DNA of 64,000 nt from Mya arenaria (taxonomy: Eukaryota > Mollusca > Bivalvia > Myida > Myidae): assembly GCF_026914265.1 (NCBI RefSeq), contig NC_069125.1:7212117-7276116 (forward strand), given 5' to 3'. Positions 1-64,000 of the stretch are shown one piece after another. The notes under the pieces were generated by a model. It saw only the letters and a program-made list of their open reading frames with translations. It did not search any database and was not told the origin of the DNA. A program made the position numbers and the translations under genes. The stretch's first letter is position 1. Every line of letters begins with the position of its first letter.

Positions 1-335
1 TAAGTAAACGTATATTTGAAAACGATATTTGCATTGATTTACAAACTAATGTTTACTATTTTGCTTTTTTATAAAAGGAAGACTAAACGACTTAATTGAA
101 CATATTATAAAAATGTTGCCAAAATAAAATATCGCCTTACCCAGTGATATTGAAGTGTTCTTTAAAACGTTCAAACTAATGTATGCAATGTCAATGAAAG
201 TTGATAAAATTTCCATTCAAACGACCCACCCATTTCATGAAATTTGCATTTTATGAATGAAATACGGCTGATTGTTCAACAGCGACAGAGTCAGGTATAA
301 ATTACACAAGACTCATTGAAATACAATCCACAACA
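1..335. repeat. Tail of an upstream copy of the 10-kb unit
   Basis: This stretch is almost identical to 9007-9341 and 19214-19548, so it is the distal flank of another unit copy that begins before the window. The match stops abruptly at about 335, where the sister copies continue for another 1.8 kb. No coding sequence is seen. Confidence 0.9.
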
Positions 336-429
336 CTTGTTTGTTTTAACCCATTTAATTTATAACATATCATAAGTGGTTTTTAAGTGAGAAAAACACT
401 TTTAATCGTTCATTTCTCATCCATGAGAT
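336..429. other. Junction filler replacing 1.8 kb of the unit
   Basis: About 94 bp with no counterpart in the other copies. It sits where units A and B carry about 1.83 kb (9342-11176 and the matching part of 19.5-21.4 kb). The upstream copy therefore had an internal deletion with filler, or a replacement, before the next unit starts at 430. Confidence 0.75.
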
Positions 430-2139
430 CTGAAGCGGTTAATCATAATGACTAAAACGTAAAAGGTCTTTGTATATGTACGTATACAATTAACGTTGTG
501 CATACATCGATTCACAAGAAATACATATATTTTTATTTGAAAAATCAATTACGACAAGGTCAAAACGATTAATATATACAAATATGATGAAAGATACGGC
601 TCAGTAATTTTTATATATATAAATGTACTTCGTTACATCAAAGAAGTATGGTTTAATTACAATTACTGAATACCAAAACAATGCAGTATAAAGATAAGGC
701 GTATTACATAAATGGTGTCATTTTGATACTATTAAAGTATTCTTTTTTGTAGAAGATGATTAGTAATGACTTCCTTTTTGCATGGAACGGTTGGCGTTAT
801 GACGATGTTGCTAATGAATGATGCAATCTGATTGGACAAGCGCAACGCAGTTTGACCAATGTACACGGCGCTTGGAATATCTGCCGTTTCTTTCTAAGCG
901 AAAGTGCTTCATGAAATTGTAAACTCTCGCCCATACTTGATACTGCATAAACGAACCGAAATTAAAATCAATATTAATTTAACACTCTAAGAAACATTTT
1001 TGATGCAAAAGATGAAAAATGTAATGAATACAATCCAGATTTAAAGTAATTAAAAAAAATATTGAAATAATTCATTATTTAAGTTTTGCGATGAGTTATA
1101 GGATCAGAATTAAGAAAATGGAAAACCTTAATTTGTGAGGCAATCAAAGAAAAAAACAATCCGCTTTGTTATATCTTAATAGTTGTACTTTTCAAACAAT
1201 GATAAGTCATCCTTACAACAATAATCAAACATCAGTAACGGCAAACAACGCAATTAAATGATTCCGTCCGTATCGTATTTCTATCTATAGGTGATTGCAG
1301 CGTTTATTTGCAATTCGGTTCACCGCTTTCAGTATGTGATGCAACAGAAATATACCAAACAAAACAGTTAACTTTAGACTTAATTAAACTAAAGATTGCC
1401 TTGCGCGTACAACTCATCAGCCACGATATAGTATGTGTTTTTTAAAACAACTATTATTTAAGTGTATGTACGAAGTCTTTTTCTTAAAGACTTGAAACTG
1501 TGTTGCATATAAGGAGAAACCTTTTAAGGGTACTCATGAAATCACAGCAAAAGTCGGAACCCGGAGATATGCATGAATTATAGATTTTTGTTTGAAATTT
1601 ATGTTTATATTCTCCTGTTTAAGATCTGACGTAATTAGCCTTATATATCGAGAACAAATCATTGATATTTGTTCAATTCTAATATTTTGCAGTTTTGAAA
1701 GTAATGATTGATTATCCTGGTAAGCTCACCATTTTCAGCATAAAAAAACGATCGCAAACGTTAAAGCTGCTTGGACGAAAAATCCGGTTTGATGTCATTT
1801 GGCTAAATTTTAGTGCATTTTCACAATTTAGCATGAATAAACGAATTTTGTATGAGTTACCAGCATGGAATAAAAATAAATTGTATTTGCATAAACAAAG
1901 GAGCAATACAATCAATATTTAATTGACGTTTTGTATTAACTTCCAATGGGTGTGGTTGGTGGCATATGTACAGAAATGTATTAATAAATAATTATTTGAA
2001 ATGGAGTTTCCAAAACGTGTCCCAATTGCTTGATTTACATGCTTCATGAAAGTAAATTATATCTTCTAAAGTCACATTAACTTAAATCTAAATATTCTAA
2101 TGTACTCGTATATCATACAGAACACAATTGTTAATAGCT
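430..2139. other. Noncoding spacer, unit A
   Basis: About 1.7 kb of AT-rich DNA collinear with 11177-12888. Short open frames inside (for example 1695-1922) have no recognisable domain and are broken by small indels in unit B, so I call no gene here. Confidence 0.7.
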
Positions 2140-4215
2140 GGGGCAATCCGAGGCTACTTTGCTAAATAGTTGTGTTTACTGTTTGCTATTAAAAAGCATG
2201 CGGAGCTATATTGCAAAATAGTTGTGTTCACTCTTTGATTTTCGAAACCTCCTGTGGCTACATTGCCAAACGTTTGTGTTCACTTTATGCTGATAGAAAC
2301 CATCTGGGGCTAATTGCCAAACAGTTGTGTTCACTGCATGTTGTAAGAAACCGTCCGAGCTACATTGCTAAACATTTGTGTTCACTGCAGGCTGTAAGAA
2401 ACCATCTGGGGCTATTTGCCAAACACTTGTGTTTATTTTATGCTGTTAGAAACCTACTGGGGCTAATTGCCAAACATTTTTGTGTTCACTTTATGCTGTT
2501 AGAAACCATCTGGGGCGAATTGCCAAAATTTGTGTTCACTTTAGGCTGTTAGAAACCATCTGGTGCTACTTTGTCAAATAGTTTTGTTCGCTATATGATG
2601 TAAGAAACCACCAGGGGCTTAATAGCTAAATAGTTATGTTCATTGAATGCTGGTAGAAACTATCCGGAGTTAAAATAGCAAACAGTCATGTCCACTGAAT
2701 GCTGTTAGAAACCATCTGGTGTTACATTGCTAAATATTTGTATACACTATATGTTTTTAGAAACCATCAGGGGCTAAATTGCGTAATAGTTATGTTCAAT
2801 GTATGCTGTTTGATACCATCTGGGACTACATAACCATCTAGTTGTGTTCAATGTATGCTGTTTGATACCATCTGGAACTACATAACCATCTAGTTGTGTT
2901 CAATGTATGCTGTTTGATACCATCTGGAACTACATAACCATCTAGTTGTGTTTAATGTATGCTCTTTAATACCATCTTGAACTACATAACCATCTAGTTG
3001 TGTTTAATATATGCTGTTTAATACCATCTGGGACTACATAACCATATAGTTGTGTTTAATATATGCTGTTTAATACCATCTGGGACTACATAACCATCTA
3101 GTTGTGTTCAATGTATGCTGTTTGATACCATCTGGAACAACATAACCATCTAGTTGTGTTCAATGTATGCTGTTTGATACCATCTGAAACTACATAACCA
3201 TCTAGTTGTGTTTAATATATGCTCTTTAATACCATCTTGAACTACATAACCATCTAGTTGTGTTTAATATATGCTGTTTAATACCATCTGGGACTACATA
3301 ACCATCTAGTTGTGTTTAATATATGCTGTTTAATACCATCTGGGACTACATAACCATCTAGTTGTGTTTAATATATGCTGTTTAATACCATCTTGAACTA
3401 CATAACCATCTAGTTTTGTTTAATATATGCTGTTTAATACCATCTTGAACTACATAACCATCTAGTTGTGTTTAATTTATGCTGTTTAATACCATCTTGA
3501 ACTACATAACCAAATAGTTGTGTTCACTGCAGGCTGTAAGAAACCATCTGATGCTACATTTCGAAATATTTCTGTTCGCTGTATGAGGTACGAAACCATC
3601 TGATGCTACATTGGCAAATAGTTGTGTTCACTGTATGTTAGAAACAATTTTGGGCTACATTGCGAAACAGTTGTGTTCACTCTATGCTGTATGAAACCAT
3701 CTGGTGTTACATTGCCAAATAGTTGTGTTCACTGCAGGCTGTAAGAAACCATTTGTTATGTTGTAAATTGTTATGTTCACTTTATGCTGTTAGCAACCAT
3801 TATAGGCTGCATTACCAAACAGTTGTGTTCATTGTATGCTGTTTGAAACCATTATGGGTTTCAATACCAAACAGCTGTGTTCACTGTATGCTGTTAGCAA
3901 ACATTTTGGGCTACATTACCAAACAGTTGTATTTATTGTATACTGTTTGAAATCATAATGGATTTAATTGCCAAACAGCTGTTTCCACTTTATGCTGTTA
4001 GCAACCATTACGGGCTACATTACTAAACAGGTGTGTTCATTGTTTGCTGTGAGCAAACATCTGGGGCTAAATTGCTAAATAGTTGTTTTTACTGTTTGCT
4101 GTAAGAAACCATCTGCGGCTACATTGCTACATTGCCAATTAATTGTGTTCAGTGTATGCTGTAAGAAACCATCTCGGTTTACATTGCTTAATCATTGTGT
4201 TCACTGTGTGTTGTT
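2140..4215. repeat. 52-bp minisatellite array, unit A
   Basis: About 40 tandem units of a 51-52-bp repeat with the recurring core gttgtgttca...tatgctgtt...accatctgg. The middle block (about 2790-3510) is the most homogeneous, with an exact 52-bp step between 2841 and 2893; the edges are more diverged. The array carries ten more units than its sister in unit B. Open frames through it (2211-2552, 3723-3950) are by-products of the repeat. Confidence 0.95.
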
Positions 4216-5129
4216 AGCGTTCCATACGCATTACTCGTAAGACAATAATTTTCATTTGTTTACGTTATTCCCGTGTTATTTTAACAAGTAATATATTTGT
4301 TATGTCTGATGGTAAAGGCGAAGCAAATAATACATAATATAAACTGAGAAACATGAATACTGAGCTATTGTTTGTATCTGACAATCGGTGTTAACACTTA
4401 GTTTTACTTCTATTCGTTAAAGCTATTAATTTGTTCTCAGTCACCAAATTTCTTAGGGTTAAAGTTAATTGGAAAGACCGTTTATTTTTTGATCAGCTTA
4501 TCAGATTATAACACCACAATATATTTTCCACGCTAGTCCATAAATTGAACGTGAAACACAATGTTTTTACTTGTATAGCGACACAAATATTCCTTCCACT
4601 TCGCTTGCGTTAGGCAAAATATGATTTATTACTCATTTGACTCGAAAGCTGTTACACACGCGGTATCAGTGCGTGATCTCCAAGGTTCTTTCTAATATAC
4701 TGTCAATTTGAATCAGATTTACTGATTGTATGTAGTATTCTACAAAAAAAAAATCATAAATGTATTTCGTTTTAAGTACACACATTGTAAGAGTTAGATT
4801 GTCTGGAAGCGTTTGAATTATTTCATCATAGCATTTGTTGTGTTTTTGTTTGATTGACCTGTACAACAGTACAATACGCACACCTAGTTGTATACCTTAA
4901 ATTTACGCCCATAATTTAAATAGCTATTTTTGTATGACTGTATGGTACATTAAATGAGTAGGTAGCACTTTTGATGCGGCTGGATTCATTCATATGGAAG
5001 TGATGTCTGTATCTACTCGGAAGATTTTAGATTATGTGATTTTTATTCTACATTGTCTTCATGTTGATGCTTGCTTCGATTTGGCTTTCTATCCTTTCTA
5101 TACAATTTCTGGAAAAGTATGAGATTTTT
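4216..5129. other. Noncoding spacer between minisatellites, unit A
   Basis: Collinear with unit B and, more weakly, with about 49.38-50.07 kb of unit D. Unit B lacks a short stretch near 4975-4995, which accounts for most of the offset change from 10229 to 10204. No gene is seen. Confidence 0.65.
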
Positions 5130-5650
5130 GGTGCTCATCCTGTAGTTTAACCCCGAGTGACCTCCTTTATGAAGACTAATCTAAGGCATGACCTCAATTT
5201 TGGGGCAAGTGTGTGGCTTGGAACTCATCAACAATTTTAATCCCCAGTGACCCGCTGTTTCTCTGACAGTTCCAAGGCGTGGCCAAAATTCTGGGGCAAG
5301 TGTGAGGTTGCGAACTCATCAACGAGTTTAATCCCAAGTGACTCTTGTTTCTCTGACCATTTCAAGGAATGGCCACAATTATGGGACAAGTGTGAGGTTG
5401 GGTGGTCATCCTCTAGTTTAACCCAATTGACCCCCTGTTGCGATGAAAGATCCAAGGAGGTGACCACAGTTTTGGGACAAGTATGAGGTTGGGTGGTCAT
5501 CCTCTAGATTAACCCAATTGACCCCCTGTTTCGATGAAAGATCCAAGGAGGTGACCACAATTTCGGGACCAGTGTGAGGTTTGGTGGTACTTATCCGCTA
5601 GTTTAACCCCAATTGACTTCCTTTTTCGATGACTATTCCAATATGGTGAC
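5130..5650. repeat. ~90-bp minisatellite array, unit A
   Basis: Five to six tandem units of about 90-91 bp (the motif ggtggtcatcctctag recurs at 5401 and 5492). Each unit holds a gtttaacccc...tgacctcctgtt core and a gtgacc...ttgggacaagtgtgagg core. Homologous arrays lie in unit B, near 28.5 kb and in unit D, always followed by a conserved right flank containing tttgtacgttgtg. Confidence 0.93.
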
Positions 5651-6527
5651 CCCAACATTTATTGATATAAGGAAATGTTGATTCAGATGTGGTCTGTTGG
5701 TCATGTTTGTACGTTGTGTATCTTGTTCAGTGTATATATTTGGCTTCGACCTTGTGCCTTGTGACTAGTCCGATATTAAATATGTGGCTGCTGGTCTTGC
5801 CTTTAAACAGGGTATTTGTGAACCTTGTGGCGTCTGTGTTGATCACAGATTTTCCAATAGTATAATTTCATGAACATTGCCAAACATATAAAAAATGATT
5901 ATTGCTAAATATAACTTGTAATCATGCCTCTCCCACCTAAAAAGCAACACTCAACATTCAAATACATCAATTATATTTCAGAGCAGCGAAATTGTAAATT
6001 AAATTGGTGCTAAAGGCATTGAGTTTTTATGATATAAGGTCCTGAATTTTAGCCACGAAACTGTAACATAAAATCAGAAAGGAGATTTCTAAAGTAGAAA
6101 ATTAAAATAGCAAATGTATCAAAGGATCGCTTAACGCTTTGTATGCATCTTAGGAGTCATCGCCAACTTTAATTTAAGCCTTTTGAGTACGTTAATTTGC
6201 TTAGATGGTTTAAATTATTTATTTTTCTTCAGAATTCATTGCCTTCAATTTGAAGAGGTCCTCGATTAGGCTTATATCTTTAACTTCGAAATCTGTAATA
6301 CATTTAAACTCACAATGACTTCAAATGAGGAAGGTCCGGAGTAGGTAACCATTCATTTGCCGATAAATATATTTGCATTTCTTTTATGTCTGTTTTGTTT
6401 TGTACGTTGTTTTTCGTTTAGTGTATGTAGGACTCTGACCGTGTGCCTTTAAACTTGGTTATTATTTATTATGTGGCTATTTGGCTGTAGTTTTCAATTT
6501 ACACATAACACAATGGTACATTAATCA
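5651..6527. other. 3' flank of hydrolase gene, unit A
   Basis: Noncoding DNA between the ~90-bp array and the hydrolase polyadenylation signal. It contains two diverged copies (about 5690-5770 and 6360-6470) of a segment with tgtacgttgt and gaccgtgtgcc-like motifs that follows these arrays elsewhere, so it is itself part of a dispersed repeat. Confidence 0.6.
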
Positions 6528-6533
6528 TTTATT
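6528..6533 (-). terminator. Polyadenylation signal of hydrolase gene A
   Basis: AATAAA on the minus strand, about 22 nt after the stop codon of the gene at 6555-7742. It is conserved at 16732-16737 in unit B and is also present beside the unit D pseudogene. Confidence 0.6.
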
Positions 6534-6554
6534 CTTGTTTCCTTGACATAGGTA

Positions 6555-7742
6555 TCAAATTGTTGATCTTGCAGTCCGTTTACCGTAATTAATCCTATGG
6601 CCTTTGTTTGTGAAATCTAAAACTGAATCTAAATAATCCAGGGCCAATGTTTCTGCCCAGCTTACATCCCACAGTTTGTCAATAAATCCACAATGGCCGC
6701 CCTTATTTGTAGACACCATTAGGATATGAGGATAGTACTTGCAAAGTTCATATGGAATTTTCATTTTGGAATAAAATGGATCGTCTAGACTGTTTATAAA
6801 CAGTAAGGGAACGGCGATTTCGTCTGCGTCCCTGAGGGGATTATTGCGCTCTATAAAATCATCTACGCTCGAGATATTGTACAGTTTGGAATATAAAATT
6901 TCTTCAAAGCGTTTGTAAGACCAACAATTAAGGAGTTCATGAAAATTAACAATCTTTGAAAATGTTTTTGAATGAGCATTTAAAATGAACTTTAATTTCA
7001 ACATGTAAAATATATCGTAAATTCCCTGAATGCCTTTAGAGATCCTCTCTGGGCTATCAAAGCACGCTGATATACAGGCTGAAGCACAAATATTTGCCGA
7101 TGATCCGAATTCACCGAGATAAGACAGCATAATAGAACATCCTGTTCCATATCCAACCATTGAAACCAAAGCTTTAGGAAAACGACCATGGATATATTTC
7201 ACTACTTCACGCATATCGTACGGATCACCGGTACTTAAAATCTTTGCTGTTGTTAGCACCGAGTTTCCAAACCCTCTTGGATTAAACACCACTGGTCTGA
7301 AACCTTTATGGGCAGCTAGGCTACACATATTTGAGACATCGTATGCGCTCGCTGTTAATCCAGGAAGTATAATCAACACTGTACACCGCTTTCTTTTGTA
7401 GACTGAAACATGCAAAGCCCAGTCAAGCGCAACAACACCCCGGTCTTTGATCTGCAAATATTCTCTGTCGAACTCCTTCGAGATTTTTGGAATTAAATAC
7501 GACACTATCGTTTGCACATGCTCGTTCCTTAAATACCACGGTGGATCGAATTTGCGGTTCATAAGTCTGCATCGCTTTAGAAGGTGGGATGCCAAAGCCG
7601 ATTCTTTAAAGTACAGTTTTGGAATAGTTGAAGACGGTTTCAAGAAAGAACTTACGTAAATGAAACCACTAACAATTATAGTTCCAAAGATAGCCACAAT
7701 AATAGGAATCGATGTTATCCCTGAGTAAACAGCAAAGAACAT
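6555..7742 (-). CDS. Intronless ABHD1/ABHD3-like membrane alpha/beta-hydrolase, nucleophile lost
   Basis: A 395-residue protein in one uninterrupted exon, close to the ~400 residues of ABHD1/ABHD3 (EMB8/YheT-type) hydrolases. Residues 4-34 form one hydrophobic segment, fitting the family's N-terminal membrane anchor. The family signatures follow in order: DPPWYLRNEHVQT (66-78), ALDW (105-108), LPGLTAS (126-132, oxyanion region), VVFNPRGFGN (151-160), the elbow GYGTG (197-201), NSLDDPF (317-323, acid Asp) and GGHCGF (348-353, His350). Known members have GxSxG at the elbow; here position 199 is Gly, so the catalytic Ser is missing while Asp and His stay. Family members act on phospholipids or acylglycerols at membranes, but this copy is probably not a normal serine hydrolase. 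The start is the first Met and directly precedes the anchor. On the minus strand, a TATA-like stretch near 7793-7803 is conserved in unit B. The lack of introns suggests a retrocopy origin. Confidence 0.88.
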   Translation of the reverse strand: MFFAVYSGITSIPIIVAIFGTIIVSGFIYVSSFLKPSSTIPKLYFKESALASHLLKRCRLMNRKFDPPWYLRNEHVQTIVSYLIPKISKEFDREYLQIKDRGVVALDWALHVSVYKRKRCTVLIILPGLTASAYDVSNMCSLAAHKGFRPVVFNPRGFGNSVLTTAKILSTGDPYDMREVVKYIHGRFPKALVSMVGYGTGCSIMLSYLGEFGSSANICASACISACFDSPERISKGIQGIYDIFYMLKLKFILNAHSKTFSKIVNFHELLNCWSYKRFEEILYSKLYNISSVDDFIERNNPLRDADEIAVPLLFINSLDDPFYSKMKIPYELCKYYPHILMVSTNKGGHCGFIDKLWDVSWAETLALDYLDSVLDFTNKGHRINYGKRTARSTI

Positions 7743-8845
7743 TTTGTAACTGTACTATTTTCCAAGGAAGGCACACATAAAAGTATCCATATCATATAAT
7801 ATCTGGTAGAAACTTTGTCCACAAAGTGCGGTCAGTTAACTTGTTAATCCTGCTTTTCTAAGTAGCATTTGTCTTATATCTTACATATGTTACTCATGAA
7901 TTGTTTCTTATCCACTTGTTCAACGCCTTGTCACTCAAACTGCTCCCTGACTTTATGATCAGATATAAAGTTTCCCTCGATGAAGCGATCTGCCTTACGG
8001 TGGCGTTCACACAACCAATATTTATTGTCCAAGCGTTTGCTGTATGATCATACACACATCGCTTGGTGTATTTATGCAATATCGGGTCGTAAAACGTCCC
8101 GGCGGTCACCATTAAATGTCATCGCCTTAATGCGCAATTATCACCAATACACTTTACTGAAGTTTGAAAGCATTTCCTGCTCTCGGTCGAAAAACACATT
8201 AATGTATTCATTTTGTATTTTGTAATGTGACTCCATGGCCCAGATCTATGTTACATGATATCCATGCTTCCTTTGTACGTAATAATGTAACGATAAAGCG
8301 AAATTTGATATCATAACCAAAACTAAAATGAACATAAACACTGTTCAACTATTAAATCATGATATAGCGTTTCAACTTATCATAACACAATATTCTTTCC
8401 AACTTCTCTAAAATAAATATCCTCTCCTTGTCATTCAACAGCGAAACTCCATAAAAACGTTCTTACTTCTGTTTCGAATATTTTCAAGCGATAACTGTTC
8501 TCTTATGTTCAAACAGAATTATAGAAGCTTTTCGTTTTAATCCTTTTAACCGCATCCCACCACATAGACACATTGTCATTACGAAGGTATGACTTTATGT
8601 TTAACTGCCTGCAACAGGTGAGATGCAATCGCTAGTTGAACCAGATGTACTGTTCCGAATAAATAAATATTTGTCGATCTAACACAGCGATACATACATT
8701 CCAGTACACCTGACGTTGGAACAAATAAATCCAATATCCTCATTATTTTATTGTTTGTCGCTATGCTATAAATTTTATGATCCCATGATCACCAGTTTTA
8801 TATTCATTTTGCGCATATCTGACATAGCGCGTTGTACACGCATAC
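7743..8845. other. 5' flank of hydrolase gene, unit A
   Basis: Noncoding upstream DNA of the minus-strand hydrolase. It is collinear with 17947-19050 at roughly 2% divergence and with 53141-54237 in unit D at much greater divergence. No exon or RNA gene is recognised. Confidence 0.6.
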
Positions 8846-9145
8846 TTACAATTAAAGGGACACGTTCACGTGTAACGGGTAAAACATCCAAACACCATTT
8901 TGTGTGAAATGTGAAAAGCCCATTGTTTTAATGAGTAAAACCATCATCAACTGTTTAAATAAGAGCTCTATCGTAAAGAATGATTTCAAACTTTGATAAA
9001 CAGTGTAAGTAAACGTATATTTGAAAACGACATTTGCATTGATTTACAAACTAATGTTTACTATTTTGCTTTTTTATAAAAGGAAGACTAAACGACTTAA
9101 TTGAACATATTATAAAAATGTTGCCAAAATAAAATATCGCCTTAC
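8846..9145. mobile_element. Old TTAA-flanked MITE-like element within the unit
   Basis: It starts ttaaagggacacgttcacg. The best preserved copy is in unit D (55977-56332), where the far end reads gacaagtccctttaa, giving TTAA plus a short inverted AAAGGGAC terminus at both ends. In units A and B the right end has decayed. The element predates the unit duplications because every copy has it. The piggyBac-like assignment rests only on the TTAA target. Confidence 0.4.
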
Positions 9146-11176
9146 CCAGTGATATTGAAGTGTTGTTCTTTAAAACGTTCAAACTAATGTATGCAATGTC
9201 AATGAAAGTTGATAAAATTTCCATTCAAACGACCCACCCATTTCATGAAATTTGCATTTTATGAATGAAATACGGCTGATTGTTCAACAGCGACAGAGTC
9301 AGGTATAAATTACACCAGACTCATTGAAATACAATCCAAGGTTTGAAATCAACACGTATTGCCATAAAACCAATTAAAATTTTCCGCGTCAAAAATACGT
9401 TGCATATCAGATCTTGCAAAATAACGTTTCGTTATTTTATTTTTTTAATATGTTTTGATAAACATTTCGCTTAAAAGCCAAAGAAAACAATTGATCTGGT
9501 TCATGTGACATGCCGGTAAAAAGGTACATTTGTTTGATAAAATATCAGTGTTAATAAGCCATTTATATATGCGTCTTTTCTGTGGACTTAGTATTATTTT
9601 TTTGCCACCCCGGTACTAAGTTACAATCAAAACCCAATATTTTTTTAAGTACAGTAAGGCTTTTTCATCCTTTGTAATATTTGTTCGCACTCAATTTCTT
9701 TTTTTTCCATAGAAGTATGTTAGAGTCGGCCCCTATAATTACGGATAGCTCAGTTCACCAATCGAGACTTATTATTTGTTTTGGCCTTTCTAGCATTAAC
9801 ATACATTTCCAGTCCATCCTAAGTGAAATTGACAACTTTCTCCCTCCGGTTACCTGAGCATTTATAGGCCGCCTTCATGAAACGATGTAACAACGAGCTC
9901 CAGGCTTATCCGTGAGTATCGAAAGTTTTTTGCATCACCGCTATTAAGAAACGTGTGAGATATTAGTCATTTGCCCAGTGGTGACACATGCTGTTTTTCA
10001 ATCTGTAGCAGGTAACGATAGGTCAGGGTTACCAATATGTTTCACAGCGATAACGAAACAGATGGTGTCAAGATAGGGTGTAATACTTGATCGTGGTGAC
10101 AATGAAGAAGGAAATAGGTATATTTGCCTAATCGGGTCGTATGATTGAAGATTAATTATTATGATAGCATAACACATCAGATTAAACACTCATGTATCTA
10201 TGCCATTGTGTTTTGATACTTACTGTCTAGCAACTTTGGTCATAAGTCAAAATTATTACCAATATGCCAAAAAGGGGTTCGATAGAAGACGCATGTGACA
10301 CATGAGAGTTTGTACTTTTTATAAAAGGGCAATGTATTGGGTTTTTTTTTATATCATTTAGAAATTAGAGTCCTTGGGTCACATGGGTAAAATGATAACT
10401 TTTCAGTATTATATAGCATATTTTGGACAAAAGGAATGTTTAATTGATTTCTGTTTATTACTATACAATTAACTTATGATATATAAACAACCATAAAAGT
10501 ACCATTGCATTATATATAACATCGTTATGAAAGCAAATTTTGTTTCCTAGTATGTTAAAACGTCCCTTGTTGATGATTAAAACCAGTAAGGGTAATTAGA
10601 ACTGGTAAATGACCCGGGGGTCGGATTACACTCGCATGAATCAAGCAGAATTTGATTTCATGAGGTGCTTTCCGTGTCTGCAAAAATAATATTTGAGTCG
10701 ATTACAACCTCCCGCACTAATAACCTTTTATAGCTTGAATACTAAAGTGCAGTGCAGTAAATCTGATAAAATGGCACTTCATTAAACCATGTTTAATGGA
10801 AATAAAACCTCTAATAAATAAACCAAGCTGTTGACAGCTGTAATAATTACGTGTGATGAGAATCAATGAATCCGGCTGCAGTTCAATATGTTACTCGTTA
10901 GAGTCTATAAACATTTTAACATTAAAATCGGAAGTGTATTTGAAGTGAAAGACAATAGAAGACGCAGCGATGAAACATTTTGTCCGCAAAAAATGTTTGG
11001 TTTTACTGATATTGTTGGCATGCAGCACCTTGGTACGTCATGTAATTGATCATTACTGCAGATCTATTACATCCATAATTTTGATTTATACATTCCAACA
11101 CCGAGTTTTACATCAATGGCAGGTGCATAATGGAGTTCCTTGATCTTAGCTGTTCATGAAAAGTTCCATATCATAT
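9146..11176. other. Distal flank of unit A
   Basis: Noncoding DNA matching 19350-21443. Older relatives of parts of it recur near 29.9-31.0, 33.46-33.9 (inverted), 34.8-37.1, 38.9-39.3 and 56.3-59.7 kb. A marker is the segment around 11010-11065 (ttgttggcatgcagcacc, then attactgcagatctatta). No gene is seen. Confidence 0.65.
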
Positions 11177-12888
11177 CTGAAGCGGTAAATCATAATGACT
11201 AAAACGTAAAAGGTCTTTGTATATGTACGTATACAATTAACGTTGTGCATACATCGATTCACAAGAAATACATATATTATTATTTGAAAAATCAATTACG
11301 ACAAGGTCAAAACGATTAATATATACAAATATGATGAAAGATACGGCTCAGTAATTTATATATATTTAAATGTACTTCGTTACTTCAAAGAAGTATGGTT
11401 TAATTACAATTACTGAATGCCAAAACAATGCAGTATAAAGATAAGGCGTATTACATACATGGTGTCATTTTGATACTATTAAACTATTCTTTGTTGTAGA
11501 AGTTGATTAGTATTGACTTCATTTTTGCATGAAACGGTTGGCGTTATGACGATGTTGCTAATGAATGCTGCAATCTGATTGGACAAGCGCAACGCAGTTT
11601 GACCAATGTACACGGCGCTTGGAATATCTGCCGTTTCTTTCTACGCGAAAGTGCTTCATGAAATTGTAAACTCTCGCCCATACTTGATACTGCATAAACG
11701 AACCGAAATAATAAATCAGTATTAATTTAACACTCTAAGGAACATTTTTGATGCAAAAGATGAAAAATGTAATGAATACAATCCAGCTTTAAAGTAATTA
11801 AAAACAATATTGAAATAATTCATTATTTAAGTTTTGCGATGAGTTATAGGATCAGAATTAAGAAAATGGAAAACCTTAATTTGTGAGGCAATCAAAGAAA
11901 AAAAACAATCCGCTTTGTTATATCTTAATAGTTGTACTTTTCAAACAATGATAAATCATCCTTACAACAATAATCAAACATCAGTAACGGCAAACAACGC
12001 AATTAAATGATTCCGTCCGTATCGTATTTCTATCTATAGGTGATTGAAGCGTTTATTTGCAATTCGGTTCACCGCTTTCAGTATGTGATGCAACAGAAAT
12101 ATACCAAACAAAACAGTTAACTTTAGACTTAATTAAACTAAAGATTGCCTTGCGCGTACAACTCATCAGCCACGATATAGTGTGTTTTTTTTTAAAACAA
12201 CTATTATTTAAGTGTATGTACGAAGTCTTTTTCTTAAAAACTTGAAACTGTGTTGCATATAAGGAGGAACCTTTTAAGGGTACTCATGAAATCACAGCAA
12301 AATTCGGAACCCGGAGATATGCATGAATTATAGATTTTTGTTTGAAATTTATGTTTATATTCTCCTGTTTAAGATCTGACATAATTAGCCTTATATATCG
12401 AGAACAAATCATTGATATTTGTTCAATTCTAATATTTTGCAGTTTTGAAAGTAATGATTGATTATCCTGGTAAGCTCACCATTTTCAGAATAAAAAACGA
12501 TCGCAAACGTTAAAGCTGCTTGGACGAAAAATCCGGTTTGATGTCATTTGGCTAAATTTTAGTGCGTTTTCACAATTTAGTATGAATAAACGATTTTTGT
12601 ATGAGTTACCAGCATGGAATAAAAATAAATTGTATTTGCATAAACAAAGGAGCAATACAATCAATATTTAATTGACGTTCTGTATTAACTTCCAATGGGT
12701 GTGGTTGGTGGCTTATGTACAGAAATGTATTAATAAATAATTATTTGAAATGGAGTTTCCAAAACGTGTCCCAATTGCTTGATTTACATGCTTCATGAAA
12801 GTAAATTATATCTTCTAAAGTCACATTAACTTAAATCTAAATATTTTAATGTACTTGTATATCATACAGAACACAATTGTTAATAGCT
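11177..12888. other. Noncoding spacer, unit B
   Basis: Counterpart of 430-2139 with scattered substitutions and 1-3-bp indels. No conserved open frame is seen. Confidence 0.65.
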
Positions 12889-14445
12889 GGGGCAATCCGA
12901 GGCTACTTTGCTAAATAGTTGTGTTTACTGTTTGCTATTAAAAAGCATCCGGAGCTATATTGCAAAATAGTTGTGTTCACTCTTTGATTTTCGAAACCTC
13001 CTGTGGCTACATTGCCAAACGTTTGTGTTCACTTTATGCTGATAGAAACCATCTGGGGCTAATTGCCAAACAGTTGTGTTCACTGCATGTTGTAAGAAAC
13101 AGTCCGAGCAACATTGCTAAACATTTGTGTTCACTGCAGGCTGTAAGAAACCATCTGGGGCTATTTGCCAAACACTTGTGTTTATTGTATGCTGTTAGAA
13201 ACCTACTGGGGCTAATTGCCAAACATTTTTGTGTTCACTTTATGCTGTTAGAAACCATCTGGGGCGAATTGCCAAAATTTGTGTTCACTTTAGGCTGTTA
13301 GAAACCATCTGGTGCTACTTTGTCAAAAAGTTTTGTTCGCTATATGATGTAAGAAACCATCAGGGGCTTAATAGCTAAATAGTTATGTTCATTGAATGCT
13401 GGTAGAAACTATGCGGAGTTAAAATAGCAAACAGTCATGTCCACTGAATGCTGTTAGGAACCATCTGGTGTTACATTGCTAAATATTTGTATACACTATA
13501 TGTTTTTAGAAACCATCAGGGGCTAAATTGCGTAATAGTTATGTTCAATGTATGCTGTTTGATACCATTTGGGACTAGATAACCATCTAGTTGTGTTCAA
13601 TGTATGCTGTTTGATACCATCTTGAACTACATAACCATCTAGTTGTGTTTAATATATGCTGTTTAATACCATCTGGGACTACATAACCATCTAGTTGTGT
13701 TTAATATATGCTGTTTAATACCATCTTGAACTACATAACCAAATAGTTGTGTTCACTGCAGGCTGTAAGAAACCATCTGATGCTACATTTCGAAATAGTT
13801 CTGTTCACTGTATGAGGTACGAAACCATCTGATGCTACATTGGCAAATAGTGGTGTTCACTGTATGTTAGAAACAATTTTGGGCTACATTGCGAAACAGT
13901 TGTGTTCACTCTATGCTGTATGAAACCATCTAGTGTTACATTGCCAAATAGTTGTGTTCACTGCAGGCTGTAAGAAACCATTTGTTATGTTGTAAATTGT
14001 TATGTTCACTTTATGCTGTTAGCAACCAATATAGGCTGCATTACCAAACAGTTGTGTTCATTGTATGCTGTTTGAAACCATTATGGGTTTCATTACCAAA
14101 CAGCTGTGTTCACTGTATGCTGTTAGCAAACATTTTGGGCTACATTACCAAACAGTTGTATTTATTGTATACTGTTTGAAATCATAATGGGTTTAATTGC
14201 CAAACAGCTGTTTCCACTTTATGCTGTTAGCAACCACTACGGGCTACATTACTTAACAGGTGTGTTCATTGTTTGGTGTAAGCAAACATCTGGGGCTAAA
14301 TTGCTAAATAGTTGTTTTTACTGTTTGCTGTAAGAAACCATCTGCGGCTACATTGCTACATTGCCAATTAGTTGTGTTCAGTGTATGCTGTAAGAAACCA
14401 TCTAGGTTTACATTGCTTAATCATTGTGTTCACTGTGTGTTGTTA
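12889..14445. repeat. 52-bp minisatellite array, unit B
   Basis: About 30 units of the same 51-52-bp repeat as in unit A. The homogeneous central block is much shorter (about 13545-13740). The coordinate offset to unit A changes from 10749 before the array to 10229 after it, a difference of 520 bp, exactly ten 52-bp units. Confidence 0.95.
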
Positions 14446-15334
14446 GCGTTCCATACGCATTACTCGTAAGACAATAATTTTCTTTTGTTTACGTTATTTC
14501 CGTGTTATTTTAACAAGTAATATATTTGTTATGTCTGATGGTAAAGGCGAAGCAAATAATACATAATATAAACTGAGAAACATGAATACTGAGCTCTTGT
14601 TTGTATCTGACAATCGGTGTTAACACTTAGTTTTACTTCTATTCGTTAAAGCTATTAATTTGTTCTCAGTCACCAAATTTCTTAGGGTTAAAGTTAATTG
14701 GAAAGACCGTTTATTTTTTGATCAGCTTATCAGATTATAACACCACAATATATTTTCCACGCTAGTCCATAAATTGAACGTGAAACACAATGTTTTTACT
14801 TGTATAGCGACACAAATATTCCTTCCACTTCGCTTGCGTTAGGCAAAATATGATTTATTACTCATTTGACTCGAAAGCTGTTACACACGCGGTATCAGTG
14901 CGTGATCTCCAAGGTTCTTTCTAATATACTGTCAATTTGAATCAGATTTACTGATTGTATGTAGTATTCTACAAAAAAAATCATAAATGTATTTCGTTTT
15001 AAGTAAACACATTGTAAGAGTTAGATTGTCTGGAAGCGTTTGAATTATTTCATCATAGCATTTGTTGTGTTTTTGTTTGATTGACCTGTACAACAGTACA
15101 ATACGCACACCTAGTTGTATACCTTAAATTTACGCCCATAATTTAAATAGCTATTTTTGTATGACTGTATGGTACATTAAATGAGTAGGTAGCACTTTTG
15201 ATGGAAGTGATGTCTGTATCTACTCGGAAGATTTTAGATTATGTGATTTTTATTCTACATTGTCTTCATGTTGATGCTTGCTTCGATTTGGCTTTCTATC
15301 CAATTACAATTTCTTGAAAAGTATGAGATTTTTG
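14446..15334. other. Noncoding spacer between minisatellites, unit B
   Basis: Counterpart of 4216-5129 with a short deletion beside atttttgatggaagtg at about 15200. No gene is seen. Confidence 0.6.
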
Positions 15335-15855
15335 GTGCTCATCCTGTAGTTTAACCCCGAGTGACCTCCTTAATGAAGACTGATCTAAGGCATGACCTCA
15401 ATTTTGGGGCAAGTGTGTGGCTTGGAACTCATCAACAATTTTAATCCCCAGTGACCCGCTGTTTCTCTGACAGTTCCAAGGCGTGGCCAAAATTCTGGGG
15501 CAAGTGTGAGGTTGCGAACTCATCAACGAGTTTAATCCCCAGTGACTCTTGTTTCTATGACCATTTCAAGGAATGGCCACAATTATGGGACAAGTGTGAG
15601 GTTGGGTGGTCATCCTCTAGTTTAACCCAATTGACCCCCTGTTGCGATGAAAGATCCAAGGAGGTGACCACAGTTTTGGGACAAGTATGAGGTTGGGTGG
15701 TCATCCTCTAGATTAACCCAATTGACCCCCTGTTTCGATGAAAGATCCAAGGAGGTGACCACAATTTCGGGACCAGTGTGAGGTTTGGTGGTACTTATCC
15801 GCTAGTTTAACCCCAATTGACTTCCTTTTTCGATGACTATTCCAATATGGTGACC
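15335..15855. repeat. ~90-bp minisatellite array, unit B
   Basis: Same unit, copy number and order as the array at 5130-5650, with few substitutions. It is unlike the 52-bp array, which changed length. Confidence 0.92.
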
Positions 15856-16731
15856 CCAACATTTATTGATATAAGGAAATGTTGATTCAGATGTGGTCTG
15901 TTGGTCATGTTTGTACGTTGTGTATCTTGTTCAGTGTATATATTTGGCTTCGACCTTGTGCCTTGTGACTAGTCCGATATCAAATATGTGGCTGCTGGTC
16001 TTGCCTTTAAACAGGGTATTTGTGAACCTTGTGGCGTCTGTGTTGATCACAGATTTTCCAATAGTATAATTTCATGAACATTGCCTAACATATAAAAAAT
16101 GATTATTGCTAAATATAACTTGTAATCATGCCTCTCCCACCTAAAAAGCAACACTCAACATTCAAATATATCAATTATATTTCAGAGCAGCGAAATTGTA
16201 AATTAAATTGGTGCTAAAGGCATTGAGTTTTTATGATATAAGGTCCTGAATTTTAGCCACGAAACTGTAACATAAAATTAGAAAGGAGATTTCTAAAGTA
16301 GAAAATTAAAATAGCAAATGTATCAAAGAATCGCTTAACGCTTTGTATGCATCTTAGGAGTCATCGCCAACTTTAATTTAAGCCTTTTGAGTACGTTAAT
16401 TTGCTTAGATGGTTTAAATTATTTATTTTTCTTCAGAATTCATTGCCTTCAATTTGAAGAGGTCCTCGATTAGGCTTATATCTTTAACTTCGAAATCTGT
16501 AATACATTTAAACTCACAATGACTTCAAACGAGGAAGGTCCGGAGTAGGTAACCATTCATTTGCCGATAAATATATTTGCATTTCTTTTATGTCTGTTTT
16601 GTTTAGTACGTTGTTTTTCGTTTAGTGTATGTAGGACTCTGACCGTGTGCCTTTAAACTTGGTTATTATTTATTATGTGGCTATTTGGCTGTAGTTTTCA
16701 ATTTACACATAACACAATGGTACATTTATCA
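15856..16731. other. 3' flank of hydrolase gene, unit B
   Basis: Counterpart of 5651-6527, with about eight substitutions in 0.9 kb by eye. No gene is seen. Confidence 0.6.
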
Positions 16732-16737
16732 TTTATT
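16732..16737 (-). terminator. Polyadenylation signal of hydrolase gene B
   Basis: AATAAA on the minus strand just after the stop codon of the gene at 16759-17946, in the same position as in unit A. Confidence 0.6.
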
Positions 16738-16758
16738 CTTGTTTCCTTGACATAGGTA

Positions 16759-17946
16759 TCAAATTGTTGATCTTGCAGTCCGTTTACCGTAATTAATCCT
16801 ATGGCCTTTGTTTGTGAAATCTAAAACTGAATCTAAATAATCCAGGGCCAATGTTTCTGCCCAGCTTACATCCCACAGTTTATCAATAAATCCACAATGG
16901 CCGCCCTTATTTGTAGACACCATTAGGATATGAGGATAGTACTTGCAAAGTTCATATGGAATTTTCATTTTGGAATAAAATGGATCGTCTAGACTGTTTA
17001 TAAACAGTAAGGGAACGGCGATTTCGTCTGCGTCCCTGAGGGGATTATTGCGCTCTATAAAATCATCTACGCTCGAGATATTGTACAGTTTGGAATATAA
17101 AATTTCTTCAAAGCGTTTGTAAGACCAACAATTAAGGAGTTCATGAAAATTAACAATCTTTGAAAATGTTTTTGAATGAGCATTTAAAATGAACTTTAAT
17201 TTCAACATGTAAAATATATCGTAAATTCCCTGAATGCCTTTAGAGATCCTCTCTGGGCTATCAAAGCACGCTGATATACAGGCTGAAGCACAAATATTTG
17301 CCGATGACCCGAATTCACCGAGATAAGACAGCATAATAGAACATCCTGTTCCATATCCAACCATTGAAACCAAAGCTTTAGGAAAACGACCATGGATATA
17401 TTTCACTACTTCACGCATATCGTACGGATCACCGGTACTTAAAATCTTTGCTGTTGTTAGCACCGAGTTTCCAAACCCTCTTGGATTAAACACCACTGGT
17501 CTGAAACCTTTATGGGCAGCTAGGCTACACATATTTGAGACATCGTATGCGCTCGCTGTTAATCCAGGAAGTATAATCAACACTGTACACCGCTTTCTTT
17601 TGTAGACTGAAACATGCAAAGCCCAGTCAAGCGCAACAACACCCCGGTCTTTGATCTGCAAATATTCTCTGTCGAACTCCTTCGAGATTTTTGGAATTAA
17701 ATACGACACTATCGTTTGCACATGCTCGTTCCTTAAATACCACGGTGGATCGAATTTGCGGTTCATAAGTCTGCATCGCTTTAGAAGGTGGGATGCCAAA
17801 GCCGATTCTTTAAAGTACAGTTTTGGAATAGTTGAAGACGGTTTCAAGAAAGAACTTACGTAAATGAAACCACTAACAATTATAGTTCCAAAGATAGCCA
17901 CAATAATAGGAATCGATGTTATCCCTGAGTAAACAGCAAAGAACAT
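16759..17946 (-). CDS. Intronless ABHD1/ABHD3-like hydrolase, second identical copy
   Basis: Encodes the same 395 residues as the gene at 6555-7742: N-terminal membrane anchor, LPGLTAS oxyanion region, elbow GYGTG with Gly199 in place of the nucleophile Ser, NSLDDPF acid motif and GGHCGF histidine motif. A base-by-base reading of both CDSs shows two differences in 1188 bp, both silent (an Asp and a Gly codon). The flanks carry roughly five to ten times more change per base. This pattern fits purifying selection or gene conversion over the CDS. The start choice matches copy A: first Met, directly before the membrane segment. No intron or frame break is seen. Function is inferred from the family only; classical serine-hydrolase activity is doubtful. 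Confidence 0.88.
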   Translation of the reverse strand: MFFAVYSGITSIPIIVAIFGTIIVSGFIYVSSFLKPSSTIPKLYFKESALASHLLKRCRLMNRKFDPPWYLRNEHVQTIVSYLIPKISKEFDREYLQIKDRGVVALDWALHVSVYKRKRCTVLIILPGLTASAYDVSNMCSLAAHKGFRPVVFNPRGFGNSVLTTAKILSTGDPYDMREVVKYIHGRFPKALVSMVGYGTGCSIMLSYLGEFGSSANICASACISACFDSPERISKGIQGIYDIFYMLKLKFILNAHSKTFSKIVNFHELLNCWSYKRFEEILYSKLYNISSVDDFIERNNPLRDADEIAVPLLFINSLDDPFYSKMKIPYELCKYYPHILMVSTNKGGHCGFIDKLWDVSWAETLALDYLDSVLDFTNKGHRINYGKRTARSTI

Positions 17947-19213
17947 TTTGTAACTGTACTATTTTCCAAGGAAGGCGCACATAAAAGTATCCATATCATA
18001 TAATATCTGGTAGAAACTTTGTCTACAAAGTGCGGTCAGTTAACTTGTTAATCCTGCTTTTCTTAGTAGCATTTGTCTTATATCTTACATATGTTACTCA
18101 TGAATATTTTCTTATCCACTTGTTCAACGCCTTGTCACTCAAACTGCTCCCTGACTTAATGATCAGACATAAAGTTTCCCTCGATGAAGCGATCTGCCTT
18201 ACGGTGGCGTTCACACAACCAATATTTATTGTCCAAGCATTTGCTGTATGATCATACACACATCGCTTGGTGTATTTATGCAATATCAGGTCGTAAAACG
18301 TCCCGGCGGTCACCATTAAATGTCATCGCCTTAATGCGCAATTATCACCAATACACTTTACTGAAGTTTGAAAGCATTTCCTGCTCTCGGTCGAAAAACA
18401 CATTAATGTATTCATTTTATATTTTGTAATGTGACTCCATGGCCCAGATCTATGTTACATGATATCCATGCTTCCTTTGTACGTAATAATGTAACGATAA
18501 AGCGAAATTTGATATTATAACCAAAACTAAAATGAACATAAACACTGTTCAACTATTAAATCATGATATAGCGTTTCAACTTATCATAACACAATATTCT
18601 TTCCAACTTCTCTAAAATAAATATCCTCTCCTTGTCATTCAACAGCGAAACTCCATAAAAACGTTCTTACTTCTGTTTCGAATATTTTCAAGCGATAACT
18701 GTTCTCTTATGTTCAAACAGAATTATAGAAGCTTTTCGTTTTAATCTTTTTAACCGCATCCCACCACATAGAAACATTGTCATTACGAAGGTATGACTTT
18801 ATGTTTAACTGCCTGCAACAGGTGAGATGCAATCGCTAGTTGAACCAGATGTACTGTTCCGAATAAATAAATATTAGGTTGTGGATCTAACACAGCGATA
18901 CATACATTCCAGTACACCTGACGTTAGAACAAATAAGTCCAATATCCTCATTATTTTATTGTTTGTCGCTATGCTATCAATTTTATGATCCCATGATCAC
19001 CAGTTTTATATTCATTTTGCGCATATCTGACATAGCGCGTTGTACACGCATACTTACAATTAAAGGGACACGTTCACGTGTAACGGGTAAAACATCCAAA
19101 CACCATTTTGTGTGAAATGTGAAAAGCCCATTGTTTTAATGAGTAAAACCATCATCAACTGTTTAAATAAGAGCTGTATCTTAAAGAATGATTTCAAACT
19201 TTGATAAACAGTG
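17947..19213. other. 5' flank of hydrolase gene, unit B
   Basis: Counterpart of 7743-9006. It includes a small replacement near 18876 (ttaggttgtgg in place of ttgtcg). The MITE-like element of unit A recurs from about 19060. No coding exon is recognised. Confidence 0.6.
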
Positions 19214-21443
19214 TAAGTAAACGTATATTTGAAAACGACATTTGCATTGATTTACAAACTAATGTTTACTATTTTGCTTTTTTATAAAAGGAAGACTAAA
19301 CGACTTAATTGAACATATTATAAAAATGTTGCCAAAATAAAATATCGCCTTACCCAGTGATATTGAAGTGTTGTTCTTTAAAACGTTCAAACTAATGTAT
19401 GCAATGTCAATGAAAGTTGATAAAATTTCCATTCAAACGACCCACCCATTTCATGAAATTTGCATTTTATGAATGAAATACGGCTGATTGTTCAACAGCG
19501 ACAGAGTCAGGTATAAATTAAACAAGACTCATTGAAATACAATCCAAGGTTTCAAATCAACACGTATTGCCATAAAACCAATTAAAATTTTCCGCGTAAA
19601 AAATACGTTGCGTTCTAATTACAAACTTTTTCAATTGAAAATATCGTTATCAGATCTTGCAAAATAACGTTTCGTTATTCTATTTTTTAATATGTTTTGA
19701 TAAACATTTCGGTTAAAAGCCAAAGAAAACAATTGATCTGGTTCATGTGACATGCCGGTAAAAAGGTACATTTATTTGATAAAATATCAGTGTTAATAAG
19801 CCATTTATATATGCGTCTTTTCTGTGGACATAGTATTATTTATTTTTTTGCCACCCCGGTACTAAATTACAATCAAAACCGAATAATTTTTTAAATACAG
19901 TAAGGCTTTTTCATCCTTTGTAATATTTGTTCGCACTCAATTTCTTTTTTTTCCATAGAAGTATGTTAGAGTCGGCCCCTATAATTACGGATAGCTCAGT
20001 TCACCAATCGAGACTTATTATTTGTTTGGCCTTTCTAGCATAAACATACGTTTCCAGTCCATCCTAAGTGAAATTGACAACTTTCTCCCTCCGGTTACCT
20101 GAGCATTTATAGGCCGCCTTCATGAAACGATGTATCAACGAGCTCCAGGCTTATCCGTGAGTATCGAAAGGTTTTTTGCATCCCCGCTATTAAGAAAGGT
20201 GTGAGATATTAGTCATTTGCCCAGTGGTGACACATGCTGTTTTTCAATCTGTAGCAGGTAACGATAGGTCAGGGTTACCAATATGTTTCACAGCGATAAC
20301 GAAACAGATGGTGTCAAGATAGGGTGTAATACTTGATCGTGGTGACAATGAAGAAGGAAATAGGTATATTTGCCTAATCGGGTCGTATGATTGAAGATTA
20401 ATTATTTTGATAGCATAACACATCAGATTAAACACTCATGTATCTATGCCATTGTGTTTTGATACTTACTGTCTAGCAACTTTGGTCATAAAGTCAAAAT
20501 TATTACCAATATGCCAAAAAGGGGTTCGATAGAAGACACATGTGACACATGAGAGTTTGTACTTTTTATTAAAAGGGCAATGTATTGTTATTTTTTTATA
20601 TCATTTAGAAATTAGAGTCCTTTTTAAATTCTACACAATAATGAGACGGTCACATGGGTAAAATGATAACTTTTCAGTATTATATATAATATTTTGGACA
20701 AAAGGAATGTTTAATTGATTTCTGTTTATTACTATACAATTAACTTATGATATATAAACAAACATAAAAGTACCATTGCATGATATATAACATCGTTATG
20801 AAAGCAAATTTTGTTTCCTAGTATGTTGAAACGTCCCTTGTTGATGATTAAAACCAGTAAGGTTAATTAGAACTGCTAAATGACCCGGGGGTCGGATTAC
20901 ACTCGCATGGATCAAGCAGAATTTGATTTCATGAGGTGCTTTCCGTGTCTGCAAAAATAATATTTGAGTCGATTACAACCTCCCGTACTAATAACCTTTT
21001 TATAGCTTGAATACTAAAGTGCAGTGCAGTAAATCTGATAAAATGGCACTTCATTAAACCATGTTTAATGGAAATAAAACCTCTAATAAATAAACCAAGC
21101 TGTTGACAGCTGTAATAATTACGTGTGATACGAATGAATGAATCCGGCTGCAGTTTATTATGTTACTCGTTAGAGTCTATAAACATTTTAACATTAAAAT
21201 CGGAAGTGTATTTGAAGTGAAAGACAATAGAAGACGCAGCGATGAAACATTTTGTCCGCAAAAAATGTTTGGTTTTACTGATATTGTTGGCATGCATCAC
21301 CTTGGTACGTCATGTAATTGATCATTACTGCAGATCTATTACATCCATAATTTTGATTTATACATTCCAACACCGAGTTTTACATCAATGGCAGGTGCAT
21401 AATGGAGTTCCTTGATCTTAACCGTTCATGAAAAGTTTCATAT
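19214..21443. other. Distal flank of unit B
   Basis: Counterpart of 9007-11176, with a ~40-bp insertion near 19613-19650 and ~26 bp extra near 20622-20650 relative to unit A. Unique flank begins after about 21443. No gene is seen. Confidence 0.65.
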
Positions 21444-23557
21444 CATATGTATCATGAATGGTTTTTACTGTTCAGAATTTGAAATAACTGTTATTTTGTG
21501 TTATATGCATACTAAATATTGATACCTCTATTGTGTTTTTGTTTTCATTCTAATGAGTTTCAACCGTTTATGTTATCATCAGATGTCATATGCAAAGCAG
21601 CTATTCTTATTACGTGTTACAGACAGTCAGAAAAGCGTCATATTGTAATATTCCTTAATTGATGTGTCCTTTGATCATTTACATGTTTAAACGTACTGCT
21701 TTAAGTTAACACCATGGCAAATGCAAATAGCTTAATTTTTACAGGAAATGTCCCGGAAGTTCGATGTCGTATTTATTGAATATATATACAAATTAGCAAT
21801 TGAATACATTCGAATCCATTTCTTTAGGAAAAGTTGAACGATCCTAAAATGTATGCTACTGAATAATAGAAAGTTTGAAAAAAAAATCTTAAAAAAAAAA
21901 CCCATCAGTCTGGAAAAGGTACCAATCGACAAATGCTACTATGCTGATACGGGTTTGGACAGAATCTTGACAATGATTTTTCAAAACGGCGCGCTGAATG
22001 TTAACTGTTGGCTATAGAAAAGTAAATTGATAGGCATATAACAAACACATCATTGTTAATAATTCAACCAGTTGTTAATTGCTTTAGTGTTTTTAAGTTG
22101 CTGAGAAAAGCTATTGTTTGGGTTTTGTTCACCACAGACAGTGTATGCGCTACTATGTAACACCTGAGAAACTGTAATTAGTATCTAAACTGTGGTCTGG
22201 TGTGCATGTAAAGCGGTTTAACTTCCACACCATAGGTTTCTTGAGAGTGTCCAGGGGTATCATCAACAATTATTAATACAATAAAATATATGTCGCTAAC
22301 GTCAGACGTAAAGCGTCTTGATATTCATGGTTGGAGTTAAGGTTTGAGTTCTTCTGTTCAGAATATCAGTATAAGACATCACAAGAGGTTTTTCTTTTAT
22401 GAATGTCATAGGTCACACATCCTATAATTGTTTAAATTGTCTTGCTGTTTGGCGTATTTGTGCACCATTATAAGGTTTCCTTATAAAAGGAAAAAATGAA
22501 TTCCCTGCTAAAACTCAGAATTTTCCCATTTATTACAATGACGTTATTCTACTTTATAACATTTTACAACAACACTAATGGTTTAAGAAAAAGTTATTAC
22601 GCACTTGAACATTAATTGAACAATATTTGAAACAAAGAAAACATGTAGCAAAAGAGGAAAGATCGATCAACTTTTTCTTTGGGTCGTATCTAATTTACAA
22701 AATTTAAGGGCACACACTATTTCAAAAGTAAATACAAATAATAAATTCAAGCAGCATTTTTGCGACATTTTCAAACATCAAATATCAGTAGTAGGTACAT
22801 AATTTGGTTGTAATATGTCGATACTGTGCATGCAAACATACATACACATGTTCATGGTATATTTTAATTGCTTTGCGCTCGTGATGTATCGGAATATGTT
22901 ATGAAAATAGATGGAAACATTTAAAACGCGTTCGAGTCTTTTTGTTTCCCGGGAAGAAATCTTTTCTTGTGTCAAATTTTAGAAAGAAAAAAAGATGCTC
23001 CTACTTGGGTGTGAATCCGCGTCCACTTTGGATAAGGTGCCAAAACCAATATCGTATAGTTTCAAAAAGTACCATGGTCGTACTTTAAAGCAGGTGTTGG
23101 ATTCTAATCCATTACAACCTAGTTGCAGATGACTTTGTCCGGTTGTTGGGAAAAATGTCTGTATCCGGTCGTTGGCTGCTCAAAATGTGTATGTCCGTTT
23201 GTTAGGTTCTCCAAACCTTCTCATCATTTAGAGGAATTATATTGCCTAGTTGTAGAGAAAAAATAAGCGATATTAATGGCTCACGTGTCGTTGTACAATA
23301 TATGTCATACATATCTGTAAGTTGAATATAATGTAATACTAAATATTTTAATATTCAAAAAGGCGTCCGACGTCCGCCGTGATTAATTTCTACGCCTCTT
23401 ACGATGACTTTGTCCACCACTGAAAAACAACTCAATATCAAATAGTGTGTCCTATTTCAATTATAAAGCCTTTGAGAGCGTTTTTGTTGTTGTCATACTA
23501 GTTTATAGTGTTGTTTTAAGGGTTTCGGTAGTTTGTAAACCTGTTTCGAAAGTTTTG

Positions 23558-23563
<6 letters not shown>
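21444..23563. repeat. Diverged flank module (related to 39.3-41.65 and 61.3-62.1 kb)
   Basis: Landmarks shared with the other copies: ggggtatcatcaacaattat (22255; compare 39678 and 61457), a block with tttcccatt and aacaacac (about 22520), and a block near 23000-23430 with taccatggtcgtac and gatgactttgtccacca (compare 41195 and 41578). Fragments of it occur inverted at 31.85-32.6 and 34.13-34.69 kb. No coding sequence is seen. Confidence 0.6.

Positions 23564-23614
<51 letters not shown>
23564..23614. repeat. (AG)n microsatellite
   Basis: Uninterrupted AG dinucleotides over 51 bp, about 25 copies. It borders the next feature and may be a retroelement tail on the minus strand. Confidence 0.97.
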
Positions 23615-23616
<2 letters not shown>

Positions 23617-25619
23617 CTTTATTTCCTCTGATATGAAGAGACATGACACATTATAAACATAATACAAAGAAACATATTGAACAAAAATTTACATAAATTA
23701 TATACAACAAACAAATATATCAGATAGGAAGGATAACTATAAATAATACATCTAGTAATACTGTATGGTAACTATGTACTAATACAGTGAATGAAACCTA
23801 GTTTTGTAATTTCATTTACCTTTCCCCATTCTACGACATCTTATTGTTATTGATTTGTTTACATATATTATAATTTATAATAAAGTCAATTTCTTTTCAA
23901 TTACATAGTGTGATTAAATGAAAAGTACGAGGGTTTTTAATATATCTGTTTTGTATATAACATACGATTAATGCAAATTATGACTTTTAGATATTATTAA
24001 GATGTTATATCATATGTACAGTGAGTAACGTATGAGGAGAATAACGTAGAAAATGACTTTATATGTTACATGCATAACGACCCTGAAGTTTCCTTTTCCT
24101 TTTTTAATACATGTCTATTATCAAATACAAATTATATTTAAATTGGAGTAGTGGTGGTAATCAGAACATGCAAGATTCGCAATTCGTAATACAACATATG
24201 TAAAAAAGAAATGTTTAAAAATTCAACTTTGAGCTTTGTAATTAAGATTAGAAAGAACGATAGAAGGTATGGATGTGACAAAAATACGTGTTCTGGGGCA
24301 TGAACCGTATGTTATGCATAATCATTTTCTAAGTGTACAATATTTTACTGTGTACAGATGACGAAACCCAAAAATACGATGGTTGTTCATGAAGTTTGGG
24401 ACAATTGCCGACGTTCCTTAAACCTATTGAAAATCTAGTCAACAATTAATATTCAAGAGCAAAATGTACGTGAAAAAATAACGAGACTATGTACTATATA
24501 AAATATATTTTTTGGGCAAATGATAAGCAATTGCTAACCTCATTTAATTCATGTTTGTCATGTATACCGGAAATTTAGGGGAAGCGTAACATTTCTTCCG
24601 GCATGATGTGTTGAGTTAAACCTTATATATGTACGAATTAAGAACCATTTTCAACAAAAATATTTCCTCGAAAGAATCGCTCAATAAACAACCCCCTCAT
24701 GTGCTATGATATCATCATCCCTTTTTTAACTGAAGAAAAGACAAGATACAGACACCACATGCAAAGGTGCTTAATCCACCTAGAGCAGTATGTTCATTGT
24801 CGCTGGAAGTTACATTTGCATTATCAAAGCAATAGGTTTGTTTGCTTTAGTACTTGTGCAGTATCAGTCATAAAACAATGTTTGCCTACATTTAACACAA
24901 ATCATCATTTTGGTGTGTCATAATATTAATGCTCAAACTTAACGGAGACAAATTAAACACGAGATATAGACATAGAAAAAGTTCTGTTCCGTCTTTGTAA
25001 CAATTCACAAAGACACCTCTTGACAAAGTATTTTTTGAAGAGATAAACAAAATACGTCTTTAATGAATTCTCTTTTTTCTATTCATTAAAGAAATTAAAT
25101 TGGTCTTGGTCTTACCAATTCATTAAAGGAAATCTAATTTGTCAGATCTTTTGTTAATGAGCAATTCAGAAGGTTAAAATACACCAAAAATTGCCATGCT
25201 TGTCTATCAAATAAACAGGTGACACACTGGCTCACTTTTCAAACGGAAAATAGAAGCTAATTAGATGTGTTGCGAATAAAAGACATTGCCCACGTAAATT
25301 GTATTAGGTGTATAAATTGTATAACTTATTTTTTTAACATTACATGCTCATCGTTATAAAACAAATAAACAAACAATTACATGTCATGTGACATTTGAAT
25401 CTTAAATACATTAAAAAAGAAAATATTTGCAGAGACTCAATCTATATTATCCTGACAAAATGATACGTTTGTATATAATTGAACTCTCGTAATAAGTCGA
25501 AAATTGGTCACCCACAAGGAGCTTTAAATTGTCACAGTGTAAGCAAGAACAATGGTTATCATTTGTATTATTTATAATAGAAATGCAATTGATTACTACA
25601 TAACATTGATAATAGTAAA
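23615..25619. other. Gene-free stretch; possible LINE 3' end next to the microsatellite
   Basis: Read on the minus strand, the segment ends gaggaaataaagaa followed by (TC)n, which looks like a retroelement 3' terminus: polyadenylation-like AATAAA plus a microsatellite tail. I see no protein similarity upstream of it, so the idea is weak. The rest, to 25619, is AT-rich and without recognisable features. Confidence 0.3.
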
Positions 25620-26039
25620 CCAGTTTTATATCCCATTTGATATGAAGGCTGACACATATGCAGTATCAGAGTGTGATACACCTTCAATTTGGAATTAATT
25701 GTATCCAGTTAATACGATTAAATATACTTTAAACATTCTTAAGATCTTAGAAGACATCGTCTGGTATGCAACCTCACTGTAAAAATGGGTTTTTGTGATA
25801 GAATATTTACAACTTTCAAGTTATTCGAATAATTCCTCATGATTTTAACATCGACAAAATGTACACTGGATGATTCTTGTATTCAAAACTCTGTCTGCGA
25901 ATCACATCGTCCATGAATCAATGTTGTTTATGCAAGATCATCAATGCAAAGACAGGGATATATTGACTCTACAGTAAATAAGATGTCAAATATTGACCAT
26001 AGATTGCACAAAGCCCAATCGTACATTAATCATTTAGTC
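25620..26039. repeat. Old degenerate unit fragment
   Basis: About 25640-25690 resembles the spacer at 4650-4720 (gcagtatcagagtgtgat). About 25840-26040 matches 62190-62375 closely (attcaaaact, tctgcgaatcacatcg, atgcaaagacagg). It leads directly into a remnant of the hydrolase 3' end. Confidence 0.5.
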
Positions 26040-26110
26040 TTATTTCCTTGACAGAGCTCTCAAATGGTTCTTTTTGCAGTCCGTTTGTCGTATTTTAGCC
26101 GGTAATCGCG
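26040..26110 (-). pseudogene. Remnant of hydrolase 3' end
   Basis: The + strand reads cattaatcatttag...tttccttgacag, then a tail ending gcagtccgtttg, paralleling 6520-6585 where the intact gene has its stop codon and last codons. On the minus strand it would read a short ...RTA..TI-stop tail. No further hydrolase coding sequence follows, so only the terminus survives. A still weaker relative lies at 62375-62440. Confidence 0.45.
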
Positions 26111-26654
26111 GCAAAAAAGAAGATTTCAACTAAACAAATGCTATTCTAATTCGAAAACCAAAAGGGATTCTAGTAAACATGGTTTATAGCCTTAATATTA
26201 CCGATCATTGCATGTTTAATAGGGGATATGCGTGAGGCTTTCTTGAGATTTAACTATACTAATGGTGGTGTTTTACCTATATGGTCTGTCGCGTGCATTG
26301 GCTACATTACTGCTTGACACCATAGCAGTCTCCATGCGATTTTAAGGAGGAATGTTGGAAAATGATCCCGGAAAGTGGATTGTGTGTATTGCTGTAGGGA
26401 ATTGTCCAGAGCCGAAAATGCTATTGTGTTACAACAATGATTTACATCTAAAACGCTAGTTAGCCTTAGCTGCACGATCAAGACACAAAACTACAGGACA
26501 CCGTGATAAAAACAAAACGTATTAGCAATTATGTTAACTAAATAAAAGAACACAGAACATATATGTCAATATATTTTTTCAGGAATAAGATTTACTCGTA
26601 TATGTATATACAAATATATGATGGTTATGTTTTTTGGTTAAATGTTTGCAATAG

Positions 26655-26815
26655 ATGGCTGTTCACCAGGTGGTGAGGCGAGACCACGTTTGCTCTCTCC
26701 AGAAAAAAAGTGTCCGGGGAAAACCCCAGAAAACTTATTACATCACCATGAAACCACTCCTCCACGTATAGTAGAAGTGACGAAGCTGAAGCTCGGCATC
26801 ATTGAATTTGAAACT
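26655..26815 (+). CDS. Candidate orphan exon, unidentified
   Basis: An open, locally GC-richer segment preceded by a good acceptor (tttgcaatag) and followed by a strong donor (GAAACT|GTAAGT). It lies within an open frame covering 26642-26845. The translation is Pro/Lys/Glu-rich with two cysteines and a His triplet, and it reads like real coding sequence. I recognise no domain. It lies in a segment absent from the related copy at about 62.44 kb, so it may be inserted or captured DNA, or a fossil exon. No partner exon was found in the window. Chance remains a real possibility. Confidence 0.25.
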
Positions 26816-27297
26816 GTAAGTGACCCGCCTTCCTCACCATCTTGAACGCCTTCGATTTCGGCGTTTTTCCGACATTCAAACACACCTCAAGGCATACGCT
26901 TCAGATCACTACAAAAACTATTGACCGTATCGGATAGTAATTGAATGATCGGCCAGTACGAAAAATAGTGGTTTAAAGTTATAGGTCAGCGATGTACTCA
27001 TCATTTGTGTATCAACCTTAAGCGATTATATTTCAAGGAGAAATGAATGTTTATCGTATACTTTGACATTCATACTTCAGTTACATCAACGACGTTATTG
27101 CTTCGTGATCGACGAACGCGAAGTCGCAGATAGCGACATTGTTCTAATCGCTGTATTTATGTTTCATCTAAATGCAGTTGATCTACAAATGTTGATGTAA
27201 ATGGCGGTTATATTTTGGTTAATGTGCATATAGTTTATTTTATGGAAAAAATGAAATGCATAAGTTATATAGCCAAAGCTTACGTTATTTTGCATCA
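26816..27297. repeat. Diverged module shared with 62.46-62.86 kb
   Basis: Collinear landmarks: tttttccgacattcaaacac (compare 62481), tcaacgacgttattgctt (compare 62668) and gttgatctacaaatg (compare 62749). No gene is seen. Confidence 0.6.
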
Positions 27298-27620
27298 CCT
27301 CTCGTAGCAGTGTGTGTGTAAGCTTACTTATACTCGCACTCGGGCCTTGCCCATTCGGTGAGTGCTCCGTTAAGATTGTTAGTCATTTTATGTTTTTGGA
27401 GCAAAGTGCACAGACAGAATGTAACACTGGTGAGAGCTACCCTGGTTCTTTAACGTGCACCAGTGTATAGCACTGTCACACGGGACCCCTCTTGAACGTC
27501 TTTCCCGGAAGACGATTAGTTTTTTTTTAGTGATGCGACGGGGGATCGAACTTGCGACCCCTGGATTGATAGTCAAGTCTGTTACCTCAAGACCATGGAT
27601 CCGCCACGCCTCTCGTAGCA
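27298..27620 (-). mobile_element. tRNA-derived SINE with 12-bp target-site duplication
   Basis: The element body is 27310-27608. It is flanked by perfect direct repeats cctctcgtagca (27298-27309 and 27609-27620). On the minus strand it begins with a tRNA-like head carrying an A-box-like tggcggatccatgg and a B-box-like agttcgatccc. A body with a conserved-looking central block follows, then a short (AC)n tail. The related sequence at about 62850-62875 is the empty site. Its size and layout fit mollusc tRNA-SINEs; I do not name the family. Confidence 0.85.
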
Positions 27621-28500
27621 TTAAAACTGCCTGCATATTATATCATAAAACACATCCTCGACAGCAACAGAGAATGAATACTTAAATGAAGTAGGACGAT
27701 ATCGCGTGTGTTTAGGGTAGGGTTAAACCGGATTACCCAGCGCATAGCCACTTGACCGCAAATCAAATTCCCATGCGTTATATAAAAAGAGTCTGGAACA
27801 TACATAATAACTCAGTGACACTAAAAATAGACAATAGGCAATTTGTGCAGACACCATGTCAATTATCTCTTAATTTAAGGATCATAAATGAAGATGCACC
27901 CACATCAAGGATATAAACTATTAAGAACATTGAATGTCAAATAAAAAGTATTTTTTGCAAACTGTGAAAAAACAGAACCGATGTTCAACTAAATATCCGA
28001 TTAAATATTTGATCAAGAAATAAAATCGAGTGGCGACGTTCAAACACATGAGGTTAATAATCATCACGGTTAACACGTGCCGCACTGGAGGTTGATAATA
28101 AGCTTGTTTTAATGTTCCGGCAATGTAATGTAAAAATACTGAATGCAAGTACTAAAAATGTCTTTAGTTTATTTTTATTTAAGTTAAATAATATAAAATA
28201 TAAAACATGTTAATAGTAAAACAATGATTGAGGTACTTCCAGGCGGTATACCGCGACCATGTATTAGTATGTGTATACATGTACACCCTACACATAGACA
28301 GTATGATTTCAGCATTAAAGATCAGAATTTCGTAAGTATCTTGAATTTGTGGATACGCCATCCTACGAAATCCACGAAAATTAAAATCCCACGAATATTT
28401 ATGATTTCGAAGTATATTAATAATTGTGCAATTGCTTATAATTGGCCACTTTACATATAGTGTTATTACTTATAATTGCATGAATTACTTATCATTATTG
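27621..28500. other. Gene-free stretch
   Basis: The first ~150 bp still parallel 62870-63010. The remainder is AT-rich. Overlapping short open frames on both strands (27921-28460) show no domain. Confidence 0.55.
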
Positions 28501-28905
28501 GTGTAAGTTGGGTACTCGCCATATAGTTTAACCCCGATTGACCTCATATTTCGATTACCGATCCAAGGTTGTGACCCAAATGTTGGGACGAGTGTGAGGT
28601 TGTGAACTCATTAACTACTTAAACCCCTATTGACCTCCTGTTTCGATGACAGTTCAAAGGCGTGACCCCATTTTTTGGACAAGTGTGAGATTGGGTGGTC
28701 ATCCCTTAGTTTAACCTCCAGTGAACTCCTGTTTCGATGACAGTTCCAAGGCGTGACCCCAACAATTGTGAGATTGGGTGGTCATCCTTTAGTTTAACCT
28801 CCAGTGAACTCCTGTTTCGATGACAGTTCCTAGGCGTGACCCCAACAAGTGTGAGATTGGGTGGTCATCCTCTAGTTTACCCCCCAGTGACCTCCTTGGT
28901 TTTCA
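28501..28905. repeat. ~90-bp minisatellite array, degenerate copy
   Basis: Four to five diverged units of the repeat found at 5130-5650, with gtttaacc...tgacctc, tttcgatga and aagtgtgaggttg cores. Two adjacent units share a deletion, giving shorter ~75-bp steps at about 28730-28870. Confidence 0.85.
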
Positions 28906-31250
28906 TTATATAATTGACCTCTTTCGATGACCATTCAAATACGGTGAACCCTACATTTATTGAAATACAGAAATGTTCATGCGTGTGTGGTCATTATGTG
29001 TTGTTTGTACGTTGTGGGACTGTCGTTTCATGTCTGCTAGGCATTAAGCCTTTCAACTGGGCCTTTGTTGACATTTTGACTACTCTGATTCCCCGTATAT
29101 TATAGCTATTGTATTGTTTCTTTAACATTACAAAACATAGCATTTCTTGTTACTACTTTATGTAATTTGTAATATTGCCTCTACCAAGAATTGGAATGCA
29201 TAATTACTCAGAAAACAGTAGCGTAGGTAAATTAACGAACTGAAAAAGTGCTTAAGATATTCTTATTATATATTCATTATGCCAGAATTTTTCAGCCACT
29301 GTAATCTAACAGTAGTTAAGGCATTTATTCCAGAATATTATAAGATTGCATTTCTTAAAGAATCATTCACATTTTCTTATGTATCTTACGGATTTTGCCG
29401 ACTTAAGTTTTAGCAGGCTGAGTACGTGAAGTTACATTACACATTATACAATAATCATATTATTTGTTTTGGTTTATCCAGCTTAAGCCTTGCTCAATAT
29501 ATAGCTTTAGGGTTGCAATTATTAATATCGTTGGTGAAGGTGTATCTGTAAAGTTTATTTTTTTTATTTTTGAGAAATGACAACGTCCTTAATACACATT
29601 ATTATCCTTGACAAGAGTTATTTCATGAACTTTCAATGTCGATCCAACACGGTGATAAATATATTCCAGTACACCTGACGCTACAAAAAGTTAAAACAAA
29701 TATTTTAATTGAAAATAAGGCTCTCTCAGATACTTTATACAAAAACAACGTTTGATTTAATTGGAGCGATTATTTTATTTCATCTTATTTTCTTCTTATA
29801 TTCATTTTCAATTTTGGATTAAAGGAACAAAGGTCTGATTTCGGTTAAATGCCTATTAAACGTAGATCTAGTCCCTGCTACAAAAAGGGTAGGTAAGTGA
29901 GCTATTTTCTTACAAAACTACCTGCATAATTATTATAAATTTATGTGTATTTGCTTTATGTTTGAATAAGTTTTTCATTTGAAACTTCCTGTATGAAGTT
30001 ACAGTTTACACCCGGTAAGCTTTTATGTACCCTTAGGCTTTTTTCATCCTCTGTATCAATGTTTTCGTACTTTTTGTGTTCCAAGAACCTAAATTAGGGT
30101 CGGCTTTTAAATGTTAGGATAGGTCAGTTCACCGGAACCGTACTTTTGTTTGTTTTCGCCTCACTGACATAACAATATGTGTCCAGTCCACGTTTTGTGA
30201 AATTGATAACTTTTTACCTTGGCGTTAAATGTCCGCTTAAGGAAAAAATGTGTCAGCGAAGCTTCCGGCCAATCTGGGACCTTCGGAAGTTTTTGCATCA
30301 TTGCCAATTAGACAAGTGTAAGATATGTGACATTGGTGATACATTATGTCGATTTTCAATCTGTTAAAGGGAACGATTAGCCAACGCTATCAATATTACT
30401 TTCACAGCGATAACAAAACAGATGGTGTCAAGATAGGAAGAAATACGTGGATGGAGGTCGGATTAGATTTGCTAATTTGCAGATTTTGATTTCAGTAGAG
30501 GCTTGCCGAATTTGCAAAAGTCACTCTTTAGTCGAAAACAACTTACCGCACTAATAACCTTATTATAACTTTAAGAAATACAGAGGCAGATCTGTGTGTG
30601 CGTTACATGTAATTAAATGGCACTTGATTAAAAAGGTAATTTCTGCTCATTCATGCTTAATAAAAAAAGATATTCTAGTAAATGAAACAAGCTGTTACCA
30701 ACGTTAAATATACGTATGATACAATGAATTTATCCGGCTAGGTGGGCTGCATTCCAATACGTTACACGTTATAACCTATAAACATGCTAACAGATTAAAA
30801 CGGGAAATTATTTTCAATGATCAGCAAACAGTTCTGATCTTAGTCACAGCGCTGTAATATTTCGTACACAATCTCTCAAGGTTATTTTGTTTTATTGCAA
30901 TTGTTGGGATTCACCACGTCATTACTGCAGATCTATTAGAGTTATCATGTTTATATTTCATTTCGGATTTTTATATCATAACTGCAGGTGCATAATGATG
31001 ATAATTGATATTAGCTGTTGTTTCAACCCTGCACCTAAAACATGCGAAATCATTACCTTAATATGATATATGTAAATACTCATCTCAAGGCTTTATATGA
31101 AATAACCGTTATTTCATGATATATGGTTACTGAAGCTTGATACGTATACATTTGTTTGCTACATTTACCAAGCAATTCATTGCGAAATCGTTGTTAACAT
31201 TATGTTAACATGTAGGTTTTAAAGGCCTGCCACTCACAACCCAATATTAT
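28906..31250. repeat. Old direct unit copy lacking the hydrolase gene
   Basis: It follows the unit order after the ~90-bp array: right flank with tttgtacgttgtgg (about 29007), a segment like 5950-6200 near 29200-29450, then a jump to sequence matching the gene's far flank (29640: gatccaacacggtgataaat; compare 8673). Matches to 9640-11060 follow, including acagatggtgtcaagatagg (about 30418; compare 10059) and attactgcagatctatta. The hydrolase coding region is missing between these points. Confidence 0.65.
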
Positions 31251-31839
31251 CTACATCTTAAGACCACGTTACAGAGTCATGGAAGCCATGGAAAACTGGA
31301 CAGTGTGTTACCTTTGACTATTGCTTCTTGTATATTGTCACGAATTGCGCATCTATCATGGCCTGATGTCAGCACTGATTCAATATTTAATTATTTTTTA
31401 TAGATGATATGTCTGAAGGATAGCAAAGGAAACTGCAGGGTCGTTATTAATAAAACATCTAAAGTTATTTTCTATCTTAAGTAATTTCCTAACTGAAGTC
31501 AGTTCCTAACTTTAGTAATGTCCCTTGGCTAAATATATTACTAGGAAGGTGATATTACCAAATACTAACTAAAGAAAATATATTTTATAGATTTAATATA
31601 ATATGCATATATTTATGTTATAAACGTTTCTTTTTATTACACTATCATGGATATTTAAGGAAATCTACTGAACTTTAGAACAGTCTTAATATATTTTATG
31701 ACTTGTAGATAAGTCAGGTGAAGACATTATTATTTGGAAGACATATTTTATCTCCAACTCTTCATGTTTACTTCATATTTAAATCTTTCACATTATTTGA
31801 CATTAAAGAAGTAAACGCGCATAAATGAAGGTAAAAGTG
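31251..31839. other. Gene-free stretch
   Basis: AT-rich DNA with no recognised gene or strong repeat. It separates the direct copy from the inverted segment that follows. Confidence 0.5.
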
Positions 31840-31940
31840 TCCTATTTTGGCGCACTGAATAGGCATTTTAGAGGTGAATAAGGGAATGACAATTTATCTT
31901 GAGTTGTTTACGTGGTGGACTTAGTCATCATCAGTCAATG

Positions 31941-31985
31941 TGCGTAGAAATGCGTAGGAATGCGTAGAAATGCGTAGGAATGCAT
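31941..31985. repeat. Short tandem repeat, 16-bp unit
   Basis: About two and a half copies of cgtagaaatgcgtaggaa-type units. The homologous site near 41550 has a single unit, so this is a local expansion within the inverted copy. Confidence 0.7.
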
Positions 31986-33916
31986 CAAGACGAACGTAGA
32001 TCTGAATGAAATTTTTCTTGCATTGAAACGGCCACAAATATTATATGCTGGTATTTTTTACTCTCAGGTTTTGTATGACATATATTGAAGATGAAAAATA
32101 TGAGTCATATATATATCTTACTTTTCGATCTACAGCTAGAAAAACTATTTCATGCACTATTATTATTCTAACTTATGAGATAGTTTCGAAAACCCAACAG
32201 CCGGACGTAGACCTTTAGAGTACCCAAGTTAGAGTTTCGAGTATCTGCATTTTTATTGGAGTAATAGAACCAGAAAGTACAACCATAGTTTGATCAACAG
32301 ATATTGTTTTAACCATTACTACTCACTATTCGAAACAATACGATATTTGTATTGGCATCTGGTCCAAATTGGACGCTGGTTCCAACCCCAGTAGGAGTAT
32401 CTTTCTTTGTCAGTGGCCTCAAATAATTGATAACAGACTTGATTTCTACCCAGAAAATGAACTCGATTTTGCTTTTCAAATGTTTCTAGCTGTCTTTTAA
32501 ATAGTCTTATATATGTAAGGCGCAAAAAGGTTTAAATAAATAGCATCTTATTGTAGTATTACCTGAAGTCTTTCCATGGAACAATGTTTATGACCTATGT
32601 ATATACACTTTATGGCCACACTGAATAGCCAAACAGCATAATGAACTATTTTGCCTACCACTGCGATTATGTTTTAAAAATTTGAAGAACCAATGCATCA
32701 AGAGATCATTAACATCCACTCCTGAAATTACTTGTTACCTTAAAACTTGTAAATTAGAAACGACCCAAAGGAATACGTTTTAATGCAACATGCATAATAG
32801 TGTTGTTCATTTTTTCTTTATTCGATACATGTTTTCTTCATTTGAAATATAGCTCAATACAAATATCAAATGCATAATAACTTTTTTCTAAATCCATTAG
32901 TGTTTTTTACACCTTATTAGTGATTAATGATTGTTTTAACAGAGAGTCCAAATATCCAAGGCAAACTAATAATCAGATAATACTTAAGGAATGAATTGAA
33001 CCACTTGAAATCATTTTTTAACGTAAAATAAAATCACTAATGACAACTTTACATTTTGCATATCATAAATTAACACTTTCTAAAATGTGGATTTATTCTT
33101 TACGGGACCTGCTGACAAAAAACAAACAGTAACAAAATAAACAATTTCCATGTATATTGTTGAGTGGTGATTCGCGATTCGAACATATTGCGTTCACCGG
33201 ATGATAACCGTAATTGCCGAAAGGCAGTTTTTTAAGGAATGGAAGCTGAAGTGTAAATAAAAATGAATGAAGCCTATGATAAAAAAGCAAACAAATATAA
33301 TTATATCATCAAGCTTTAGTAAGTTTATCACATTAAGGTAATTTCATATTCAAATCCATAACAGTTATTAATGAATCACAATGATATCGCACCATTTTGA
33401 TGCAGGAATGGAACAACAGCTTAAATACAAAAGGGTCACCATAATGGACCTGCAGTAACGATATCAATTTCCGAAATGGAATGTTTAAATGATAACTGTG
33501 GATGAAATATATATGTAGTATTGAACAATAACATGATGTACCAAGGTGCTGCATGCCAACAATGGCAGTAAAATAATACAAAATAAATGTGTTTTTTTTG
33601 GCGAATTGAATGTAAGATTTCTTTGTCTTGCAGAAGATTTGTTTGCTTATATATGATTAAAAATATACTCCCTTTTAATGCAAACTGTTTATAGTCTCTC
33701 ACTTGTATCATATTGAACTTCAGCCCGCCTAACCGGATAAATTCATTGTATTGCACGTTAATATTACCGCTTGCAACACCTTCGTTCATTTACATCATGA
33801 TTCATTTCCAATTAACATGATTGAAAAGGAATAACTTTTTTAATGAAGTGCCATTTGATTTGATTTACTGCACACGCCGAAACGCCAATTGATGCAGGGG
33901 GTGGTGTTTTTGCAGA

Positions 33917-34047
33917 TTGTCTATCAGCGTGCTTCCATAGCACCGAGAAGATCTCAAAAGGTATTGAAGGAATTTACGATATGTTTTACATGTTGAAATT
34001 TAAGTTCATTCTAACTGCTCACTCAAAATGTTTACAAACATTGTAAT
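33917..34047 (+). pseudogene. Hydrolase gene fragment, opposite strand
   Basis: The + strand translation reads LSACFHSTEKISKGIEGIYD and continues MFYMLKFKFILTAHSK. This matches residues 224-259 of the intact hydrolase (SACFDSPERISKGIQGIYD...). Neither the upstream two thirds nor the downstream third of the gene is adjacent, so this is an isolated fragment of about 130 bp. Its opposite orientation agrees with the inverted block that contains it. Confidence 0.85.
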
Positions 34048-34129
34048 AGACCTGCAATTACATGACTGGCCAAGGTTACCGCTGCGTCTTACACCAGTTT
34101 TGCTTGCTCGACAATCATTAAAATATTTT

Positions 34130-34690
34130 CCTGATTTTAATCTTAAAATGTTTATTATCCCTAACGTTTAACGTATTGAAATGCATATATGTTACCACTG
34201 ACAACAGCTTAGTTCAAAATCCGGACACAGACATTTCGACTACCGAACAACCGGGCACAGACATCTGCATCTAGATATAGTAATAAAAACCAGATGGCGT
34301 TACTTGCTTTACGGTACGACCATGGTATGACCAGACATTGTTTAACCGTCTCATATCACTATTTGAAACTACACCATATTGGTATGGTATCTTGTCTCAA
34401 GTGGACGCGGGGTTTCATCCCCACTAGGGGCATCTTCTTATGAATGACCTCTACAAATTGACACCACAATTGATTTCTACTCATGAACCCGTAGGTGTTT
34501 TTCAAATGTGTCTGGCTGTTTTCATAAAATAATCTCGAACATCATAAGCGCACAAAACTTAAATAAACCAAATCTTATAACCCGGAAAAATACGTTTGTA
34601 TGTTGTTATGCACAACAACGACATAATTTGACAGCCACACTGAAAATCCAAAGGTAGAATAAACTACTTCGACGAAACTTATAAGTGTGT
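34130..34690. repeat. Second inverted fragment of the flank module
   Basis: Parallels 32190-32640 in the same orientation (catatt/gatatt ggtatggtatcttgtc; compare ttggcatctggtcc, then the aaatgtgtctggctgttttc block). It is therefore complementary to about 41000-41300 and 22980-23150. No coding sequence is seen. Confidence 0.55.
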
Positions 34691-34799
34691 CACTACTGAA
34701 TTTTCATTATTTTGTTTATTTCTTAAATCAACCAAATATGGAACACACAATAAGTAAGTATTTCTCGTTATTTTTTTTTTCTAAGATAAAATAATAATT

Positions 34800-37110
34800 T
34801 GGGGCGGTCCCTACATTTAAGGGTAGGCCGAAACCGACTGACATAAACATATACCTCCTGTCCACGCCTTCATGAGACGAGGGTTCAGCTGAGCTTCCGG
34901 CCAATCCGGGAGGATCAAGTTTTTGCATCATTGCTAATTAGAAACGAGTGATATATTTGTCATTGTTTGCACTGGTGACACATGCCGTCGTTTTCAAATC
35001 TTTAATAGGTAACGATAGGCCTAGGTTACCAATGGATTTTTTCCAGAGAGATAACGAAACATATGGTGTTACGAATGTGTGTACTGTTTGTTCATGGAAT
35101 TAGTAAAGAAGCCAAAAGAAAATTAGGTTGATGGGTGGAACAATTAAAGATTGTGATGTGAACCTTACTGTCTGTCGCTTGTGGTCATTAGTCAGTATCA
35201 TTACCCATATACAAAAATGGTCAGATGGCTGGAACATGAGATATTAGTGCATTCGTGCTTCTTATAACGAGTCATTTGACTGGGATTTGAAATATATGTA
35301 GAAATAAGAGCCCTAAATCTCGTGATTCGCATAACTTGTGTAAAAAAAAACTTCAAAGTCGACACCTTCCCCCATGACAACACCAGGTAATAGCGATTAT
35401 GTTAATTTACAATCCATGGCAACGCATCAAATGAGCGAATATGTAGTCGACTGCGTTTTCCATTCAATCTTATCACTTAATTGTAAGACTATTGTAATAT
35501 ATTATATATCATAATTTGCTACAAAAGGGTTGTTTAATTACATTTTGATTATAACTAAACAGTATATCTATCATATATTATATACTATATCATGTGTTGT
35601 TCAATATATTTTCATGAATAATATCATGTCCTTACCTATATTTGATTAATAAACTAACATCAGAAAAAAATACAAACGCTAATAACTGACTTTTATGCAA
35701 GAACACTGGTTAAGATACTGTTTCTGTATCATTGAGTATCAAAATCAAGTATTTAATCTCATAAATCAGCAAGCAAATACATATTGTAAAACAGCGTATC
35801 AGTGCTCCACTTCTTCCACCTTACACCCCTACTCCATTCTTCTCCATTCTCACACCAGTAGTATTCCATGTTATAATACATCGTAATAAAACAAATACTG
35901 TGCGTGACGTTAAAAATGCCTTCTTGATAAAAAAACCATAGCAGTTTTTTGAAATTGTAATAAATTAAATGTTATTACTTAGGTAATTTCACATTGGCCT
36001 AGACATTTGTCCGAGGTTAGCTGTATTTGCAAATTCGACAATTTGATTAAAACCTTTAAATAATTTACCTCAAGTTTATATTTGAAGCCTTTGTATCGCT
36101 TATTTATTGATGGTGTCTGCTTTTCTAGTCTTCACTTTGTTGATTTTGACATGCATCCTTTGGTGGAATTGCACATACTTATGAATAAAGTGCTGTACAG
36201 TCTAAGAAAGCATGTCCTTTGGTCTTTATTTCGTAAATCGTTTGCCAAAACGTAAAATTCATCACATTCGTCGTCGATTTTGTCGGTGTACAGAAACACA
36301 ATAATCGTAAAAAACACCAACGGGTTAAATACAACTGTTATATCAAACCGTACAAGTTAAAGTATTTAATAGGCTAATAGTTCCAAATAGGATTAAACGA
36401 AGCTCAAATTTTCCAAACAGTCAGTAAACAAAATGGCTACCTTTAAAATAATTTCCAGCATATTTCTCATATAAGGCGAGTTTCGACAGCCAATGAAAAT
36501 GGTCCATTTCTCAAATTCTATATTTGGCGAGTTTGTAGCCAATCAAAACGGAGGAATCTCATATTGGCCGATTTTGGGTGATATTGACCGAGTTTGGTCG
36601 ATATTGGCCGAGTTTTGGCATATATTGTCTTCAGTTGTCTGGTATTGGTGCCGTGATTGTCCCCGCACCGCGTCAAATACTTAACAGATGATTAATAATA
36701 CAGTATACCGTGCTAGACAACAAACTATTTAACGGCACCTTTTTTATGCGTTTCATCAATGGATTCCTTGCATGAAAACCTTGTTTTTTATAAACTAAAA
36801 ATAGACGTTTGTTACTAACCTAAGAGTGCAAAATACTGTCACTATGACATTGGATATTATATTTTATTATAGACCCATCATACATCTGAAAGCAAAACAT
36901 ATCGCCAAAACACTTAGCCGTATTCAACCTACAGCGGTTTACCACATTTCCATATTGCAATTCGGCCCTACTCCATCCTGCTGACGTCACAGGAAAACAA
37001 GTAGCATTACTTGTTGCTACATCGCTATGAAAGCAAATATCGCGTGTGTAACGTGTTGAAACGTGCTTTGTTGATTGATTAATTCAGTAAAGTTTATTAT
37101 AACAAGTTTT
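34800..37110. repeat. Old direct copy of the distal unit flank
   Basis: Matches 9725-10110 (ggcggtccctac, gtaacgatagg, acgaaacatatggtgt) and later 10520-10620 (atcgctatgaaagcaaat at about 37021). Between these lies less alignable DNA, including short imperfect repeats of atattggccgagttt (about 36560-36625). Small open frames inside have no domain. Confidence 0.55.
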
Positions 37111-37389
37111 TGACCTGGGAGGTAGCATTCAACTTAAGTGGGTTTTGAATACTTTCATTTGAAGAAGCGCTTGCCGAAATCGAGTCTTGCATCATACCAT
37201 TTAAAAGAGTTTGCATTAGGTTCTCTGAATTGTTTTCCTTCGTCTGAACATGGAGTCCGGATCCCTTGTCATAGAAGTACTTGGGGTTTACCTATTTGTT
37301 TATTATTGTTTGTTTTGTCTTAAGTTTCTCTAGTTAATGCATACTTCAGTAAGATTTACCGATACGTTTTTCATTCATTCGGGATTGTT
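37111..37389. other. Gene-free stretch
   Basis: No recognisable gene. The open frame at 37138-37323 has no domain and crosses diverged unit sequence. Confidence 0.4.
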
Positions 37390-37680
37390 GGGATAAGAGT
37401 GAGGTTGTGCACACAAACTGGTTTAAACACCCCGGTAAAATTACATTTTACCTAGCGTTCCAAGGCGCTACCAAACAATCCTTGACAAACATGCACAGTT
37501 TGTGTATATATGAACTGTGTTGTTGGTGGAGTGTTGTACTGTTGTCACATGTTTCTGGTTTGTGTTTGTTTGTTTTTGTTTTCTATGACTTTGGCGTTTA
37601 CCCTGTGCCATTAAACGGGGTTTATGTTTAAACTCTTTTGACTACTGAGCTAGTTTCTGTAGTTGTTTATATAAATATTG
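37390..37680 (+). repeat. Dispersed repeat: single ~90-bp unit plus right flank
   Basis: Starts with a ggataagagtgaggttgtgc unit core like that of the ~90-bp arrays and continues into a conserved right flank with ccctgtgccattaaacgggg. The right flank recurs at 41900-42045 at about 85% identity by eye. It shows that the ~90-bp unit belongs to a dispersed element that also occurs outside the hydrolase units. Confidence 0.7.
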
Positions 37681-38899
37681 ATTCCGACCCCCCACCCCGT
37701 ACTAAAACCCTTATTGTAACTAAAAAAATGATGTTCCCCGGGTATCTGATTCTGACTGCACAGATATATTAAGTGAACGTGTTTTAAATAATAGTTCTCA
37801 CAGTTATCATGCTAATTTTGTTGTTGTCCGCGATGGGGTAACTAAATTTCAAACCCATAACCCTTTATAGACACGAGTTTACTTTGGAGAAATACCCCAT
37901 CAAAAATTTTATTTACTGTTTCCTGCTAATCCAACGTATATTCCGATTAAGAACTGGCAAGCAACTGAGCTATATTGTGTTACAGACTGATATCAGTTTG
38001 TTTCATCAGCTTTTAACCTTTAAACATGAGAAATTTCACATAATTTTGTCGGTTTCATAGCGGGTTTCCGCATTATCTCAGTCAGTCAGCCATCTTGTAT
38101 CATTGGTTTTTGGCGTATACGTCAAATCCTTTTTTACCAAGGTTGCTATAACCGCGAAGTGTAAACTCAAGAGGTTGCTTGTTTGTACCTTGCATTATTA
38201 TATTGCCTTGTTTTAGACCTGATAACTTTAGACGAAAATATAAATTCTAGCATAACTATTCTAATCGCCATATTTTCAGCGGTTCTTTTTTAAGACCGAT
38301 CAAAGTTTGATGAGTCGATACAATTTTAGGCGATCGATCGCATTTTTAGATTAATCAGCAGTAGTCGATGTGCTTTTTTTGGTGTTGATCTATGAGTCGA
38401 TGCGGTAGTCTTCATCAGACACATATAAGGCGCGTAGATGTTTGCTCGTGCGTTTAACAGTTTTCTTTTGTGGCATTTTTCAAAACAGTAATAGCATCAA
38501 CGAATCAAGAAATATTAAAGTGCACTAGTTAAATATTAGATAAAGATGTTTTATAACGTTTTAGTAATTTGTAAGAGTTAGATGAAGTTTTAATAATTTA
38601 AGGCGGTAGATGGCTGACTGTTTTAGTATTTTGGAAACGAGTATCTTTAAATTACTTAATATGTAAACAATTTGAACAATTTAATATTTCTCAAAAGACG
38701 ATTTGATCATAAATGTTTTCATGTCTATGTAAAAAAGTAAACTGAATAAATATTGTAACGGTTATTATCGTTCAAGATTAATCATTCGTTGTGTTGGCCG
38801 ATTGTCCGCCCCGGAACCTTAGACACTTAGGGCAAGAGCTAGCCCACAACAATATGCCTGTGCAGTTAATTTAATCAAATAACATTTAATTGAAAAAGT
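37681..38899. other. Gene-free stretch
   Basis: AT-rich with no recognised gene. Clustered gtcgat/gatcgat motifs, including the 12-bp palindrome gcgatcgatcgc near 38331, stand out without an assigned role. Confidence 0.45.
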
Positions 38900-41650
38900 A
38901 ATTACTACTCAATCGCCATTAATAAAAAAGCAAAAAATAAAGCAAATGAACCAAACTGTTAACAGCGGTAATTTATACGTACGATGGAACTGATTTATCT
39001 GGTTACGCAGATTACATTGCAATACGTTACACGTTCGAGTTATAAATTTATTTTTATTACCTTTTATATTCAAACATTTATGGAGTTTATTTTACTGCCA
39101 TTGTTGGCAAACAGCAACTTGGTACGACAGGTTAATGCTCAAAACTGCAGATATATTACATCCGGAGTAATAACTTTTTCGTTTGACAGTTTTATTTCCT
39201 TACTGTATGTGCATAATGATGCTAATTGAGTAAGGTTGTCGTTCCAGCCCTGCTTCATGATTCTTTTTTTTATTTCTTTCAAGATTTGAGTATGAAATGA
39301 CTCATTTTATATTGTATGCCTACTATAGCTTGGAATTTGTTTGCTACCTTGGTCATGCGATTCATTCGTTTGTATTTTCATAATAATACAAAGGAAACTA
39401 CAGGGATATCTTTCATTAAAACCGGTTGTTTTATAGTGCTTTAGTTATTTATTCATATGTGTTGCCAGCACTACGTTTTGTTAAGACTTTCAGTCGCTGA
39501 CGAAAGCTTCCGTGTACTTTTTTAAACCCAAATTACAGTATATGCGCTATCTTTTAACAGGGATACGAAACAAAAAATATTTTAAAACGTTAGGAACTGT
39601 TAACGTTAATCAAATTCAGTCATGATGCGCGTGGTCAGCGGTTTAACTTCAACACCAGTGATTTCTTACCAAGTCTTCAGGGGTATCATCAACATTTATT
39701 GATATTTATATTTTAAAATGTAGGTTATTTGTTTGTGTTGTCTTGGGACGAGATTTGTCCTCGTTAACATAAGGCAATAAGCGTTTGTTGGATTTTGATA
39801 ATTCTTGCTCTATTTTACGTTGTTGGGCTTATCAGTGAAATACATCCCATGACTATTTTATGTTAATTGAAGGAACTATACACCATATTGGCACCAAAAC
39901 ACGTTTTTTTCTGTAACGAATGTCAGGACAATTATTTAAATAATTATTTAAATGTTTTACTCTTTGATATTATTGTAAAAAAAAAACGTAAAAAAATAAT
40001 CCGGGTTCGAACCGGTGTGGCCAAAATCGCACTCCAGTGTTATATCCACTGTGCCCTAATCGGTTGGAATATTTAAGCTACAAACCTACCTTGGTAATAT
40101 CACGTGATAACATCGACAAGCCAATCACGCATAAGGAGTGAATTTTACTAGGTAGACATACTTATATACTTGTAATCTTTTTCAATGGAAAAATACTGCG
40201 AATGTTTTTTATTGCAGACTATGTGGTACTTCAGTTAGTAAGTTTCAATGCATTGTACACATCGACACCAAGTTTAAGTCAGTTTTCGAAAAAAATAATC
40301 TTTCTCCCCACTATTTCATCATACGGAGTACAGCCCCTTTAATATCATAAGTAACTAGCTTTTTTGTATAAACAGTATTGATGTTTGGTATATTTATGCA
40401 TCATTATTTGTTTTCATTGGAAATAATGACTTCATGCTTAAAACATAAAAATTTCCCATTCCGCATAATGATTGATATTATTATGGTTTAAACATTTCAC
40501 AACAACACCGTTAATTAGTTTTGTATTTGTTTCTGAGAAATATTTAAGACAGTTTTAATTTAAACTTGGGATTTGTTTAAATGTCATTAATTATTTATGA
40601 GCAGCTGCAAAGGCACTAATGGTTTTAGAATAAGTTATTACGCAATTGAAAAATGTATTGTGTAATATTTGAAACATTAAAAACATAAAGAAAATTGAAC
40701 AACATTACTTTGACTACTTTATTAGAACGTTTACCTTTGGATCTTACCTACTTTCCAAGTGTTCAGGACAGAAATTCTTTCAAGCGTGAATACCAATGAT
40801 CAGTATATGCATTGGGTTTTAAACATGTCCAAAAATAATCGCAGTAGAATGTTTCATTTTACCGTTCGGCTTTTCAGTATGGCTATCAAGATATGTCAAT
40901 AATGTGCATAACATTATATACACATTTTTACAGGATAATACTACAAATAGCTTTGCTTTATTCTAACTGCTCTGCACTCGTGATTTATCAGACTAGACAG
41001 CTAGAAACACTTGAAAAATGCGTTCGATTATAATCGTTTCCAGGGTAGAATTCAGTTTTTGTGTTTTAGAGGTATCAGAGGAAGGATCTTCTACGGAGGT
41101 GTTTATCCGCCACCAATTAAGACCAACACTTATATCGTTTCTAATATTTATTGAGGTGAGAAGTGATGGTTAAAACAATGTATGAAAAGCATACCATGGT
41201 CGTACCTTAAAGCAAATGTCGGCATTTGTTCCTTGACTACAACCTGGTTGCGAATGTATGTGGCCTGCTGTTGGATGTCTCAAAGTGTCTGTTTCCGGTT
41301 GTTATAAATTCAAAATTCGTTTGTTCGGTTGTCGAATTCTCGTAGCGTCTTCATCATTTAGAATGATAATATTGCCTAAAATAGTTTTTCTATTTGAAGG
41401 ACAAAAAGAAAGCCATACTAATGATTCACTTGCGTTCTTCAATATAGGTCATGCATAATTACGAGTAAAATGTCTCGTCATGCTTTTAAATGGATCCTTC
41501 AAAAGCCTGATATATATCATTCTGATCTACGTCCGTCTTGATTAATTCCTACGCATTTCAAGGCATCTGGACTCTTACGATGACTTAGTCCACCACGTCA
41601 ACCACTCAAAGTCAAATGTTATTCGATAACTCACCTCTAGAAAGCCTATT
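38900..41650. repeat. Old direct copy of distal flank and flank module
   Basis: 38900-39310 parallels 10790-11150 (aactgttaacagcggtaat, gttggcaaacagcaacttgg). 39320-41650 parallels 22190-23440 and 61300-62060. It is interrupted at about 39865-40345 by a mobile element. The hydrolase gene is absent. Confidence 0.6.
39865..40345 (-). mobile_element. TTAA-flanked inverted-repeat element containing a tRNA-like module
   Basis: Both borders carry TTAA, and the ends are imperfect inverted repeats (left aaggaactatacacc, right complement aaggggctgtactcc). The related copy near 22400-22450 lacks the insert. On the minus strand, about 40062-39990, there is a tRNA-like segment with an A-box-like tagggcacagtgg and a perfect B box ggttcgaaccc. 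It is either a MITE that swallowed a SINE head or a composite element. Confidence 0.6.
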
Positions 41651-41899
41651 ATAGTACCGAAATATAAATATTTTAGCTTACTTTAAACGTGTATAATTAT
41701 ATAGAGTTGTCCTGTACTGATGTAGTTAAAGTAAACATCAGTAGCTTTCGAAGCTATGTAGTTAATGTAAAAGAAGTTGTACAATGTAAATATAAAGTAA
41801 GCATAGAGGAGCGTTGGTTATAAAAGTGAATATAAGTCCTCCGTACTTTTCTCTTGACTTATCAGTAAGTATTAAAATATAGTCGTTTCCTAACTTAAG

Positions 41900-42045
41900 G
41901 ATTGTGCTGTTGTTCTATGTTTCTGGTTTGTGATTGTTTGTTTTTGTCTTCAGTCTTTGGCGTTTCCCCTGTGCCATTAAACGGGGTTTATGTTTAAACG
42001 TTTGGCTACTGAGCTTGTTTCTCTTGTTTTTATATAAATATTAAG
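41900..42045 (+). repeat. Second copy of the dispersed repeat right flank
   Basis: Matches 37534-37679 across gtttctggtttgtg...ctttggcgttt...ccattaaacggggtttatg. The ~90-bp unit part is missing here. Confidence 0.75.
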
Positions 42046-43111
42046 TCTATCTCTAAAATATCACCAATGTTACTCCATATTTATCTCATGACTTATCGAT
42101 CAGCCATTTAAGATCGTAAGTTATTCTTAACTTAAGTTGATTTTTATCATATGTCCTCATGCAAATAAAAGAAAAGTACAAGAGCTTTAACAACAATATG
42201 TGGTTATTTCATAAAATTTATGAAAATGAAGTATATAGAGGATATTTGTTTATTTCAGTGTAAGATCGTATTTTTTTTATTTTACGAGTGTCATTAAAAA
42301 TAAAGTACGATCTTAAACTGGACTAAACAAATTTTCTGTTTCTTTTATGCTTATTTTCGGAGTTTTAATAGTTTTTTTATTTATTTCTTAATTACCCCTT
42401 TTTTGAAAAGGGTGTTTTTTACGCCGCTACCCGTGGGGCGCACCGCACGCAAAATAATAGCTGTCAACTTTTCTTTTTCCGGTTTGTTGAGAAAAAGTTG
42501 TCTGCTATTCGTTCTTATAGTTTATTATTCGCTCGTTTTCTAGTGCAAAGCTTTTATGAACGGTAATCAATGAAGTTTTATAAATGCACATATGTTCCAA
42601 AAAATAACGAAAACACTTTTATTTTAAGTGGGGCATGAATACAAAACCAAATTACTACGCCGCGATTAAATGAATGAAAATTTGGAAGGTCAAATGTGTT
42701 AGCAAAACAAATGTGGATAATAATTGGATTTTAAACATCTTTCTTAGTTTTAGAGTGTGTTTTATGATACATGGATATTCAGTCATCTTACTGTCAGAGA
42801 CCAGTCTGTTTGGCTTGAAGACAGGTCGTTTTCAAGGTAATGATGAGGACTACGCTAGTTTGTTGAATATTTTGAGGCATGGGTGGGGTAAAAATATCAG
42901 AGATTATCTGTAAATTGTTGTGTGAATTTTCCGGGAAGCTCGTTTTACGTATCACAACGACAAACAGTTCAAAATGCATTTGAACGATGATATAACAATC
43001 TTTTTATGTTCGAACAGTGTTTTCGTCTTTAATTTGTTTGGTATGAAAGCATATGTTTGAACATTCAGCTTCAAGATCAAGAAAACGTTTGAAAAACGGG
43101 ATAATTAGATG
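42046..43111. other. Gene-free stretch
   Basis: No gene recognised. The 79-residue open frame at 42674-42913 has no domain and no supporting splice or promoter signal. Confidence 0.5.
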
Positions 43112-43245
43112 TTAAAACACGGCGTAGCCGGGCCGTTGAGTGATATTTGGCCCGAGTGACTCATATTGGCCCGAGACGTAGTCGATGGACATTATGAGCA
43201 CAAGGGCCAATTTTCACTCAACGGTCTGGCTACGCCGTGTATTAA
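43112..43245. mobile_element. Foldback MITE with TTAA target site
   Basis: Flanked by TTAA (43112-43115 and 43242-43245). Inside are inverted repeats of about 38 bp with 33 matching positions, starting acacggcgtagcc at one end and ending ggctacgccgtgt at the other. The centre holds two ggcccgag motifs. Length 134 bp; no coding capacity. TTAA targeting fits a piggyBac-type non-autonomous element. Confidence 0.85.
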
Positions 43246-44079
43246 CCTCTTTAATACACATGTCTGTTTTTCCTAGTTTGCAAGTTTGTTTTTTAAAGTT
43301 TACCTGCTATCCAGTTGTACATTCTCAATTCGCTCTGGCTTGATGAGTTAACTCACTCTCAAATTAAATTTACTTTTAATTATTTAGTTTTTGAGAGTGA
43401 GCCAAACAGGCAAACAACATTTTGTTGCTAAATTTACGTTTCCATTCCAATTTCAATTGATCACTTTGAAAATTCCACAACACGTATATCCGATTTTTTC
43501 TGTACGAATCACTGACATTTGTCTGCTCATGTCCAGAATAACTGAATTCAATTCAATACACATGACCGCTTAGCAAGTAGAACGACTGTTTGTACTTAAA
43601 TAAACCAATACCTCGTATTAATGATGTCAGCATGTATGAACATCGCTGTTTTTCAAGTAAATTCAATTTTGCCGCTGCCTTTGTTTTGTTTTCTTAAATG
43701 TCAACGTAGAATACAAAACGCCACCCTAACGGTCCACACTGGTAATCAAACACTAGCATATCTTAAACTGCGTTCGCGTTTGCCTCCCTTTAGAATTTTG
43801 ATAATAAATATGTTCAGGCAGATCAATAAAATTTTATTTATTTAGTCAGGACATTATTTTGCAGTCGCAAAAATTGATTTTAAGGCGAAAATTGAATTTA
43901 CGTGCGAACGTTCTACGGGCCGCAAAATAATAATCGAAAATCGCCCGGGTCGAAAACTGATAATCGCTGAGTCATGCAAATAATCGCGAAATCCTTGTAC
44001 AAATGTGTTACTATATATATTAACATATGTATTAACCGGTAATAAACGGTAAGTTGTTAATTCCCAAATATATATTTAT
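43246..44079. other. Gene-free stretch
   Basis: Short open frames at 43391-43573 and 43621-43845 show no domain. A patch at 43860-43990 is richer in CpG-containing tcgcgaaa/aatcgc motifs. No function is assigned. Confidence 0.45.
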
Positions 44080-44364
44080 TTAAATTTTTAAGACAATTCT
44101 TAAATTTGCCAACATTTTCTGGTTCAAAGTGAAGTGTTCTGATTTCATCAAGGGGAAGCAACTACAATGGATTTTAAAAGTAGTTTTGAAAGTTGATATT
44201 TTCACTTCTATTTCCACTGTTGTTATTTCACTGATAAAACCCCATATTTCATCGAAAAGCATGAAAGAATTAATATTATCTGTAAATACCGGATTATCCA
44301 AACTTAGAATATCGTCAATATGTATAAAAGTTTTCTTGAATTTGTCAGCAAAGGCAGATCTCAA
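44080..44364 (-). mobile_element. Possible Penelope-like reverse-transcriptase fragment
   Basis: The minus-strand translation contains FIHIDDILSLDNPVF, which resembles the (Y/F)xIDDxLSxxN motif around the catalytic Asp pair of Penelope-type reverse transcriptases. The rest of the fragment matches poorly. It is a short relic, and the call depends on this one motif. Confidence 0.4.
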
Positions 44365-46175
44365 GACTTAGATTTTTTCAACATACATTCACTTTCATAG
44401 CAGTATAAAAAGAGGTCTGCAAGTAAAGGGTGCGCATAGGTGTGTTTTCCTTGATATCTTGAAATAAAAAAAAATTAACAGAAAGATTGGGATATATTTT
44501 AGCTGAACCATTTACCCTCTACATTATTAGTTTTAACCACATGTTTAGACTTTTTAAAAACACATATACAGCATCAGGCCAATTGCGCCTACGTAGAGCT
44601 ACGGCGGTGACTATGCAACCAACAATTATATTTGAAGCCTAATAAAGGTGTTATTGCACTAATGAACACAACGTTGCTTTCTCTGTCTATCTCTTCCTAA
44701 GAACCGAACTGTCGAGACCACGTGGAAGTCGAGACGAATGCTGTGTATGCATCGAATATTGTGATGCATGTCCATGTTCAACCTTGAGATTGTAGTCAAA
44801 ATAAATCGCATTATTGAATTAGTGCATTGCCTTGCATATTAACACAAATGAGCAGTTGCATTCGTTCAAAATAGTTTCAGCACGTTCCTGGATGAAAATT
44901 TATTAATTAGAGAATATCGTAATCATTTCAATAAACATCAGTCAGTTAATGGCAGCATTTAACGAAATGCACAAGCATGACACGGGATTGGAATATACGG
45001 ATTTTCCTAAACAGATTGCGATATTTTTACTGTTGATACGATTATGCAGGAGGGTACACGTGTTCCGATTCTTCAACGGCTTAAGTAAGGATTTTTGAAT
45101 CTGATCTGCAAGATGACGGCGAAACGTTAAAACAAGGAATTTGGCAACCAGTTTTCGCATTGTAAGAATTATATCCATATTTTTCTCGAATTTTTTTTCA
45201 AGCCATTAGGCTACTGAAAAAACTTTTTGAGGAAAACCTTCGACCAGTCTGATGTTTACAAATGTGGAAAGCGAACTATTTTTATACTTTGAAGGTAATT
45301 TTAATTCAAAATACATTACGTTTTGCAATGGTTCCTTCAGCATTATTCAAATGTGGTATTTTAATTTCCGGACGCTTTCTTTGCTGTACAAGAGCTTTCC
45401 TTGTCAAATTGTTTTGTTTTAACCACCTTATTGTGTAATTGTGTGGTGATAACAATTTTACCACGTTTTTGGCATCTGAGCTTTATGAAATTTGACAAGC
45501 ATTTATGAAAAATACCAAACTGTGCGACATATTGAACTTGTTACCAAGTTTTAAGTATTATAACACCATATGTTTAATACTTTCTATGTTTAGGTTTGTC
45601 TATTTGATTGTCCGTCCCTTTTTCTACAAATGTTAACAAAACAATCTTCTTACACGTGTTTGCTCTCCTTTGCCAGTTTGACCTAAGGAACAATACATTT
45701 GGTCCGATTTAAATGGTTACCTATTTTATACTAATCCCTCTTGAAGACTCCTATTGATATAAACTGACACTAGAGTGATTACACAGATTCACTTTTGGCT
45801 GTAGGAATATCCAATAGGTAATTTGAAACCAACTTAACATACCACTAGCTGATTTAGCCCCACCCCTCCCCCTCCCCTAAACTCGTCTACGTTTACTTTT
45901 TATGTCAACATCGTAGAAAAGCAATCAGATACGTTGAAAATGAACCATTTCGGTCTAGGAATTTTTAAAACTATAATTCGGGAGTACCTCAACTCCCTGC
46001 CACCCTTTTTACCATATAATTTTAGTTCTTAGGGAGGGATGCATGTCATAATATTGCGCCCCTAAGTTACGCCTCCGTTTACTTCAATTCATGGAGCTGT
46101 CCCTACATCGTTTCATCGCCTAAAGCATTGTTTATGCAAACAAAATGATTCATATCTTAAACGCATTTAATGCGA
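44365..46175. other. Gene-free stretch downstream of the cysteine-rich peptide gene
   Basis: Holds an unassigned minus-strand open frame of 78 residues (44942-45178) with no recognised domain, and a C-rich low-complexity patch near 45858-45880. No convincing exon was found. None of the unit repeats is detectable here. Confidence 0.5.
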
Positions 46176-46181
46176 TTTATT
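46176..46181 (-). terminator. Candidate polyadenylation signal of the cysteine-rich peptide gene
   Basis: AATAAA on the minus strand, about 315 nt after the stop codon at 46497-46495. It would give a modest 3' UTR. Confidence 0.4.
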
Positions 46182-46494
46182 CAATAAATATGAAGCACAA
46201 AAATATATTATACAGCAAACAATTACATACATCAGCGCATTCTAATGTGCACACAAATATAAACTCTTACAAGCAAAACCAATTGAATAGCATTGCGTTA
46301 ATAGTTCAATGAATTGAGAAAAAAGGTAGTATGCATTATTAAAATTGCGTATTGTGATATTTGCTATAAGCAAATGATAATAAGTTGTTGTTTTTTATCA
46401 CTTATAACACGTCTCAATTACAGTTTAAGCAAGGTGTAATTATAGCACATAATCTTTGACAAAATCTCAGCTGCAAGCGGTCACATGCAGTATT

Positions 46495-47386
46495 TCAGTG
46501 ACATCTCGGATGTCCCCTATTGCAGCACCATCCAAACCTTATCGAAGGGGCGCCGATACATCTTCCGGCATAACATTCAGAGGAACCGCAAGATATCGCA
46601 CAGCGACACGCGGCTGAAATCACCAATGTCATACTAGTTTATCATTTTATCGTGTAACTTGCGGAAAATTCGACAAAATAACTAGGTGCCTGATAAACTT
46701 TACTGTCAAATTAGTTGGTCACGTGTTTTTGTTTTACTAGGTAAATTGGTTATGTGACAAATTCAGTTTTTTGATGAATTTCATTTCCTCAATACCTTTT
46801 TACCTTAACTAAAATAACTGCTGGTGAGCACTGATATTCAACGGTTTAGCTTATCCAAGATATTTCTTTAAATTTTAAATTGAATTGATAGGTAAATGAC
46901 GTCATTTTAATGACGCTGAATAAACTTAACGACAGCGATCATCAAGGGGAAATGATGTTTAATGTGAAAATTCAACGTTTTATCAATATATCGACAATTT
47001 AGGCATGCCACTCCGTTAGTTGATGCATGGGATGCCGAAGATGGCGAAAAGTAAACATATGTCAGTCAATAATTCCTCTGAGCTGTTTCGAGAATAATGA
47101 TTTCTATGAAAATCTTCTTAACATTAATGGATTAAATCTTGCCGATATATTTAAACATATGTTCAAATTCGTTGAAATCGATATTAACTGTATTTTAAAA
47201 TAAATATGACAATATTTATAAAATTTCGAAAAAATATTTTCGTCTCTCAACAATATGACAATATCTAAGTTTACTAAGATGAATTAAAATGTACAATACA
47301 CTAATTTACCTACCTCCGGCCCTCGGATTAGGAGTAGTTCCTGACACAGCAAGTATCATAATGCAGAAAATCAGTATGCCGCGCAT
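46495..47386 (-). CDS. Secreted eight-cysteine cationic peptide, two exons (antimicrobial-peptide-like)
   Basis: Joined CDS on the minus strand: exon 1 47386-47314 (73 nt), intron 47313-46614 (700 bp, GT-AG, donor GGAG|GTAGGT, acceptor gatttcag|CC), exon 2 46613-46495. The intron phases agree (phase 1, forming an Ala codon) and the product is 63 residues. Exon 1 encodes a textbook signal peptide: Met, Arg, a hydrophobic core (ILIFCIMILAV), then SG, with likely cleavage near residue 16. Exon 2 encodes eight cysteines spaced C-x-C-x3-C-x4-C-x4-C-x10-CC-x6-C, then His and stop. The mature part has about six Arg, two His and one Glu, so it is clearly cationic. Size, exon split and charge fit mollusc host-defence peptides of the mytilin/myticin/defensin kind, but I recognise no family with this spacing. 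The exons are too short to stand out as open frames. Alternative: a toxin-like or other secreted cysteine-rich peptide. Confidence 0.72.
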
Positions 47387-47416
47387 TTTATTATTGGTAA
47401 GCTATCCTGATCATCT

Positions 47417-47425
47417 CTTTAAATA
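47417..47425 (-). promoter_or_regulatory. Candidate TATA box of the cysteine-rich peptide gene
   Basis: TATTTAAAG on the minus strand, about 39 nt before the ATG at 47386. The spacing would allow a short 5' UTR of about ten bases. An additional upstream noncoding exon cannot be excluded. Confidence 0.35.
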
Positions 47426-49001
47426 CGAAATCACATCAATGTCGATGAAATCATATTAAACCTGGATAACATTTGTTTTCAAACCTTTTTTCTCAAAAGC
47501 TCTCCTGGGCAAAAAGTGGAAAGAACTAAAGGCGCTCATTTCATTCAATGATTACTTTTCCCGAAAATATATGACGCCGGTATAACATATAATATTAAAA
47601 AAAAAAACGCAAAAAATGAATACACTGGTTGCAGACGCTTTACCAATAGTTATTATTGTATGGTCAGTGTAACCCTGAACTATACTTATCGGCAGTTTAT
47701 AGGGCAAATTACACCAAAAACGTTATTACAGTGTTTTCTTTGGTCTAATTTAACAAATGACAGTGAATCAAAGCATAGCAACCTCAAACCATTTGATCCT
47801 TATAGGTTTTGAACCTGAATGGTGATTTTTAAATTTTGTTTATCATGCTGGATCTACAGGATCTGATTTTTGGCTCAACTTTGCATTGCATTGTTTGTAC
47901 TCCTACGCCGGATCGGGTCACTTTATCCAATTGAAAGTGGTTAGACCAACCTTTTCTTCTTCTTTTTTGAACTAATTATCTTATCAGATGCTCTTCTTTT
48001 CCTGCCGTTGCTTAATGTTTATAACACAAGTAGAACCTTTTTTCCATATATGGTGTGGTGTCCGGGGTCGTAAAGATCAGAAATCAATACTTGTATGCGT
48101 GTCAATCGGTTAAACCATTAAGGAATATATGGGAAAATTTATTGGTTTGTAATATTCAGGTATCAACCAGGGCATGTCTAAAGTACCAACATATGTGCTA
48201 AAATGAGATAACGATTGTCTCCTTTTAATCAAAACGTAGCTAATTCTGTTAAGAAACAATATTCACAGAAGATATGGAGTATAAGAAAATAACCTCCCCC
48301 TTCCTCTTTTCTAAAACTGATTTGACTGCAAAGGTTGTGTTTTTCAAAGAGTTCTCAAATCGTCATCAAATTTTGGAATAGAGCTTCAAATCCAACTTTT
48401 TTGTACAATGAAAGTATTAACATACTTAACTTATAAAGACTGATATAAACGAAAATAAAGGATTTTTTTATAGGAAAAGATCCACTATTACTGCATTTCA
48501 TTGTTGAGATTGTCGACAATCGTGTGCAAGTACGCTTTTCAAGCGCTCGATTGATTACGAACCAAAATAGTATTGAGAAAGTCCTGATATGAACAGAATA
48601 AGATGCAGAAAGACACTAAGTATTTTAAGGGATTAACTTAAGTTTGAAACCATCAAATTTGAACTGGAATGAACACAATACAGACCATATACCAATGACT
48701 ATATTTCAGTTGTCTTCAAGACTGTATTTTTAACAATGCAACATCATTCCTTGGAAAATAACAGCACGAAAAATATATATCGTACGTTATTACGAACAGG
48801 TAGGCGAACAATTGCAGTTGAACAGTTCTTGTTATCGATTCAACTGACGACATACTTGTTTACAATGATCGCGACGGAACAGCGTCATACAAAAAAATAA
48901 TGATAAACTGAGATTTGTTTTTTAACAATTATTTTTACACAATACAATGTTTGCGACGTTACAGTCTGGTGCAGATGTATACTTGGTCACATGATTTATC
49001 A
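47426..49001. other. Gene-free stretch upstream of the cysteine-rich peptide gene
   Basis: I looked for further signal-peptide or cysteine-rich exons on both strands and found none that I would defend. No unit-related repeats are visible. Confidence 0.45.
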
Positions 49002-49147
49002 ATTTGAGACAAGCGACAGGCCTTGGCCGAGGTATTGTGCAACCTTGAAGATTTCAAAATCTGTATACATGGGTCTTAAAGATATATATCGATGAATATA
49101 TAAAGGTTGCACAATACCTCAGCCAAGGCCTGTTGGTTGTCTCAAAT
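49002..49147. repeat. Long perfect-stem inverted repeat (hairpin)
   Basis: Arms 49002-49046 and 49103-49147 are complementary at 42 of 45 positions (arm core caggccttgg, gaggtattgtgcaacctt) around a 56-nt spacer. A transcript from either strand would fold into a long hairpin. No TTAA or other target repeat is obvious. It may be a foldback element or a small-RNA precursor. Confidence 0.85.
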
Positions 49148-50079
49148 AGCTTTCTGGACCACATAGTAACCGAGGAGACATTGCTCTTGCTCCTTTGGAG
49201 GGGAAAACAAATTAAGCGTCTTCTATTTGTCTGTGTTGACATGTCATTTACTCTTTTCATTAAAGCAATTAAATTTATCGGAGTCAACCGATTTAATAAA
49301 AAAAAATCAAATGTGTATTCTATTTTATTGATGAGGTACTCCGAATGTAAAACAACAATATATTTTCCATACTGGTCAATCATTTAAACGTGTGCCACAT
49401 TGGTAAACTTTGCCGACGGGAAATAACTTCTAAACAGACGTATAGCAAATAAAAATATTTCGTCCACATCCCTTGCTTAAGGCAAAACACGATTAATATC
49501 TCATTTAAAACGAAGGTTGTATCAGTGCATACACTTGCAGTATCAGTGCGTAAAGTCGGATTTTTCTTTTCTAATATACTTTCAAATTGGACTCATAATC
49601 CTTTAATCTATGAAGTATTTCTGGGAAAGCTAAGTTAATATTAATCTTCTTTTAGAAACATATTATATTTACATTATCTGCAAGTGTTTGGAATCACTTC
49701 GACCAGGAAACCCAAGAATAGTATACATAATAGATATTAAATTGATGTTTTTGTTTGCTTGACCTCACGGATTGCACTATATTTAATCACAATGAAATCG
49801 TATGCACACATTATTTAATACCTTTATTAAAGATGTCAGATAGCTGTCTATGTATGACTTGGAGGTACCTTTAACGAGGCACTGTTGCGCCGGCTGGATT
49901 CATTCATGTGGAAATGATGAATATATCTTATCAAAAGTTTCTAGTTTTTGTGATTAATTTGTTTATTCTTCATGTGCTTCAAGTTGATGCATGCTCCGAT
50001 TTGGCTTATACATATAATTGTGCAATTACTTATAATTGTGCAATTACTTATGTTTACATGAATTACTTATTATTGCAGG

Positions 50080-50795
50080 AACAAGTGTGATGTTGGGAAC
50101 TCATCCTCAAGTTTAACCCCGAGTGACCTCCTGTTTCGATGACTGATCCGAGGCGGTAACCCCAATTTTGGTACAAGTCTGAGGTTAAGAACTTATCCAC
50201 TAGATAACCCCGAGTGACCTCCTGTTTCGATGACCGATCCGAGGCGGTGACCCCAATTCGGGTACAAGTGTGAGGTTATCAACTAGATAACCCCGAGTGA
50301 CCCCCTGTTTCGATGACCGATGCGAGGCGGTGACCACAATTTGGGTACAAGAGTGAGGTTGGGAACTTATCAACTAGATAACCCCGAGTGATATTCTGTT
50401 TCGATGACCGATGCGAGGCGGTGACCCCAGTTTGGGTATAAGTGTAAGTTTGGGAACTCGTCATCAAGTTTAACCCCGAGTGACCTCCTATTTCGATGAC
50501 CGATGCGAGGCGGTGACCCCAATTCGGGTACAAGAGTGAGGTTGGGAACTTATCAACTAGATAACCCCGAGTGACCTCCTGTTTCGATGACCTGTCGAGG
50601 CGGTGACCCCAATTTGAGTACAATAGTGAGGTTGGGAACTTATCAACTAGATAACCCCGAGTGACCTCCTGTTTCGATGGCCGATGCGAAGCGGTCACCA
50701 CAATTTGGGTATAAGTGTAAGTTTGGGAACTCGTCATCAAGTTTAACCCCGAATGACCTCCTATTTCGCCGACCATTCTAATGCGTGACCCAAAC
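50080..50795. repeat. ~90-bp minisatellite array, unit D
   Basis: About eight units of 90-91 bp (aactagataa recurs at 50281, 50372, 50555 and 50645). It is longer than the arrays in A and B and has its own consensus (aactagataaccccgagtga), so it amplified locally after the copies separated. The 165-residue open frame over it is an artefact of the repeat. Confidence 0.93.
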
Positions 50796-51964
50796 TTTAA
50801 TTGATATGCAGAAATGTTGATGTGTGTGTAGCCTTTATGTGATGTTTGTACGTTGTGGGTCTCTTGTCACATGTGTGCTACGCATAGAGCCTTTAGTTTT
50901 GGTCTTTGTTTACTTTTTCCCATTCTGATTTTCATTGATTTCCCATTTTATTATTTTTGAAACATCGCAAAACATATCAATAATTTTTAATACTAAATAT
51001 GATTTGCAACCATGCCACTATGAAGAAAAACAACAACGTTATTTTAGCATTGGAATGCATAAAACATTACTTAAAAATCCCTTGCTCTGTTAAATCAATG
51101 AACTAATTCGGTGCTCAAGATATTTTATTTATATATAATATAAAGCCCTTATTTTAATCCACTGTAATCTAACAGTAGTAATGACATTTCTTCCAGAATA
51201 TTATAAGTGTACATTGTTTTAAAGAATCATTCACTGTTTTTTTATGTCTCTTATGGAATTAGCCAATTTTAGTTTTAACAGGCTGAGTACTTGAGGTAAC
51301 TTTAATCAACTATATCATTTATTTTACTTTACACCTCATTGCCTTCAAGTTAATACCATCCTATACTAGGCTTATATGTTTAGGTTTGTAATAACTGAAG
51401 GTGCAGTGTGTTCTTGTTTCACTGACCGTTCCAAGTAGGTAACCAAGACATTTGCTTAATTTGTATGTTTATGAATGTGTGGTATGTCTGTTTTGTATTG
51501 CACGTTGTTTTTCGTTTTGTGTCTCGAAGGTTTATACTGTCTGGCTTCATGCAGGGCCAATATTAACCATGTTGCTTCTTGACTACGTTTTATACACCAC
51601 TAAATTAACCGAAGGATTTCGCATACATCGGTGCATTTGTTTGGTACATACGAACGTGAATTATTTGTATACAATGTTTTCGACACAACGATAACGTCCT
51701 TAATACACAAAATCATCCTTGCATAGAGCTACTTTAACAGACAACTTGCTTTTTTGAAGTTTATACTCTTAGTTATAAACAAATAAATTAAAACCGTACG
51801 TGCTTTTCAAATGTTTTAAATAGGCGAAGGGCAAGAAATAATCTTACAAAGAATTGTTTCAATAATAACAGATGGTATTCAACAAATGGTATACAGTAAA
51901 AAATGGCCCAGCGATTGCACGAAACAAAATAGTCCATTTATGATTTATTCTTGTTACGTAGGTA
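50796..51964. other. 3' flank of the unit D pseudogene
   Basis: Parallels 5651-6554 and 28906-29450, including tttgtacgttgtggg and the ctgtaatctaacagtagt block shared with about 29298. No gene is seen; short open frames (for example 51452-51694) lack domains. Confidence 0.55.
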
Positions 51965-53140
51965 TCAAATTGTTGATCTTGCAGTCCGTTTACCGTAATC
52001 TATCCTATTGCCCTTGTTTGTGAAATCTGAAACAGAATCTAAATAATCAAGGACCAATTCTGCCCAGCTTAAATCCAACATTTTGTCAATAAATCCACAA
52101 TGGCCACCCTTTTTAGTAGACACCATAAAGATATAAGGATATTACTTGCAAAGTTCATATGGAATGTTCATTTTGGGATGAAATGGATCGTCTATACTGT
52201 TTATAAAAAGCGATGGAACGGCGATTTCGTCTGCGTCCCTGAAGAGATTGTTGCGTTCTATGAAATCATCGATGCTTAAAAGTTTGTACAGTTTTGTAAA
52301 AAGAAGTTCTTCGAAGCGTTTGAAAAACCAACAATTAAGTAATTCATGAAAATTCACAATTTTTGATTATGATTTTGAGTGAGCACTTAGAATGAACTTC
52401 AATTTCAACATGTAAAACGTATCATAAATTCCTTGAATGCCTTTTGAGATCCTCTCGGCGCTATCGAAGCACGCCGATATACAGGCTGAAGCACAAATAT
52501 TTGCCGATGATCCGAATTCACCGAGATAGGACATTAGATAGAACAGCCATTTCTGTATCCAACCATTGAAACCAAAGCTTTGGAAAAACGCCCATGGATA
52601 AATTTCACTACTTCACGCATATCGTATGAATCACCGGTACTCAAAATCTCTGCTGTTGCTAGCACCGAGTTTCCAAAACCTCTTGGATTAAGCACCACTG
52701 GTCTAAAACCTTTATGGACAGCTAGGCTACACATATTTGAGACATCGTATGTGCTCGCTGTTAATCCAGGAAGTATAATCAACACTGTACACCGCTTTCT
52801 TTTGTAGACTGAAACATACACAGCCCAGTCAAGCGCAACAACGCCGCGGTCTTTGATCTGCAAATATTCTCTGTCGTACTCCTTCCAGATATGTGGAATT
52901 ACATACGGCACTTTCGTTTGCACATGCGCGTTCCTTAAATACCACGGTGGATCGAATTTGCGGTTCATAAGTCTGTATTGCTTTAAAAGATGGGATGCCA
53001 AAGCCGATTCTTTAAAGTACAGTTTCGGAAAAGTTGAAGATGGTTCCATGAAAGATTTGACATAGATAAAAAAGAATGGTCCCAAAGAAAGCCACTATAA
53101 CTGAAATCGATGTAATCCCTGAGTAAACAGTATAGAACAT
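51965..53140 (-). pseudogene. Hydrolase pseudogene, unit D
   Basis: Spans the full length of the intact gene (1176 against 1188 bp). Two long readable stretches remain (53085-52534 and 52357-52142). Compared with copy A it has an indel after the N-terminal anchor (near 53070), a one-base deletion near 52530, an in-frame TAA near 52365 and another TAA just below 52145. The stop codon region and the AATAAA downstream are still recognisable. The elbow reads GYRNG: the nucleophile position is Arg, so Ser is missing here too, while NSIDDPF is kept. Confidence 0.9.
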
Positions 53141-54242
53141 TTTGCAACTTTACTATTTTCAGCGGAGGGCGCACGGGAATGTGTCCTTATCTTATAAGTT
53201 CTAGTAAATGCTTGTTCAACAAAGTGCGGTCAAGTAACTTATTTAATCCTGTTCTCCGACATATCACTGGTATATATATATATATATATCTTACATCTAT
53301 TCCCCGTGACTTTGACCTATCCACTTGTTCGCCGCCCTGTCTTTCACACTGCGTCCTACACTGCTGATCAGATAAAATGTTTCCCTCGATGAAGCGATTT
53401 GGTGTACGGTGCCTTTCATAATATGCCTTTTTACAATATATTTTCATGGTTTATTTAAACGGTATTCGTTGATAACGGAACCGGCGGTCACTATTAAATG
53501 TCATCGCGTTAATGCGAATTTATTACCATACTCTTTACTGTGTGATATTTGATATTTTTAACTCCAAATTTGAAAGCATTTCCTGCTCTCGTTCAAAAAG
53601 CACACCTATTAACTTAATTTTCTTTTGTTGAATGTTACTTTACATTATGACTTTATTACCAAGAGCTATATGATATCCATGCTTCCTCTGTACGTAATAA
53701 TTTAATAAATTAACGTAATTTTATATCTAAACGAAAACAAAATTACACATTAACTTAGTTCCACTATCTATTCATGATATCTAACATTTCAACTTTTCTT
53801 ACATAATATTCTTTCAAACTTCTCTCCTTACCATTGATATTCTAAAATTATCCATGATAACGCTTAGCATCAAAATGTATTCAAGAATGATCTGTTCTCT
53901 TGTGCATAGATTATTATCCGCTTAACATCTTCTTTTAATCCTTTTTACCGCATCCTACAACGTGAGCACAATGACATAACAAGGGCATAATTAATACATT
54001 TCTTTAAAGTTTGAGAGTTTGCATTAGAGGAGTTGAACCATATGTGCTTTTGCGAATAGATAAAAAATAACGCTGTCGATCTAACTTTTCTTCGCATTTA
54101 AGTATACCTGGCGCTACAACAACCAATATTCTCAGATTTTATTTGTTTCTCGCTGTCATTGTTATGATCCTAAGATCACCAGTTTTACATTCACATGTGC
54201 GCATAACAGGCATAGCGCTCTTTACACGCATAATCACAATTA
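53141..54242. other. 5' flank of the unit D pseudogene
   Basis: Diverged counterpart of 7743-8850, with a (TA)n tract at about 53271-53290. It ends with AATTA (54238-54242), the left target-site duplicate of the LINE. Confidence 0.6.
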
Positions 54243-55974
54243 TACTAAATGATAACCAATTTGGCTTTAGAGGCAAACGTAGTACTGTTGATTGTATTTA
54301 TGTGTTGTCATCTATTATTAATATGGTTATTAATACTGATAAAAGAAAATTATACTGTGCCTTTATAGACTTTCGTAAAGCGTTCGATGTTGTGTATAGA
54401 AATGGTATATGGTACAAATTGTTACAATATGGTGCATCAACCAAACTTGTATCGATGCTCAAAAAAATATATGAATCAGTGAAATCATGTGTACGTGTAA
54501 GATCACAATATAGTGACTATTTTGATAGCAATATGGGTGTTAAGCAAGGTGAGCCTCTTTCACCGTTGTTATTTCTGTTTTTTATAAATGATATGGAAGA
54601 TAGTTTAAGTCGAGATTGTATTGATACAGTCACTATTGACGAAATTCGTATATTTATGCTGTTATTTGCAGACGATACTGTCTTATTTTCATATACTGAG
54701 CAAGGTTTGCAGCTCTTACTGAATAAATTACATGTATATTGTAATACATGGGGTATAACTGTTAACATAGATAAAAGCTTTGTAATGGTATGTCAAAAAG
54801 GAAACAGAACTGAGAATGTTAATTTGATGTATGACGGGCATAAACTTGATGTTGTTAAAAAATTCACATACTTAGGTGTTGCAATATCGCAAAATGGTAC
54901 ATATTTGCAATCACAAAAACAGTTGTCAGAACAAGCACTGCGTGCTTTGTATTCTTTAATCGATTGTTCGATGTTATATCTTTAGATATACGTGATAAAT
55001 TAAAGTTATTTGATGCTATGATAAGCCCCATACTGAATTATGGTTGTGAAGTATGGGGTTTCCATAGAGCTCAGGATATCGAGAGAGTTCAATTAAAATT
55101 CTTGAAACAAATTCTAAGTGTTAGACAGCAGACTTGTAATGCTGCAGTATATGGTGAATTGGCAAGATTCCCATTATCATTGTTTAGAAAAATTAGAATA
55201 ATTAGATTTTGGTATAAAATAAAACGTTATCCTGGGTCTCTTTTATATAAAGTTTATAGTATGAAAAATAACAATGGTATGTATATAAATACATGGACAC
55301 TAAAAGTGAAGGAACTGCTCGATGAGCTAGGATTTACTTTTATGTTTGATTGTGAAAATGTTACACGACTGCAATTAGAGGCTGTTGTAAGACGGTTGTA
55401 TGATAATTATTTGCAACAATGGTATACGAGTGTTAGAAACTCAGATAAATTACAATATTATGTTGGTTTTAAACACGATTTTGTCATTGAAAAATACTTG
55501 TCTTGTATAAATAATAACAAATTACGGATATGTTTAACTAGATTTAGATGTTCAGCACACTGTCTTAATATTGAAGAAGGGAGATATAGGAATATTAATC
55601 GTGAAGATAGAAAATGTGTACATTGCAATATGAATGTTGTTGAAAATGAGTATCATTTTCTTTTGATATGCCCAAAGTATAGAGACCTTCGTGTCAAATA
55701 TTTACCAAGATATTATTGCCAATGGCCAAACATGACCAAATTTAATACTTTGTTAAGTACTGACAATGTTAAGCTGTTAAATAACATAGCAACATATATA
55801 TCGTTTGCTACAGATAGAAGAAATGCTTAATTGTATAAATTCTATTATACCATGATATTATAAAACATACTTTTCTCTTTTGATGTTATACTGATATCAT
55901 TAAATGCCATCTTGTGTATATGTTTTTGGCAATGTTCAATTTGAATAATGCTAATAAAATTTTGACTTGACTTG
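54243..55974 (+). mobile_element. 5'-truncated non-LTR retrotransposon (LINE) with target-site duplication
   Basis: Flanked by AATTA at 54238-54242 and 55975-55979; units A and B show the uninterrupted site near 8842. The readable coding part starts inside the reverse-transcriptase domain: QFGFRGKRST, the AFIDFRKAFD motif, VKQGEPLSPLLF and the catalytic FADD box (about 54668). The C-terminal region follows, with a CxxC...H...C zinc-knuckle-like motif (CVHC...EYHFLLICP, about 55615-55672). One frame change near 54960 separates the two parts (54243-54985 and 54964-55830). The 3' end carries AATAAAA and a short ttgac tail. The endonuclease and 5' parts are absent. Clade not assigned. Confidence 0.92.
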
Positions 55975-55976
55975 AA

Positions 55977-56332
55977 TTAAAGGGACACGTTCACGTTTTA
56001 GTGGGTAGGACATAAAATAAATAATTTCTTGTGAAAAGTGATATAACGCTGGTTATAAGAATTAATCATCATCAAATTTCAAATAAAAGCTTTATTGTAA
56101 ATAGTAATGACAGAATATGAATAATTTTGCAGAAAAACCTAAGTAGCGATATTAAAAAATAAATTATTTTAGGCATTTACAAAATAAATCAGAAGAGTGT
56201 CTTCCTCTTGCTAATATCTGCGTATCTGCCACTTGTTGTTTTATGTTTATTTGTAACTGTAACTTTAATACCTTAATTCGAACAAATTTGAAAATGTTGC
56301 AAACGCAAAACATGTAGACAAGTCCCTTTAAA
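55977..56332. mobile_element. TTAA-flanked MITE-like element, best preserved copy
   Basis: Begins ttaaagggacacgttcacg and ends gacaagtccctttaa. Both ends thus carry TTAA with a short inverted AAAGGGAC. It is orthologous to the start of the distal flank in units A and B (8846 and about 19060). Confidence 0.5.
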
Positions 56333-57489
56333 CACCTGCACTTCTATATCACTGTATCACTGTCAAACTAATGTATGTTATGTCAATGAAAATTCATCAA
56401 ATGCTTTCCATTCAAAATAAGCCACCAGTTTATGAAATGTGGATTATTTAAATGAGATATGTTTGATTGATGAACAGCAACATGGCGCGGTATATATTAC
56501 ACGCGACTGATTGAAATACAATCCACAGTATGAAATGAACACGTTTTGATATAAACCGCTGATAAACAGCGACATGATTCCGATCTACTTACAAATATTT
56601 CATTTGAAAACAAACTCTGTCAGATATGTTATACAAGAAAACATTTGATTTCAATAGAGCGAGTAATCTATTACAACTTATTTTCCTTTTTTATATTAAT
56701 TTTCGATTTTGGATTAAAGAAAACTTAGGTCTGATTCCGGTAACATGGTAGATCTTGATTCTGTAACAGAAAAGGTAGGTAGGTTGGATTTTTTTTACAA
56801 GAATACATGTATAATTATTATTGATTTATATGTCTTTACTTCATGCATGCATATTTCTTTCATTTGAAACTTTTCATGTATGAAGTTACTGTTGAAACCC
56901 AGTAAGCCTTACGTACCCTTAGGCTTTTGTCTTCCTTTTGTCATGTGTTTGCACTCGATTTCCTTCATTTCAAAAACATAAATTTGGGTCAGTCCTAAGT
57001 TTTAGCTTACGTCAATTCACCGGAATCATTTCCTTTCTGTTTTGGCCTTACCGATATAAAAATAATTTTATGTTTCCAGTCCACGTTTTAGGAAATTGAT
57101 AATTTCCACCGACTGGATTCCTTGGTGTTAAAGTTCTGCTTAAGGAAAAATGTCGTTCAGCGAAGCTACTGGCCAATCTGTGACCATCGGAAGTTTTTGC
57201 CCCATTGCTAATAAGAAAGTGTAAGATAATTGTCATTGGAGACAAGTTTTGTTGTTTTCCAATCATTATCAGGTAATAATTAGCCAACGTTACCAATATT
57301 TTTTCACAGCGATAACCAAACAGATGGTGTCGAGATAGGAGGTTATACGTTGAGGGAGGTCGGATTAGATTCGTTAATTTGCAGATTCTGATTTCTCGAG
57401 GCGCTTGCCGAATCAAACAAATTACACTTTCGTCGATTACAACTTCCTGCACTAATAACCTTCTTATAACTTTATATGAAATACAGAGG
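56333..57489. other. Distal flank of unit D, first block
   Basis: Parallels 9170-10740 (atttcaaataagccacc/cattcaaacgaccc, acagatggtgtcgagatagg). The 134-residue open frame at 57048-57452 (minus) has no domain and lies in sequence that is noncoding in the sister copies. Confidence 0.55.
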
Positions 57490-58115
57490 CATTTCTGAGC
57501 GTGCGGTAAATGTTATAAAAGGGCACTTAATTAAAAAAGTAATTCCTGCTTAATTATGCTGAATAAAAACTGTTTCCTGTAGTAAATGAAACAAGCTGTT
57601 GACAGCGATAATATATACTTATGCTAGAATGGATTTATCCGGCTAAGCGGGCTGCATTTCAATATGTTACACGTTATAACCTATTAGCATTTTAACATTA
57701 AAAACGAAAAATAATTTTCGCTGATCGGCAAGCAAACAAATCTGTTCTAAGTCGCAGAGCTGTTTCATTTTGTACGCAATCTCTCAAGGTTGGTTTGTTT
57801 AACTACAATTGTTGGAATTCATCATCATAATACGTCATGTTCTTACGCATTACTGCAGATCTATTACAGTGCTTATCTATCATTAAATATATATTCCAGT
57901 TTTTAATTTAAATGCTATAGACTCTAACTAGTAACGTATTGAAATGCAGGCCGCATTACCAGATAAATTTATTCTATCGCACGTGAATATTACCGCTGGC
58001 AACACCTATGTTCATTTACTAGATTATTTATTCCCATTTATAAGACTGATTGAAAAAGAATTACTTTTTAATTAAGTGCCATAAGATTAGATTAACTGCG
58101 CACACAGAAACGCCA
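57490..58115. repeat. Large inverted repeat in unit D
   Basis: 57490-57690 and 57915-58115 are diverged complementary arms of about 200 bp (gcacttaattaaaaaagtaat against its complement; the segment with ggatttatccggct is also shared) around a ~225-bp centre. A second direct copy of the same block follows at about 58540-59110, so the block exists three times locally in alternating orientation. Confidence 0.6.
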
Positions 58116-59139
58116 ATTGATTTATTTGAGCTAAGATAAAATAATAATTGCTGATGGGCGTGTTATTGCCTCTAGTAATCCTCCATAATGATGATCCTTG
58201 ATCATACCTGTTGTTTCAACTAAATTAATCGAGATTCGAATATGGAATTACTTATTTTATGTTATATGCTAGACAACAAGATATTTCCCTTGGATGCTTT
58301 GCATCAATGGTTTCCTTGAATATGTTTTATCAACAAATATTACAAAAACTAATCACGTTTATTCCTGACCTTTATGTGACCTCAGATCCTGTCACTTTAA
58401 CATTGAATATCATAATTAAGTATATATCCATCACACATTTGAAAGCGATACATATCACCAAAAATGACTCTCCGTATTCCAACACTTGAAATGCCTCCCT
58501 TCATAGCGGCAAAACAAGTAGCATTTAGTGTATTACTAAATATCATAATGGAAGCAAATATTGTGCGTAGCATGTTTAAACTTGCCTATTAATTATTGAA
58601 ACCAGAAAGGCTTATTTAATAGATCTGCTTTTGGATCGAATTTTACTCTCGAGGATTTTTCAAAGATGCACTTGCCGAATATGCAAAACCCAACTGGAGT
58701 TAGTAATAACCTCCTGCACTAATGACGTTATTAAAGCTTTAATAAATACAGCGGAGTTTGTGCGGGACAGTAAATCTAATCGAATGGCAAACAATAAAAA
58801 AGTAATTCCTTCTCTATCATGCTTAATGAAAACAAATGATCTACTATCTGAACCAAGGTATTGCCAGCGGTAATATAACGGACGTTAGCATGCATTTGTT
58901 AGGCGGGTTGCATTTGAAATACGTTACAGTTTATAAACATATTTTATCGGGAGTACATTTTTGATGATAGACAAATCGGTCACAGCGTTTTAACATTTTA
59001 TTGGCAAACACACTTCAGTTTTGTTTTGTTTTACTGCCTTTGTTGGCGAGCAGCACCTTTGTGCGTCCGGTTATTGTTCATTACTGCAGATCTATTACGT
59101 CCAACGTTATAAGTATTTATCATGTGTTTCCAGTGCGGA
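58116..59139. other. Distal flank of unit D, repeated block
   Basis: Parallels 10520-11070 again (taatggaagcaaatattgtg, ttgttggcgagcagcacc). No gene is seen. Confidence 0.5.
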
Positions 59140-59636
59140 TAGAATAATCCGACCTGAGGGCACGCGCGTAAGCAGGTTACGAGGCTTGCCGAGTTACCGG
59201 TCACGCAGCATGCCCGTTGTCGGATTTTTCGATCCGGACCGAAAAAACATGTCTGATATTTTTTCTTGCATACCTAAAATTATAATTTTGTGGAACAATT
59301 GATGTTGAAAACGCACTTTTGTACATTTCACCCAAAAAGCGCATGCGATGTTGTGTACTGACGTCAAAAAGCGCAGTAATTTTAAATCACTATCGACTTC
59401 AAATAGTTACTTTAAAAATTGCGCTTTTACGATTATTTATTTTCAATTTTAATTAAAAGTATTGAATACTTATATTTTTGATTGCGCTTTATTGAAATTG
59501 CATAATGTACTCTTCATAAACCATACAATAAAAGAAATAAGAAGTGGCGCGTTGTTGCGCGTGACTCATCTTACATGGGGGGTGTAATACGAAATTTTCC
59601 AGCACCGGAAACACAAGTTCGGTATGCAAGAATATG
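59140..59636. mobile_element. ~500-bp insertion of unknown family
   Basis: The copy near 30960-30975 runs straight through this point, so about 0.5 kb has been inserted. The left end is locally GC-rich and can form a stem (aatccgacctgagggcacg against gcatgcccgttgtcggatt, about 59150-59230). The remainder has three gcgctttt/aaaagcgca-type motifs. No coding capacity. Confidence 0.55.
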
Positions 59637-59837
59637 TTTTTACATTTCAATTCGGTGTTTTATTTAATTACTGCAGGTGCATAATGATGATCCCTGATCA
59701 TAACCGTTGTTCCAACCCCGGTTCATGATTCTTTTCTTATTTCCACAATGAAATAACTTATTTGATGTTCAACACGTGCTGAAACTTGATGCTTCAATTT
59801 GTTTTCTACTTTGGTCATGAGCTTCTTTCGTTTGTTT

Positions 59838-60940
59838 TATCATAGGTTTATTCAGAAATACATGTAGACAAACTGTCCATGTGTATACATTTGAGAACAT
59901 AATGTATATATTTAAGTTGTCAAGTGATCAATGCCATATTCATAATATACAGAACATATATGACATCCCGTAAAATACAAAACTAATAACTATTGTATAC
60001 ATGTATAGTAAAAACAATACATGACAATATATGACAGCGAGAGATCAGTGTGAAATAACGTTTATATAGGCTATCACTAGTCATAATAATAATGATACTT
60101 GTTTCTTAAACTGAATGCATAATTAACATACATGGCCAAATTTCTATTCACTTTAACATTTTCGGATTGCAATAATTCAACAAATTTTGGCAAGTTTGGT
60201 CTATTTCGATAATACTTCTTGATATATGAATTTCGTAATTCGTTATACAGAGGGCATTCAAGAATAAAATGAAATGCATCTTCCAAAATATCACACACAA
60301 TACACTTTTTATTTTCAAAAGATATTGGTTCGGGTCTATGCCATCTTCCTGCTTCTATTTCTAATCTATGATATGATACTCGTAATTTACATAGATCTTT
60401 TCTAAATTTATATATATTAACATTTGTCAAATAAGGTTGCAACATAAAATTACAAAACATTGTATAAGTTCTTGCACGTGACGAGTTATTAAGTTCTGAC
60501 CTCCAGTTTTGGATAAATGTATCATTAAGTCTAGGCTTCAACAAAGGCATAAATATATTTTCATCACCAACACCTTGATTCAACCAAGCATAATGTAATC
60601 AAAGAGATTGTAATAAAGTACATACAGATTTTGCCCAAGACTTACAATTTGGCTATGTTTCTATGTAACTTCACATTTGAATGTAAACACCTTTAGTATA
60701 TTTATGATCTTCTAATTTAACAATTTTTAACCAATATCTTATTACATTAACAGCTCTTCTGCTTAACAAAGAAGTTCTACCAAGCTCTCCATAGATGACA
60801 TTATTCTGAGTTTGAATTTTTAACACCTTAAACTTTTTTACAAAAATTTAAATGAATTCTTTCTAGAACAAGAGAATTATTTATAATAATACAATGAAAA
60901 CCACAGGCACAAGCCTAGCCTGAAAATTCGACAAAAATAA
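59838..60940 (-). mobile_element. Second LINE fragment (C-terminal part)
   Basis: On the minus strand 60583-60077 encodes RVSYHRLEIEAGRWHR...CIVCDI...FHFILECPLYNELR, which parallels the C-terminal zinc-knuckle region of the LINE at 54243 (SAHCLNIEEGRYR...CVHC...YHFLLICPKYRDLR). Upstream, 60940-60590 holds further readable pieces (CGFH, YGEL) in other frames. The 3' end lies at about 59838 and the host flank is recognisable on both sides (compare 39330-39400). It is a different, more decayed family member than the first. Confidence 0.8.
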
Positions 60941-61299
60941 TTAAGAGGCAAAAGACAAGGGCCCGAACGACAATTTATCAAAGACACAAAGGTATAAATA
61001 ACGGCTTGTGCTATTCAGTTATACCAATTGAACATGAAATTGGGTGAGTAAGCATTATTTGTTATTGCTGTTTCCTTCAACATTTATATTCATAGGATGT
61101 TTGTATGTGATCATTGAGTGCTTGAAGTTAATAGTTCATATGTTTTTTATTTCACTCTTGTCTTTCTTCTCCAAAGAGGTTTTGTGTTCGGAATTTTGGA
61201 ACCAGTGTGATGTTACTGTCCATGCCAACACGATACCCCAATCTACGTATTATATATATTAAGACAAGTTGTTTGATTTTGTTTTGCGCTCAATAAATA
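60941..61299. other. Gene-free stretch
   Basis: Sequence between the LINE fragment and the resumption of the flank module. The 72-residue open frame at 61044-61262 is hydrophobic but has no domain and no supporting signals. Confidence 0.4.
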
Positions 61300-62375
61300 C
61301 ATGTTGTCAACACTGCTTTCTGTGAAGACTTACAGTCTCTGGCAAAAACTAACTCGTGCGACTTCGTGTTCCGCTTGCAAGGTATGCTACTGTTTAACAG
61401 GAATATGAAGCAAAACAGCGTTAATTAGCCTGGTGTGCGTGAAAAGCAGTTATCAGGGGTATCATCTTCATTTATTGCTTACTATATTTTGAATGAATGC
61501 AATTTGTGCGTGTTGTTTTGTATCTTTGGGTAACCTCGTTAACTTCAGACGTTCAGCCTTTGTTGGCTCTTGAAACCCTGGGTTGGATTTTAGGCTGCTG
61601 GGCTGATTAGGGAATATATCGCAAGAGAATACTCTGTGATAAATATCATAGGCATCACAGCTTATTACAGTTTAAACAGTCTTTGGTTTTTTATACATCA
61701 GTATTAATTTTCTTAAGAAATGCAGACTTCCTAGTTAACCCATCAGTTTTTCCCATTCTTTGCAATTAGGTTTTTATACTTTAAAACATTTCATAACAAA
61801 GTCGTTAACTAGCTATTTTTATTTTGCTTATGGGAAAGACGTGAAGCCATTTGGACCTAGGGATTGGTTTCAAAGCAATGCCGTTAATCATTTGTAAGAT
61901 GCAAAGGCACTAATGGTTTTAGAAAAAACTTATTGCGCAGTTTATTGGGCGAAATTTAAAAATAAGGAAAACATGCATCGAATGGAGAAAGACTGAAACA
62001 TATTATTTGGAATGTTTCATGATAACGGATTCCTTTGGGTCGAACCTAATTTACCTATTTTGGGGTTTCAAATTAACCTTAAGAGTAGATGTTTATAATG
62101 AAAGTTTCGCTGCAGTTTCCTTTGCAATCTTTGCAAGATATGACATTTGACCGAGCATATAATATTTTTTAAGTTATTCACATAATTTCTCATGGCTTTT
62201 TTATCGACGGAATATACATTGGATGATTTTTATATTCAAAACTTTGTCTACAAATCACATCGCCTATGATTTATCAAAGATGTTTATGCTAGAGCATTAA
62301 TGCAAAGACAGGAAACTAAATATTCAGTACTACAGTAAATACGATTTGACATATTGATCATAGAATGCACGAATC
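61300..62375. repeat. Diverged flank module, third direct copy
   Basis: Parallels 22190-22700 and 39600-40700 (ggggtatcatcttcattta at 61447-61466; aatggttttagaaaaaact at about 61913). From 62150 it parallels 25830-26035. Confidence 0.6.
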
Positions 62376-62910
62376 ATTTATTTGCATTTCCTTAAAATAG
62401 CTCTCCTAACATTCCTCCTGCAGGCTGTTTATCGTATTATATTCTCAGTCACTGCTCTGGTGCCTTTCGAGTTCGCCGGTTTTCCGACTTTGAAAACACA
62501 CCTAAAGGGAATGCTCTTTTCATCCGCACAAGAGTTAATGACGGCATCCAATAAACTTATCGATAAATACTATAATCAGTTGTTTAAAACATATTTCAGA
62601 AGTGTTCTCATTTTTAAGAAGACATGAATAGTTCTCGTCTTCTGTTATTCATACTGGTATAACTTCAACGACCTTATTGCTTAGCGTTCGACGTGCGTCG
62701 GGTAATAATGAGAATGTTCTTACAGCTGTATTTGTGTTTCATTGAAATGCGGTTGATCTACAAATGTGTATGTAAATGCCGGATAGTTTTGGTTTATGTT
62801 TAATGAAATAATTAAATAGCATACGTAGTATAATAACAGTATATCTAATATTGCATAATCTCTCTAAGCATTAAAAATGCCTGCTTTTTATATCCCCAAA
62901 ACAATAACCT
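62376..62910. repeat. Module shared with 26.0-27.7 kb
   Basis: Contains a weak trace of the hydrolase 3' terminus (about 62375-62440) and then collinear matches to 26850-27290. It includes the empty site of the SINE at about 62850-62875. The 81-residue open frame at 62382-62627 crosses this junction and is not supported as a gene. Confidence 0.55.
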
Positions 62911-63273
62911 AAACAATCACTGCAAATGGATATATTATTTCGATAGCGACATTATCTCTGCGCATAGCCAATTATCCGACTTGTTGAACCAAATCAAACC
63001 CTTTATATGTTGTAAAACAGATTTTGCAATGATTGTAAACATAAATAATTACTCGAAATGTCGCATCATGCTTTTTTAATAGGCTTTAGATACTCGAAGA
63101 CCATAAAAATACCATTTGCAAATGCCTGAATCCATCTGGAGCACCAGTGGGAAGTTGTTGTATTTACTGCAAGTTGTTAGTTCCAATTCCTTTATTATTG
63201 TAAGCTTGTCACTTGTATTTGTTCATCGCATATAATTCAAACGTTGTGCTCATGTATTTGAAGAAGTCATCAA
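62911..63273. other. Gene-free stretch
   Basis: The first part still resembles 27725-27830 weakly. No other feature is seen. Confidence 0.4.
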
Positions 63274-63680
63274 CTGGCCCCAATATCACGAAAATACTTA
63301 AGTCAAATCTCAACACATTTTATCCCATAGCATTAAAATTTGTTAAAAATCATATATGTTTTTTACAGTTTTATATTCGCATTCTATCATAGAATATGCT
63401 GATATAAGCCTTTGGTCGAATTCCAAGGAAAATATATTCTACAGCCAATAATTTGAGTACAATTCAGTATTCTTTATAAAAATACTCAAGTATATTTTTA
63501 GCTCTAAAATATTCTTTGAAATATTGAAAATATTTTTATTAACACATTCTATGAGAAAATACGTTTTCAAAAAGTATAAAACCATGCAAAATTTTGAAGA
63601 ATATTATGCTTTTATATGGTGAAATGAGTTGAGACTGAGTTTGAGATTTGACTTGAGTATTTTCGTGATATTGGGCCCTG
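63274..63680. mobile_element. MITE with long terminal inverted repeats (hAT-like ends)
   Basis: Left end ctggccccaatatcacg (63274) and right end, read on the complement, cagggcccaatatcacg (63680). The inverted repeats continue for about 40 bp with few mismatches (gaaaatact, aagtcaaatctcaa). The CAGGG-type terminus and weakly similar 8-bp flanks (gtcatcaa and gttatgac) suggest a hAT-derived non-autonomous element. The ~300-bp interior is AT-rich and noncoding. Confidence 0.8.
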
Positions 63681-64000
63681 GTTATGACAAAAATCAAAGC
63701 TGAAGGTTAAAGTGACACTCTTATTCAAAATCATTACAAACACATTTATAACAAACGTAAATTTTGAGTGATAAACTTTTATCTACTTACCAAATAATGT
63801 ATTTATGGAAAATATTAATTACTGATAACATAATTGTAACCAAATATTTAAAAGATGAAAACGTAAAAATATTAAATGATTGGTGAATGCTAAAAGATTT
63901 ACTGTGATTTACTATAGCCTCATAAGGTCGAAATAGCGTGTTTTCTACACCTTTCTGTCAAATTATATTCAGTATCCTTCATAAGAACCATCGTTTTCGA
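63681..64000. other. Gene-free window end
   Basis: AT-rich sequence with no recognised gene, repeat or RNA. Confidence 0.5.

Follow-up and report, generated by a model that had tools for sequence, protein, structure and literature searches.

We describe a two-exon gene, P1, on the minus strand of the window (the whole stretch of 64,000 nucleotides of Mya arenaria DNA that was analysed) and three paralogues, P2, P3 and P4, which, judged by their sequences, probably form a new clam family of secreted, cationic, eight-cysteine host-defence peptides of a defensin-like kind. In the original prediction the locus was a spliced gene whose product is a small, secreted and cationic peptide rich in Cys and Arg, and this is borne out by the three paralogues, which have the same architecture. 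Two points go beyond it: P1 is one of four tandem genes, among which its exon 1 and its TATA box have changed most, and six of the cysteines in its predicted product deviate from the alpha-defensin array by no more than one residue.

The gene model given earlier proved to be right in its coordinates, splice sites, phase and spacing (Table 1). Joined in phase 1, the two exons encode a precursor of 63 aa with cysteines at positions 27, 29, 33, 38, 43, 54, 55 and 62, that is, with the array C-x-C-x3-C-x4-C-x4-C-x10-CC-x6-C (spacing 1-3-4-4-10-0-6). Exon 1 ends at the donor GGAG/GTAGGT and exon 2 begins after the acceptor GATTTCAG. The donor outscores 99.9% of the GTs on the minus strand of the window, and exon 1 is clearly the best of seven phase-1 combinations of an ATG and a donor (four ATGs) that have a hydrophobicity of at least 2.0 and lie in the 5 kb upstream. 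The GC content changes at the edges of both exons: exon 1 (0.49) lies between flanks of 0.30 and 0.25, and exon 2 (0.54) between flanks of 0.35 and 0.36, with all flanks measured on stretches of 80 nt. The predicted mature peptide is rich in Cys and Arg and carries a net charge of +4. The signal peptide was called on the basis of hydrophobicity and of the conservation of exon 1, and the putative secretion of the products of all four genes follows from the conservation of this signal-like exon.

Table 1. Elements of P1 (positions in the window) and exons of its paralogues (positions on contig C4, which also carries the window)
Feature	Position	Strand	Description
P1 exon 1	47386-47314	minus	73 nt = 24 codons + 1 nt; predicted hydrophobic signal peptide MRGILIFCIMILAVSGTTPNPRAG
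P1 intron	47313-46614	minus	700 nt, phase 1, GTAGGT...GATTTCAG
P1 exon 2	46613-46495	minus	predicted mature eight-Cys peptide ACRCAISCGSSECYAGRCIGAPSIRFGWCCNRGHPRCH and stop TGA
P1 TATA-like box	47417-47425	minus	TATTTAAAG, 39 nt upstream of ATG
P1 AATAAA	46176-46181	minus	candidate poly(A) signal, 314 nt past stop
P2 exon 1	7199651-7199579	as P1	
P2 exon 2	7196979-7196867	as P1	
P3 exon 1	7185694-7185622	as P1	
P3 exon 2	7181532-7181408	as P1	
P4 exon 1	7178884-7178812	as P1	
P4 exon 2	7176901-7176786	as P1	

A search of the genome with the P1 precursor returned, besides the two exons of P1 itself, a 58%-identical exon at C4:7196873-7197004. Altogether there are three more complete copies, P2-P4, on the same contig beyond the left end of the window, on the strand of P1 and all within 83 kb; the family has at least four complete members in tandem. 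In all four members exon 1 is exactly 73 nt long, open and in phase 1, and is followed by GTAGGT or GTACGT. The introns measure 700, 2599, 4089 and 1910 nt in P1 to P4, and parts of the P1 intron align with that of P2 at 66-76% identity. The acceptors are TTTCAG (P1 and P2), TTGCAG (P4) and the less convincing AAAAG (P3). TATAAAA is found 53-62 nt upstream of the ATG, and the first AATAAA 94-119 nt past the stop, in P2-P4. The precursors are 61-65 aa long and the net charges of P2-P4 are +8, +9 and +10, mostly due to Arg. The eight cysteines are all kept in the paralogues, with the arrays 1-3-4-4-8-0-6 in P2 and P3 and 1-4-4-4-8-0-6 in P4, so that the family consensus reads C-x-C-x3/4-C-x4-C-x4-C-x8/10-CC-x6-C; in each member the last Cys is followed by one or two residues and then the stop. 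It is the shared architecture of the three paralogues that is decisive, and because of it we conclude that the gene predicted as P1 is a real spliced gene.

Genome searches with P1, P3 and P4 gave no further complete members among the best candidates scored. There are two lone copies of exon 1, at C5:61698875 and C4:9171682, each with an intact frame, a donor and TATAAAA upstream; no second exon was recognisable within about 18 kb of either. Two loci on contig C11 were rejected as family members (stop in frame, no array), as was a locus on contig C3, by its look another Cys-rich frame.

With P1 as the only query, we were not able to find any relatives in the protein database, though annotated Mya proteins are present there. 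A search with P1 together with nine mytilins gave nine matches of 34-103 aa: eight mytilins and one unnamed Mytilus protein, which carries the same Pfam domain as the mytilins. None of these nine matches was a Mya protein. Since mytilins are recovered there, the database does contain small bivalve peptides. The published Mya annotation drew on RNA-seq from six tissues, hemocytes among them (as a section of PMC10663159 describes), and that neither search returned the product of P1 counts against our reading.

Potentially, P1 could be a decaying copy of a real family that is scarcely or never expressed. We consider this possible but somewhat unlikely. Besides the missing database match, it would agree with the lowest net charge of the four members and with the sequence TATTTAAAG standing in place of TATAAAA, by which the core promoter of P1 seems to have been weakened. 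It would also agree with the faster change of exon 1. In this exon, dN/dS (NG86) was 0.14, 0.36 and 0.64 among the pairs of P2-P4, and when P1 was compared with the other three it came to 0.84, 1.11 and 7.3, where the value of 7.3 rests on one synonymous difference. On the other hand, the frame, the splice sites and all eight cysteines of P1 are intact, and in exon 2 dN/dS is 0.35 against P2 and 0.29 against P4. The remaining exon-2 values are 0.42 (P2-P3), 0.48 (P2-P4) and 0.27 (P3-P4), with the P1-P3 pair saturated; all these estimates rest on small counts. With values of 0.27-0.48, the mature peptide is under purifying selection in the measured pairs, while exon 1 of P1, at 0.84-7.3, shows no clear constraint and has drifted. 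The constraint on the mature peptide goes along with an identity outside the cysteines that falls to 5 of 26 compared positions (19%) in exon 2 among P1-P4, and among P2-P4 the signal exon is better conserved than the mature part. P1 may be the least typical member of the family.

Next, we consider what kind of peptide the family encodes. Neither the precursors nor the mature peptides of P1-P4 matched anything in Pfam above threshold. The sole match below threshold was that of P2 to Myticin-prepro (PF10690; E 0.082, 13.6 bits against a cut-off of 28.5), a model to which P1, P3 and P4 gave no match. Nothing significant was found in the PDB for P1, P4 or the family profile, and P1 alone gave no hit at all. 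We did not find the eight-cysteine framework of P1-P4 described in the literature searched, where the spacing itself is not searchable; the sections covered of a paper on the hard clam (PMC8905726) and of one on CS-alpha-beta arrays (PMC5116183) contain no matching peptide.

If the fourth and the eighth cysteine are left out, all four members read C-x-C-x3/4-C-x9-C-x8-10-CC, with six cysteines within one residue of the alpha-defensin array. Random eight-cysteine arrays fit this pattern in 3-5 of 10,000 cases. Both variants of the second gap have counterparts, x3 in human defensin 6 and x4 in neutrophil defensin 1; the last loop is x10 in P1 and x8 in P2-P4, and the exact x9 of the alpha-defensins occurs in none of the four. 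Alpha-defensins have a conserved Arg-Glu salt-bridge pair and a conserved Gly (according to a section of PMC3179947). Of this signature, Glu is found at C3+4 in all four members, Gly two residues before C5 in P1 and P2, and Arg after C2 in P3 and P4, but no member has all three together. The alpha-defensins compared (human defensin 6, neutrophil defensins 1 and 4) are cationic and about 36-40 aa long, like P1-P4. They differ in having six cysteines instead of eight, the extra ones being located at C3+5 and seven residues after the CC; P1-P4 also differ in a signal exon that is joined directly to the mature part and in their bivalve host, a few mammals being the only animals in which alpha-defensins have been identified according to a section of PMC7203481.

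When hits with E up to 10 are considered, the only PDB entries found with the family profile are two chains of human defensin 6 (E 2.7 and 3.7). P4 by itself hits neutrophil defensin 4 first (E 0.75), and disintegrin chains as weakly (E 0.77-3.8). Among column permutations with fixed cysteines, 0 of 60 and 4 of 400 attained the score of the family against an alpha-defensin profile, whose reference sequences were picked after, and because, the family had hit them; with neutrophil defensin 4 added it was 5 of 500. For big defensins, myticins, mytilins, molluscan defensins and ABF, 12 to 59 of 60 permutations per set attained the score of the family, and runs of 500 permutations for big defensins and myticins again placed it within the null. 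A simpler test at the level of residues gave p = 0.07 for the alpha-defensins, and P4 alone, compared without permutations, scored 22.2 against alpha-defensins and 17.1 against ABF. No member was matched by PF00323 (Defensin_1) using hmmscan with E up to 10, and none of the six places that this model found in the genome at E <= 10 is one of the four loci. In summary, the similarity to alpha-defensins is statistically weak, and what the sequences suggest is a resemblance worth testing rather than membership.

In the alpha-defensin fold, a three-stranded sheet is held by the disulfides Cys1-6, 2-4 and 3-5. With less confidence than we attach to the host-defence role, we propose a compact beta-sheet of this type as the most likely fold of P1-P4, in which C1 would pair with C7, C2 with C5 and C3 with C6, and a fourth bond would form between the extra C4 and C8. 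The trans-defensin superfamily gave rise to the big defensins and the beta-defensins. That P1-P4 are an alpha-defensin-type family with a fourth disulfide in a bivalve, carrying the mammalian cysteine frame and part of the Glu/Gly/Arg signature, arisen either by convergence or as a separate trans-defensin branch, is a tentative and rather doubtful proposal.

As for function, the signal peptide would be cleaved just before the first Cys, the eight cysteines would form four disulfides, and the Arg-rich peptides would bind and disrupt microbial envelopes as defensin-like effectors. By analogy, we take such a host-defence effector to be the likeliest putative role. It is unlikely, in our view, that P1-P4 are secreted disulfide-rich peptides without antimicrobial activity, such as a protease inhibitor, a signalling peptide or a component of mantle or mucus. 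The lack of any Pfam match above threshold would fit such a role, and so would the disintegrin chains that P4 hits as weakly as it hits defensins, but the charge of +4 to +10, mostly from Arg, the better-kept signal exon (in P2-P4) and the tandem copies speak against it, all three being typical of host-defence peptides.

The array of P1 differs from that of every mollusc family compared, and the statement of the original prediction that its spacing could not be matched therefore stands. The comparison sequences came from Table 4 of PMC5484132 (in part) and Table 1 of PMC7168163. Oyster defensin, myticin, mytilin and nematode ABF are, like P1-P4, cationic and have eight cysteines. It is nevertheless improbable that P1-P4 are derived CS-alpha-beta defensins of the mytilin, myticin, oyster-defensin or ABF type that have lost the C-x-C. 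The segment C2-x3-C3-x4-C4-x4-C5 of P1-P3 is the same as in oyster defensins, myticins, the alternative-array mytilins of Perna and ABF, a match of gaps with a chance of about 8 in 10,000, and to this can be added the sub-threshold match of P2 to Myticin-prepro and an hhalign probability of 24% for P4 alone against ABF. Furthermore, altered frameworks of CS-alpha-beta descent exist in fungi, and the framework as such requires C-x3-C and C-x-C (both according to a section of PMC5234102). However, all four members end in CC-x6-C and none has a C-x-C near the C-terminus, C2-x3-C3 is limited to P1-P3 and broken by the x4 of P4, there is no C-terminal extension, and the scores against molluscan defensins, mytilins, ABF and myticins are no better than those of permutations. 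We therefore rejected membership on account of the missing C-x-C, the gap of P4 and scores within the null. The core segment of P1 was no better than its shuffles either (p 0.36-0.50), in a test of low power, since p ranged from 0.02 to 0.91 when it was applied to members of known families and families other than their own. Concerning gene structure, sections of PMC7356231 and PMC7168163 describe four exons for the mussel myticin and mytilin genes, and a section of PMC2823732 three exons for oyster defensin genes, with a 43-bp exon 1 that holds part of the signal.

Many secreted proteins have a phase-1 intron after the signal peptide. All four members have one where the Cys-rich region begins, a weak criterion, and the same is described in a section of PMC7203481 for big defensins, beta-defensins and the non-canonical big defensins of the Manila clam. 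Big defensins, including the non-canonical, beta-defensin-like ones of Ruditapes and Dreissena, are secreted bivalve peptides like P1-P4, and some of them share the CC followed by basic residues. We rejected this assignment, as the big-defensin array 6-3-13/14-4-0 is found in none of the three array types of P1-P4. The N-terminal hydrophobic domain of big defensins is absent from P1-P4, whose precursors of 61-65 aa are too short for it, and the similarity of the P1-P4 profile to big defensins lies within the permutation null. The big-defensin model PF14862 gave one marginal hit in the clam genome, on a different contig, and this locus was discarded: none of its frames with at least five cysteines has the big-defensin array. 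The CRP-I peptides of Mytilus are also a multigene family in which the signal region is conserved and the Cys-rich mature part varies. Their array, C(x3-6)C(x1-7)CC(x3-4)C(x3-5)C (from a section of PMC10138031), does not occur in P1-P4, nor did we see a propeptide with a dibasic site in the latter.

We also compared P1 with chance expectation, using 240 order-3 Markov versions of the 64-kb window and counting as a gene any signal-like exon with a good donor that lies in phase and at most 5 kb from a terminal exon with at least eight cysteines. A comparable gene was found in 1 of 240 versions with loose thresholds and in none of 240 with either medium or strict ones. That P1 consists of two unrelated open frames paired by chance has practically no probability left: a terminal exon with at least eight cysteines by itself does occur in 24.6% of the 240 simulated windows, and we have therefore dropped cysteine density as evidence, but the counts for the whole gene speak against such a pairing, and the three paralogues with the complete architecture of P1 already refute it.

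The original prediction had also placed P1 in the only part of the window free of the repeated unit. Of the parts of the window that have no self-matches, 43251-49001 is indeed the longest, but it is one of five such parts that measure 1.5 kb or more. Elsewhere in the window there are two ABHD15-like genes on the minus strand (6555-7742 and 16759-17946), which encode the same protein and differ at 2 of 1188 nt; along 98% of the length of the frame 7742-6555, the sequence equals that of a Mya arenaria protein. Both genes are located inside a duplication of about 10.2 kb, the central 4.8 kb of which are 98.6% identical and which would be either a recent tandem duplication or an assembly artefact. 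A third, broken copy lies at 53140-51968 (minus; two long pieces with 82-86% and a short one with 74% protein identity), and a short fragment at 33933-34028. Two further loci, L007 (7716-7784) and L009 (2051-2119), match a stretch within the ABHD15-like frame of the window, which suggests that the ABHD15 array extends past the window on both sides. Arrays of a 52-bp tandem repeat are found once in each copy of the large duplication (2153-4217 and 12901-14446), and arrays of 83-91-bp repeats at 5189-5632, 15393-15836, 28679-28896 and 50081-50768. At 54071-55830 (plus), a reverse-transcriptase frame (PF00078, E 1.9e-27) overlaps with another open frame that comes after it, and the two look like a non-LTR-type element.

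A transmissible cancer, which probably derives from hemocytes, is a subject of study in Mya arenaria, and P1-P4 would add a family of secreted peptides to what is known of the immunity of this clam. If the alpha-defensin-type fold proves to be true, this frame would not be confined to mammals, and synthetic P2 and P4 would make the choice between convergence and descent within the trans-defensins directly testable.
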